Below, piece after piece: positions 1 through 64,000 of a stretch of DNA of 64,000 nt. The stretch spans positions 1 to 64,000 of the forward strand of contig RCNN01000107.1 in NCBI GenBank assembly GCA_003667245.1, written 5' to 3'. Source of the stretch: Heterostelium multicystogenum (lineage: Eukaryota; Evosea; Eumycetozoa; Acytosteliales; Acytosteliaceae). Below the pieces are notes generated by a model. That model searched no databases and was not told the DNA's origin. It saw only the letters and a program-made list of their open reading frames with translations. Each line of letters begins with the position of its first letter. Within the stretch, counting starts at the first letter, position 1. The position numbers and the translations under genes were made by a program.

Positions 1-412
1 TTTTTTTTTTTTTTTTTGTTTTCCAATTCATATGTGGAGTACCCCATTTCACCATACATCCCACCCTGATCAAAACTAAAACAACACCTATTTTTCATTT
101 TTCATTTTTCTTAGCCATCATCATTCGTCACTAAAATTGATCCAATTTTTTTTTATTATATATACTCTAGAATTTTCACTCTTTTTTTTTTCATCATCAA
201 ACATAGCATAACATAACAAACCAAAAAAACAAAATATTTTTTTTTTGATAAACCATTTTTTATTTTTTTTTAAAATAATTTTTTTTTTACTGGATTTTTT
301 TTCACGATACTGTGCTCACTCTCGCTGGTCTCACTCAGTTTGCAAATACTTTTTTTGTTGATTGAAATAGTTTTGTAGTTATCTGCCTTTACATATACAG
401 CATACAGTAAAT
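1..412 (+). promoter_or_regulatory. Upstream region of the ADP/ATP carrier gene
   Basis: This stretch has no gene. It is dominated by T runs, including the first 17 bases and several runs between 140 and 300, with A-rich patches between them. The stretch from about 300 to 340 is less AT-rich. Oligo-dT runs upstream of the start are typical of dictyostelid promoters; no specific factor site is claimed. Confidence 0.4.
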
Positions 413-1585
413 ATGTCACAAGACAAGAAGCAAGATCCAATCTTCACTTTCATCAAGGATTCCTTGGTCGGAGGTACTGCTGGTGGTGTCTCAAAGACCA
501 TCGTCGCCCCAATTGAGCGTGTCAAGCTTTTGCTCCAAGTTCAAGCTGCTTCAACTCAAATTGCTGCTACAAGCAATACAAGGGTATCCTTGACTGTTTC
601 GTCAGAGTTTCAAAGGGAACAAGGTGTTATTTCACTCTGGTAAGTTATTAATAAAAACAGATAATATCATTTAATATGTAATAATATATTATTAACATTA
701 ATAAATTAATATTATAGGAGAGGTAATCTTGCTAACGTCATCCGTTACTTCCCAACTCAAGCCTTGACTTTGCCTTCAAGGACAAATACAAGAAGTTCTT
801 TGTCCGTTGGTCTCCAAAGCAAGACCCATTCAAGTTCTTCGTTGGTAATTGTTCTCTGGTGGTGGCTGCTGGTGCCACTTCCTTGCTCTTTGTATACCCA
901 TTGGACTTTGCCCGTACCCGTTTGGCTGCTGATATCGGTACTGGTGCCAACCGTCAATTCACTGGTTTGGGTAACTGTATCTCCTCCATCTACAAGCGTG
1001 ATGGTTTGATTGGTTTGTACCGTGGTTTCGGTGTATCCGTCGGAGGTATCTTTGTATACCGTGCCGCTTTCTTCGGTGGTTACGATTCCGCCAAGGGATT
1101 GCTCCTCGAAGATCCAAAGAAGGCCACTTTCTGGCAAAACTGGGCTATCGCTAAGTCGTTACTACCGCTGCTGGTGTTATCTCTTATCCATTCGACACTG
1201 TCCGTAGACGGTAAGTACACAACAAATTAATTTCAATTTTTTTTTGTTTTTTTTTTCGTATGCAAAAAAAAATATTAATTCACACACTTTTTTTTTACTT
1301 TTTAGTATGATGATGCAAGCTGGTCGTGCTGATATCCTCTACTCATCTACCTGGGATTGCTGGAAGAAGATTGCCACCAAGGAAGGTCCATCTGCCTTCT
1401 TCAAGGTGCTCTCTCCAACGCCATCAGAGGAAGTGGTGGAGCTCTTGTCTTGGTCATGTACGACGAAATTCAAAAGGTATTATCATCTAAATGCACCAAA
1501 TCATAAAAAGATATGACACTAACATCATTTTTTATTTTTATTATTACAGATGCTTGGTTTCGAAGGTGGAGTTGGTTCAGAGTAA
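413..1585 (+). CDS. ancA: Mitochondrial ADP/ATP carrier (adenine nucleotide translocase), frame broken by indels
   Basis: This protein exchanges ADP for ATP across the inner mitochondrial membrane and belongs to the mitochondrial carrier family (three repeats of about 100 residues, six membrane helices). Four exons are visible: 413-639, 718-1210, 1306-1476 and 1550-1585, with clean GT-AG junctions. Family marks include the first-repeat motif [12 protein letters not shown], a [10 protein letters not shown] motif in the second repeat, and, after frame repair, the third-repeat ANT signature RRRMMM across the 1210/1306 junction. The protein would be about 310 residues, normal for the family. About seven single-base indels break the frame, near 568, 616, 766, 849, 862, 1152 and 1405. 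Two pairs compensate each other. Homology continues through every break and all splice sites are intact, so I read them as sequence errors rather than a pseudogene. The start ATG begins an N-terminus typical of amoebal carriers. Confidence 0.93.
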
Positions 1586-2359
1586 ACTCGTTGTATACGT
1601 GCCTGCAATTAAATACAAACATTCAATTAATAAACATCAATCAATATTTTACACTTATCAAACATTGTTTGTTCTTTGTTTAATTCTTAATCACAATTTT
1701 CTGCTTGATTTAACTTTGTACAATTATGTTGATTGATTTGGTATTTTTATTCCAAATAAATAATTATATTAAGTTCGCAATGAAGATATTAGACTCAGTC
1801 CATTGTTAATGAATTAATTAATGATGGATTGTTATTGTAAAGCTAATCCCACTGTGGAAACAAGTTCAACAATGAATTCTATCCTGGAATTCCACTATAG
1901 TAAGATAATATTCTGAATATTGTACCATTATTGATGAGATTGGTACTCGCTCCATCTTTTACAATAATCAAATTGATTGGTGCCTAATTTATCTAAAAAA
2001 ATTGACAAAATACCTTTTTTATTGGATATTGATATTCATTATCTTAATTATTTATCATATATATGATAATATTGGATTGGAGAGAAGTGTTTTAATGTAA
2101 AATGTTGAAAACATATGTTTCTTCAAAAGTATTTTTTAATAAAATTAGAAAAGATATCAGAGTATTATCATATTGATATCAAGAATCAAAATCTAAAAGA
2201 GATTGATGAGACATCTTTTGATGATCAAATTTGGGAGTGAAATTGAAAAGTTACATATCAATATATGTTTCATTTTATATTTTACATTTAATGTGTACTT
2301 TGTTTATTTTAATAATTTTTTTATGTTTTGTTTTATTTTTAAAATATATTTATTCAATT
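1586..2359. other. Convergent intergenic region, no gene seen
   Basis: This region lies between the 3' ends of the ADP/ATP carrier (+) and the cysteine-rich secreted protein (-). It is AT-rich, with short palindromic AT stretches near 2050, and must carry both 3' UTRs and poly(A) signals. No coding potential or structured RNA was recognised. Confidence 0.5.
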
Positions 2360-3388
2360 TTAACTGCAATAGCTAACAGTACCATAGTTGGTGCAACCAC
2401 CCATAGTTTGGTTGGCATAGTTGGCAGCAGCACATGATGATTGATCACCACCACAAGCACAGTTTGGACACAAGTTGGAACATGGGAGAACTGGGAGTCT
2501 GTTGGAGGTACAGGCAGAGAACATGGTGGCACAAAGGAAAGCCTTGGTGTTGTCAGCACATGTAGAGGTTGGGTTGGTAGTAGCGGTGAAGGCTTGGAAC
2601 ATAGACTCGACCATAGAATCGACAGAGTTGAAATCAATTCCGGTACCCAAAACTGGATAGTTGACTTGGTCGCAGAACTTCAAAGCTGGAGCGCATGAGC
2701 ATCCAGTTGGTGGGTTATTTGGGCATGTGGTAGCTGGGACTGGAGTTGGTGGGGCTGGAGTTGGGCATTGGCAATAGGATGGAATGGTGAAGATATCTGG
2801 GTCAATGTTTCCTGGGTTGAAGTTGGTGAAGGTCATGGTGGTTTGAGTGTCTGGGTTGTAGGTGGTCATGACAGCTTCAGCCAAAATGTTTGGATCAACA
2901 TCCAAAGTATAAACGGAAATATTTACTTGGGAGGTAGCGACAATACTATATTAATTTAACCAAGATACATATTAATATGAAAATAATTAATTGGTAAATT
3001 TAAACTATACATACGTCCAACCATCAACGGTGTTACCGTTGGCATCAGTGCTGATACCATTGAAGGTGCTACCTGGGTAAACAGTCATTGGGCTCATTGG
3101 TTCAGTCAATGGCTTTGCATTCACATTGCATCATGGATGGGTTAATGTTGAAAGTGAGACCCAAATCGTGACGGTCGAGGGTAGTAGAAGATTGTCCCCA
3201 CATGGTAACGTCGATTCTTTGCATAAGGTTACTGAAGTCATAGTACATTTGTCCAGAAGTAGGCATTGGCATCATGGAGGTAGTGATGGAGACATCAGAT
3301 GTGAATTGTTGTGGGATTTCTGGGTAGACTTTTGGGACAAAGCTACACCGGCAACCAAAGAGATAATTAATAAGATTGAAATATTCAT
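2360..3388 (-). CDS. Secreted cysteine-rich protein with a Frizzled-like C-terminal domain
   Basis: The function is unknown. Two exons are seen: 3388-3015 and 2945-2360. The ATG at 3388 opens a clear signal peptide (MNISILLIISLVAGVALSQ). The middle part is Thr/Met-rich. The C-terminal half holds about 20 cysteines. Its last part reads AFLCATMFSACTSN followed by PCSNLCPNC, which matches the spacing of the second half of a Frizzled cysteine-rich domain (FLC...MF..C...PC..LC...C). No transmembrane segment follows, so the product is probably secreted, at about 310 residues. Two single-base breaks are likely, one in an A run at about 3333 and one near 3130, because homologous-looking sequence continues in the next frame. 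The Frizzled resemblance is my inference from spacing. It could be another dictyostelid cysteine-rich extracellular family. Confidence 0.7.
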
Positions 3389-3872
3389 TTTAAATATTTT
3401 ATATATATATAATTGATTTGGATTGTAAATCGTAAATGATAAGTTTATAGTATTCAGAACTAGTTTAAATAACAAATTATCCAAAAAATCTTTTAAAATG
3501 ATATTTAGTACATTTTCAAAAGATCAATAATCTTCACCACCCAACTATGGTGTACCCATAAGTAAGGTTGTTTATCATGATTTTTAATGATATTTACAAT
3601 GTAGCTCGTCAAAACCAGTAAAAATCGTGATGTCAGCAATATCTTGGGTTTCGTGTTAATCTAATTTAATGTACCCCCCAATACTGATCACACCAAAAAA
3701 AAGTAAAAAACAAACTTGAAAACACGAAAGTGACGTGCACATCAACAATTTTTCCACCCAAAAGACAAAATTGGATTTTACAAAAATAATCAAACAAACA
3801 GGTGGATTTGTTTTGTTTGTTAATATAATAACTACAGTTGCAGCTATTTTTTTATGTTTTTTTGGTTGTTTA
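3389..3872. other. Intergenic region between secreted protein and RabGAP genes
   Basis: The segment contains the promoter side of the secreted cysteine-rich protein and the 3' side of the ankyrin-TBC gene, both on the minus strand. AT content is high and no further gene was seen. Confidence 0.4.
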
Positions 3873-6715
3873 TTAGTTTGATGATGTATTATTTGCCGTG
3901 TGGTGATGGTGATTGTTGGGGTCCTTAATTTGTCCATCAGTGACAAAATGCTTGATTTTGTGTTTGTAATGTACCACAAGCTTCATGAACTGGGATATAT
4001 CAATACGTAAGGATTTTTCTTCACCATTGGCAAACTTTAGAAGGTTCAAAATCTCTTCAAATTCGTATTTCATAATTTGATCCTCATAAACCTTGAACAG
4101 AGAAAGAGCAGCTGCAAAGATGACGACAAGCCCATCATATAAGAAAAGATCCCAGATTCTTACAATTACTGGGAACGGCAAATTATAGATCAACAAACAA
4201 ATGAACCATTGCGATGAAAATAAAGGTGTAAAAACGTTTTGTTTTTGCTAAACAGAGGATTAAACATAAATTAGTTGTTAATTTCAACAACACTTGTCAC
4301 TATCTCTCTCTTTGTTACTTACGATGTGTGAATAGAGTAAGGGGAATTGCTGTTCCAACATTGTATTCAATAAACCAAAAGAAGTTTGGAGATAAGGGAA
4401 TTCAGGCTTCCACATTTCGGACATTCCATACTTTTCGGACAGTTGAACCAATACCCAGAATGCATCTTCTTCAGCCATATATATAATGAGTAGACATGTG
4501 ATGAAACCCATACCTTGGCAGTAACCAACTTCAGGGTTATAAACGGAAAATGCAGTTAATATATTACATAGGATCTGTTGGCCGAAACCACCCTTCTCAA
4601 CAAAGAAACTATGTTTAGGGAAAGTACGGTTGAGATCACGTTGAATTTGAGCGGCGATTGCTGGCTGTGGTTTGATTTGAAGCAACTCCTTGTAGGTAAC
4701 CTTGGATTTGTTCTTGATCTCCTGAATGTTGACCAATCGTTGCCAGACAAAGCTACGAAAAGAGCTTGGGATACCTTTGGGGAGACGATCTTTTAATTTC
4801 GCAGACTTTGCATACTTGGGCCAATTGCTCTTCATTTTGATCCACTTTTTCTCTTGCTTATCATTCTTTTTAGCTCGAATCGTTGATTCATCGGCAACTG
4901 TGCTCGATGTCTTGACAAAACCGTATATATCTAGCTTTGGTGTGTTTTCGGGCGACTCTTTTTCACCAGACAAAGAGTCGGTCGAACCGGCACGTGACAA
5001 CGAAGCATTGGAGTGTGGAGAGGATTGGGTTGTTGAGGAGGAGGGTGATGCGGCACTTTCTTCTTTGACCATAGACACAGAGGTTGGAGATGAATTTGAG
5101 TCGATATTTACATCCCACTTTTGTTTGGTAGCAACACTGCTATTGCTACTAGTGATATCGGTTTTGTTGCTACTACTACTATTTAAACTATTGTAAAGAG
5201 GTGATTGTTGTTGTTGATGTTGTTGATGTTGTTGTAAATCTTTAAGTGGTTCTACAGTTTCAGAGTTTCTTTTTGATTTCGACTTTGACTTTGATTTCTT
5301 TTTCTGTTCTTCATAGGCTGACAGCAATGATATGATTTCTGGAATCTTTGTTAAATTCTTGGCTGTTTTACCGTTGATATCCTTGGCGTTGGGATCTGCA
5401 CCTGCCTTTAAAAGTATTTCGACACAACCTATATTTCCTTTGCTCGCTGCAAAGTGCAAGGCAGTTCTACCTCTCTTTTCATCTCTAATATCTAATTTAC
5501 ATCCACGTCTAGTCAAAAGACTGACGCAATTCTCGAATCCATTCGATGCAGAATATATAAGTGCGGTGCAACCATCTACTGCACGTTGATCAATGTTGGC
5601 ACCCTTGTCCAAAAGTATCCTGGAACACTCTTCGAATCCGTTGAATACTGCATTATGTAGTGGTGTGTAACCCTCCTTATCTACAACGTTGACATGGGCA
5701 CCCTTCTGAATAAGTAGACTGACCGACTTGTCGCTTCCCTTGTAGCAGGCTTGGTGCAGTGCAGTGGAATCAGAGTAGTCCTTTGGCGTTGACATCGGCC
5801 GACTTTTCAATCAACAACATCAAGCACTTGTAGTGCTTATTGGAAGCAGACTTTAGCAGTGGAGTAATTCCATAGGCATCTCTTGCCTCGATATCAGCAC
5901 CATGCTGAATGAGAAGCTCTGCGCACTTGTGGAATCCACTGTATGCGGTTTTGTGGAGTGCAGTGTTTTGATCGATATCGCGACTGTTTGGATCGGTACC
6001 AGCCTCCAGCAGCATCGTCATAACAGACTTGTATCCATTAAATGCAGCGTTGTGTAGTGGAGTGCATCCATCAATATCTTGAATGTCTGGGTAGGCACCC
6101 GATGCTAACAAAAGCTTTACACACTGTTTATGACCATTGAATGCAGCGTGATGCAGTGGTGTTGTCTTTTTATCGTCTAAACTGTTGACTCCAGTGAAAT
6201 CCAATTTGCTAACGTCCACTGTGTTGTCGTGTCTGAGTGGACTGCTGCTGCTAGAATGGCCGTTTGCCTTTTTTTCCCTGGGTAAACAAGAGGAGTGATA
6301 CAATTTTGTCGTACTCTCCTTTGAAAGCGGCCTCGTGCAATGGATATGGCTTGGGTGTTGGAATCAGTGTGAGTGTGTTGGCCGCAGTGGATGCAGCGGC
6401 AGCACTGGCCGATGACTGTTGTTTAGATTGTGTCGGTGAGGAGGAAGGAGTGGTTGGGCTTGGTAAATTGATGATAGTCGGTGCAATATTGATAGGAGTA
6501 CCGTTCATGTTATTGTTTGAGGAGGATGTGTATGACGATGTCGAACAAGTCGATGAACTATCATCACTGGCTTCATGATGATGGTGTTGATTGTGGTGAT
6601 GATTGTGGCTGTGGTGACTATTATATACCTGCTCCATTGGATCAGCACCTGTGACACTGCTATCTTTTGAAAACTCAAAATGATTTTGTATTGTCTGTGT
6701 TATGGCATCAGCCAT
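3873..6715 (-). CDS. Ankyrin-repeat TBC-domain protein (putative RabGAP)
   Basis: The N-terminus (about 120 residues) is low complexity, with His-rich and Ser/Ala-rich runs. It is followed by about nine ankyrin repeats (TPLHHAAFNG-type helices and GADPN-type turns), a Ser/Gln/Lys-rich linker and a C-terminal TBC domain. TBC proteins speed GTP hydrolysis on Rab GTPases with a dual finger. Both fingers are present: the arginine finger IQRDLNR (about 4627-4647) and the glutamine finger in GYCQGM (about 4509-4529), so catalysis is expected. Two exons are seen: 6715-4323, then 4247-3873 after a 75-base GTAAGT intron inside the TBC domain. Two frame breaks occur, one in a T run at 6269-6275 and one at 5780-5781. 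Reading continues naturally in the next frame at both. The full protein is about 930 residues. The ankyrin repeats probably bind a partner or membrane adaptor; the Rab target is unknown. Confidence 0.88.
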
Positions 6716-6763
6716 TTTTTAAAATTTTAAAATAATCACCCTTTTATCAAAGTCAAGTCTCAA

Positions 6764-6814
6764 ACTATCTATCTATCTATCTATATTTCTCTATCTCTAT
6801 CTATCTATCTATCT
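6764..6814. repeat. CTAT tetranucleotide microsatellite
   Basis: An interrupted run of CTAT units lies about 50 bases upstream of the ankyrin-TBC start codon, in its presumed 5' leader. Confidence 0.85.
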
Positions 6815-7056
6815 TCTATGTTTTGTTTATCTAATAATACAATAATGTTGTTCAACTAATTAACTAAATTTTATGTTAGAATTGAATGTTAGTATAAAGT
6901 AGTTTAATTAATTATTATGAAAGTATCGAATTTAATTAAACACAACACAACCACATTGACAAATAGCAACTTAAAATGAATGATTGGTTGATTGATTGAT
7001 TACACAAACATTAAACAAACAAATTCTACTAACTTTTAAAATAGTAATTCTGATAT

Positions 7057-7086
7057 ATTATTATTATTATTATTATTATTATTATG
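7057..7086. repeat. TTA trinucleotide microsatellite
   Basis: About nine perfect TTA units in noncoding DNA. Confidence 0.85.
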
Positions 7087-10000
7087 ATTATTTATTATAA
7101 ACTCTGCTCAAGTTGCTCTATAAATACTACTGCTATTATAAAATGTTGTAAAATAAAGTGATTGATTGATGCAAACCAACAACCCTTTGCAAAAAATAAA
7201 TAAAAATAATTTTGGATAAAAAAACACAGAAAAAATTTTCAAAAATTTAAATTTTGCTGTTTAAAAAATAGATTTTAAAATCAAAAACTAACAAACAATC
7301 ACAACTGTTGGATCCTGTCCTCTCAAAATATTGCGATAATCTTTTTTAAAAAATACTACTAGCTTTAATTGTAGAGATAGTTGTATCTTATATATAAATA
7401 TATATATATATATATATTATAGGTGTATTGTGAAAATAGGATGATATTTCTTAATGTAAATAAATAGGTATTATTATCTTAGAATCACCATAGTAAAGCA
7501 ATAATATGTTCCTTAGAATACTTGATTGATTGATTGATAATTAAGCATTGTAATTGTAGTATCTTTAAAAGTAGGAGAGTTGGTTGTAACTATATGTCCA
7601 TATATGTTGTTGTTTGTTTTATAGATGAGTGGTGGTGGATTTAAGTAGTTGATTATGTTGTTTTAATTTATGAATTTGAATTGTTATGGTTATTTCATTT
7701 GCATAGATGAACAAGAATGGAAATTTGAATTTTAATAATAACTATTATTTCTTTATTTATTGTTTCAATGGTTATGTGATGTTTATTATTATTATTGTTG
7801 TTATTGTTGATTTTAATATTGTGTTGTACTATTATTATTATTATTATTTAATTTAATTTTAAGATTATTATTAGCATTATTTTTATTAAACAAGAATAAA
7901 ATTAACTACTTATTTATTATTAATTCATTTATATAATGGTATATAGTTAATTTAAATTTATAACAACAACAATAATAATAAAAATAAAAGCAACAAATTA
8001 GCAAAAACAACATGGTTATTTGATTTAAGGAATGGCTGTAATTGTAGCCATCAGCTTTACTTGTTTTTGATTATTATATTTATCTTTATAGTAATACTAA
8101 GCTTGATTATGGTTCGATTTGAATCATTTCATTTCAAAATTAATTGATTGATTGATTGTTTGAATTGAATTTAATAATGTTTGTGATTTTAGAATTGAAA
8201 TAATGTTGTTGTATAGTAGCAGTGTCATCGAAACAATAAACATTGAATTTAGGAGTGTTCTTCCATTTGGTGTTCTGCAATCACCTCCTCTTCTAATTCT
8301 TTTGCACAATCAACATTAGTGAGAAATAATAAACAATACACAAATTTTATTGGTGTTTTCTACAATTGTTCTATTTGTTTGATAGATTGATTTTTGACTG
8401 AAGTAGTGTAGTGTTAGATGTTTAAGTGTGTATCTCTATTATCCAATTTAAGTGTGTTTATTAATCTGATTGTATTGGGTGACATTTCATAACAAAAAAC
8501 AAAATTATATTTATTGTATTTACTATACTCCATGAAAATTTACCTATAATTATTATTATTATTAAGTATTCTATTATTTATTATTTTATATATATATGCT
8601 AAGGATAAGTTCCAATATTAATCTAAAACTTAAATTACTAATATAATTCTTTACTTTTGATATGATTCTACAATTTTTTTATGAACGATTGTAGTATTTT
8701 AAATTACTATGACTGGTTATAGTTAATATTAAAAAATTGATTGCAATTTATTGGACTGATTGCCTAAAACTATATTTGCAAAACAGGAGTTGGTTGTTTG
8801 ATCGCTGATCCCCCACCTTTTTTTAAAATGGGGAATTAATTAACCAACCCTCTTAATGATTTTTAACGAGGTGTTTTGACAGTGTTAAATTTGGTGTTTG
8901 ATGCATCAATCAAATAAAATTGAGATATAGGTTTGTTTGGTTTTTATATATGTATAAATAGAAGTTGATGGTATGTATTTTTGTCATTGTTCAAGTCATA
9001 CCAATTTACTTTAAAGTTGGCTCTACACAATGATGTAATCATATATTACTTACAATGACTCTCAGTCTTTTGGTGAATGTCTTTCTGTTATAAATAAAAT
9101 TCTGATTCCTACTTTTCTGAAATAATAAAAGTTGAACGTGTTGTGCAGTGCGGACTGTTGTTGTGCAAGTTGAACTATCTAGATATCTATTGGAATGTCT
9201 CTCACACTATATCTAATTAAGTTGACACCTATCTGAATTATCTACCTGCCTGATTGTATGTATGTACTATATTATTCAATTAATTTAACTTAATTCAATA
9301 ACATTCAAGCTCTATATCTATAATAATCAATTAATTATTTGAATTGAATAGATTTGGTGAGTATGGGTATGAATTGGATTTTAGGACCAGGATTAGGAGT
9401 AAAAAATTATAACTATTAATAAATAGGATAGATTATGGTTGAATAATAAATAAAATAACTAATAGATATATTAATTAATTAAGAAAAAATACTATTAATT
9501 TAATATAGTATACTATTATATTGTTGTTGAGTATAAGAAACTAATAATATAACAGAGTTTGGCTTTGATGTATGATAATTATCATGATGATTTTTTGTTG
9601 GAGGAGAAAGTACGAATCGTCTAACTAATGTTGGTATTTTGAAATCAGATATTTTAGAGAGAGATTTACTTAAATAATGATCCAAGTGGAGTGTACAACT
9701 AACTATTACTTTTTAATGATGGTGCTGATACGGATTATGATGTTGGAGAATCGTATTGTCAATCATAACAACAAGTGCAGTAAAGTAAGAACATCTCAAA
9801 AGAGTTACTGTTTGAATTAAATCATCAATCAAATCAATCAAATCAAATCCACTAAAAAATACTAACAACAAATAAATATTGATTATCAAACCTATGTTAT
9901 GGATATTTGAAGTGTAATTTGAAGATAGTATTGAGTTGAATACCAAAATGGTAGTCGTAGTAGTAGGCAGTTGATTACACGATTGTGAATAAGAAGTGTC

Positions 10001-10844
10001 GGTTTAAATTTGAAATAGCAGTCGTCATCTACAAATTTAATATCTGGTAGATTTGAATATCATACTTTGATAAAATTGATGACCATAGCAGTAATTGAGT
10101 TGGGTTGCTTTCGATATAATTTTGCTAACGAAACAACCTTAAATTGAATTCAATCAATAACCACAACAACAACAACAATAATAATCTATATTAAAACATG
10201 ATATGTGTTGTTGTTTTTAAAATAGTATAAGAATGATTTTGAATTGATCAATCAAATATCCAAGTTAAATATCAATCAATCAGTCCAATAGAGTGGACAT
10301 GTTTTGGATGATTATTTTTTATGGAATTCACAATTGTTGTTTATTTTGGGTAATAAAGGGTGATTGTGATGTAATATTTATAGTTGTAAACAAGTGTATT
10401 ACCAGATAAATCTAATATTGATCAAAATATCAATTGATAGTTGTTGGCAACAATGTATATCCACAAAATATGTTTGACATCATCAAAACCAAACATCACA
10501 GGTATTAAAGAATAGGGGAGTGTAGTGTAGTGTGTATTTTTCTTTTTCGTTTATGTATAAAAAAAGTTACATTTGGAGTGGTAAGATTGAATTAATTATA
10601 TATATATCTTATTATTTATTTGTGATTGTACTACTGTTGAAATTGAAAATTTTATTGATTGTACTACAAGACAGCTAATTAATTTCACCACCATGTTATG
10701 TTTTGATGTTAATTTATGAAAATACAATACAAAATATTAAATTTCTATCTAGTTAAACCATAATGAATGGAAAATGATCTTATTATTACCTTAAATTTCA
10801 ATTGTTTTGGTTCTACAGTTATGTGAAATTTATTATTTTTCGGA

Positions 10845-10910
10845 ATATATATATCTTTTTATAATATAAATAATTAATATATATATATATCTTTTTATAA
10901 TATAAATAAT
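10845..10910. repeat. Tandem duplication of a 30-base AT-rich unit
   Basis: Two identical 30-base copies, at 10845-10874 and 10881-10910, are separated by six bases. Each consists of an AT run, a CTTTTT core and ATAATATAAATAAT. An AAAT tetranucleotide run follows the second copy. Confidence 0.8.
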
Positions 10911-12886
10911 AAATAAATAAATAAATAATGATCTTTTTTAATTGTAATTTAATTAAATAATATTACTATTGTTATTGCTATTGATACAGTATTGTAATGA
11001 AATTAAAACTGAGTTTGAAATTGAATGAGTAATATCCAGAAAAAATTATGAAGTTGATGGAAAGATATTAATTGTTTAAGTATTATTTGGAAGAAGATTA
11101 CTGGTAACTAATTATTTGAAAAGATATATAATGATGATGGATGCTAGTTTGATCTTATTATAATCCTTTACAATAAATAATAATTTAATTTGCTATAATT
11201 ATTAGATATAAAAGAATAAAAGATGATGATTTACTCTTTTTTTCTAATTTTTTCTATTCTCAAAGACATCTGTTGGAAACTAATCGCAACTATCAGTGTA
11301 ATTGATTATGCAATTATTGGGATTGGAAAGTCTTGTGTTGTAACCCAACTTTAAATGTTGGTTATTCTATTTTATATTAAGTGTCAAGGAGGTTTGGTTA
11401 TAATTGGAGGATTGATATTATTGGTTGTTGGTTGGATATGTATGCATGTATGTATGTTTGTGTAATTCGTAAATATGCAGTAAAAAAAACAACAACATCA
11501 ACTAACGAATGGTATTGTTTATAAAAAAGAATAGAAGAATGATGTTGATGTTGATGTTGATGGTGGTTGCTGTTGTGAGTGTGATTAATCTAATTTATTT
11601 AGTAGTGTGGTGGTAATATAGCGGAACGAGGAAACAGACATTCATGAATTTTTAGGGGGAAACATATGGGGTATCATATAGTATTTAATTATGGAGGGTG
11701 ACATCCGCTTTGCATATTAATTATGTTCACCTACGTTAACATGATTGTATTGGATTTGGAAGGTGTGTTGTCTCATGGTACGGACAAAGTGGTGATAAAG
11801 GGAAAGAATCAGTGTGAGAGCAGACTTGCTCCATAGGATACATGAATGGAGAAGGGAAATACTAAAACATCGCCAATTGATTGAATTTCGAGATAATTAT
11901 AATATACACATTGAAAATAGTTTATGAAATTTAATATTACTAACAATAGCAACAGCAACAGCAACTATAATAAAAGATATCGTTACATGTATTAACTGAA
12001 GAGAGATATTGCTGATGATGTGATTTGGATTGTCAATAACCAACATTATCACCATCAATCACTCCTAAATGGGCATAGCATACAATTGATTGTATTTGGT
12101 TATTAATAGTAGTTCCAATGAAAGTAACAACGATATAGCAATTTAGTTCATTCCATTTTGCTTTTCGTGATGATAATGATAGTGTTTATCATTATTCATA
12201 TTTTAAAATAACCTAATCCAAGAAGATAATGTATGCATACATTTGAGTTATAATTATTCGAAATCTTAATTGAACTAACTCTAGGAGTTGGATTAATGAA
12301 GATGCTAACTAAACAATTTGCAAATAATAATAATAATGGTAGTAGTAATGATTATAATACAATAATGGAATAAGAAGATCAGTTTATATTATTTTATAAT
12401 ACAAGTAATAAATCATTCATTTGTAGTTAAAAAATCAGAAAAAAATAAAAGAATAAATTTGGACAGTGAAGATATTTTTCACAATGAAAGTTTTCATCAA
12501 TCGGAGTTTTGATCTAGACAATCTAAGATTTAAAAAAATAAAGTGAAAAACTAACAAAAAGAACCAAACAACAAGATACTTTTAGATTCTACCTAATAAG
12601 GTACATTAATTGTTAATCATACAATGTGTTAACCTTATAAGTTACCAACCCATTGACTTGGACCAACTCCAATTGACAATGATTAAAATTCATTTATCTG
12701 TTAAATGAATGAATCAATTTCAAACAGGATTAGATTTCATTTGGATGGAATGATTATGTGAGACACAGAATTTAGGTCTATCATCCAAAGTATCGGATTA
12801 TTAAGTTCTGAGGATGAAATAAATTATAGTGCTGATGATGGTTATTCAATAAATATCTATGTTTATGACTATGATTGTTGTTGATT

Positions 12887-14071
12887 TCAATCTGCAACAC
12901 CACGAAGTAAACTAATCTTTTGGGATCGACTTTCGTGAAGTGTTCTGATGTCTTTTGGTGTGGATTTGCAACGGAGGAACATTCTGCTGGTAACTCCGTA
13001 GACAATGAAATTGAGAAAACCTTGGAGTGGTGTGGTGAAGTTTTGGAGCACCCAGAGCCAGTAGAGTTCGCAATAACGATCTGGTGTTGCTACAAAGTTG
13101 TCAATGAGATCTGGCAGCCAGCATATCAGGAATGCCAGCAGGTAGACACCGAGTTGGCGAGCGACCTTTCCATGAATCTTGCGCTTACGCTCGCTGATAA
13201 ATCTGTGCGATGCTGTTTGCTGTGTGTTGATGCTGTTGCGGTCCATGTTCTCGCCTATGGGTCGCATCGAAGCACGATATCTCCAGAGAATGAGTGCATA
13301 CAAAAGTATGTTCCAAGCAAATGTGAATATCAGTGGACCATACCAAAACAGATATCGTGCCAGCGGATCTGGATGGCAGTATCCAGTGTTTTGCTCTTGA
13401 ATGATCATATTCTTTCCAACCATGACCCCAGTCATGATAATTGGAACTCCCCATGAAAATCCATGAAAAATGATCAGTGGAATCTGTGAGCGCTGTCTCG
13501 ACGACCAAAAAGCATGGAAAGCTATACAGCTCATCCACATGAAGCTAGATACAAAAAAGAAGTTTATACATGCTCTTATAATAATACAAAAACTATGATA
13601 ATATGTAAGACTAGTGATGAGATAGCAAAGAGGAATGCTTGTTAGTATTGTAATTTCTAACGGATAAATTTTTAAAAAATGTAAATTTCCACCGCACGCG
13701 TGTGTGAGCAAAGATAAGGCAGTGTCCTACTTCTACACAGCATACTTTCTAACACCTACTTCCACCCCCACACACTACCTCTCTCTCTCTCTCTCTTCCG
13801 GCCAATAGAATCATTTTTATTACCTTGACAATAATACAGATTGTGAGATACAAATAGAGACAGATCCAAAAAAGTCTGAAACTGAGAGATATAGAATTAG
13901 CTGGTAAAGGGGTTGATTTCTTTTGTTTGCACCCAAAAAGAAGAGATAATTGATAATGATTGCTGATGATCCAATGATTGAAAGACAACTAGCTACCAAG
14001 TTTGTTAGATAAGCTGCCATCTGTTGAGCCGAGCTCAACGTACAGTAGCTTGTCACAGTATCCAGAAACAT
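12887..14071 (-). CDS. cAMP-receptor-like seven-transmembrane GPCR
   Basis: This is a family E type receptor related to Dictyostelium cAMP receptors and Crl proteins, which act at the cell surface in development and growth control. Two exons are seen, 14071-13824 and 13592-12887. The 231-base intron joins TM2 to TM3 in frame, giving FCIIIRACINFFFVSSFMW, which lines up with the receptors' conserved TM3 start (Cys, then S-F-L-W spacing). Seven hydrophobic segments can be placed. TM4 contains FHGFSWGVPIIMTGVMV. The second extracellular loop has a Cys (NTGYCHPDPLARY), and TM6-7 include YLLAFLICWLPDLID. The third cytoplasmic loop is basic and Ser/Thr-rich. The protein is about 317 residues with a short tail, so it lacks the long phosphorylated tail of cAR1. 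The ligand is unknown. No frame break was noticed. Confidence 0.85.
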
Positions 14072-14565
14072 CTTCTGCTGCTAATCTATATATATTATTT
14101 TTAATTAATTATTATATTACTATTATTATTTGCAGATCTGATCAAAAATATATATAATATAAAATAAACTATATTGTAATAATAGTAATAATAAAAGTAA
14201 TAGTACTTTTAAATTGTTATAAGTAATTTGTGATGAAAGTTTGATTAGATTTGCTTATTACAATGATGATTGTGGGGTTCTTCTTGAAAAAACAAAAATC
14301 AAAATGTATCTGAATTAAAAAAGTATATTAGAATTTTTTTAAAAGTTAGAGTACTTTTTTTTTTAACCACCATCTACGACTTTTTTTTTGCAGAAAATTC
14401 GAATACACTGGTAAAAATCAGTGTTACAATCCAAAATATTTAAAAATATATCTGCAACTGATTTGCTATGGTGCAAATCAAACTAAAAAATATCTTTTGA
14501 AGCTCGTCTGATGATGATGTAATGGTATTATTAATTAAGGTTAAAAATTTATTCAATATTCTTTA
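14072..14565. other. Intergenic region, GPCR promoter side
   Basis: The segment lies between the GPCR start and the end of the BRCT gene, both on the minus strand. It is AT-rich with T runs near 14335-14390. No gene was seen. Confidence 0.4.
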
Positions 14566-17500
14566 TTACTTCTGCTGCTGATGCTGCTGCTGTTTGTGGT
14601 TGCTTTGGGAATTGTGTTGTGAAGCCTGTGAAGATTGGGAGGACTGAGAGGATTGGGAAGATGCTCTTGGAGTGATGGGTCCGAATGGTAACATCTCTTG
14701 TTCCAAGATCGACTGAATGATCCACTCTGTGGTGACCAGTGGAATGCCCAATACCTCACAGTACTTCTTGTTGGTGGTGCTGAGATCGCTGCCATCCGTC
14801 AGAATCATGTCTATCCTATCTTTGACATGGACGAGTCTCTTTACAAAAATACCTCCTAACAGCTTTACAATGGTCGACCATTCGTCTTTGAACAACTTGT
14901 TTTCACTGACAATCTCAATTCTTTGGTTTTCCAGTATCAGAGATGATGGATACTTACTAGAGTTGATATAATATGGTTGAGTTATTTAGTTAGTGGCTTA
15001 ATGTATCGACTCGTTGGTTGCAATAACTTACAGATGTGTGAATGAGCAGCTTGGTATTGAATAGCCAGACGGAAGAAGATATCCGTTCATTGGTAGGAAT
15101 CCGTCTTTTTTTATAACAATCATAGACCCACTTTTGATTGACGCATTGTACACCTGCAATCAATGCACGGATGTATTTGATGGTGGTTTCTGATTGCTTC
15201 GATATAACTACAAATTTAGACCAATCTTTCGATTTGGAATGACTAGAGAAGAAATCGTGTATTGTCGGTAGCTTACCGGACATCGCTTGAATCAAAGCTG
15301 TTACACTTTGCTCAGCTATCAAAGTGCATGTTAATAAGTGGTGGTTTAGTTGGAATAGGGAGTGGATACCTACGAATGTCAGATTCAGTAACTTTTGTGG
15401 TGAGGAATGTATAGCCTTTGAATATGGAAGATTTTCTACATATTGATTTGGGAGTTCTTTGTGATGGTGTTGATTGGGTGGGTGACTTCAAAGATGATGT
15501 AGGTGGAGTTGCCGTTGGTTTTGATTTGACTGAGCCGATTTGACTGGTCTTCTTTTTGCCTGAAGAGCTTGATATAGTTTTACTTGACTTGATTTGTTGC
15601 TTTGCTTTTTGGAATGTGACGCAGGTGTAATTACAACTTTGACTCTCTCTATTTTTTCATCTTCTCCACTTTCACTACTATCTTCGTCCTCATTTTCCGT
15701 ATCATTATCACTATTTACATCGTCATTGTCATCATCGTCATCTGTATCAACCTGTTTCCTCATTACGTTCTTATTAGATCTATTGCTGGGTATTATATCA
15801 TCACCACTTTGCTCTATAGATTCGTCACTCAAATGTTCGTTATCTTCATCCTCTCTAGTGGTGTCCAGGTCATCGCTCTCATCTTCATCTTCTTTCACTT
15901 CTACTTTCTTAAATACTCTTTGTTTTTTCTCTCTTTACTTGATGCTTTGGTGTAGGTTTCTTTCTAAGGGCCCTCCTTATAACTATTCTCTCCACTTCAC
16001 TACTACTACTACTACAACTATCTTTTACATCATCGGTATTTTTTTCATCCTCATCTGTCTCACCTCCATTATTTTCTTCTTCTTCTTCGGTTGCTAGTTC
16101 ATCTTCTTCCTGTGTTGGTCGTTTAAACATGCTTTTAATTCGATTCTTCTTTTTAATCGTGGCCTTTTCCTTCTCTTCAAATACTTTCTCCTTCTTCTTT
16201 TTCTTATCTTTCTCGGTGGCTGCTATCGATAGATTGGTATCTTTAGATTTCCTGGAGGCCGGTTGATGTGTTTTGCCATATGGTTTTGCGGTTTGATACA
16301 GTAGGAGGTGGATCAATAAAGTCATCGTCATTATTGTACTTTGGCGTTTGAGCTGACTTTGTTTCTTCTGGCTCTGAAGCTGTTTGACATTCTTCCAAAT
16401 CCAGGCCTTTGATAATGGGTGCAAGCTTCAGTGAGTTCTGATGATCTTTGTTCTTTTGCAGTGATTTGTTTACTATTTTCTTGATTGGAGATACTTTAGA
16501 CTTGACCATGGATTTCTTCTTAATGTTGCCAAAGCTATTGCTCTCTCCAGTATTGGATAGTTTTGTTTTCTTCTCTATAAAAGCATCGACATTGTCCTCA
16601 TCAGACTCTTGGCAAGAGCTTGTGCTATTCTCATCGATTGTCATAAACGATCGCTTGGAGTTTGTGGATTGCTCCATCTTTTGCTGTTTAAGTGCAATTC
16701 TCTCTTGATTGAGCTTGTGATAAGAATACAAGCAGTCCACACTATCGTTTTTCTTCTTTGACGTTGTAATGAACTCTCCAGAACCAATTCCTTCATCATC
16801 ATTGATAAGTGATTGTGTTGCATCTGGCTGTTCAATAAGTTGATCTATTATATCTTTTTCTATATCTCTATCCTTTTCTGTTGTTTCTACTCTCTCTAAA
16901 CTTTGGTCTTTCTCATCTTTAGTTATATTTGTAGTTGTGGCTGTTGTGGTTGAGCTAGTATCTGCTTCCAACGATAGATTCTCAATAGTTGTATTAAGAT
17001 CGTTGTTATCTTTACTATCATCGTTTTTGTTCTTAGACGATGCAGTAATTGATTCGATATTAATGGTTGGATCATTGTTATTGAGCGTTTGGTTAAAGAG
17101 CTCCGGTGGTGTTTCAGGTACATAGTCGACACTGTTTATGAGAGTCTTATTGATAGTATCATCATTTTCATTACTACTTATTGACCATGATACACTCTTT
17201 GGCTTTTGCATATCGCTGTTTTCCTTATCTTTCAAAGCCAGTCCCTTGTCATCCTCATCAACACGGCACTCCTTTTCCATTTGGTTGCCATTGTCCTTGT
17301 CTTTAATAGCTTTTTGATATGATTGGTTGAATGTTTAAAGTAAGTCCATCGATAGTATCCGTAGTGATCTGAGTTTCTCCAAGAGTATTATCGGCCATGT
17401 CTTCTTTATCAATGCATTCCTCCAATGTATTAGTTTGCTCTTCTTCATCCTAAAATGAGATTAGAATTGAAATCAGTCGCATGCAGAGTAGGACAGATTT

Positions 17501-18103
17501 GTCTTTTGTTGAAGATAAACTTACATCAGATAGCACTGGTTCGAATAGCTTATTGTTTTTGGCTGTTGATGTTGACTTGGGCTCAATGGGTGGAGCAATG
17601 GTCGCCAAAGATGGAGTCGGAGGATCGACTGTTGGTGTAGGGGAGGCTGCGACATAGGTGGCGATGGGTATTGATTTGTAGGTTGCTATATTTACAGATG
17701 GGTCGACAGAGAGTACGGGCTCCTCCAACGGCTGCTTATTAGGAGAAGCAAACATGGTTGAGATTTGCGAAGGTGTTTCGTTAGAGCTTCTAGGCAGAAA
17801 CGAAAGTCGACGTCGGTTCGGTGTTGGTAGATCAGAAGGTGAAAAACTATCGGAAGAAATGGATTCCGTTATATTATAAGAGCTGATATCAATATTTGAT
17901 GCCGAAATATTAAAGCTACTACTATCAGTTATTGTATTTTCATTTTGTTCATATGTATAGGTTTGATCTTCATTATCAATATCTTTATTTCCAGTTCTAT
18001 TATTCTTTTGATATATAGATTTAAATATTTGTGATTTACTATTACTACTACTACTATTATTACTAGTTTTATTATTATTATTATTATTATTATTATGTAA
18101 CAT
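14566..18103 (-). CDS. 53BP1/Crb2-like DNA-damage mediator with C-terminal tandem BRCT domains
   Basis: Proteins of this type bind phosphorylated histone or kinases through paired BRCT domains at DNA breaks. The start ATG at 18103 leads into a poly-Asn run. About 800 residues of acidic, Ser/Lys-rich disordered sequence follow, then two BRCT domains. BRCT1 begins with FKGYTFLTTKVTESDI and includes CVNQKWVYDCY. In the shifted frame its end reads NGYLLPSGYS, matching the LLPAGYS linker of 53BP1 and Crb2. BRCT2 contains KLLGGIFVKRL, DMILTDGSD and VTTEWIIQSILEQE. The tail ends in repeated SQ dipeptides and poly-Gln. Introns are visible at 17524-17450, 15373-15316 and 15031-14957. At least five single-base breaks occur (near 17340, 16250, 15910, 15520 and 15080). 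No Tudor domain is recognisable. The 53BP1/Crb2 assignment is inference from the BRCT pair and linker. Confidence 0.78.
18069..18097. repeat. ATT repeat coding for poly-asparagine
   Basis: Triplet run just inside the start codon of the BRCT gene. It encodes the N-terminal poly-Asn tract on the minus strand. Confidence 0.85.
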
Positions 18104-18299
18104 ATCTTATTATTTCATTGATAAAATATTATCATAGAAATTAATCAATTTCTTCAGACCTACATCATTCATATTTCCATATTTCCACTTGCCCATTCCA
18201 CCCCTCAGATTATTTCCCTCCCTTTTTCAAATTTTTGTAATTTGAATATTTATATTTTAACGGACTAAATTAAATTAAATTAGAATTTTATGATCATGT

Positions 18300-21200
18300 T
18301 TATTTGTTGTGGTTGCTGATGGTGTTGGTGTTGGTGTTTGGCTCACCACCGAATATCTGTGCTATCATTGATTCTACGTAATCTACAGTGTCCTCCGATA
18401 TCACCAGGAAATTTGCCTTGGTATCGATGGCTTGTGGGTGTGGATGTGTGTGTGTCAATTGGTGGATGGATCCAGATTGATTGAAGTTCATACATCGCTC
18501 ATCATGGCAATAGATGTTACCTGGGGCTGGGCAATCTGGACAGGTGTAGAATAGCTCGTTTCCACATACACATGCAGGTGCCGATGCAGGAGTAGCTAGG
18601 TCAGCCGATGCTTCGTTTATGTTGGAATTGCTTGGAACGACGACATTGGGTGTAGGTTGTTTTGCTAGCAATGGTTGTTTAAATGGCTTCCAAAAATGCT
18701 GATTATATGCTGTAAACAGTAGGAATGAGGCTATTATTAAAGATAGAGGAATGAGTAGTCCAAGAAGTAGCTTTTTAAGAATGGAAGATGTATGGCTGTC
18801 GTCGGAAACTGGAGGTGCTGGTGCGTTGAAGGGAATGTCAAAGAACTGTGTAAGCTGTGTTCCATAGTCGCTCCAGCACTGTTCACGGAGGAATTTCGAT
18901 TCGATCTTGCAGCTAATTGGAATTGGCTGAATGTCGTTTGTGGTATAAAGGTTAAATTTGAAATTAACAGCGTCGTTTGGATATAGTTTGAAAGTTTGGT
19001 TGGTATATCCATTGGTGTCCAACAAAAGTGGCTGCGTGGTTGGATTGTTGAAGCACTCAATGTAGAGAGACAGCAAGCCAGATGCATTACCACGATTCTG
19101 GACTTGTCCGATGAGAGTGTTTTCATAGGAATGTAGAGAGTTGTTGGAAATTGGTATCCATTTCGCAAAATAAATGGAAAGAGGATTGCTTGTTGCTGGT
19201 ACTATACCTGGATTGTTCTGGTGAACTTCAGTACTGTAGAGAATTGATGCTTGGTTTGATGGTCCACTGCATTTTGGAGCTGGTAGTTCGATGTTTAGTA
19301 CTGTTGAGGCGGTAAGAGCACCCATCACTGGATTAAGGCAAATCGAGTTGTTAATGTTGATGGGATCAATAATGGAAAAAATCCAGAAGCATTGTAGCAT
19401 TTGGGTAGGCGTCCAAACTATTATTAAAATTCATTGAGAGCCAGACTGTGCAATGTGAATTGGGAAGCAGCACACAGTCCTGTATTGAGCTGCTGAAATC
19501 AACGGAAAGTGGACCCGATATCGATAGGTTGGTGATAACAACCCTGGAAACTCCGTCTCCATTGTTTTGTAAAATGACTGGGTACATTAGATACATGGAC
19601 TTGACATCTCTCTCCAACCAGAGCTCGCGGTTAATGTAAAGCATAGATGGAAGTGGTTGAATATCAACGATGGTGTGGTTTGCCAATGTACAAGGGTCAA
19701 CAACTATGTCCACAGAAAATGAATAGCTTTGGTTATTATATCCTCCTTTGCATCCATTCTCAATATATAAGGAGAGAGTCGAAGAAATCCTGGGTGGAAT
19801 GGAGGCTCCAGATGAATTATAGCAAAGTTCGAAGGATACTGAGCATTTTGATAATGGCTGTAGCCAACAAGATGTCTTGAATACAGTGTCACTATATCCA
19901 AGTAGATAGGAATGGACCAGTGCACTACCAATTTCACTATTAGTAACTAGAAGTGAAATATCCATGCATGTGTTATCTCTAAACTTGGACCATGGAGAGA
20001 GGAAGAGATTGTCGACAATCCTATATGAGGGATCCAACGATGCCAAATAATAATTTCCAGCACATGCTTCATACTTTGGATACATTGTCACTGGCTGACT
20101 ATAGTTGGTACCAACACCATTCCAGCACTGACTCGTACTAGCAATCATTACTGTAAAATTGCACCGATACATTGGATTGTCAAGGTTGGTTGAATAGCTC
20201 ATGACTGTCCATTGGATCGTTGCGTTGCTCGATTGCATGATAGTAACAGTTTGATTAACCGGCTCTACTATAAACTGAGCTGGACAGTTTAATTGAACTT
20301 TGTAATCACCTTTGGTATTTCCAAGGTTGGCAAGCTGGGTGGTAAAAGTCGATTGATATAGTGTATTGGTCTTATTGCTATCCATGTAAATGTGATTTTG
20401 ATTGCTAGTGTCAGGAGTGATGCTTAAGGGATGTTGGGTTGGAAGTGATGTAGGTATAGCTTGGACAATTGTCCATTGGTTTAGATTATTTAGTGTGACG
20501 TTCAATTGCGGATTAATATTGTATAGCCAGAATTTCAAGGGTTGATTGATGGTAGGTCGAATGCTACTTTCTGATACACATACGTCACTAGGATATGTAG
20601 TTGAAAGTTGGAATAATATCATTTGCTCATTAGCATGAGGCCAGCAAACACTGGGATGTAGAGAGTCGTTTTTATCTCACAATTTTATATTTACCCCTGG
20701 ATCTGGAAATGCTTCAGCCATTAGATAGATTGAATGGTTTGCTCTTTTGACCAGGTCCTACTGTTGATACAACACTGTCTTTACCATCTTTAAAGAAATA
20801 ATTGACAGGCTTAGTTGATGCGCATGTGAGAGAGGTAATAAACTGAGCACTGGCTAAGCTATCTGTGTTCTCAAAGGTAATATAGAGCTCGCTCTCGTAA
20901 ACATAGGAGTGGACATATTTGAATATTGGTTGCAAAGTACTGTCAATGAGTGAGAGCTTTGGTTCACTTGTGACACCAAGACATGGATCTATAATGGAGC
21001 ATTCTTTGTATTGCTGAATGATAAATGTTTTGGATGCCTCTTTATCATCTTTGGTCCAATACTTTTGGGTTTTAATATTGATAAAAATAGTGCATTCAAG
21101 TGGAGACCTGTAATATTGATCGAATAGGATTTGAACTGAAAATGGTAAAGTTTGTCCTGCATTCAAAGTTTGGAAGTTATTGATAATAATCATTGGTACT

Positions 21201-23507
21201 TGGTTGTTACAAGTCAATTTCAAGAAGAATACACCAACAGCATCTCCGGAATTGGTAACATCAACAGAGAAAGTTCCATCGCATCCATTGTTCAACCGAG
21301 ATTGTGTCCTATTGTTTGGTGATTCCATTGTTGATAATACGGGGTTTCATTGTACTTCAAATAAAGAGGATTGAAATTTATATCAATGGAGGCAACATCA
21401 CTAGTTGCAGTCATTGACATCTTCGTCAATCCAATAGAGGTTCTTGGTGCCCCATCATTTCCAATACCCCCAAAAGTATTCCAATCCAAAAAATAGTTAG
21501 GTGAGTTCTGCCCATTCTGTATTAGTTGACTTATACTTTTAATACAAGAACCATATGGCAAGTTGCAGAAGTTTGCCTGGTTGTAAAAGTTACTTGGATG
21601 CATTCCATATTGTCCACAGCTTGTTCCAAAATCTTTGGTAGGTACAATAAGTGCATTGGAAATATTTGTATCTGGATTGGAAGTCATCAATATAGTATAG
21701 TCTTGTAAATTTCCTATTTAGAAGTTTGACCAACTGGTTAGGATATTAATGTATTCAATTGGATTCCATTACCATACATACTTAGAGGATCTGTAAAGAC
21801 ATTATTACTGTTAGCACTCAATTTCACTGACATGTTATTGCTTGTGAATGAGTTATTATTTTATAAAATAGAATGTCTTGGTTGAGAAGTTTAAGCTCGA
21901 GCCTTCTTGTCACATTTGAAGTTACCATGTTGGAAGTCTTAAATGAAAAGTAAGGCATTTGAGCAGATCCCCATAGATGAAGTGTGTTAAAGGGAACATC
22001 ATTGGAAAAAAGGATTTCTCAATGAACCTGGAACACATTCTTTGGCCTCAGTTTGATATGCCTGAAATAAACACCATATCCAAGATTGGTAGTAAGTGTT
22101 ACATTAGATGTAGAATTATAAATGAAAGTAAAGTATGTATTACTATCTCTTAGTCCAACTAGCATATTATAGTCATAGTTTTTCTAGATTATCATTTGTA
22201 ATTCCAAATCATTTTTGTTAATATAGGTATATATTAACATAGTTGTAATACACTTACAGATAAAGGTATATCTTTGTGAGTTTTATTACTCATAATGGCA
22301 GTTGGAATGATACCGCTATTGTACTGGCTGAAATAGTTTTCAATCATGTCGTTGGGCACAGGAAAATAGCTTGTTTTTGGGAATTTCGTTTTTAATAATC
22401 GAGTTATGGATCGACCAATGACTCAAAATTGATTGAATAACTGTTGCCTCTAACCAAAGGAACATCCACTATAGTGTCTTTAGCAGTAAGTTGTAACTAA
22501 GAAACCAATGGTTAGATTATGACATCAAAGGAGAGTATTTAGATTTTAGATTTATAGATATTACAGTCGTTTTGCTTGAATAGGTCTCACCTCCCAATTT
22601 AAAACTTTTAGAAGTATCTCTTGTGATCCATTGGCAATATTCATGTCGGAAACTAGTTTTTAATATAAAATTCACTATTTGGATCGGCTTGACAAACATC
22701 TACCGATGGCGAACACACAATTGGTGTCATCATAATCACTGGAGATATCTTTAGTTCACTTGGATTTGGACCCATCCATGAATTTGATGGAATTGATTCC
22801 TTTGAACAATACGATGTGTATTGATTCAAAATTGGTGGCCTTTGGTAATTTATTAGTTGTTGAATAAGTATTGCAAATTGATCTAGGCTAATTTATCAAT
22901 ATTAATTAATACTTTATATAAGTATAATTTTTCCAACAAACACTTACGCCAATATATTGACTTTGGGCAAAGCAAGTTTCAGTCACAAAAAACCAACTGG
23001 TCAGATACTGGAAGATCCTTAAAATAAAAGTAGATATCCCGATCACTAAGCACACTTAGGGTATATATATTGTATTTTGTAGAGTTGTATTGTCATACAT
23101 GTAGACCAAAGTCTTTTGCTTCAGAAGGTCAACTAAAACTGGTGTGTTATCCACTGACCTTTCCGACAAATGGAATATCAAATAGATGCCTAGAGGAATA
23201 ATAATATTTAGTAATTAGTGATTGACAAAGTAAGTTGACTGATCGTTAATATACATACATAGGTCCATCAGTGAATGTTAGTTTGATCCGAAAGTTGAAT
23301 CTGTCTGGTATGATGTTGGTGGAAGGAGGGATCTACACTGTATTGTACACAGCCAAATTCGGAAATGATTTGATTAAGTACAATATTATCCGATGACAAT
23401 ACATAGGAAATATTGGAAACCAACAAGATATTTATAAATATTAGTATATATACATATTGGGAGTAGTAGTTGTTGTTGTTGGAAGAATATATGTATTTCA
23501 TTTTCAT
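18300..23507 (-). CDS. HAP2/GCS1-family gamete membrane fusogen, fragmented by indels
   Basis: HAP2/GCS1 merges gamete plasma membranes; Dictyostelium relatives (HgrA, HgrB) act in sexual cell fusion. The ATG at 23507 opens a signal peptide (hydrophobic YVYILIFINILLVSNISYVL). The HAP2 core is clear: FGTSCGQYG, then NFCNLPYGSC (about 21540-21640), SIGLTKMSM, and after a break a domain II/III-like stretch with GTFSVDVTNSGDAVGVFFLKLTC. A long Cys- and Asn-rich ectodomain follows. One transmembrane helix (LLLGLLIPLSLIIASFLLF, about 18705-18785) and a cytosolic tail of about 130 residues close the protein. The tail holds a Cys/His cluster (CVCGNELFYTCPDC...CHDERC...H...H). Short introns are visible at 20694-20651 and near 22190-22260, 22885-22950 and 23195-23255. 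The part from 21.7 to 23.3 kb is heavily broken by apparent indels, so its exon map is uncertain. The estimated length is over 1,500 residues. Confidence 0.85.
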
Positions 23508-24746
23508 TTGTTCATCTATCTATTTATCTATATTCATAATTTTCTTAATATAATATTTAAGTTGGAGAATCTAAAATTTAGTTCATTACAATAACAATCA
23601 ATATGGAATTGTTTTTTACATTTCAAGGTACATTTTGGTCTTTTTTATGATTTGAAAATCAGAGTGGTCCTTTTTTTTTTAGTGTGAATGAGTTTTCCTC
23701 TAATAAAATTGTGATTGATCATTTTACTCTTTGTCAAATTTGCCAAATCAAATGGCGACTATTGGTGGTAATCACATCACAAAATTACTTTTGGAATTCA
23801 TACAATAATCAACTTTTGAGATAATTAACTTTTATATAGTATTTGATTGTGAATCGGTTAGAGTAAATTTTTAAAGATTGAATAATTTATACTTATTAAA
23901 AAGTTTAAATAGTTATGGCATTAGCTAATATGTATTTGTTAATAATAAAAATAAGTGACGATTACAATTACATTAGTAGATCATTGTTTCTACTATCCAT
24001 GTTTTGACATGAACAGAATTATTCTATCGAAAGAGTTTGCAAAGTGAAATTAAGATGAATACAACTGTTACTGATTGAAGTGTAGTTGTTGTCATCAACA
24101 TTTGTCGACAATCAATCTTTTTTCAACACCCCAGTCAAAACAACTTTGGTACTGTTTTACAATTTCAGTGGAGCTAACACTAACAAAGTCCAAAATATCT
24201 ATTTTTTGTTTTTGAAACCCATATCTGCGGATTAAAAAGGGATTTCATGAAAAATAGTTTAAACACAAGATATTATTATTATTTTTTATAAACAGTTTAT
24301 ATAAACTAATACTAGGACTAGGCATTTAACAACAACAATAAATAATAGACTTTATAATAAATGAAACTTAAAAGAAATAGAAACAGATAGAAAGAAGTGA
24401 TTATAATATATAATATAAACTACAATTTAAATCATTCTTTATTTATTAATTATTTATTATTCTTTATTATTTATTTGTTTATTATATTTGAAGTAATAAT
24501 CTCTTTATTTCACTTGCATCCTAGTATACAAGTATAGTATTGTTATGCTCAAGTCAGTCTGTGTATTAGATTTTGTATAGAGTTTAGTTACAGATCAGAT
24601 AGATAGATACATATATTTACGATATTGAAGACTGTGAGACAACTCATCTCTCTGCTGTACACTACAACAACAAACATTACCATTCAGCATTAGTACAACT
24701 TACCAATACCAACAACAACACATACTCACTCACACACACTCATACA

Positions 24747-24766
24747 CCACACACACACACACACAG
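24747..24766. repeat. CA dinucleotide repeat
   Basis: Short CA run in the presumed leader or promoter of the Roco gene. Confidence 0.75.
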
Positions 24767-25202
24767 TAAAATTTAAACTTGAACCAACACTTATATATAT
24801 ATTTAGTTAGAATTCAACATATTCACCATTGTCATCAACGACGCTTATACAACAACACCAAGACCACACCCACAACTTGACAAACACTCAACTCCATCCA
24901 ACGCTCAACATCACCTTACCCTACACTCAACGATCAACTTCCAAAACAAAACAAAACATTGCATATCAAACCAACCCAGCAACATCATCAACAACAACAA
25001 ACACCATTAATCAAATCAAATAAATCAATTCAAGCCAACAACAGCAGCAGCAACAGGTTAGCAAAGCAATCTCAATAGATATCAGTATTCGTAGTAACAA
25101 CCACCAATAGTATCATAAATCAATCAATCAATCAAACACCACACTCACACACAACATACACCTACATCCAACACAAAACAACAAAATAAGGCAACCAAGA
25201 AC

Positions 25203-25203
25203 C

Positions 25204-25232
<29 letters not shown>
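25203..25232. repeat. AAT trinucleotide microsatellite
   Basis: About ten AAT units upstream of the Roco start codon, followed by imperfect ATCAAC/ATCTAT hexamer repeats to about 25290. Confidence 0.8.
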
Positions 25233-25234
<2 letters not shown>

Positions 25235-25670
25235 TCAACATCAATATCAATATCTATATCTATATCAATATAATATCAACATCAACAAATAGAATTTGTT
25301 GCTGCAGCATTAATAATATAAGGATTTTCAATTCTTTATAAACTATTTAATTAAATTATATCTTCAATATTATTTATTTATTAAATATTTGATATTTATA
25401 ATTTAAACTTGTTATTAGTAGTCAATTCAAATCAAATAATTATAATAATAATAAATATTATATATAATAATAATAATAATAATAAATTGAAGATAGATAA
25501 GATACTTGGTTAGGTCTAATTAATTTATAATAAAAAGTAATATTCGAAACAGATACACTAAAAATAGAATACCTATTAACATACTTCAAACTTGCTTTCC
25601 ATCATTCAAAACCTATCAATTCAATCCAAATTTAGTTATTAAAGCTTAAGTTCCTTTAATATAGAGTTAG

Positions 25671-25697
25671 CAATCAATCAATCAATCAATCAATCAG
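25671..25697. repeat. CAAT tetranucleotide microsatellite
   Basis: About six CAAT units roughly 110 bases upstream of the Roco start codon. Confidence 0.85.
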
Positions 25698-25802
25698 GCA
25701 TCTCATCATTGTAATAATAATAATAGTAGTAATAGTCGTCGAAGTAATAGTAATTTATACAGTATTATAGATAGTTTTATAGATATTTAGAGTTAGAATA
25801 CA

Positions 25803-28800
25803 ATGGATAATCATTTAACTAGTCCAAGTAGTAGTGGTATCGGAAGTGCGGGTGGTGGTGGTGGTAAACCAACGCTTTTCAAAAATATATTTATATCGTT
25901 GGATCCGACATTTTCGTTCACTTTGATGGACAATTTCTGCAGAGGTGTGTCGGCACAAAAAACAACTGAGATCTTCAACTCTCTACTCTCCCTCCTAGAT
26001 GACCATTTCCTCGAGCTATTGCGTGTGTACATTAGAATTAATTTACCTCAACAGAGTACGATCAGCCAAAATGACGATGCTTCTTTTTTCAGCTTTAAAA
26101 AGTAAATATACCCAACTAATCCCAATGCAGGTGGTAGCTCCTGTAGCAAGGTAAAACTAACCAATCTTGTCATCTCCATTACATTGGTACAGCGTCGTAA
26201 ATAGAATGACATCTGCTTATTTAAAAATACATTCAAGTTCATCGGTGGAAACACTTTTGGCCAATCAGATGCAGGTTCTGGCAGCGAATATCCAGCAGTT
26301 TTGTTTAAATAATAGTGGTTCCACCACTTTGTCGCCACAGTCGAATTTTGTTGGAAACTCAGCGAATTACGATTTGAGTTGCGGAAGTGATACTAGCAAC
26401 TACAGCAGCTACAGTGGAAATGGTAGCAGTTTGAACAACGACGAAGCACTTATTCAATTTGCGATATCAATTATTACCTACATTTGTAAATCACACGATA
26501 AACTGTCGCCACAAACCTACCTCCTTATGCATCTGCTCCACAGCGAAACAAGCAGTGTGACCAGTCCGAGTGGCGATCGTTACAATGTCGAGTTAGTCAA
26601 GCGCATATTCTTTGGCAAACTGGTTGTGCCAACACTGGCAAACATGAAGCCTTCGGCATCTGCATCTTCGCTCACCAAAAAAGTATACGTTGAAATCTCA
26701 AAGATTGTCAGCGATCTTGTCTTTGAAAAGAGAGTATACCAGACAGCAAGATCAGCGGATTGAAGATGAGCACGATGGGACTACAACAGCAGATAAACGA
26801 CTTCTTCAGCATGATTGTTCACCAGCTGCGACGTAGTCAATCATTTACGCCACCCAAACCATCGGCAGTCAACAAAGATGAGGCATATGCCTACTTTATC
26901 CATTATCTAAAAACAGAATCTGTGCAGCTCGACGAATTTTTCAAGAAATCAAAGGACATTGGTGCTCCTAATGGCGAGAGAAACTATTATCTATATGGTG
27001 TTTTCAAAGAATTGCTGAATGGATTAAAGTCGATTTCAATGGGTGGACTTGGACTGACAAGCTCCACTCGCACTTCTGTACATTCATCTCCACAGCAACA
27101 CCATCAACATCATCACACAACAGGAAGAATCAGATCAACGACAGGCATTGTCGAAGCCGAACTCAAGTTGTCAACGCTCACTCCATTTTCACCACAACTT
27201 CCCCCAAAGAAAAGATTCACACATCGAATTTAAAAAAGTGGTCTTCGGACGACTTGAAATCTGTATACAATGGCAAGTCCTATAAGCGAAGATGCGCAGT
27301 TTTAGAGAGACAATCAAAATCCAAAAGATATCCTTACTTTCAACATTTATACATCCGATACAAATATGGTTGTAAAAAAACATTCGTTTACCGTTGACTG
27401 TCACTATCCGTGCATTGATGACTCGACTTTTATACGACCAGGAAATGTCAGACGTCAACTATAACAAAGAAATACAGGACTATGAGCTGGTTGTAAAATA
27501 CTCTGAGCAAACCGTTCTATTAGGTGTCGAGAACTGCGATAACCGTGAGGTACTCTGCGAAACCGAACCTACCATTGTGGATGTATGACGTAGACAACGA
27601 GTGCACCATTATCTTTAGGCCAGAGAAGAAGAGGGCATCTCAGCCATTCTCTATTTATTTGAAGTGTCTATTTCCATCGTTGCCAAGCAATGCACTAGAC
27701 TCACCACGTAGCTCCAACCCAAGCAAGAATCCAGTGATCATGTTTGTTAGCTTACAGCTCAACCCTAAAACAATCATTGAAGAGACATTGCTCAAGCATG
27801 TTATAGAGCTCGATCCAACTCGTCTCGGACTGTTTTTATACGATCTTGATGAAAATGCACAGGGATTGTTGCCCTACCAGATTCCAAGCGATCGTGTGCT
27901 AGCTGGTAACAAGATAGGTACCATGGACATTTTGGAATGTAATTTTAGATATGCATTTGAATTCACTGCAACCAACGAAGATATCAATGTAACAAAATTA
28001 ATTGAACAAGATACAGCTGTAGAGGTGGCAACAACCACTCTAATCAATGCTTCACTTAATAGCAAAAACAACAACACTGTCACACCCCGTACAGATCCTA
28101 ATCAATTCTCCATTGCAAATTGTTTCGCAAAAGAATCAACTACCTGGATTCCTCAATGCAGGCACCAGACTGTCTGATTATACTCTCAATGTTGGTGATG
28201 AGATATTAATCACTCCCAAACAGCTCGTCACACTTGTCGATAAGATCGAAAAGAAAAAGCTACTTTCTAATTCCAGTGATGAAGGTGCTCCCGACAGCTC
28301 TGCTCATTTGAAAAAACCCGATACATCTGCATCATTGGCAACTCCTACAAGATTTAGATTCAAGGTTACATGGATTGGACCAAAGAAAGAAACTAAAGAC
28401 TATAATATCAATCTATCGCCCCTTATGTTGTTGGGTATTCCTCCATTAAACACAGCAGCAATTAATCAACAATTGGCACCTGGTACACCATTGATCAATA
28501 TAGCTCCATTTGAAAAGAGAATTTCCATCTTTTTATCAAAACTCTATCACATTGGATCCATCGTTGGTCGCAAACTCCAAATCCAACATTTGTATTAATA
28601 ACGATGTTAAACTATGTTTTGTTGGTGATGAAAGTCCTGACAAGCTGTATTTGTTCAACATTCTCAAAAAGTCAGGTGTTACACGTCGTGAAGGTCTTGG
28701 CAACACTGTCCAAACACCTACAGCAACTCCAGGATTAAATAGTCAAGTAGGCAATACTGAACGTGAAGATGACACTGGTATTAAGACTTCAGATTGGATC

Positions 28801-31800
28801 TATAATCAACCAGAGCACCAGATTATATTGTTGCTTTCAAGATGTATTATTTCAGCGGTTTGGAAGTTCACCAATCGACTCATCCACTCTTTGTAACACC
28901 AGAATCAATCTACATTGTCACATATCCAGCAACCTCTTTGAATGAATCAACCATTGAATATTGGATGGAGATTATACAAGCGAAATCACCTGGTTCCATT
29001 GTCATTTTGGTTGGAACAAGCACTGACGATCCATCAAAGAAAACTCAATATGTATCACAGACATTGTTGTCGCGTTACACCAATGTTCTCCATTACATTC
29101 AGATCAATGTCAAAAACATCAAACAAGTCCGAGGTTTGATTCATTCTATTCACGCAATTGCAAAGCAAAAGGCAATTCCGTCAGAAGATCCCAATTCCAT
29201 TCGTCCTCCTCAGAAATCAGTTAATCGAAGCATGCAAAGAAGCATCTAGACACTCTCGCATCCCTGCAACTTCACTTTCAAAGATTCGTTCCATTGCAAA
29301 ATCTATCAACTTGGAATCAATACAGATAGACGACGCCTTGAAATATCTATTGAAATGCGGTGACATTCTCTATTACCACGACGAGGGTGAGAACCAAATG
29401 CTGAATGATATTGTGTTCCTCGAACCACTGTGGTTATCACGACTTCTATCGTCCGTCTCTAACCTGAAGCATCAGAATGGATATCTTTTGATGGGTGGAA
29501 TCTACCAGGCATGGGATGATAAGTATCCTCGAAGCATTCACACATCATTGACTCACCTGCTCGAGCAATTCGAGATTATGCATAGCAACACTGGTGGTGA
29601 TAATGGTGAGAGTGACAGTATCATTGTACCAATGTTGTTCTCAGAGGAGCGTCCAAGTGTCATGATAATGCTCTGGCCAGAATACGACCATATTCGTCAA
29701 CAGAACGAGCGTATTTACCAATTCCAATTCCTTCCAAAAGGTTTCTTCTCTCGTCTTTCGGTTAGAATGCTACAAAACTTTGATCCACTCTGCATTTGGC
29801 AAGGTGGAATGGTCATTCAACCGGCAGGACAAGTCTGGGCAGGAGCAGCTAAAAACGATCATGGTCAAGCGTTTATCGAATACAATCCTTCTCAATATCG
29901 TTTAAAGATGACCGTCAGAGATATCAAAGGAGGACAACTTCTCAGAAAATCTCGTCGACATTATTTCATCATTTATCATGTGGTATTTCCCCGATCGACT
30001 AACCAATACCTACGTAACATGTACTCACTGTATCGAGTCACGTCGCAAAGAAAATGCAACCATCTTCTCATTGGACTACTGTGAGAAAGAAGCAATCTCT
30101 TGGTAACGACTTTGTTATGTGCAGCGGAGTCCATCAAGTTAAGCTTAGTGAATTGGCTTTCGAAGTTACAGTACATAGCACTAAGTTCTCCATTATCCCA
30201 TTCAAGGATCTAAAGATTGGTCCACAATTAGGTGCTGGTTCATTTGCAAATGTGTATCGTGGTCTTTGGAATCAATCAGAAGTTGCCATTAAAAAGTTAA
30301 ATCTCGAAGAAGACGATACAACAACAGAGAAATTCAGAGAGTTTAGACATGAGGCCTTGATTAGTGGGTAAGCATTTGAATACAGATAGTTGTTATTTTA
30401 GTTGATATTTAATATTAATATACTTTTGTTTACAGTGATTTACATCATGAGAATATTGTATCATTGAAAGGTGTATCAATGAATCCATTTTGTATTATTA
30501 CAGAGTTGCTAAGATATGGAGATCTATCGAAATTCCTCAGAAATACTACAGATACCTGAGTTGGAATACTATATTAAAGCTGTCGATGGATATTGCTAAG
30601 GGTATGTCGTTCCTTCACAGTTGTAAACCAATGATCATCCACAGAGATTTAAAGAGTGCCAATATCTTGCTGGGTGGTACGTCCATTGACACCGTTGTTG
30701 CAAAGGTATCTGATTTCGGACTCTCTATTCGTAATATTGATAAGGAAGTCAAAGGTCGTAAGGTCTGGAACTGGCGTTGGTTGGCCCCAGAAATTATCAA
30801 GAACCAACAATACACCGAGAAGATTGACATTTACTCCTATGGTATGGTTATTTGGGAGTTGCTTACTCGTGATGTACCATTTGATGAATACTTTGAAGAG
30901 CTCAAGTGGAACAGCGTTATTGAGGACAAAATCATTGGTGGATTGCGTCCAACGATCCCATCTGAGTGTCCTGAATCGTATCAATCACTCATCAGAGAAT
31001 GCTGGCATGAAGATCCCAAGAAACGTCCATCATTTGAAGAAATCATTGTAAAATTGAAACACATGCAACAGACCTTCCCACTAGCCACCAAATTGGAATT
31101 CAAGAGATCTGCCTATCACTCCGTCGAGAATGGAGTCGATTTTTCACCAATGATTAACCAAATCGATTCTCCATGCGACACACCGGGTCGTATCACTGAC
31201 AGTGACATGCTCGTTGGCGTAAATACAAGATTCGACAGACATTTACCATCACCTGCCGGACTCGAGCCTATTGATTCGCCAAGACATCATATTGGTGGTG
31301 CAGACATTGGTGGATCCAACCCTGATTCAGAAGACAACATCTCAGTTGTCTCAGCAACACCTACCATGTCCACAGTCAGTCAATTCATTCCTCATAGTAG
31401 CTCATTCGTATTGGAGGACCCACCTCTTGGATTCCGTGAGTTCATATCGTCAATGTTAACCTCTGCAATTCACTGCATGCTCTATATTTACAATAAGCAA
31501 GAGCCACAAGTTTGGTGTGGATGTGGTGATGGTTCAGTTACTGTATTCAACTCCAACTCGAAATCCATCGTCGCCAGCTATAGAAGTCCAGAGTCAACAA
31601 GAATTATCGGAATCACACAAGTCAGAAAATCGAAAGGAAAGATGGTAAATCCACTAGACGAAGAGATTCAAATTTGGGCATACTATTCCGATGGAATTCT
31701 CATCTACGATCCCAAAGTACCATACAAGCCAAGTAGAATCATCAAGACCAGTTATATCTCCTATCTATTTGATGATGGTAAAGCTGTCATTGCAAACTGC

Positions 31801-32515
31801 AAAGAAAAGAATGTAACTGCCATTAAGATCTACAGTAAAACTGTAAGTAACCATTTCATATCAAAGCTAGATCAATTGTTAACACTAATCATTTCAACTC
31901 CAGAAATTCAAATGTAAAAAGACGATAAATCTAAAAGATTAGCGATGGACATATTTCAACAATGGCATACATAAAGAGTGCAAATGATTCAAAGTGTTGG
32001 ATTGGAACAGAAAAAAGGAGTTATCTATGTCTATGATCATCCAAGTTTCTCAACCTATTTTCACAATCTCTGACGCACATGCTGGATCTGTTCACACCAT
32101 CAAGAGAATTGATCGTAACATTTGGACAGCGAGCGAAAAGACCATTTGTGTATTCGACGGACCAGTTGAATGTAAAGAAAAAGATTGATAACATCACTTC
32201 GAAGGTTCTCAGCTTAACCGCACACGAACGATACATCTTTGCATCGTGCTGGGATACCTCTATTCTGGTATTCGACAAGGAAAGCTTCCAGTGTCTCCAG
32301 CAGATGAGTAAGAAAACACTCTGACCCAGTTAGCTATGTGGTCGCTGTTAAGACACAGACCTTTGGCATCTCTGAGCTTTGGGCATTCGTCATGGGACAA
32401 GAGAATATCAGTGTACAGCATTTGCGAATCAGAACAAACAGCAGAAGAAAGTTCAAGCAGTGGATATGCGACCATCTCAAGTAGTACACATCCCTTTCAA
32501 ATACCTCACTCATGA
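25803..32515 (+). CDS. Roco-family protein kinase: RasGAP-like region, ROC-COR, TKL kinase, WD40-like propeller
   Basis: This protein of about 2,150 residues belongs to the LRRK-like Roco family. Order: N-terminal RasGAP-like region (about 25890-26830; FFGKLVVPTLANM resembles the RasGAP FLRFINPAI block), two or more ubiquitin-like/RBD-like segments (27400-28250), ROC (28600-29170), COR (29240-29960), tyrosine-kinase-like domain (30200-31070) and WD40-like repeats (31440-32450). The kinase looks active: GAGSFANV loop, VAIKK, HRDLKSAN (about 30640), DFGLS and APEI. ROC is degenerate. The P-loop reads GDESPDKL at 28624-28647, and the switch II site reads YFSGLEV instead of DFAGQEV. No leucine-rich repeats were seen. 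Introns are clear at 30368-30435 and 31842-31902, and likely near 26150. Many single-base breaks occur, for example near 28150, 28590, 29220, 30050 and 30555. The C-terminus is set by a TGA at 32513, reached after a frame change near 32420. The RasGAP call is the weakest part. Confidence 0.85.
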
Positions 32516-33828
32516 GTGGAATCCATTCTACCAAACGACAAACCTCACCTCCATCACCAAAACCAAAAGTAGGAAATATTTTTTAAACAATAAATATGAT
32601 TCAATTATTGTTCGGGCATAGGCACCAATAACAATTCTTCCATTTAATAGAATGTTTTCTTTTTTGGATCTTCGGCAGTAAATTCTTTTGAAATAACATC
32701 TTTATTTGGATTTGATGCATATTTTTTCCTCTACCGAATAACAGAATAAGTATTCCATTTGGCGTGCACAGATTTCAAGATTTATAGTACTGGAATTATG
32801 GAGTTTGAACAAGACGAGGTCTAAATTTAAATTTGTCTAATAAGGTTACCAAAGAGAGGACCACTATCTTATGATAATCTATAAGAAAACCCTTAATTGG
32901 ATGAAATTCACAGAATATAGAATTTTGCAAGGTAAAGTAGTTGGATTTAAGTATCAACTCAAACTACCATCCAGAATGTAGAATTGGTAACAAATGGACT
33001 TTTTGGAAGAAAAAGTAAATTCCGTGGTGTCTTACCATTCTCTATATGGACTTTTGATTGAATCTCATCTTGGAGTTGAGTAAGATTACATTCTCTATTT
33101 ATATCAGTTTAGGTGATCATAGAGCTTTTTATGAAGTATTGCTCATAAAATAACTAACATGTCCAACTACAACACCAAAATAAATATCTATATTATATTA
33201 TATTATCCTCTACATTATACAAATTTATTGTTTACAAATTAAATCAGATCATAATAATTTCACATAAATTTCGTATTTAATTAAAAAAGAACAGAGGGGT
33301 GATCTGCACCACTGTCAGGCTCAATAACTACTAGTTTGTTGTTGTTGTTTAAAGTAAAGTTACATTTATTAATTTAACAACCACTCAGGAGTTTGTTTGT
33401 ATTTTAACAAAATGCACTGCACTCATTTCATTCAATTTTTTAATTTATTGTTTATTTGTTTCTATTATATTGTATTGTTAAAAGAGAGAAGGGGGGGATT
33501 TGTACATACACCATACACCATAGACACTACTTCTACATATATACATACTTACATACATACAACATAAAAGCTTTACTTACATATATTCATTCGATTTTTT
33601 GTTTGTTTGTTTGTTTGTTTGTTGTTGAAAATTCTATCACCAGTCCATCCATTCATTCATTCATCCATCCAAATAAACAAACCAACAAATTCTTTGTAAT
33701 AATAATAATAATAATACAAAGTAATTATATTATTTGTTATTAGGATTAGTATTTGTTAGTTGTTGGTTTGGTTTTAGAAAAGAAAGCAATTGTTATAGAG
33801 GGTAGCTGTAGATGAAAGTAATCATAGG
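32516..33828. other. Intergenic region with weak coding-like remnants
   Basis: From 32620 to about 33110 the base composition is less AT-rich than typical spacer, and short open stretches appear on the plus strand. No family was recognised and no splice chain could be built. It could be a decayed gene fragment or 3' UTR. From 33110 to 33828 the sequence is simple-repeat rich (GTTT, CATT, AAT) and serves as the upstream region of the next gene. Confidence 0.4.
33598..33624. repeat. GTTT tetranucleotide microsatellite
   Basis: About six GTTT units upstream of the F-box/LRR-like gene, followed at 33646-33664 by CATT units. Confidence 0.8.
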
Positions 33829-35606
33829 ATGTTCAATAATAGTTCTACAGTTACAACAACAGGAAATGACCCTCCTATTCCCTCACCTCGTACATCACAA
33901 TTAACAGTTGGTTCTTCTCCTTCATTGATCATTAGCACATCCTCGACGACGACTAGTATGATTAATAGCAACAATAATAGCTTATGTAGTCAGAAGATGA
34001 CAAACAAACCTTTTTTTGTTGGTAATGTTACCAATCAGTTGCCCTTGTATATTGAAAAAGAAATAGTTGGAATGGTGTTGATGGATAATAAATATACGCC
34101 ATTGGTTTGGAAATTAAGATTGTCACTTGTTTGTAGGCGTTGGTTTGTTTGGGTTGTGGAAGATTTGTCGTCTCAGCTTTCGCTGAAAGCCATCGATTTA
34201 CACTCGATTCGTGAGTGGTTAGATCAAAGTCAATCGAGATTTTCAATATGGCCATTACTCAATTCACTGTCGCTCTACACTTCGGCTGACAGTGACTCCA
34301 ATGGAAATAAATAGTAGTAGCAGCGGCACTGCAAGAAAGTACAACAAAATCATTGAATGGAGGTGTTGGAGCGGCAGCGGGTTTGCTCGAAGTAGCGCTC
34401 CCCAGCGACACAGAGCTCAAGCAGCTGTACGCCACTGTGAAATCAATAAAATCAGTGTGTATGATCGATCGCTTTTAGATCGACTGCGGATCGACTGGCG
34501 ATATTTCTTGTCTTTGAATACTCTTAGCGTTTACAGCCATGTTTTCATGTGCCGATTTAATTAATTCATTAAGAACAACCCACTACTCTCAATGGTGACA
34601 TTGGAGATGGTATTGGCAGCGGTGTATTTGTTCCGCCTCTTGGGAGCCAACAGATCAAAACACTGAATCTCCTATGTTATGGAGTCGATTTGAATTCTCT
34701 GCTTGAGATCATCCAGGAGCGAGCGCCTCAGCTCGAAGGTCTTTCATTCCAAATGAACGAGAATGAAAAACACGATCGAGCCATTCCTCCACAGATTGTC
34801 ATCGGCAGTATCCAATACACTGACCAAGCTCGAGATATCATCTCGCTCCTACATTGAATTCTCTGGCTTGACAAGCGCATTTCCCCGACTAACATGTTTT
34901 AAATTCCATCTGCGATGCAAAACCCACACAACAGGAGCTGCAGCACAACCATCATTTATCACTGTTTAGATTTGTTGAACTCTCACCCAACATCACTGAG
35001 CTCTCCATTCAGGAGCAGACCAACAACCACAACGAGTGGATTGATCTGATACGACGCAAACCACTGATTCGCAAACTAACACTCTCCATCAACAACAACA
35101 ATCAGTCAGCAGCACAGCTCCACAGCGAGTCTTTTACACAGCCGTTACCCACAACACTACAACATCTCAAACTTTGCCAAACAAACCCGAAACAGCCAAT
35201 CAATTTCGTCCAATTGTTTTCCAATTTGACGACGATCTCATTGTTCTCTTTGGGCACCGGATGTCTGGCAGAACTTTCGCAATATCTCAGCGAAACCCAA
35301 GTGCTCAGCAGCTTCAAACTGAACTACTGGGTCAACCAGCATCCTAACAAGCAACCAATCGAATTCCAACTCGATCCATTTTTCAATGCCATTCAGGCCA
35401 ATCGCTCACTCCGAAAGTTGGCCATTTGTGATTATGAGTTCTCCATACAGGCATTCAATCGACTTAGTGCAGCACTCGAAGTCAACCGTTCACTTCTCAT
35501 CGTACAAGTTCGCTTCTTTAACATGACACTACCGAAATCATTTGAATTGATACTCTCCAAAAAAGTAAAACAAAATCTAGAGTACCTAGTTCGTAACTCT
35601 TTATAG
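33829..35606 (+). CDS. F-box/leucine-rich-repeat-like protein of dictyostelid type
   Basis: The function is not known. After a low-complexity Ser/Thr/Asn N-terminus, an F-box-like helix pair reads LPLYIEKEIVGMVL and KLRLSLVCRRWFVWV. This is a layout found in large dictyostelid families of F-box plus LRR proteins, which may act as substrate adaptors of SCF ubiquitin ligases. The C-terminal part shows LRR-like spacing (LTKLEISS, ITELSIQ, IRKLTLSI, LRKLAIC). The frame is broken several times (near 34310, 34475, 34570, 34790 and 34965) by apparent single-base indels, with sensible sequence continuing in another frame each time. The last exon-like block runs cleanly from 35214 to the stop at 35606. 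Estimated length is about 590 residues. The family placement is inference. Confidence 0.65.
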
Positions 35607-36805
35607 AGTATTTTAACTTAAAAACACAACAACAGCTAAGCCACATTTTTTAGTTGTATTTGATATATATTTTATTTATTTTACCACCACAAATGTTACT
35701 CAAGACTTGATGTTAAATATTATTTATTAATTCTAGAAAGACAATAAACTCTTATTCTTCTTTACATTTTAGTTTGTTTAAAATGTTTAAACTACAAAAA
35801 AGAGAATCCCACTCATATCACCTTATCTTTTGATTCCTTCTTTCTTTCCGCACTTTTCAAAAGTTGACACAAAGAATAAAATAATTGATTCGTTATCTAT
35901 TTTTAACATATTCAATATCACATTATTTTATCTCAAAAACCCAATCTACAAATTATTCTATATTTAAATTTCATTTAGTTATAAATGAATGAATTAAACA
36001 CACACACATCATACACACTTACACAATTCAACAGAAATTATACCACACACACAAATCTCCAACTGCAGCCAATATAGTTCATTTATTTATTCAGCTTTTA
36101 CCACTATAGAAACAAGATTAATGTATACAATACATCACATTTTTATTCATCAGAATTTGACATCCTCATCATCTATTATTTTAATTTATTTTTTAAGGAT
36201 TACTATTGCTCCAATCGTTTTTCAAATGATATATAGATAGATAGATAGTGTTGCGTGTTGTAATAGACACTTTGTGGTTGTTGTTGTTGCTTTCTGTTGT
36301 TGAATGTGTTAAATTCTCAATTGAGCACACATCCAATCCAATTGACTAAATTATATTAGGAATTTACAATAAAATCCACCAAATGTATTTTCTTTGTTTA
36401 GTATTGCCAACTTTTTTAGCAGATGATTATTAAATTCGTTTATTCTAATTTTATTTAATGAAAGAAAACAACAACAACAACAAGCTAAACTTTAACTTTA
36501 CTAAGCTTTAATATTAAATTATTAAAAGTAGTAGTCCTCTCTACTGGTTTTTACTTTAATTTTTATTTAATAATTTGTTTTCATCATCATCATCATCATA
36601 GTTTTTTAACATGTTATTCTATTGTTAAAACAATCAGTTTTATTCAATCATAAATCAACCAACCCAACCAATCAAATAAATACATATTAATATTTCAACA
36701 TATAAATAGATACAAATAATATATTTTTAATTATTCCTTTAATATAAATAAATATAGATATTTTTTTATCTATTCATATATAAATATTTATATATATTCT
36801 CAATA
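35607..36805. other. Intergenic region, no gene seen
   Basis: The 1.2 kb is very AT-rich, with an ATAG run at 36232-36248 and a CAT run at 36581-36599. It contains the 3' end of the LRR-like gene and the promoter of the IPT/TIG gene. Confidence 0.45.
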
Positions 36806-38629
36806 ATGATTGTTTTTTGTTTAGTTTTTTTTAATACTCAATCTCCATAATGCCAATTGTTGTAAGTCTCTTTAAAGATATAATTTTCACTATTTGGAAC
36901 AGATCTTAATTGTTTTCTTGTTTATTTTTGAATATTATAGCACCAGTTAAATCATCAGATAATTCAAATGTGATCTTTTATGATGGATATGCAATTGTTC
37001 AAAATTTGACAGTTGATTCTATCCAAAAAGTATCAGCTTTTTGAAACCAGTTGGGGAAAGTTGGCAGATTCTAAATTTATAGATGTTACTTTTTTAGAAC
37101 TCGAAAACACCAGATAAATATTACTATTACCGATGATATTATATTTAGAGGTTTTATTAGAATCAACGGAAAGAAGAAGAAAGACAGTCAAGATGTACTT
37201 TGGAATCCAGTAATCATCAATTCTATTTCTAAAATTCCTACCGAAGGTGGAACTATCACAGTTCATGGAAAATATCTTCAAATAATTAATGGATCGCCCA
37301 ACTCTTTGATTGTCAGTGATAACTTGAAGTTTAGAGATCAAAACAATGGTTCAACTGAAAATTATTTCTTTTATCCAAATTCCAAAGATAATATCCCAAA
37401 CCAAAATGTAGATATCATCTTTAAAGTAAGAGATCAACAATTTCATTTTAATTACTCTTTCAATGGTAAGTATCTTTTAAGTATTTGTATCATCTAAATT
37501 TTAACAATCTTATATTTTCAAGACCCACATATTACTGGAGCATACATTAGAAATTCAAGTTTAATTATTGATGGAAGTAGTTTTACTTCTAATGCCGACT
37601 GGATTAATATTAAACTTGGAGATATTGAATTGACAAATGCCACTCTTACTCAACCTCATATTCAAATAGTGTCTGCAATCGAACCAAATGATCTAGTTTC
37701 TAATTTAAATTTTGGCATTCACCAGTTGTCTGTTTCAGTAAATAATATTTCGTCCAACGTATATAACATTTCAATAGGTAATTAATTATTCTTATATCTA
37801 TAAATTGAAATATACTAATGATTAATATAGCTCCCAAAATTAGAAATGTAAAATTAGATTTATCCAACAATGTTATTGGAGGATATTTGATTATTGAAGG
37901 TGAATTTTTAAATGCTAAAAATACATCAAATATTTCAGTAAAATATGATCCTCTAAATTCAACATTAAGGTTAGATTTGGCTAATAATGGATCTATGTTG
38001 ATTGCCCAAATTCCTCCATTTTCAGATGACCAAGATTTCACAAATACAACAGTTTTAGTGACATTAGATTCTATTGATTTAAGTTATCAATATGGAAATA
38101 TTTCATTCTTATCTCCAAATATTACTGGAATTACAGACTTTAGAAATGGAGAGGTCAACATTATTGGAGAAAATTTTTGGAGAGAATACTACCTTGGGAA
38201 TATGGGTAGATGGAGTTCTTTGCAATGTATCATACCAATCCGATAGCCTAATCAAATTCACCAAGCCAGAAGGAGAGGGTAAAAAGAGTTCTCAAGATTA
38301 CTATCAACAGTATCCCTATTAAATTTGAACCATTCGATAATTTTGTACAAGAAAAGAAAGAGGAACCAATTCCAGGTCCAGAAGAAGATAAAAAGAGTTG
38401 GATATTCATTCCAATTATTGGTGTATCGATGTTGGTAATTATTATCAGCTTTTTGGTTTGGAGATTCAAGATCAAAGAAGATGAATATGAACGTGTCCAA
38501 TCAATTTCTGAAGTTGAAATGACACAGAAATTCTCCAAGTTTGTTATTGATGACCCAAGTAGCTCCGACGAAGAGGAAGAAGGAGAACATATAATAATCA
38601 ATTTAAATCCCAATGAAAAGATAAATTAA
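36806..38629 (+). CDS. Single-pass membrane protein with IPT/TIG-type repeats
   Basis: This is probably a cell-surface protein. The ATG at 36806 opens a short signal peptide (MIVFCLVFF, continuing in the next frame after a T run). The ectodomain is built of beta-rich segments with TIG-like openings (IINSISKIPTEGGTITVHG, SPNITGITDFRNGEVNIIG). IPT/TIG repeats are the extracellular fold of the dictyostelid TgrB1/TgrC1 recognition proteins, among others. It carries many N-glycosylation sites, then a transmembrane helix (WIFIPIIGVSMLVIIISFLVW, about 38399-38461) and an acidic tail of about 55 residues. Four exons are seen: 36806-36861, 36941-37465, 37523-37777 and 37831-38629. Frame breaks lie near 36830, 37040, 37080, 38195 and 38275-38330. 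Length is about 540 residues. Kinship to Tgr proteins specifically is not shown. Confidence 0.72.
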
Positions 38630-38684
38630 TCCAATAGATAATAAATAGTTATTAATTTGTAATTTAGTATTTTTAATCTACATC

Positions 38685-41600
38685 CTAATCAATCACTGAA
38701 TCATTTGATTGATTGTTGTTATTTAGTTTAAAATAGACTTCTAATCCACTTTCCCTATTTTAAAAAACGAATTAGAATATTTTATAAATTTAGTTTCAAT
38801 TTTAAAACTTACCAAAAGAATGAAATAAAATTAGAAGTCTCAGATGGAGTAGGTAATTCACACACTAACTCCAATTCATATTTGGTGCTATAGAATGACC
38901 CATTAGAACGATATTCGATGACTTCATGAATCTCAGCATGGAAATCGTATTTGGAAAGAGGATGATCGGAGGGTGGAGCATAGCATGTTATGCTCTTGTG
39001 GTATCGTATGAGATATACATTTCCAACAAATGCAGATAGAATCGTGATTGGTGCCATATTATCATCTGTTGAGCCATTTGATGGTTCTCGTGGTTGAACA
39101 ACCTTCCTAGTAATATATTCCGAGTAGGCTAGATCAGCAGTAGTATCTTCGGGTTGATATAGTTTTTTAGATTGAATACAATATCTAATATCTAAAGAAT
39201 CGGATTGATCAGAATCTGTCAAATCACATACACACCAATTCAATCCTAAATTCTTTAGTTTGTTTGGAGGTTCGAGAGATGAATTGATTCCAAGTTTGAA
39301 CTCAGGGATGGTACGAGAGTTCATGTTGCAACAAAGTGTATATGTATCGTTTTCATTTTGATCCTCAAGGTTAAGTTCAGTAAGAGTCCAACCCAAGCTT
39401 TCGAAAATTTGACACAGTGATTGATGGCTTTTTGTTGCGCTATTAGTAAAGAATGCACTCTTTGGACAAGTTTGTTTGGCAAAACCATTTTTGTTATCAG
39501 CTTTTCTTTTGGTTAGGGGCTTTGTACCAATTCCAATTTGCTCTTCCTTTTCTTTTTTCTCTTTTTTCTTACTAACCTCTCTCATTAATTTCTCCTTCAA
39601 TTGAAAGTTTCTCTTTCTTGTTTTTGAGATGGATTTCTGGAGCGATGAAATTGTGTACTCTTCACCTTCATGTGGACAATTAAACAAATAGATATGTCCG
39701 AATCGGATATAAGCCTTTTTCTTTCCATATTTTTTCTCATCTACGTACTTGTTGCATATATCCATTTGACCCAACATAGTTCTGAAAAACTCTAATTTTG
39801 CGCCCATATATTCATTAGGAAGGTTCAAATGTTTGAGCTGAGGCATCATCTTGGGGTATTTCATCGAGTGTTGAATATTGAATGTTTTATCCTTATTAAA
39901 TTTAGAAAATTTAATGGTATCAGAAATTCCGTTACATCCTTTAAATAGAAGCACAGTTCCGCCTCCAGGGACATGACTCTTTCCGCTATGAAAAGGAAGA
40001 GATGTGATATCTTGAGATGCTTTAACCAGCTCTTCAACTGCCAAATGAATTTCATGTGGCTGGCCAGTTACTCTGACTTGTAAGCATCCTCTCTTAGATT
40101 GTTCAATAAGGATATCGGCATTTGTCAATGTCTTGATTTTACTTTGTATATATTCTTCGCTTCCATAAATATGTCTTGACATAATCTTATCAAGATTAAT
40201 CACTTTAGACTTATCATTTCTGCAACGATTTAGGAATTGAGAAATACTTGGGCTCGAACTTAGAGTATGATATCCAACATTGAAAATTTCAGCAAGATAA
40301 TCATCATTGAGATCTGAACCAAAAATGAGAGACGGAACATTTTCCAAATCCAATGGACATTTAAGGATATATGGCTCCTTTTCTCTGAGGTATTGCGAAA
40401 ACTTGTTGGAATAGTATTTGAAAAATCCAATCAAATATTGAGCAAGAAAAACCGAGTGTGTCTTTTTGGATTCATCTAGGATTCTGTTGAACCAATCGAC
40501 ACTCTTATTCTCAAGAGGATTTGAATAAGAAATACTCTCAATGATATGCGTTGCTTTAAAGTAATGAATGACCATCCATACTAAAGACCAGGTTTTGATG
40601 TTTCTTGCTTTCGATTTCTGATAATGATGAGTTATGATACCAGTTTCTCTTGCCCATCGGATAACAATGTACATAATTGGTAAAACAAATGGATACTTTT
40701 CATAGATGCCACAGACCATTGCTGTTTTGGAAATACCATTTTCATCACATGAAATATCGCAACTAATCTTGTTGAGTTGAAATTTTACAATTGGAACAGC
40801 AGTGTTTTTGAATATATTTCAATCGACTCCGCCTCTGATTCATACTTTCTGAGAGCCACCTCTACTTCCTGTAACAATTGATGATGGTCGCCAAATTTAT
40901 CTTTGATATACAAGTCTAAATCTGAAGCTATAGGGTCAAATAATAACATTGAAGAGGAACCAAATACCAATATTTCCACATCCTCCAGTTCTAACTTTGT
41001 CTTTTTAAACAGTTTCTTTATATCGTCAACCATAATGATACGATCTGAATATCCTTTGAGCAAAGCAGTTTGATTTTCTCCAAGGAAATTGAGAATAGAG
41101 GTCGATAAATAATCTGGCTTTTCGTGTCCAGTTTTAATTTGACGCTTAGGCTGAAATCCTTAACAATCCAATAAAAGCTGAGTGTATGGTCGATGCTTTT
41201 ATCAGAATAGGCCACATAGTACCAAGCTGACACTTTTTTCTTGATTTCTAAACTGCTGTATCTCTTTTTCTCATCAATAGTGCTTCCAGGAAACACTCTA
41301 ATAAACTCATCTCTGAAGGAGTCCTGAATTTGATGGTAAGTTTGTTTTGAGTTCATCTATAATCAACTTAGTGTAGTGCATGGAGTTGATTGTTTCTTTG
41401 ATGAATTCAATTATAATATCTTCTTCACGATCGATATCATATCTAGTCAATAAGGAGTTGATTGCAAATTTGTATCTTAAATAAGTAGACATTGCATCTC
41501 TTAAATACTGTTCATAGCCAGCAACCAATAATCCCTCGTCTACAAAAGTATCTGGGATATATCTTGGGATGGCTTGTAAAGGTACTGATATTTGATAAAG

Positions 41601-44600
41601 TTTACCTAATACCCTGTGAGAAACCCAATAATCTTTCTTTGGCATGGAGCTTTCCATGAAATTGGGATAGGATCTAAAAATAGTTCAAGATTTTTTTAAC
41701 ATCATCTGGTACTTTTCCATGCACACCAGTCTTTACTGAATCAACCTCTATGAAATGCTGAACAGCAAGTTCAATTGCCGTTGGATGTGTAGGTGTTAAT
41801 TTATCACAAACTGCAAGATGACTGAGAGCAATTCTACCAAGACTTCCACGCTTTATATTTGTTAGATATTGATTCACCAATTCTTCAAATGATCCATTAA
41901 ACTTTGGTTCTTCAGTATTATTACTAACATCAATATCATCACCTAAAAAGGGGGCATGTGGCTGAATAAACTTGATCATCTCTTGGTTAAATCCGACAAA
42001 GTATCTGTCACCATCCAAATCACTTCCAGAGCACTCCTTGAAGTTTGGAACTTCTCCTTGTTGAGAGAATGCAATAACATCTACATAGACATCTCTTAAA
42101 ATAGGAATATCTACTGCCTCCAAGACACGAATATCACCGGGATGTAGACATGGATTCTTGCACACAAACACTTTACCAGTGATGACTTTACGTGTAATAA
42201 TTCCATCCTTCTCATTTGAGATTTGGAGAAATACTTGGTTTGGGCCCAGTAAATGAGATTCATCCGATATACCAAGTACTGTTCTAGCAGAGTCGATTTC
42301 TATCATACACTTGTCTTTGATTTGGTCCAACTTTTTGAGATAACACAACTGCAATGATGAAGAAATGAGAGGATCGTTTGCGGCTAGATCCAAGTCATCG
42401 AACGCATCATCAATACTTGAGAGTTCAGCTAGAATATGATGACGAACTGTTTCATCTCTGAACATTTGAGCAAGCTTGTCCAAAGCATTTTGTTGTAGTG
42501 TTAAAAAGTAACCATCCAATACATCCAGTCCACTGAGTAGATTGATAATTTGACGATTTAGATTGCATGTTTTCTTACCACTAACGCTAATAACTTCAAT
42601 CTTCATATTGTAAGCATGCTTTCGAAGAGCTTTAAATTTTTGCATTGATTTCCTTAAATATACACCAGTTTCAATAGTTGGATGGACAGAAATAACACCT
42701 TTGTTTCCACCGATTCTTATTTGAAAAGCTGAAGTATCCAATGGGAAATTACCTGCTTCTGCAATCGCCTTTGCTGTTTTATATCCAACATATCCCTAAA
42801 GTCCTAATATTAATACGGATTGTTTTGAGTTTAGTTCAGAATAAACCTTGAAACATACACATCCTTCTGTGAAATTATGTCCATTATTTTCGATATCATC
42901 TACAGCTTCATGGAGCTCGTTGTTTGGAACAGCAATAGTTGGTATGGTAGATGGGAAAACCAAAGACAATGCTCTCAATACTTTTCTGGCACTCCAATCT
43001 GGAGGAATATCACCTAGCATAGCTTTTCGAATTTCAGCCAATCTTGCATCCTTGTCCATGCCTTCCTCCACACAATAAAACCATGATTGATAGTTTCTGG
43101 CCTGTGAAGAACTTGAACCAAGGAAATAGAATGTGCCCAATCCAGGTATGTCGATACCATTTGTAAAAATGTATCGGTAATATTCCAACAGAAACTCTTG
43201 ATACTCAATACGGATTTGAAAAATCCTCTTCAGTTAATTGGACAGACATGAATCTTTCGGCAGGGAACACACGAATACATCGATTTCCAAGTTGAATTCG
43301 AGGCTGATTGAAAACAATTCTCGTGGGTGTGATATAGGCACTCTTGACCAAGAAATGATGTTCAGGGATTCTTACATTGAAATTCTCTGTCAAACTCGAA
43401 AATATCAGTTTCAATCAATGCTTGGTAGCTTTCAAACTCCTTGAGCTCAATGGCTCTATTAATTAAATATAGTGCAGCAAACCTCATTCCATCATTGACC
43501 AATTGAATAATATAATCAAAGAATTCTTGAGGGATATTCTTGCCATACCCTGTTTTGCAATTACTATAGATAAGGAAAATTTGAGTAAATATTTCATTGA
43601 TAATAACGAGATTATAATTGGTTACCTTTTTAATACAGCAAATAGATATAAAATTTTTCCATATCCTTAAACTCTTTTGATGATTGTTCTTCAACTTGGT
43701 CACTTGAATTGGTTAAAAGCTGGGTATTTGGGACATTGCTTGGAACAATTTTAATGGATGCCAAATAATATTGGATGTTCATCATTGATACCAAGTCATG
43801 GAGTTCGTTTGGGTCCACACTGATTCTGTATACAAAACAAGTGCCTAAAAATGGATAATTAATTGAGGTCTCTCTTCCTTTTACTGAAATTTTACTAAAT
43901 AAAAAATCATCATCATCATTATGCAATTCAACTACAATAGGAGGCCGTCTTACAACAAGATAGAATGATCTCTCTTCGCTGTTTGGATCACAGTCGTATA
44001 GAGCAAAACTCTCAATACTTTCATTGATGAAAGTAAATCGTATTTCACCAATTTCAACTTCCAACTGTCTATTTTCACCATAAAAAAACTACTACATTTG
44101 GGAAATCAAATTCCGACCTGAAAGTTGTTGGATCAACTAAGTTCCCAACTGACATATTGCCACAGAAGGCAGTGAAATTATAGAAATTGTTTCTGTTTGG
44201 TTCTGGAATATGGAGAATCAATGGACGAGTAACCTTTGCCCACCAACCTTTAACGCTGTACAAAGTTTGAAAATATGTATTTCAAGCTAGCCTCTACATT
44301 CTTGCTGTTATCCTGATTACCATCTCCATCTTCAAATCCCATTCTAACCAACAAGTAGTTCGACAAATAGCTTCTTGATTCTTTTGTTGCTGTTTCTTTC
44401 CTGATATCCATTAAGTTGTTTTTTCAATCTACTTTTAAGTGAAGCTTTGAAGTGGGACGAGTAGTTATAAAATGAGATGAAGACTTCCTGTCTATTTCCA
44501 AGCTGCTGAATACCACTGGTGACCATCTCCAACCGATCCGGTCGAGGTGGGATATACCGATTAACTAGACTCGCTTTTTCTTCATTCATAAACTCCTTTA

Positions 44601-46636
44601 TGATTTGATTGAGTAAAGCTTCTGACATTCGAAGGTCATCCATTTTGTCAACAACATCATGTGGTGTAACATAGCAGAACTCTCCATCATCCTTATTACG
44701 AGCACGTCCACGGCGCTGAATCATTCCTCTCAAATCCAAATCATCATCAAAACAGAGTACAAAATTACATCTGCTTACATCTATTCCTTCTTCAAGAACA
44801 CTGGTTGATACCAATAATTTAGTGAAGGCCAGCGTGGAACTTCTTCATGATGCTTTCTTGCTTCTCGGTGTCCATTCCATTATCCTTTCCGTGTCCAAAG
44901 ATTACTTTAGCATTGACCTTGGAGTTTGAAGACTTCTTTCTTGAGCATATGTAACAAAGCGTTACCAGTCGATCTTTTCTTTACAAAGATAATTCCTCTG
45001 AACTCTGCCACCTTCTCGTCGCTATCTAACTTCTCAGTTATCTTCTCCACAACTTTTAAATATCTAGATGAAAACAAAAGCCTTTGGGCACCTTGGTTAA
45101 TCAAGGCATTTCTAATATCACTAATAAGCTCTCTTATCTTCCTTTTGATGATTGGAGAGCTTAGATCGTTCTCAATGTTGTTTAACAGCTGATTGAATCC
45201 CTCAACGCCAGTTACTATCAGCCAATTTACTATTCTCATAATATCACCCAATTCACTAGAGATGGGGCTGTCACTGTCGATGCTCCACTTGTAGTACTCC
45301 TTTAATTTGCCAGTGAAATCTGTATAATTCTTATGTGTCAACTCCAGACCAGATCTAAAATAATTAGTCTCATTCTTGAGCTTTTCAATCCTCTGATTAA
45401 TAAGAATTCTGACTGCTTCGAAGCAAGCTTTCTCTTCCTTGGTATGAATAAAGACCAATCGATTCGAACCTAGATTGCTGGTAGGTGGTAGATCTGGACT
45501 GAATATTCTGGAGTGTAGGACTCTCTCAATCTCAGTGATGTTCTTGATGATCTTGTCCCGATCCTTTCCACTCGATGGACTGGCTGAGAGACCAAGTATT
45601 CTTGGTAAAAAGTGAGATTCTTGCTGCTCGTATAACCTCATGACCTTGGTGTAGGAATGATCACCAGTGGCATGATGGACTTCGTCAAAAATGATTGTAT
45701 GAAAATCTATGAGCCCCACTTTCTCTGGCTTACTAGATTGATAAATGAATCGCACGTAGCCACAATAATGTCGCGGACGATTGGATGGTAGCTTAAAACT
45801 AATCTTTTGCTTTGATCTATTTTCGCCATTCAACATGAGCACCTTCATCTCTGCGTTGTGTTTCATGATGGCTTTGGACTGTTGAGAGACCAAGGGATTG
45901 GTGTTGACAACAAACAGAACCATTCGCTTCTGATACTCAACGTCTTCTGGAGTCCAGGCATTTCTAGCTGACATCTGCTGGATCAACATGATAGATACCA
46001 ATGTCTTTCCAAGACCAGTCGGCAAAAACCAATAGTGTATTCCTCGAGATTGCTCGCTCAAAGTGATTCTATTTGATATGGGTAGGGTCTATAACCTCTG
46101 GTTTCAAATGATCCACATCGATCTCCAAAGGAAACTGAGTCTCTTTGTATTTGAGCTCCACAGTAACTGGCTCGTCCTCTTCGTCGGAATCATCTGCTGG
46201 CTGTAACTCTGGTGAGTGATAATCAAGTAGCCTGATAAGGTTCCCATTTGGTGCTCTTCAACAATCTTTGGCCACTTTTGATTTCTTTGAATACGTTTTC
46301 GATATGTAGTCTTTCCCCAGTGCAACTTCTTGATGATCGAATGTATAGATATGGCCTTTCTTTAGTTTGTTAAGAATTTCAGAGCCAATCTTCATCTTGC
46401 AGTTCGAACAGAATATCTTATTTATACAAAACTCAACTCTGGGGTTTGGATTCAAGCCAAGATACCAAGTACTGGCAGACAAAGGCAACTCAAACGTTTG
46501 CTAAATGTATTCCACCATTTCCTTCTTTGTACAAATACAACTTTGAAAAAGGTACGATTGGCTGTTGACATGATTTGGATTTACAATATAAATAATCTTC
46601 TACCTGATTAGCTATCACAGGTTGTACCGCATCCAT
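38685..46636 (-). CDS. RNAi polymerase: Dicer-type helicase, RNA-dependent RNA polymerase and TUTase-like nucleotidyltransferase in one protein
   Basis: This protein would copy single-stranded RNA into double strands for small-RNA production. The Dictyostelium RrpA/RrpB enzymes already pair a Dicer-like helicase with an RdRP. Order (about 2,600 residues): Cys-rich N-terminus (46390-46600); SF2 helicase with PTGLGKT (46022-46002), DEVHH (45686-45672) and QRRGRARN (44718-44695); RdRP with FTEGCGYVGYKTA around the intron at 42858-42796, and catalytic DLDGD at 42021-42007; then directly a nucleotidyltransferase. The last has GSSS...SDLDLYI (40961-40905), a third carboxylate in ISCDIS (40758) and a PAP-type central helix region (WARETGI). 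A KH-like stretch and a Lys-rich segment follow. The start is the first in-frame ATG, at 46636. A final intron (38812-38755) adds 22 residues up to a TAG at 38685. At least a dozen single-base breaks interrupt the frame, mostly in homopolymers. No intergenic gap exists anywhere inside. Confidence 0.9.
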
Positions 46637-47215
46637 AGAATTATAAATTGTATAATAATCTTGATCGATCAATTCAATCAATCAAGAATAGTGTGCTTAT
46701 TGATAACTATAACTAATGATCATTTTTCATAATTGATTACGACAATTAGTTAGTACTGATGATAGATATCTATAATATGATATGACATCAATCACATCAC
46801 TTTTAATCACTTACTTACCAAATTAGTTTAAAATATATATAAGATTATATTAAATATTAATTTAAATATAAATATTGGTGATTATAAACAACTTTGGTAT
46901 AAACACTCAATTAAATGATAATTAAAAAGTGATCAGCCACTGGCAACCTAAATCTTTAAGTCATGAAAGTCTCATATCTTTTTTTTTTACAACAGTTTTA
47001 AACCACTTGTGATTTGGTTAAATCAGCTTGCCTTCAGTGTTCCAATGAAATTTAATTGAAATTTGACATACCATTCAAAATTTCCCAAATTGGTGAAAAA
47101 TATCAATTGCTCAAATTAAACTAGTGAGGTTGAGAATGATCAGGTTGGGTCCGTAAATATTGATTGTTGCTTTGTTTGTTGTTTGTTGGTTGTTGTTTGA
47201 TGATTATGATGAAGT
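46637..47215. other. Intergenic region upstream of the RNAi polymerase gene
   Basis: The region lies between the polymerase start and the 3' end of RuvB-like 2, both on the minus strand. It is AT-rich, with a T run at 46979-46988. No gene was seen. Confidence 0.4.
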
Positions 47216-48668
<1,453 letters not shown>

Positions 48669-49380
48669 TTTACTATCTATATGTATATGTATGCTGTATG
48701 TATAAAACTAAAGTCTAGTCTAAAAGTAAAACGAATGAATGAATATCAAAGAAATAGATTGATATTTTTAACTTTAAATAAATATGTATGTATGGTATGT
48801 ATCTATAAGTATGTATGTATATGTATCTATAAGTATGTATGTATATGTATAAGTTATATGTATAAGTTATTAGATTAGATCCGTTGAACTAACAAACTAA
48901 ACGTTACGATTGTAAATTCAAATTAAATAATAAACGAATAGTATGGATGAAAGGATGCTCTGCTATGAATTGAACTTTTAGTGTGGTTGTTTCGCTTTTG
49001 TTATGAGATTGAGCTTTTTTTGTGCAAAAAATTAAAAATGTCCATCGAAATGTGGTACCACACTGCTACATTCCCATGTCACTTATTGACTCACTGGTCT
49101 CTGACTCAACATTCTATTCCACTTCCGACAACTTTATATAAACATATACATATACATTTGAATCCAATCAGTCAAGCAATCAATCAACCAATTAAGTTGT
49201 CTTATACTTTGTATTGACTTGTCATTCGTATTAGTTTAGAAGTATAAGATTACTATAGTATAGTTGTTTCGTTCGTTCGTTCGTTTCTTTACTTAGATAG
49301 ATAGGTAGATAGTTTAGTTAGTTTGTTAGATTGTAGATTTGGTTGGATAATCATCTCATCTACTTGGTTGTCAGCTGCAA
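48669..49380. promoter_or_regulatory. Shared divergent promoter region of RuvB-like 2 and NUS1
   Basis: These 0.7 kb lie between two head-to-head genes and must contain both promoters. AT-rich, with the 24-base tandem repeat at 48796-48844 and a GTTC run at 49266-49285. No gene is evident; a 78-codon frame at 48981-49217 does not start with a credible leader and has no family features. Confidence 0.45.
48796..48844. repeat. 24-base tandem repeat (TATGTATCTATAAGTATGTATGTA unit, two copies)
   Basis: Two copies at a 24-base period, 48796-48820 and 48820-48844, flanked by related TATG/TAAGTTATATG repeats to about 48870. Confidence 0.75.
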
Positions 49381-50320
49381 ATGAAACAAATGGAATCGTT
49401 TAGTGAATGCATTTACTATTGTGTATATTGTATTGTGTTCAATACATTCTCGTTGATAATGAGACTCTATGACTTGGCTTTGACGATTCGTGCCAAGTTG
49501 GTCTATATATTGTATAATGGTGCCTATTCTGTGTTCACTTTGGTTAGTGGAAACAGCCAGAATCAATTCATATACAACCACATCAATGCGAGACTATCTG
49601 CTGAATGCATAGAGGTACCCAACCACTTGGCTGTCATCATTGACATCAACCACTCCGACCTCTCAAAGATTGTCGAGTTTATCACCTGGTCAATCGTTGC
49701 TGGCATCAAGCGAATCACCATCTTTGAGAACACTGGCCGACTCAAACAGCATATTAGCACAATTCAATCACTACTCGAAGAACGTAGAGCAAAAGAACAG
49801 GAATTCACATACCATTGGCTGAATAAAATGGCTGCCAACTTCAATTCCGACAGGATCAAGCCAACCAAAGCAGTAGATTCTATAGACCCCAATAACACAG
49901 GTGCCAACAAAAAGATCATTGAAATATCGATCGTTTCCAACGAGGATGGAAAACAAGAGCTGGTTAACATCACTAAGAAATACACCACCGATCGCAAATC
50001 CAACCCAACCTTACAATTGGACAACAACTATGTACAGGACAATCTACCGACACACATTGGTGGCAAAGATTACGAGCCACAGCTTGCCATGGATTTCACA
50101 GAGAGGAATATTTTAAATGGATTTCTACCATGGCATATAAAACTAACTGAATTTATGTATGAATATTCATAACTCACCATGCCCAAGCAGGCAATCAACT
50201 AACTCCAAATTCTTCTTCAAATTCAACAGAAAAGTAGATAACTTTAATCAGTTGTATTTAGATAAGTATTTAAATGTTTTATACTCCTATGGTAGAATTG
50301 AAAAACGTCTAGGAAAATAA
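49381..50320 (+). CDS. nus1: NUS1/Nogo-B receptor-like subunit of cis-prenyltransferase
   Basis: This is the non-catalytic but required subunit of dehydrodolichyl diphosphate synthase, which makes the dolichol backbone for N-glycosylation at the ER. Exon 1 (49381-50156) holds N-terminal hydrophobic stretches, then the cis-prenyltransferase-like fold with VPNHLAVIIDINHSDLSKIV, TWSIVAGIKRITIFENTGRLK and GFLPWHIKLTEF. Reading straight on would stop after 263 residues. A GTATGA...CAACAG intron (50157-50229) leads instead to exon 2 (50230-50320), which ends in EKRLGK. This carries the C-terminal RxG motif that NgBR/Nus1 proteins need for activity, and the human protein also ends in RLGK. The spliced protein is about 288 residues. 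As expected for NUS1, the DxxxxGNRRW motif of the catalytic subunit is absent. No frame break was seen. Confidence 0.9.
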
Positions 50321-50549
50321 AGCCAAGAAAAGGAAATGCAAGATAAGACAGTCAGAATAGCCTGGACGGCACACCTACACAAAATCCTGAATAGGGATCC
50401 ATATATTATATCAATTTTAATGCTAAACAATGTGTAATATATAAAGTTAATAACAAACAATCAGTTGAACAAGTACAGAATATCTAAATGGAAAATGTAA
50501 TGGAAAACTCAAAGTCCTATTTGTAAGGCAAAGAAAGCAAAGATAAACT

Positions 50550-50720
50550 TCGCAGCCCTGCATTTGGTGGTCGGCTACGACTTATGAGAATATCTCAGGT
50601 TTCACAGTTTCATGCAATTAAAGCATGAAATCCTTTAAGGAAATGAAATTTAATTAAATTGATCAATGAGGTGCTGGTGCAATGATTTTGCATTGATCAG
50701 TGTTGGGCACCTGGCTTGGA
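50550..50720. ncRNA. Candidate structured RNA or hairpin cluster
   Basis: This short, relatively GC-rich segment in AT-rich spacer holds a perfect 8-bp hairpin (TTTCATGC...GCATGAAA, 50608-50630). It also holds a nested inverted repeat in which TGATCAATG (about 50660) can pair with CATTGATCA (about 50693), and TGCA pairs with TGCA inside it. GGTGC near 50670 can also pair with GCACC near 50707. No snRNA, snoRNA, SRP or tRNA family was recognised, and strand and ends are unknown. Confidence 0.25.
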
Positions 50721-51052
50721 ACCATTTCAGGATCAATATGGATGCTTGTAAACTATGTTAACTAAGTTTCCCAAAGTTGATCTAGATTAAATTGATCTAG
50801 ATATTAAGATAGCAAAACAAGCATCCAGCCCCCACCTTTGGTCATCAGTTTTGATCATTTTTGCTGTTTTTCGTGTTGTTGTTGATTTCAAGTGTTTTTG
50901 GGGTTTAACTCTGCAGATTCAAAATTTTATTACAAAATTTTAGTTTTTTATTTTTGATATGGAAGGTGGTGTGGTCGATTGTTTTAATCAGTTATTCTTC
51001 TGTTTTAAAAAGTATTGGTGATTGATTGACAGTCGTAATTAGCCCTTACATA

Positions 51053-51068
51053 TAAACACCCCCACAAC
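51053..51068. promoter_or_regulatory. Possible G-box-like element (ACACCCCCACA)
   Basis: A C-rich CACCCCCACA core stands out in AT-rich DNA. Dictyostelium GBF binds G/T-rich G-boxes in developmental promoters. The match is by eye and the element is 4.4 kb from the RapGAP start. Confidence 0.25.
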
Positions 51069-54061
51069 CCAATATCAGCCATCCAATTAAAAACAATCAA
51101 ATCAAAAATACAACCTAAACCAAAACAAACAAGTTGTAAAAATAACACTATATTCATTCATTCATTCATCATCAGATACATAAATAACAAACAAACAACC
51201 AATAATAATCAATCAAACAGTCCTGTATTAGAATCATCATCAGTAATAACAAATAGCAGAAGTAGATCACCAGAATCAGAATCTTCCTTGAAGAGCTGAC
51301 CTTATATTTAGCAATCACCAGCCAACGAACCAACCAACACTCACTTCCTCTCCCCCTTCTCTTCTCCTCAACCAATCATTATATTTAATCAAATCAATCA
51401 ATCAATCAATCGATTAATCAATCAATTAATCAATTAATTGTCAATCTATTTATTTATTTATTTATCACTTTTGTACTACTATTTCATTATTTATTATAAC
51501 TAGCTTAATATATAGCCTTCACATGTCAAAATAACAATAAGATACCTTTAGTTAACAATAGTATTTAGAAAAAGGTAAGGTAAGAGAGCAACTATAAAGA
51601 TAGATCAGATAGGATTATTCTTTGAAATTTGAACCGGAGTCAAATCATATCATCATACTATGTCATATCATATGTCCATCATAGTACCATCATAGTTATT
51701 GTTATTGTTTTGTTGCTATTTATGTTGAATTGACTACAAATACAATCATTATAAATGAATCTACCTTGAATAGAAAGAGTATCCCTGAAATAGGCTGAAA
51801 TGTTAACATGATTTAAATAGAGTACTATATTTCGAATGTGGTATACTAGTAGTATAACAACTATATTTGATTGATAGTGTAATTAATCGACATTTATTAA
51901 GCTTTATATTCTATAATCAAGCAATAAACATCAATCAGTGATGAGCATCAGTTATTATAATAGCTATTTTAAATCAATCAATCAAACAATCAATCAGTAT
52001 AAAACACAACATAACACAACAACACACTATAGGAGGAATGATATATAACATAACAACACTACCAATTTATATCACACACTCGCACCACTACGATACTCTA
52101 AAATCAGGTATGCCTGTAAGCCAACCAACCATCAACCGATCAACACACTTCAAATGAATCATATATTTAGAAATATAGCTACACATAACATCAATCTCAT
52201 TGTCATCAATCAAGTTCAATCGCACCTATTATTACTATTATTATTATATTTTCAATTCATAAATCAATCACAGTCAATCATCTCAAGTTATCAAAGCTTT
52301 TGATTATATATATTTCCAGTTTGGATGTATGGATGTATTTCATTTAGAACTACCTTTAACTAACCTTAGTACATCCATTCATTACTCCTTTATTAATTTA
52401 AATATTTTATATTATATTATAATATTAGAGTTAAAGCAGCCGATTAGCTAAAGTTAAATTAAAATAATATAACAGGTTAGCATTAGTTTCAATTAAATTA
52501 AATTAAATCAAATCAAATCAAATCAAAACAAGTTATAAATATCACCCAACAACAATTGAGTATACAGTAGTGTAATCATATTCATATTCCATTATTTCAA
52601 AATCAAAGTAGCCATATGAAATTTCACCACCTCTATCAATTATAATCGATTGATTGAAATTAAATCGGAATCAATCCTGTACTGTACTGTACGTTAATTA
52701 ATTTAGTTGTTATTTGCAATTGGTCATGCCGAGACAGGAAACATTCAACTTTATCAATGCTGTTGTTAGTTATGATATTTTAGATTGGAATAACACTTCA
52801 TTCCACCCTTCTTTAAAAATATATTTCATTACAAAGACGTTAGTCAATATTCCAGTAGGATATAATATAATTTGATGTTTGCGATTTTAGGATAGGACTG
52901 GATACACATGGATTGCATTGGATGTGGTGGTGCTATAATACTATAATTGCCGCAGTTGTTGTTATTGGCGCTCTAGTATAATATACTTTTAGTATTCACC
53001 GGAACATACCAATCCAATGTTATCCAATTTTAAGTATCACACACCACACATCTAAACAACAATCCAATTGAATCCAATCCTATCGCATCCAATCAACATC
53101 CACAAATAGAGCATATGAAATTAGATATTAATTAACATTTTAGATACATAACATACTTGATGTTGATTATGTCTTCACTTACTCTATTCATCAAAGTAAT
53201 GATTATACATATTCAAAATTGCAATTAATCAGAATATCCATACATTCATACATATATGCTTAATTAATCGATAGATAGCATCATCCTTCCATCCATCCAC
53301 CATCCACTGGTGAAATAACCAAACAAAGTCAAGTTGTTCAATTTAGACATTACATTTCCCGTTACAGTAATAATATTTTATTGACAATATAATAATATCA
53401 TCACATTCTAATATTTGCATTTACAAATCATTAGCAATAACAAGAACAAAAGCTCAAGGTTAGTGTTGCAATCCAACAACAACAACATTTTCAATTAATT
53501 GAAAATCATCATATGCACTCATTCACTCTCATCAATGTTGAAATTATTTTTATGATTGGTCAACATTCATCTATCCATATTATCCATATTTATATTTGTG
53601 GTTTGTTTTATTTTTCATTAGCCTAAATGCATTTTAGCACATTTATTTGTGCATAAAAGCGTGTGATCGTTATTATAATGTGTTATAACCACTTCTTTAC
53701 TATAACTCACACACTCGAGTTTTATAAATTAAAATATGTATGCTAACAAGTGATGTGCTATTAGTTGTGACCTACTACTCCTACTTTGCTTCTGATTATC
53801 TGAAAGGAAAGAGTTGAATTGCATTGCTGTGGAAGGTGAGGAGTGGAGTGTATTCGAGTAAAATATATTATCATGTTGTTATTGTTGTATATATAAGTAA
53901 GTTAGTTGAATCAGGCAGTCAATTTGAATTGATCTGATTTAACAGTGTGTGTTTAGTCTTGAGAAAAGTAAAATAATATGTGTTAATGCTATTTATGGTT
54001 ATGATGTGGTGGTAGTTGTTTAGTTTAGTCGAGGTGTGAATCTATGTGGTTGGTAGCTACC

Positions 54062-54098
54062 AGCGATGGGGGGTGTTTGCTTTGTTGATTGTGTGACA
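54062..54098. promoter_or_regulatory. Possible G-box-like element (GGGGGGTGTTTG, then GTGTG)
   Basis: A G-run with TGTTTG is followed about 20 bases later by TTGTGTGA in the upstream region of the RapGAP gene. It resembles GBF-type G-boxes of dictyostelid developmental promoters. This is pattern resemblance only. Confidence 0.25.
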
Positions 54099-55437
54099 AG
54101 TTAGGTTAGAGTTTGTTGGATGTTATTGTTCAATTATTATTATTATATAGGAAATCAATTATCTGATTATTTGGATGTTGATATTTCTATTGGTTAGCAT
54201 TCAGCTCCAAGCGTTTTCTTGAAAAGACATTGGTTATAGTTGGTTGTGTACTACACCTTTCAGTGCCATTAAAAATCAATTGAGAAGTTACTTACTTAAT
54301 TTACTTCATCAACAATTATAACAACAACAACTTGACACTAATAACAATAATAACATTATACTAGCAACAACACCAATAACAACATCAAATATATATATGT
54401 TATATTAGCAATAATATTGGTTACACCAACATCACTCACTTGTTCATATTCTTACGCTCCACTCTTAATAGTTTAGCAGCGTTATTACTTTCTTTATTTG
54501 TTTTGCTTTGCTTTGCATTGTTTTGCTTAAATGTTTGCGTTCTATTGAATTAATTCTTGCTTTACCTGTACATAAATATAACTTTAACAATTACATACAG
54601 ATACAGTACAGATAGACAGACAAACAGACAGACTTAGATAGATTTATATATAATTATTAATTCATTCAAATTTCAATTGAGCAATTCATCCAAATCATAT
54701 TTATACCTCTTTGATTTCAATTTCATATTTGATACATCATCATAATCAAAATCAAATATCCAATATATTATTTATTTATTTATTCTTATTATTTATTTAT
54801 TTATTTACTAGCTTGTTTGATTGTTTGATTGCTTGCTTGCCTGTTGATAAGCTTTTCAAGCGAACCAACTCAAACAAATCAAAATCATACCGAAGCAAAA
54901 TAATAGTGGCGGTGTAGTGTAGTAAAACCCACCAATAGTAAATCTATTACTATTAATCAAACATTCAATATCCATCATATATTAATTTATTATAGTTTGA
55001 TTCCATTGAAATCACTTTCTCTCACTCATATCATATCACATCACCCACACCATATTTCCCACTTTCAACTTCACCAAATAAATCTTATTTTTAAATATAT
55101 ATACATCATATATCCGTCAACATACCCACTCAATTGAACTTTGTGATCGGTCATACAAATCCAACTTCTACTTCAGGCAATAATATTAATATTAATAATA
55201 ATAATAGCCAATTATAAAATAGTCATTGTTTGATAATATTTGGAAAGAGCTTCCACTTATTTGATTATTATTCACTATTATTTTGTTTAATATTAATTAA
55301 CTATTCAAATTTGGAAATAACCATCCTCCTCAAATCCAATCCAATCTGATCTTGATCAATCAATTAAATCGTTTAAACTAATCCGATTATCATTTACTAA
55401 TTGAACCAAACCATCATCTTCCACAACCAACATCACA

Positions 55438-58350
55438 ATGTCCACTATATATCATGTAGTTAGAACCACTAGCCACCATAGCCGGAAGAACATCTGTGAT
55501 ATCAATAATTCGGACAATAGCCAACCTGCTGTATATTTTGTAAAAAAATCTGCTAGAAAGCGAAGCATAATTGTTGACGATAATAACAACAACAATAATA
55601 ATAATAATCAACAAACCTCACAACCTACACAACCAATAATTAGTTTTAGTAATAACAATAATAATACTAATAATAATAATATAACTCATCATAGTCGTAG
55701 TTATAGTAATAATAATAATAATAATATTTTACAAACTTCACCAAAGCTTTTGGCTTCAAATTCTTCAACACCGTCATCAGCAACTCAAAATTCAAATTCC
55801 AATAATTGTTCATTACCCACATCACCACACACCCCATCGAGTCCTTGTCTGCCTCAAGTCAGTATAACAATGGCCGAAACTAATAGTTTTACATCGGATG
55901 CATTTTTATCAACTTCACCGGTTACAATCGCTGTCACTCCTCCACCATCTCCACACCTCCCAAGCTCGGAAGAGGAAAGGAGAAATGGTCTCAAATTGCT
56001 CCTCTCTTCCCTTATTCCATCTGTCATAATTGGTGTGGAAGCAATTGAAAATGATATCACTTCTATCTTTAGCATTGAAGATCTCAACGAGAAGCGTCCC
56101 TATTGTCAAGTGTTGATTGCACTTTCAAAGGTATGTCAACCCAATTTGATTGCATAACATTCATCTAGCATACTAATCAATGGCAACCACCAATTAATGA
56201 CAGGTATTAAAAGAATATCCAAAAGGTATGGGATACATCGCAAGACCATTGCCATCATGTTTTGAGTTTATATCCAAAGTTGAGAGAATTTAGAGCACAG
56301 ATGGATCTATTGATTTGGGAAATCATTTCGAAACTCTCTATTCTTCGTGAGTTTGTAGAGAACAATCAAGATGTTCAAAATCTATATGTAGTTGCCCTCA
56401 GTATCCGTGATGCAAAGAATTGTTTCAGCCTGCATGATTGCGAACATTATATTAAGAGTATTGATGAAATCGATCCAGGATTAAACAGAAAGTTGTTTTC
56501 ATCCTCCTCTAAACCAAGCAGTCCCAAACCAGTATTGTCACGTGCTCCTCGTGAGATGATTGATTCAACCAAAAACATGGTCAACTCTGCTATTGAATCA
56601 AAATCCATCCAGCAACAGCAACAGATTGCCAATGGTGGTGCAGGTGCAGGCGATGAGAAGGTCTCACTATTTAGAAATCTTATCAGCCAACAGGTTAATG
56701 CAATGAAAACAAATCCACAGGAATATAAGAAGAAGTTACTTCAACATCGTCGTGAGAAGCTTGAGGGCAGCGCAGAACAACAATCCTCTCCATCATTGTC
56801 ATCATCAGGAAATAATGTTGTTGGTAATCCAAAGCGAAACTCGACAGGAAACTCACCCAATGTCGTCTCGAAATCACATGAAGCTTGGCCAAATGGTTCA
56901 CGTACCCCTGTAGAAAAATCACGCAATAGCTTAACACCTCCAGGAAAGTCTGGACGTTCTTTCTCAGATCCATCAATCGTCTCTGAACAATTGCTAAATC
57001 CATCAATCGACAGAATCACACGCCACTACAAACTACAAGCATCCTCACCAGCAACTTCTTCCAACAATATTTCCAACCTTCTCACTCCACCACATCTCAA
57101 TTTGAATGCCGACTTGGACACTTCACAGGAGTGGGACAAGTACAACGAACAACAATCAATCGATGCTGGTTTCCATCTTCTCCAACAAGTCCGTGGATTC
57201 AAGACAGACTCTGGAAGTGCCCAACTCAAGTCATTGTTGGACATGAATCAGTATTTGATTCGCGAGGAATCCAACGACGAATTGTTCTACCATGACGACT
57301 TTGCAGAGAGAAATCACACAAACTTCCTTGGTGTCAGCAAAGGTGCCGACAAAACACCTATTGCTATTTCCATTTGCACCTGTATCTTGGAGAGCACTGG
57401 TGAAATGGAGCTGTTGTATATTATCAGAACACAGGAAGGTGATGAGCGTCTGCGCTTCAACTTTGCCAAGAGCCGTGATATGTCTGCAAAAGATATGATC
57501 AAATTGCTCAAGAAGTCACGTCAACAATTTTCCAACTACCGCATTAAGGAAATCAAGGAGGAGAACATCCTCATGGACTTGCTTGAGTTTGAAGCAAAGA
57601 ACAGTGCCCAGAAGAATTTCAAGTTTGGTGTACTCTATTGCCGTGACGGACAGACACAGGAAAATGAGATGTACGCCAACCAAGAGCCATTCTCCAAGCA
57701 ATACAACGATTTCCTTGAGCTGCTCGGTGAACGTATCGAATTGAAAGACTGGAAGGCATACAGAGGTGGACTGGACATCAAGGATAACATGACTGGAACA
57801 CACTCGATCCACAGATACTGGAGAAACTACCAAATTATGTTCCACGTCGCCACCATGATTCCCCACAAACCCGACGACCTCCAGCAAATCGACCGTAAGC
57901 GTCATCTTGGAAACGACATTGTCATCCTGATATTCAAAGAGGGTGACACACCCATCAATCCATCGATATTCAAATCCAATTTCAATCACATATTCGCTGT
58001 TGTACAGGTTGACGAAAATATGTCAACACCAGAGAGCACCTTTTATAAATTCTCGATCAGCTGCAAAGATGAAATCACATCTTTCGGTCCATCATTCCCC
58101 AAGCACTATAGTTTCTCACCTGAAGAGTTAAAGGAGTTTTTAATTACAAAATGTAAGTTCATCATCTCAAAATTAGATCAGATCAGATCAAATAGAGCAG
58201 TCAAAAACTAACATATTACTTGTTCCATAAACAACAACAGTGACTAATGGAGAAAGATGGGTATTAAATTCACCTGTATTCTATCAAAAGTTTGTCAGAA
58301 CTAGAAGAGAATTCTTACAATCTTATATCAATGATTATTTTGAAAACTAA
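55438..58350 (+). CDS. RapGAP-domain protein (Rap GTPase-activating)
   Basis: This protein turns off Rap-type small GTPases, which control adhesion and cytoskeleton in amoebae. Exons: 55438-56130, 56204-58152 and 58241-58350. The N-terminus is rich in Asn, Ser and Pro (poly-N encoded by AAT/AAC runs). A helical region follows (WDTSQDHCHHVLSLYPKL...), then a Ser-rich linker with a basic patch. The C-terminal RapGAP domain begins near 57120. It contains NFLGVSKGADKTPIAIS, the FLELLGERIELKDWKAYRGG stretch, and the catalytic asparagine-thumb helix HLGNDIVILIF (about 57902-57936). The third exon supplies the expected family end (NSPVFYQKFVRTRREFLQSY). One frame break is likely in an A run at 56221-56224, because KVWDTSQDH continues in the next frame. 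Length is about 915 residues. The catalytic Asn is present, so activity is expected. Confidence 0.9.
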
Positions 58351-58526
58351 ATCCAAATAGATAAATAGTATAAGATAGATATAGTATAGGTTATTAACTT
58401 GAAAAGAATTTTAATAATAAAGTGAATAAATGATCAATCGATTTATATGATCAAATTATAATTATAATTATATAGTACTATTTAATTGTTATATTATTAT
58501 TTATGTATTTTCTTTTGATTATCTAA

Positions 58527-59525
58527 TTATCTACCTGGTCTTCTTGCAGGGGCAGCGGCAGCTCCCGCTTGTCCACCCTCTTCGGACATTTGTGGAACAA
58601 ATACATTCAAAAGTGTAATGATTGCCAATGGCAAGAAGTAGTACCACTAAGATTTGAGATCATGAGAGAAACAAGCAAGAACTAGTTAGTAGATATTACA
58701 ATTCTCTTCTGGAAGTCGGGGATACGTACGTATTTTCTAAAGAATGATTGATTTTCTTCTTCTGGCTTTTCACCTTCTTTTGGAGGTGGTGCAATTACAG
58801 GCCTATATATCATGCATTATTGAGATATGAGTTTTCTATAATAATATGAATCATAGAGGTATACTATACTTTTGGGCAACATATGCAATGTCAATTGTTA
58901 CATATATTAAATTCTTTGTATTGTCATAATCTGCAGGTGGTTTAGTCATATGATAGCTGCATCCAATGAGGTTGAGAGTTGTCGGATCCAAGCTTAACTT
59001 TAATGTTTCATATGTCAATGATGAATCATTAAGTATTTTTCTAGATTGTGAATGTTAAGATTGGATTTGGTTTGATTCAAATGATTGAAGAGATCAAGAT
59101 TGAAGTATGGTTAGATATTATATGAATATGATGATAAGATTGTTGGCAGGCAACAGTTGCAACATTAATATCGTACATACTCTTGGTAGTGAACAAACCA
59201 TCTGTAAGTTCTCTTTAGATGGTAAATCTGAGGTTATTTTAGTTTTGAAGAACTCTGATTGCTGTTGATACTTCTTCTTCTCTTCGACTGTCAATGGTTT
59301 GCAATCGGTTGCCAACGCCTGCTTTGTTGTGTTGGTATTGATCTCTTGATAGTTATTTGGAAGTAATCTTGGTTTAAAGATAACTTTACATCTATCTGAC
59401 TTGTCATTAGCATGAGTTACTGTAAATGTTAGATCTTTACCCTGCTGTTGGGTGTTACAGCTAACATATCCAATCAAAACTACAGCAACTATACACAATC
59501 TTATCATTAAATCATTATTTCTCAT
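58527..59525 (-). CDS. emc10: ER membrane protein complex subunit 10
   Basis: EMC10 is a lumenal/peripheral subunit of the EMC, the ER insertase for multipass and tail-anchored proteins. Exons: 59525-59181, 59040-58870, 58802-58731 (plus one base) and 58646-58527, all in frame. The ATG at 59525 opens a signal peptide (LCIVAVVLIGYVSC). The lumenal part has GCSYHMTKPPADYD and the IDIAYVAQK strand, followed by a Pro/Glu-rich linker. The end has the EMC10-typical aromatic membrane segment FFRKYWYYFLPLAIITLLNVF and a Gly/Ala-rich tail (EEGGQAGAAAAPARRPGR). Predicted length is about 235 residues, normal for the family. No indel was noticed, so the reading frame is reliable. Confidence 0.85.
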
Positions 59526-59867
59526 CTTTATCTACCTGTTATGTTATTATTAATTTGATCCAATTGCCAAATATGACAAACTGATTGAAGATCTGGTTTT
59601 TTGAAAAATGAATAGAACTCAAGAAATTTAAAAACTAAATGGGGTGGTCAAAGGGATGAAATACTGTCGAGTATGAATTATATATGTTCTCTGAAATAAT
59701 TTGGTTTATTTTATTGACCATAATTCTCGCTGGCTCTTAAGAGTTATTCTTTGATCAAAAGAAAGTAACTCGAATTATTCTTAACAGTTGAAACAGAGAA
59801 GAAAAAGTTTTAAATAAGAAATTGCTTAAACTCGAAGGTCTATTGTTGTTAAAATATTATTAAAATT
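59526..59867. other. Short intergenic region
   Basis: The segment lies between the EMC10 start and the end of the TMEM144-like gene, both on the minus strand. No gene was seen. Confidence 0.4.
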
Positions 59868-60995
59868 TTAGTTTCCAGATAATGTTAAAATGGTAATACC
59901 AGCTCCTAAAAACATAAATGATATCAAGAGAATCAAGAGATTCTTGATACCCTGAATCTCCTTAAAGACCAAAACACTCCAGAGTGAGGAGACAACCATT
60001 GGACCGGATGATCCGATTGGGAAACCAATGGTGTAACCAAGATTTTGTGTAGCAATCATGAGACCTACTTGTGCTATTCCCCAAAGCACACCAGAGATGA
60101 ATGATGGCAAAATTGTCTGTGCATATACTTGTGGTGGACGCTTGAAAATACTGTAAACAATGAAAGTCAATGTGTTGAAAATGAAGATACCAGAGAAGTG
60201 ACAGAATACAAATGCCAATGGACTGGCAGCTGGGTTGGCTTGCTTCCAGAGTTGCATTGGAACCATGTTGACACCATAGAGGATTCCAGAGAAGATGGCC
60301 AGACCGACACCAACCAAGGTGTTGAAGGGTGGTGGGATTCTTTCGAAAATCATCTTGTCCTCTTGGGGTTCAGTTGGTGGCTTGTAGTTGATGCCAATAG
60401 AGTCGTCTACAATGGCAGAGTAATCGTATTCAGAACGACGCGACTTTTCGTTACCGTTGTCCAAAGTTGGTTTGATGAAGAAAAAGAATAGAATTGCGCA
60501 AACAATGAATGCGAAACCAATCCAATTCAAAACTGGGTGCGATACCTCTTGCTTGTGTAGACCAAACCATCCAAACTTTCCAGTGAAGAAACCAGTGATC
60601 AAACTAGAGCATGACCACAAAAAGCAATCCCAAACCTAAACCAATAGACTTGACAATGGGAATGACACACAAATTACCAATCGACCACAAAGATCCACCC
60701 AATATACCCCATGGATCAAACATATAATCTCCAGCTATAAACATCGCTACATAAGCCGTACATAAAGTACCCATTGACATCACCCAAGTGAATGCAAAAC
60801 CATTACCAGTTGGAAAATTCTTTGTTGGAACTAAAATCAATGATTGAATTCGTTATTAATATAAAGTACATAACTTTTCTTGAGTCAAGCTGCATTGATT
60901 TAATCTTGATCTAAAGTTCACATACCATAATTTGAACCAAAGAATACAGATGCAACTACGGCACCTATATAACCTGCAACTTGTGGACTAACCAT
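59868..60995 (-). CDS. TMEM144-family membrane transporter-like protein
   Basis: This is a ten-helix membrane protein of the DMT-like superfamily (TMEM144 family, also called carbohydrate transporter-like). Dictyostelium has TMEM144 homologs. Exon 1 (60995-60926) encodes MVSPQVAGYIGAVVASVFFG and ends inside the conserved NYVPTK, which is completed by exon 2 (60830-59868). Family blocks seen are VPTKNF, DPWGILGGSLWSIGNL, GILYGVNMVPMQLW and a C-terminal GFPIGSSGPMVVSSLWSVLVF. One frame break lies near 60620, at a T run (GLGLL then WSCSSLITGFF). The estimated length is about 340 residues, normal for the family. The substrate is unknown; a nucleotide-sugar or drug/metabolite role would follow from the superfamily only. 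Confidence 0.85.
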
Positions 60996-61808
60996 TATCA
61001 AACTCTATTATATCTATTTATTATATTATCAAATAGCTTTCACTGTTTTATATATTTAGATTGATTGACTTGACTTTTATTTAACTTAATTGTATTGTAT
61101 AAAGATTGTATGTATGTAATATTACTTCTACTACTGGTAGATCGAACTAACTTTGGTTAACTAATGAATCAAACTAACAACTATACAACAATAACAAAGC
61201 AAAGCAAAGCAAAGACTAACCTAAACTTTAGTACTATAGTATTTTGTTAGAATGGCTATTAAAAGTGGTGCGATGTTTGTTTGATATTTTATTTGTAAAT
61301 ATAGTTGTGTTGGTTTAATTATTATTTATTGGTGGATTATAAATTAAAATGTGGTGGTAGTTGTGGTGGTGGTTTATTGGATTTTATGAACAATATTTTT
61401 GCAACAAAAATAAAAGTTATTGTATCAATATAAATATCTGACTGTTCGCTATAAACCCTTTTAAATTGGTACTCAAATGAAATCTAATCAGACGTCAATT
61501 GAGTAGTTGCCAAAATCTAAAAAAAATAAAACAAAATGATTTAAAAAATAAATAATAAAAAATGATAATTAAAGTTATTTTACCAAAAGCATCAAATGCT
61601 TTGTATTTTGTGACTACCCTGGTAAACTCGAATTTAAAGTCGACTTTGTGTGTTTAGATTTTTTTGTTGGTGTCAACTTCAAATTTGTGTTCTATGTGTG
61701 TTATAGATTTATATAATGATCATCTTGCATGACATGACAGATGATTGTATGGTGGTTTTTTTGTTTGTTTGAAAAGGTGTAGATGTAGTTTTATTTGTGA
61801 TGATTCGC
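60996..61808. other. Intergenic region, promoter side of the TMEM144-like gene
   Basis: The region is AT-rich, with GCAAA units at 61195-61212 and TGGTGG runs near 61350. It also contains the 3' end of the fumarase gene. No gene was seen. Confidence 0.4.
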
Positions 61809-63648
61809 TTAGTTCTTCTTCTTGATTGGACCAATCATATCCTCTGGACGAACCCATTGGTCGAATTGCTCGCTTGAGACGTATCCAAGAGCAAGACAGG
61901 CCTCCTTGAGAGTGGTCTTCTCGGCATGGGCCTTCTTGGCAGCCTTGGCAGCCTTGTCGTATCCAATGTATGGGTTGAGTGCGGTGACCAACATCAATGA
62001 TTCGTTCATCAATTGGGAGATACGCTTCTCGTCAGCCTTGATTCCGACAACGCAGTTCTTGGTGAAGGAAACTGCACCGTCACCCAAGAGACGGATTGAC
62101 TGCAAGAGATTGGCAATCATGACTGGCTTGAAGACGTTCAACTCGAAGTGACCGTTGGATCCGGCAACGGAGATGGTGGTGTTGTTACCCATGACTTGGG
62201 CGCAGACCATGGTCAAGGCCTCGCATTGGGTTGGGTTGACCTTACCTGGCATGATGGAGCTTCCTGGCTCGTTCTCTGGGAGCAAGAGCTCACCCAAACC
62301 GCAACGTGGTCCAGATCCAAGGAGACGGATGTCGTTGGCGATCTTCATGAGTGAGACGGCGACGGTGTTGCATGCACCGCTGACCTCGACGATGACGTCG
62401 TGAGCAGCCAAAGCCTCAAACTTGTTTGGAGCAGTCTTGAATGGGATGTTGGTGAGACGGGCAACCTCGGCGGCGATGGCAACGTCGAATCCAACTGGGG
62501 TGTTCAAACCAGTACCGACAGCAGTACCACCTTGGGCCAATTGGTAAAGACGTGGGAGAGTAGCTTCGATACGGGCAATACCGTACTCGATTTGGGTGCA
62601 GTAACCAGAGAACTCTTGACCAAGAGTCAATGGAGTGGCATCTTGCAAATGAGTTCTACCGATCTTAATGATGTGTTCGAATTCCTCTTGCTTCTGCTTC
62701 ATGGCAGCCAACAACATCTTCAAACCTGGCAACAAACGTTGGTTAATCTCCATAGCGGCAGCAATGTGCATGCAAGTTGGGAAACTAAAAATGGATCAAC
62801 ATTAAAGTTGTTCGTTAGTTAGATGGCCATCCTCTTTAAAGTCAACCTAGTATCTCTGGGCTCTATACCTACGTGTCATTGGATGATTGTGACTTGTTTA
62901 CATGATCATTTGGATGGACGGCCTTCTTTGAGTTGAGAAATCTCTTTGGTTGGTCATCAATTCGATGGCTCTGTTGGAAATAACCTCTAGAAGGGGAAGT
63001 TAATGATTCTGTCGTTTGTGTTTTGTTGTTCTCTGGAGGTGATGTGATCTCTTGGACTTACCGTTGACATTCATGTTGGTTTGGGTACCAGAACCGGTTT
63101 GGAATACAACCAATGGGAATTGGTCGTCCAATTTACCAGAGATAACTTCGTCGGCAGCCTTGACGATGTTGTCAGCGATGGTGGCGTCGAGACCGAATTG
63201 CTTGTTGACAATAGCAGCAGACTTCTTGAGGTAATCCAAAGGCTCTGATGACTGGGATTGGCATCTTGGCAGATGGACCACCAATATCAAAGTTCTCCAA
63301 TGAACGTTGGGTTTGGGCACCCCAGTATTTGCTGTCGTCAACCTTGATCTCACCAAAAGTATCGAATTCAGATCTGTATGTAGTCATTGCTCTGATAAAT
63401 GATTGATTTAAATTTGATTTCTATTTCATTGATCAACAACTTGTAGATTAGTTTTATGCAATCGAATCGATTCGCGTCATATGTCAATGATCAATATCTA
63501 GCTACTCTACTCTTGGTCGATCTAAGCTAATCTAACTACACTCAATCAACAATCAACAACCACAACAACAACAATCTAGCTAGCGACATGTCGATGAGAA
63601 TTGACTTACCAAAGTGAGGTTGGTAGCACTCTTAAATGAAGATAACAT
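61809..63648 (-). CDS. fumH: Fumarate hydratase, class II, probably mitochondrial
   Basis: This enzyme catalyses fumarate + water to malate in the TCA cycle. Class II features: [27 protein letters not shown], and the superfamily signature [13 protein letters not shown] near the end. Exons: 63648-63610 ([13 protein letters not shown], a mitochondrial-targeting-like leader), 63391-63062, 62986-62873 and 62784-61809. An ATG at 63387 right after the second splice site opens [13 protein letters not shown], the start of the mature-type enzyme, and would give a cytosolic form. As read, the first exon joins one base out of frame. Other breaks lie near 63238 (AFG then LKKSAAIVN) and near 62920 (RDFS then VHPNDHVN). 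The main exon is clean. Length is about 490 residues with the leader. Confidence 0.92.
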
Positions 63649-64000
63649 TATTTAATCAATTTATTATTTTGATATTAAAATTAATATATCTGTGTGTTAT
63701 TGCTGTGATGATCAGTTTGATTAGTCTCTACTTTAAAACAAAAAAAAAAAAAAAACAAAAACACAAAAATCACACACTGATTGCAGTAGACCTCTGCATT
63801 ATGATTATCATTTGATGTCACACTGCCCCAAATTTGACAAAAAAAACACATTTTAAATGTGAAATTTCTGGTGCCGAAAGTGTTCTGATATCATTGGGAA
63901 AAACCAAAATCATCAATTTAAATACCTATATAATAAAAATATTAATTTTTCTATGATGGAATCTAATGCATAGGAGTTGTCCTGATCTTGAGGAAATTAA
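63649..64000. other. Upstream region of the fumarase gene, no gene seen
   Basis: The last 350 bases are AT-rich with A runs at 63739-63755 and near 63840. They form the fumarase promoter side and run off the window. Confidence 0.4.

Follow-up and report, generated by a model that had tools for sequence, protein, structure and literature searches.

The window (the whole stretch of 64,000 nt analysed) carries on its minus strand, from the start codon ATG at 46636 to position 38685, one gene, which was obtained after the removal of two GT-AG introns and the correction of 18 frame changes (three-frame reading, with an X at the joins). The first-pass annotation had described one minus-strand coding region here. 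Its strand, motifs and both end points held, but the region is not a single open frame, as 20 joins are required. The end points are right because the last exon, after a 58-nt intron, closes in a TAG codon. From the N- to the C-terminus, the product is predicted to contain a Cys-rich N-terminus, a Dicer/RIG-I-type helicase, a cellular RNA-dependent RNA polymerase (RdRP), a nucleotidyltransferase palm, a helical domain, a KH-like stretch and a conserved tail (Table 1). Rfam, run on the whole window at gathering cut-offs, gave no match, and NCBIfam gave none with three proteins.

Table 1. Features of the fused gene, with positions in the window
Feature	Positions	Strand	Evidence or remark
Whole gene, ATG to TAG	38685..46636	-	~2620 residues once joined
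Cys-rich N-terminus (CKSKSC ... CSNC)	46267..46636	-	Alignment with paralogue, which retains only some cysteines
Dicer/RIG-I-type helicase (PTGLGKT, DEVHH, SVLEEGID, QRRGRARN)	44371..46090	-	Pfam, PDB, motifs
Cellular RdRP, catalytic DLDGD 42007-42021	41677..43333	-	Pfam PF05183, PDB
Intron GTATGT...TTTAG within RdRP	42796..42858	-	63 nt; in-frame junction restores FTEGC/GYVG
C-terminal RdRP region and linker toward nucleotidyltransferase	41154..41675	-	Aligns to uninterrupted paralogue frame
Nucleotidyltransferase palm (GSSS, DLD 40914-40922, third Asp 40756-40758)	40711..41057	-	PF22600, PDB profile
Helical domain, PAP/TUT type, divergent (PLDLENVPS...FNVGYHTLSSS)	40200..40710	-	Approximate borders; conserved in paralogue
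KH-like stretch	40012..40140	-	KH_Vigilin 0.0054, 16.7 bits, below cut-off 27
C-terminal region, no fold assigned (VPGGGTVLL, RFGHIYLFN, LGWTL, IQSKKLY)	38813..40011	-	Collinear with paralogue
Last intron GTAAGT...AAATAG	38755..38812	-	58 nt
Last short exon, TAG at 38687-38685	38685..38754	-	No counterpart in paralogue alignment

The 18 frame changes look like sequencing errors, since the fumarase gene of the window (63383-61812) is also interrupted by a frame change, one too tight for any intron. Runs of at least four identical bases were observed near 11 of the 18 (stretches of 31-41 nt), compared with 38% of 33-nt stretches drawn at random from the gene, an excess that is only modest. The intactness of the window copy depends on reading the frame changes as errors. 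A pseudogene was also considered, and is judged an unlikely account of the architecture in view of the broken fumarase frame and of the paralogue described below.

A helicase of the Dicer/RIG-I type had been proposed for the N-terminal half, and its motifs were located on the minus strand: PTGLGKT and DEVHH in the piece 46025-44937, and QRRGRARN in the piece 44823-44371. We take these to be Walker A, DExH and motif VI (QRRGRAR). Pfam detected ResIII (2.7e-15), DEAD (1.2e-9) and Helicase_C (1.2e-8), and the 47 PDB matches included AncD1D2 (1.7e-19), Dicer, RIG-I, LGP2, MDA5 and a 'Dicer-related helicase'. Dicer, RIG-I, LGP2, MDA5 and the Dicer-related helicases belong to SF2. Motifs and nearest relatives thus agree with the proposed type. 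The Cys-rich region upstream could be assigned to no family: Zn_ribbon_9, at 0.022, stayed under its cut-off, and the single PDB match stood at 0.57; these searches do not support its reading as a RIG-I-like C-terminal domain.

For the RdRP, Pfam PF05183 was found over its cut-off, at 4.1e-86 in a single uninterrupted piece and again at 3.1e-11, and the whole-genome search gave 7.7e-97 at this locus. All seven PDB matches were RdRPs (best, 2.6e-43). The FTEGCG motif, read across the intron, and the DxDGD motif, present as DLDGD at 42021-42007, bear out what had been claimed for this domain.

A nucleotidyltransferase with three carboxylates had been placed within about 60 codons of the RdRP's end, and the searches agree. 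The domain reads FGSSSMLLFDPIASDLDLYI at 40964-40905 of the minus strand and contains CDIS, the Asp of which lies at 40758-40756. PF22600 matched the joined domain at 2.8e-9 (37.6 bits, cut-off 27), whereas the unjoined half of 124 residues, at 6.3e-4 and 20.3 bits, stayed below this cut-off. With a profile of two sequences (the window and paralogue domains), 18/18 PDB sequences at E≤1 were RNA nucleotidyltransferases, the best being GLD-2 (1.4e-9). An RNA nucleotidyltransferase is therefore present, but the more specific label 'TUTase-like' is not established, because the profile matches mix poly(A) polymerases (GLD-2), uridylyltransferases (Tailor, URT1, TUT7) and CutA, and the three printed PDB alignments stop before the region governing nucleotide choice, which is expected beyond their end. 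Of a Cid1-like non-canonical poly(A)/uridylyl transferase, the palm has the G-S motif, D-x-D, the third Asp and a Pfam match over cut-off. The PAP-type helical domain that had been announced stands less firmly: it is conserved in the paralogue and its first part is reached by the GLD-2 alignment, but PAP_assoc remained at 0.02 in the window copy (15.6 bits, cut-off 22.6), and no PAP_assoc match was listed for the paralogue. An AlphaFold2 model of 333 residues from one window frame (39801-40800) reached a pLDDT of only 36, too low to be of use. For the KH-like stretch, the sole PDB match at E≤10 was vigilin (0.091).

A genome search for RdRP returned four matches at two places, and the nucleotidyltransferase was present at both (2/2). 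The second gene lies on contig C125, where the frame L005:5302-9498 (1398 aa) is stop-free and contains both the RdRP (Pfam 1.7e-58, residues 16-240) and PF22600 (3.4e-11, 43.8 bits, cut-off 27, residues 416-532). At the sequence level, this frame answers the chief objection to a fusion, namely that the RdRP might end in a stop and the nucleotidyltransferase belong to a separate gene. The two domains occur together in both RdRP genes found, with an uninterrupted frame across both in one of them, and the catalytic residues of both enzymes are present in both genes. The conserved blocks are collinear up to the C-terminus, and the paralogue takes eight joins in total, introns included, versus 20 in the window copy. 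Its Helicase_C match is weak (0.16), and its helicase was identified by alignment and motifs. This evidence of conservation comes from two paralogues of one genome.

PF22600 itself gave eight matches on six contigs. This count is too low, since the window's own domain is absent from the list, probably because a frame change splits its palm. PAP_assoc gave three matches in the genome, in neither of the fused genes. The genome also holds at least 150 Dicty_CTDC repeats, which point to a dictyostelid. Scans with a few patterns, of a viral collection with the RdRP core and with the nucleotidyltransferase alignment and of a prokaryotic collection with the RdRP core, produced 2, 27 and 44 matches, respectively, and no confirmed relative. 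Within a small database, the two fused nucleotidyltransferase domains matched each other at 7e-53 (BLAST) and 1.5e-49 (phmmer), and the best of five other PF22600 loci at 8e-5 and 7.7e-7, respectively. Since the fused domains resemble each other far more than they resemble the other loci, the comparison suggests a single fusion event with duplication afterwards.

An N-terminal helicase fused to an RdRP in a dictyostelid genome is what defines the helicase-RdRP (Rrp) family, and both are found here. RrpA, RrpB and RrpC of Dictyostelium discoideum likewise join helicase and RdRP in one large protein, and PMC3661229 and PMC4791657 describe only these two domains for them; according to PMC4791657, the second helicase motif of Dictyostelium RDR homologues contains DEVH. 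The oomycete, Hydra and Nematostella helicase-RDR fusions share the N-terminal DEAD/Helicase_C joined to RdRP, according to the same source, the main text of which contains 'nucleotidyl' 0 times (PMC4791657). The nucleotidyltransferase may be present in the RrpA/B/C C-termini as an unannotated shared domain.

The first-pass annotation had seen in this gene the fission-yeast RDRC fused into one chain. The sequence supports a three-enzyme fusion (helicase, RdRP, nucleotidyltransferase) within a single polypeptide, but the equation with RDRC is inexact, because Hrr1, the helicase of that complex, is an orthologue of ZNFX-1 and an SF1 helicase (PMC9276528), whereas the fused helicase is of the Dicer/RIG-I type. 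The likeness to RDRC (Rdp1, Hrr1, Cid12) lies in an RdRP, a helicase and a poly(A)-polymerase-family protein, the subunit Cid12, that act jointly (PMC5322907, PMC9276528); the RdRP and the poly(A)-polymerase-family nucleotidyltransferase are both found here, in one chain, and in yeast all three are separate proteins. By analogy, nematode DRH-3 with RdRP and a tailing enzyme is the closer analogue. In nematodes the Dicer-related helicase is reported as part of all RdRP complexes (PMC5886687), and MUT-2/RDE-3 adds to transcripts poly(UG), which recruits RdRPs (PMC8675287). The nematode modules (DRH-3 with EGO-1/RRF-1; MUT-2/RDE-3; CDE-1) provide the same activities as separate proteins, and here these lie in one chain. 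Rdn1 and Rdn2 of Tetrahymena are nucleotidyltransferases. The RdRP Rdr1 co-purifies with Rdn proteins (PMC6562869), as separate subunits in two alternative complexes, with Rdn1 or with Rdn2, in contrast to the single chain of the slime mould.

We give a probability of roughly 0.6 to the reading that this gene encodes a dictyostelid-type cellular RdRP in which a Dicer/RIG-I helicase, an RdRP, a Cid1-like nucleotidyltransferase and a KH-like stretch form one polypeptide, predicted to tail its own templates. The nucleotidyltransferase would extend the RdRP's template RNA at its 3′ end by untemplated nucleotides, and the added tail would hold or loop back the template end in the adjoining RdRP site, so that initiation is favoured. 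Judging from family resemblance alone, the helicase would travel along the duplex or clear it ahead of dicing. The fusion would give each RdRP molecule its own tailing activity.

It is rather unlikely that the nucleotidyltransferase works after synthesis, tailing RdRP products or the siRNAs derived from them and so setting their stability or Argonaute loading. Nematode CDE-1, which reportedly uridylates siRNAs bound by CSR-1 (a finding attributed to van Wolfswinkel, 2009, as cited in PMC5886687), offers a precedent, and uridylyltransferases are among the PDB relatives of the domain; product turnover, by argument rather than data, needs no fixed 1:1 link to a polymerase. That the fold has been retained without catalysis, serving the RdRP as a module for RNA binding or scaffolding, would fit the divergent helical region and its lack of a PAP_assoc match over cut-off, but neither paralogue has lost any of the three Asp or the G-S motif, although the aligned regions share only 34% identity, which makes this account decidedly improbable. 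Decay of the window copy, or the merging of two neighbouring genes by poor assembly, is suggested by 18 frame changes against the eight joins of the paralogue, and is very hard to believe beside a paralogue on another contig with both domains in one stop-free frame and collinear blocks to the C-terminus, and a housekeeping fumarase that is frame-broken as well.

RNA copying, unwinding and 3′-end addition are joined in one slime-mould chain, whereas yeast and worms divide these jobs among different proteins. In ciliates, RdRPs work together with tailing enzymes. Enzymes of the tailing type also act alongside RdRPs in fission yeast (PMC5322907) and nematodes (PMC8675287). A coupling between tailing and RdRP initiation is hard to test where the enzymes are separate and otherwise employed. 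The covalent fusion in both RdRP genes found suggests that tailing is directly coupled to the RdRP, and a single chain permits a clean test in which one Asp in one domain is altered. D. discoideum cells without RrpC have largely reduced DIRS-1 small RNAs (PMC5633606), and the fusion would be a reason to look again at RrpC for a third domain. Tentatively, and at less than even odds, we propose that all dictyostelid RdRPs, RrpA/B/C included, may be three-enzyme machines that self-tail their templates, an overlooked C-terminal nucleotidyltransferase making the 3′ tail from which second-strand synthesis starts in cis. If this is true, tailing and RNAi amplification, which are split among proteins in nematodes, would be one catalytic cycle in dictyostelids.

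The RdRP gene of the window is split over several reading frames: 21 segments had to be connected by 20 joins, two at GT-AG introns and 18 at frame changes, so that the coding region described in the first-pass annotation is not a single open frame. The joined protein carries, in order, a Cys-rich N-terminus, a helicase (PTGLGKT, DEVHH and QRRGRARN), an unassigned middle, an RdRP (DLDGD), and a nucleotidyltransferase palm (GSSS, DLD and a third Asp within CDIS); the palm is followed by a helical domain and a KH-like stretch, and then by a tail with conserved blocks. The helicase (Pfam ResIII 2.7e-15, DEAD 1.2e-9, Helicase_C 1.2e-8) and the RdRP (4.1e-86) were detected on unjoined pieces. An unjoined half of the nucleotidyltransferase matched PF22600, the Pfam nucleotidyltransferase palm, below cut-off (6.3e-4); the joined domain matched it at 2.8e-9 (37.6 bits; cut-off 27), in agreement with the earlier assignment. 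The PAP-type helical domain proposed beside it stayed below cut-off for PAP_assoc on the joined domain (0.02).

Features of the RdRP gene and of a second broken gene in the window
Feature	Position	Strand	Remarks
RdRP gene, ATG to TAG	46636-38685	minus	~2620 residues after joining
N-terminal Cys-rich region	46267-46636	minus	cysteines partly kept in paralogue
Intron, GT-AG, 63 nt	42858-42796	minus	RdRP gene
KH-like stretch	40012-40140	minus	weak KH_Vigilin match
Intron, GT-AG, 58 nt	38812-38755	minus	RdRP gene
Class II fumarase gene	61812-63383	minus	Lyase_1 4.5e-76, FumaraseC_C 4.2e-26

To learn whether the fusion depends on the joins, we turned to the paralogue. RdRP matches in the genome as searched (29.7 Mb in 528 contigs, possibly incomplete) numbered four and came from two loci, one in the window and one on contig C125. 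On C125, the frame L005:5302-9498 (L005 being a stretch of this contig with its own coordinates) is open over 1398 residues and contains both the C-terminal half of an RdRP (1.7e-58, residues 16-240) and PF22600 (3.4e-11, 43.8 bits, residues 416-532), with zero stops between them. Hence, the RdRP-nucleotidyltransferase fusion was not made by our joining. The three-enzyme gene first proposed from the window is confirmed, and the paralogue speaks against a stop or new gene between these two domains. The two proteins could be aligned from the N-terminal region through the C-terminal tail, with a poorly conserved helicase-RdRP middle and long low-complexity inserts in the paralogue. The paralogue aligns at the helicase motifs as YGKT, DEAHH and QRRGRAR, but its helicase piece matched Pfam Helicase_C only weakly (0.16). 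The nucleotidyltransferase regions share 34% identity (MAFFT; 31% over 351 columns by BLAST).

At E<=1, a profile of both nucleotidyltransferase domains found 18 distinct PDB sequences, every one an RNA nucleotidyltransferase; GLD-2 was the best match (1.4e-9), and the others included Tailor, 'Poly(A) RNA polymerase protein 2', CutA, URT1, TUT7, pla1 and a uridylyltransferase; with the paralogue domain alone, all four matches were to Tailor (best 3.2e-4). For the window helicase piece, 47 PDB sequences scored at E<=0.01; AncD1D2 was the best (1.7e-19), and the set also contained Dicers, RIG-I, LGP2, MDA5, FANCM and Dicer-related helicase. The seven matches of the RdRP core were all RdRPs (best 2.6e-43), the best being what we take to be plant enzymes. 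The KH-like stretch matched KH_Vigilin (0.0054, below cut-off) and a PDB vigilin (0.091), which is suggestive only of KH identity. Beyond it both genes keep the blocks GGGTVLL and GxIYxFN, of unassigned fold (in the paralogue, KH-like stretch and blocks together span L005 7414-8110). In the paralogue, a long Pro-rich low-complexity insert of PPPPPPPTTPYPY repeats (L005 about 8466-8813, plus strand) separates the KH-like region from the C-terminal tail; the window copy has no such insert. Domain-family and PDB searches found no family for the Cys-rich region, which possibly binds zinc.

The number of frame changes, 18, is high, but decay of the window copy is unlikely. The fumarase gene of the same window is broken too: at least once its conserved reading passes from one frame (TFGEIKV...RAFG) to another (...MNVN) over a distance too short for an intron, which points to indel errors in the assembly. 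Several myosin matches outside the window also contain stops, some of which could be introns. Homopolymer runs (at least four identical bases) lie near 11 of the 18 frame changes, compared with about 38% expected from stretches of somewhat different length, a weak excess. We infer that the frame changes are sequencing errors; the RdRP-nucleotidyltransferase frame of the paralogue is independent of this reading.

A genome search with 330 residues starting at the helical domain returned only the window and C125 places. The two fused nucleotidyltransferase domains matched each other at 7e-53 (BLAST) and 1.5e-49 (phmmer), whereas the best free PF22600 domain, among ORFs of at least 60 residues from the five other PF22600 loci, matched them at 8e-5 and 7.7e-7, respectively. 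Because the fused domains match each other far better than any free one, the simplest reading of the sequences is that fusion came first and duplication after.

The next gene upstream of the RdRP gene, likewise on the minus strand, encodes a TIP49/RuvB-like ATPase and is uninterrupted (47219-48589; 3.2e-158). A probable Roco-type kinase gene (26161-31914, plus strand; COR-A 1.5e-26, COR-B 8e-12, protein kinase 4.7e-38) lies among overlapping plus-strand ORFs in several frames; its borders are provisional, since three of five pieces gave no Pfam match. Dicty_CTDC repeats number at least 150 in the genome (150 of 248 candidates scored) and 0 in 14 control genomes, those named being bacteria and archaea, in keeping with a dictyostelid genome. 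Parts of an RNAi pathway are present, in the form of RNase III and Piwi matches: six of the former (two each on C106 and C307, these pairs being putatively Dicer-like, one on C511, and one on C480 below cut-off) and five of the latter (C116 and C83).

Earlier papers describe a helicase and an RdRP domain in each of D. discoideum RrpA, RrpB and RrpC (PMC3661229), helicase-RDR fusions in Dictyostelium, oomycetes, Hydra and Nematostella (PMC4791657), and Dictyostelium Dicers without the helicase, which the RdRPs encode (PMC4894637). No word beginning with 'nucleotidyl' appears in the main texts of these three papers or of PMC5633606, PMC11014262, PMC6396948 and PMC4482531. Among the literature matches listed, neither titles nor the openings of abstracts mention a fusion between a cellular RdRP and a nucleotidyltransferase. 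We regard the window RdRP as a new form of the helicase-RdRP known from dictyostelids. The interpretation first given is right about the fusion in one chain but loose in its likeness to fission yeast RDRC: Hrr1 is, according to PMC9276528, an orthologue of the SF1 helicase ZNFX-1, whereas the window helicase matches Dicer/RIG-I structures, and for that reason we do not name the fusion 'RDRC in one chain'.

As read from the sequences, three enzymes lie in one chain, and both copies keep the catalytic residues of RdRP and nucleotidyltransferase. By analogy with other organisms, the nucleotidyltransferase would tail the template 3′ end for the adjacent RdRP; in nematodes, poly(UG) tails added by MUT-2/RDE-3 recruit RdRPs (PMC8675287). 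It may instead tail the RdRP products, or may be an inactive module. If it tails templates, the fusion would tie RNA tailing to RNAi amplification, a link that is open to test.
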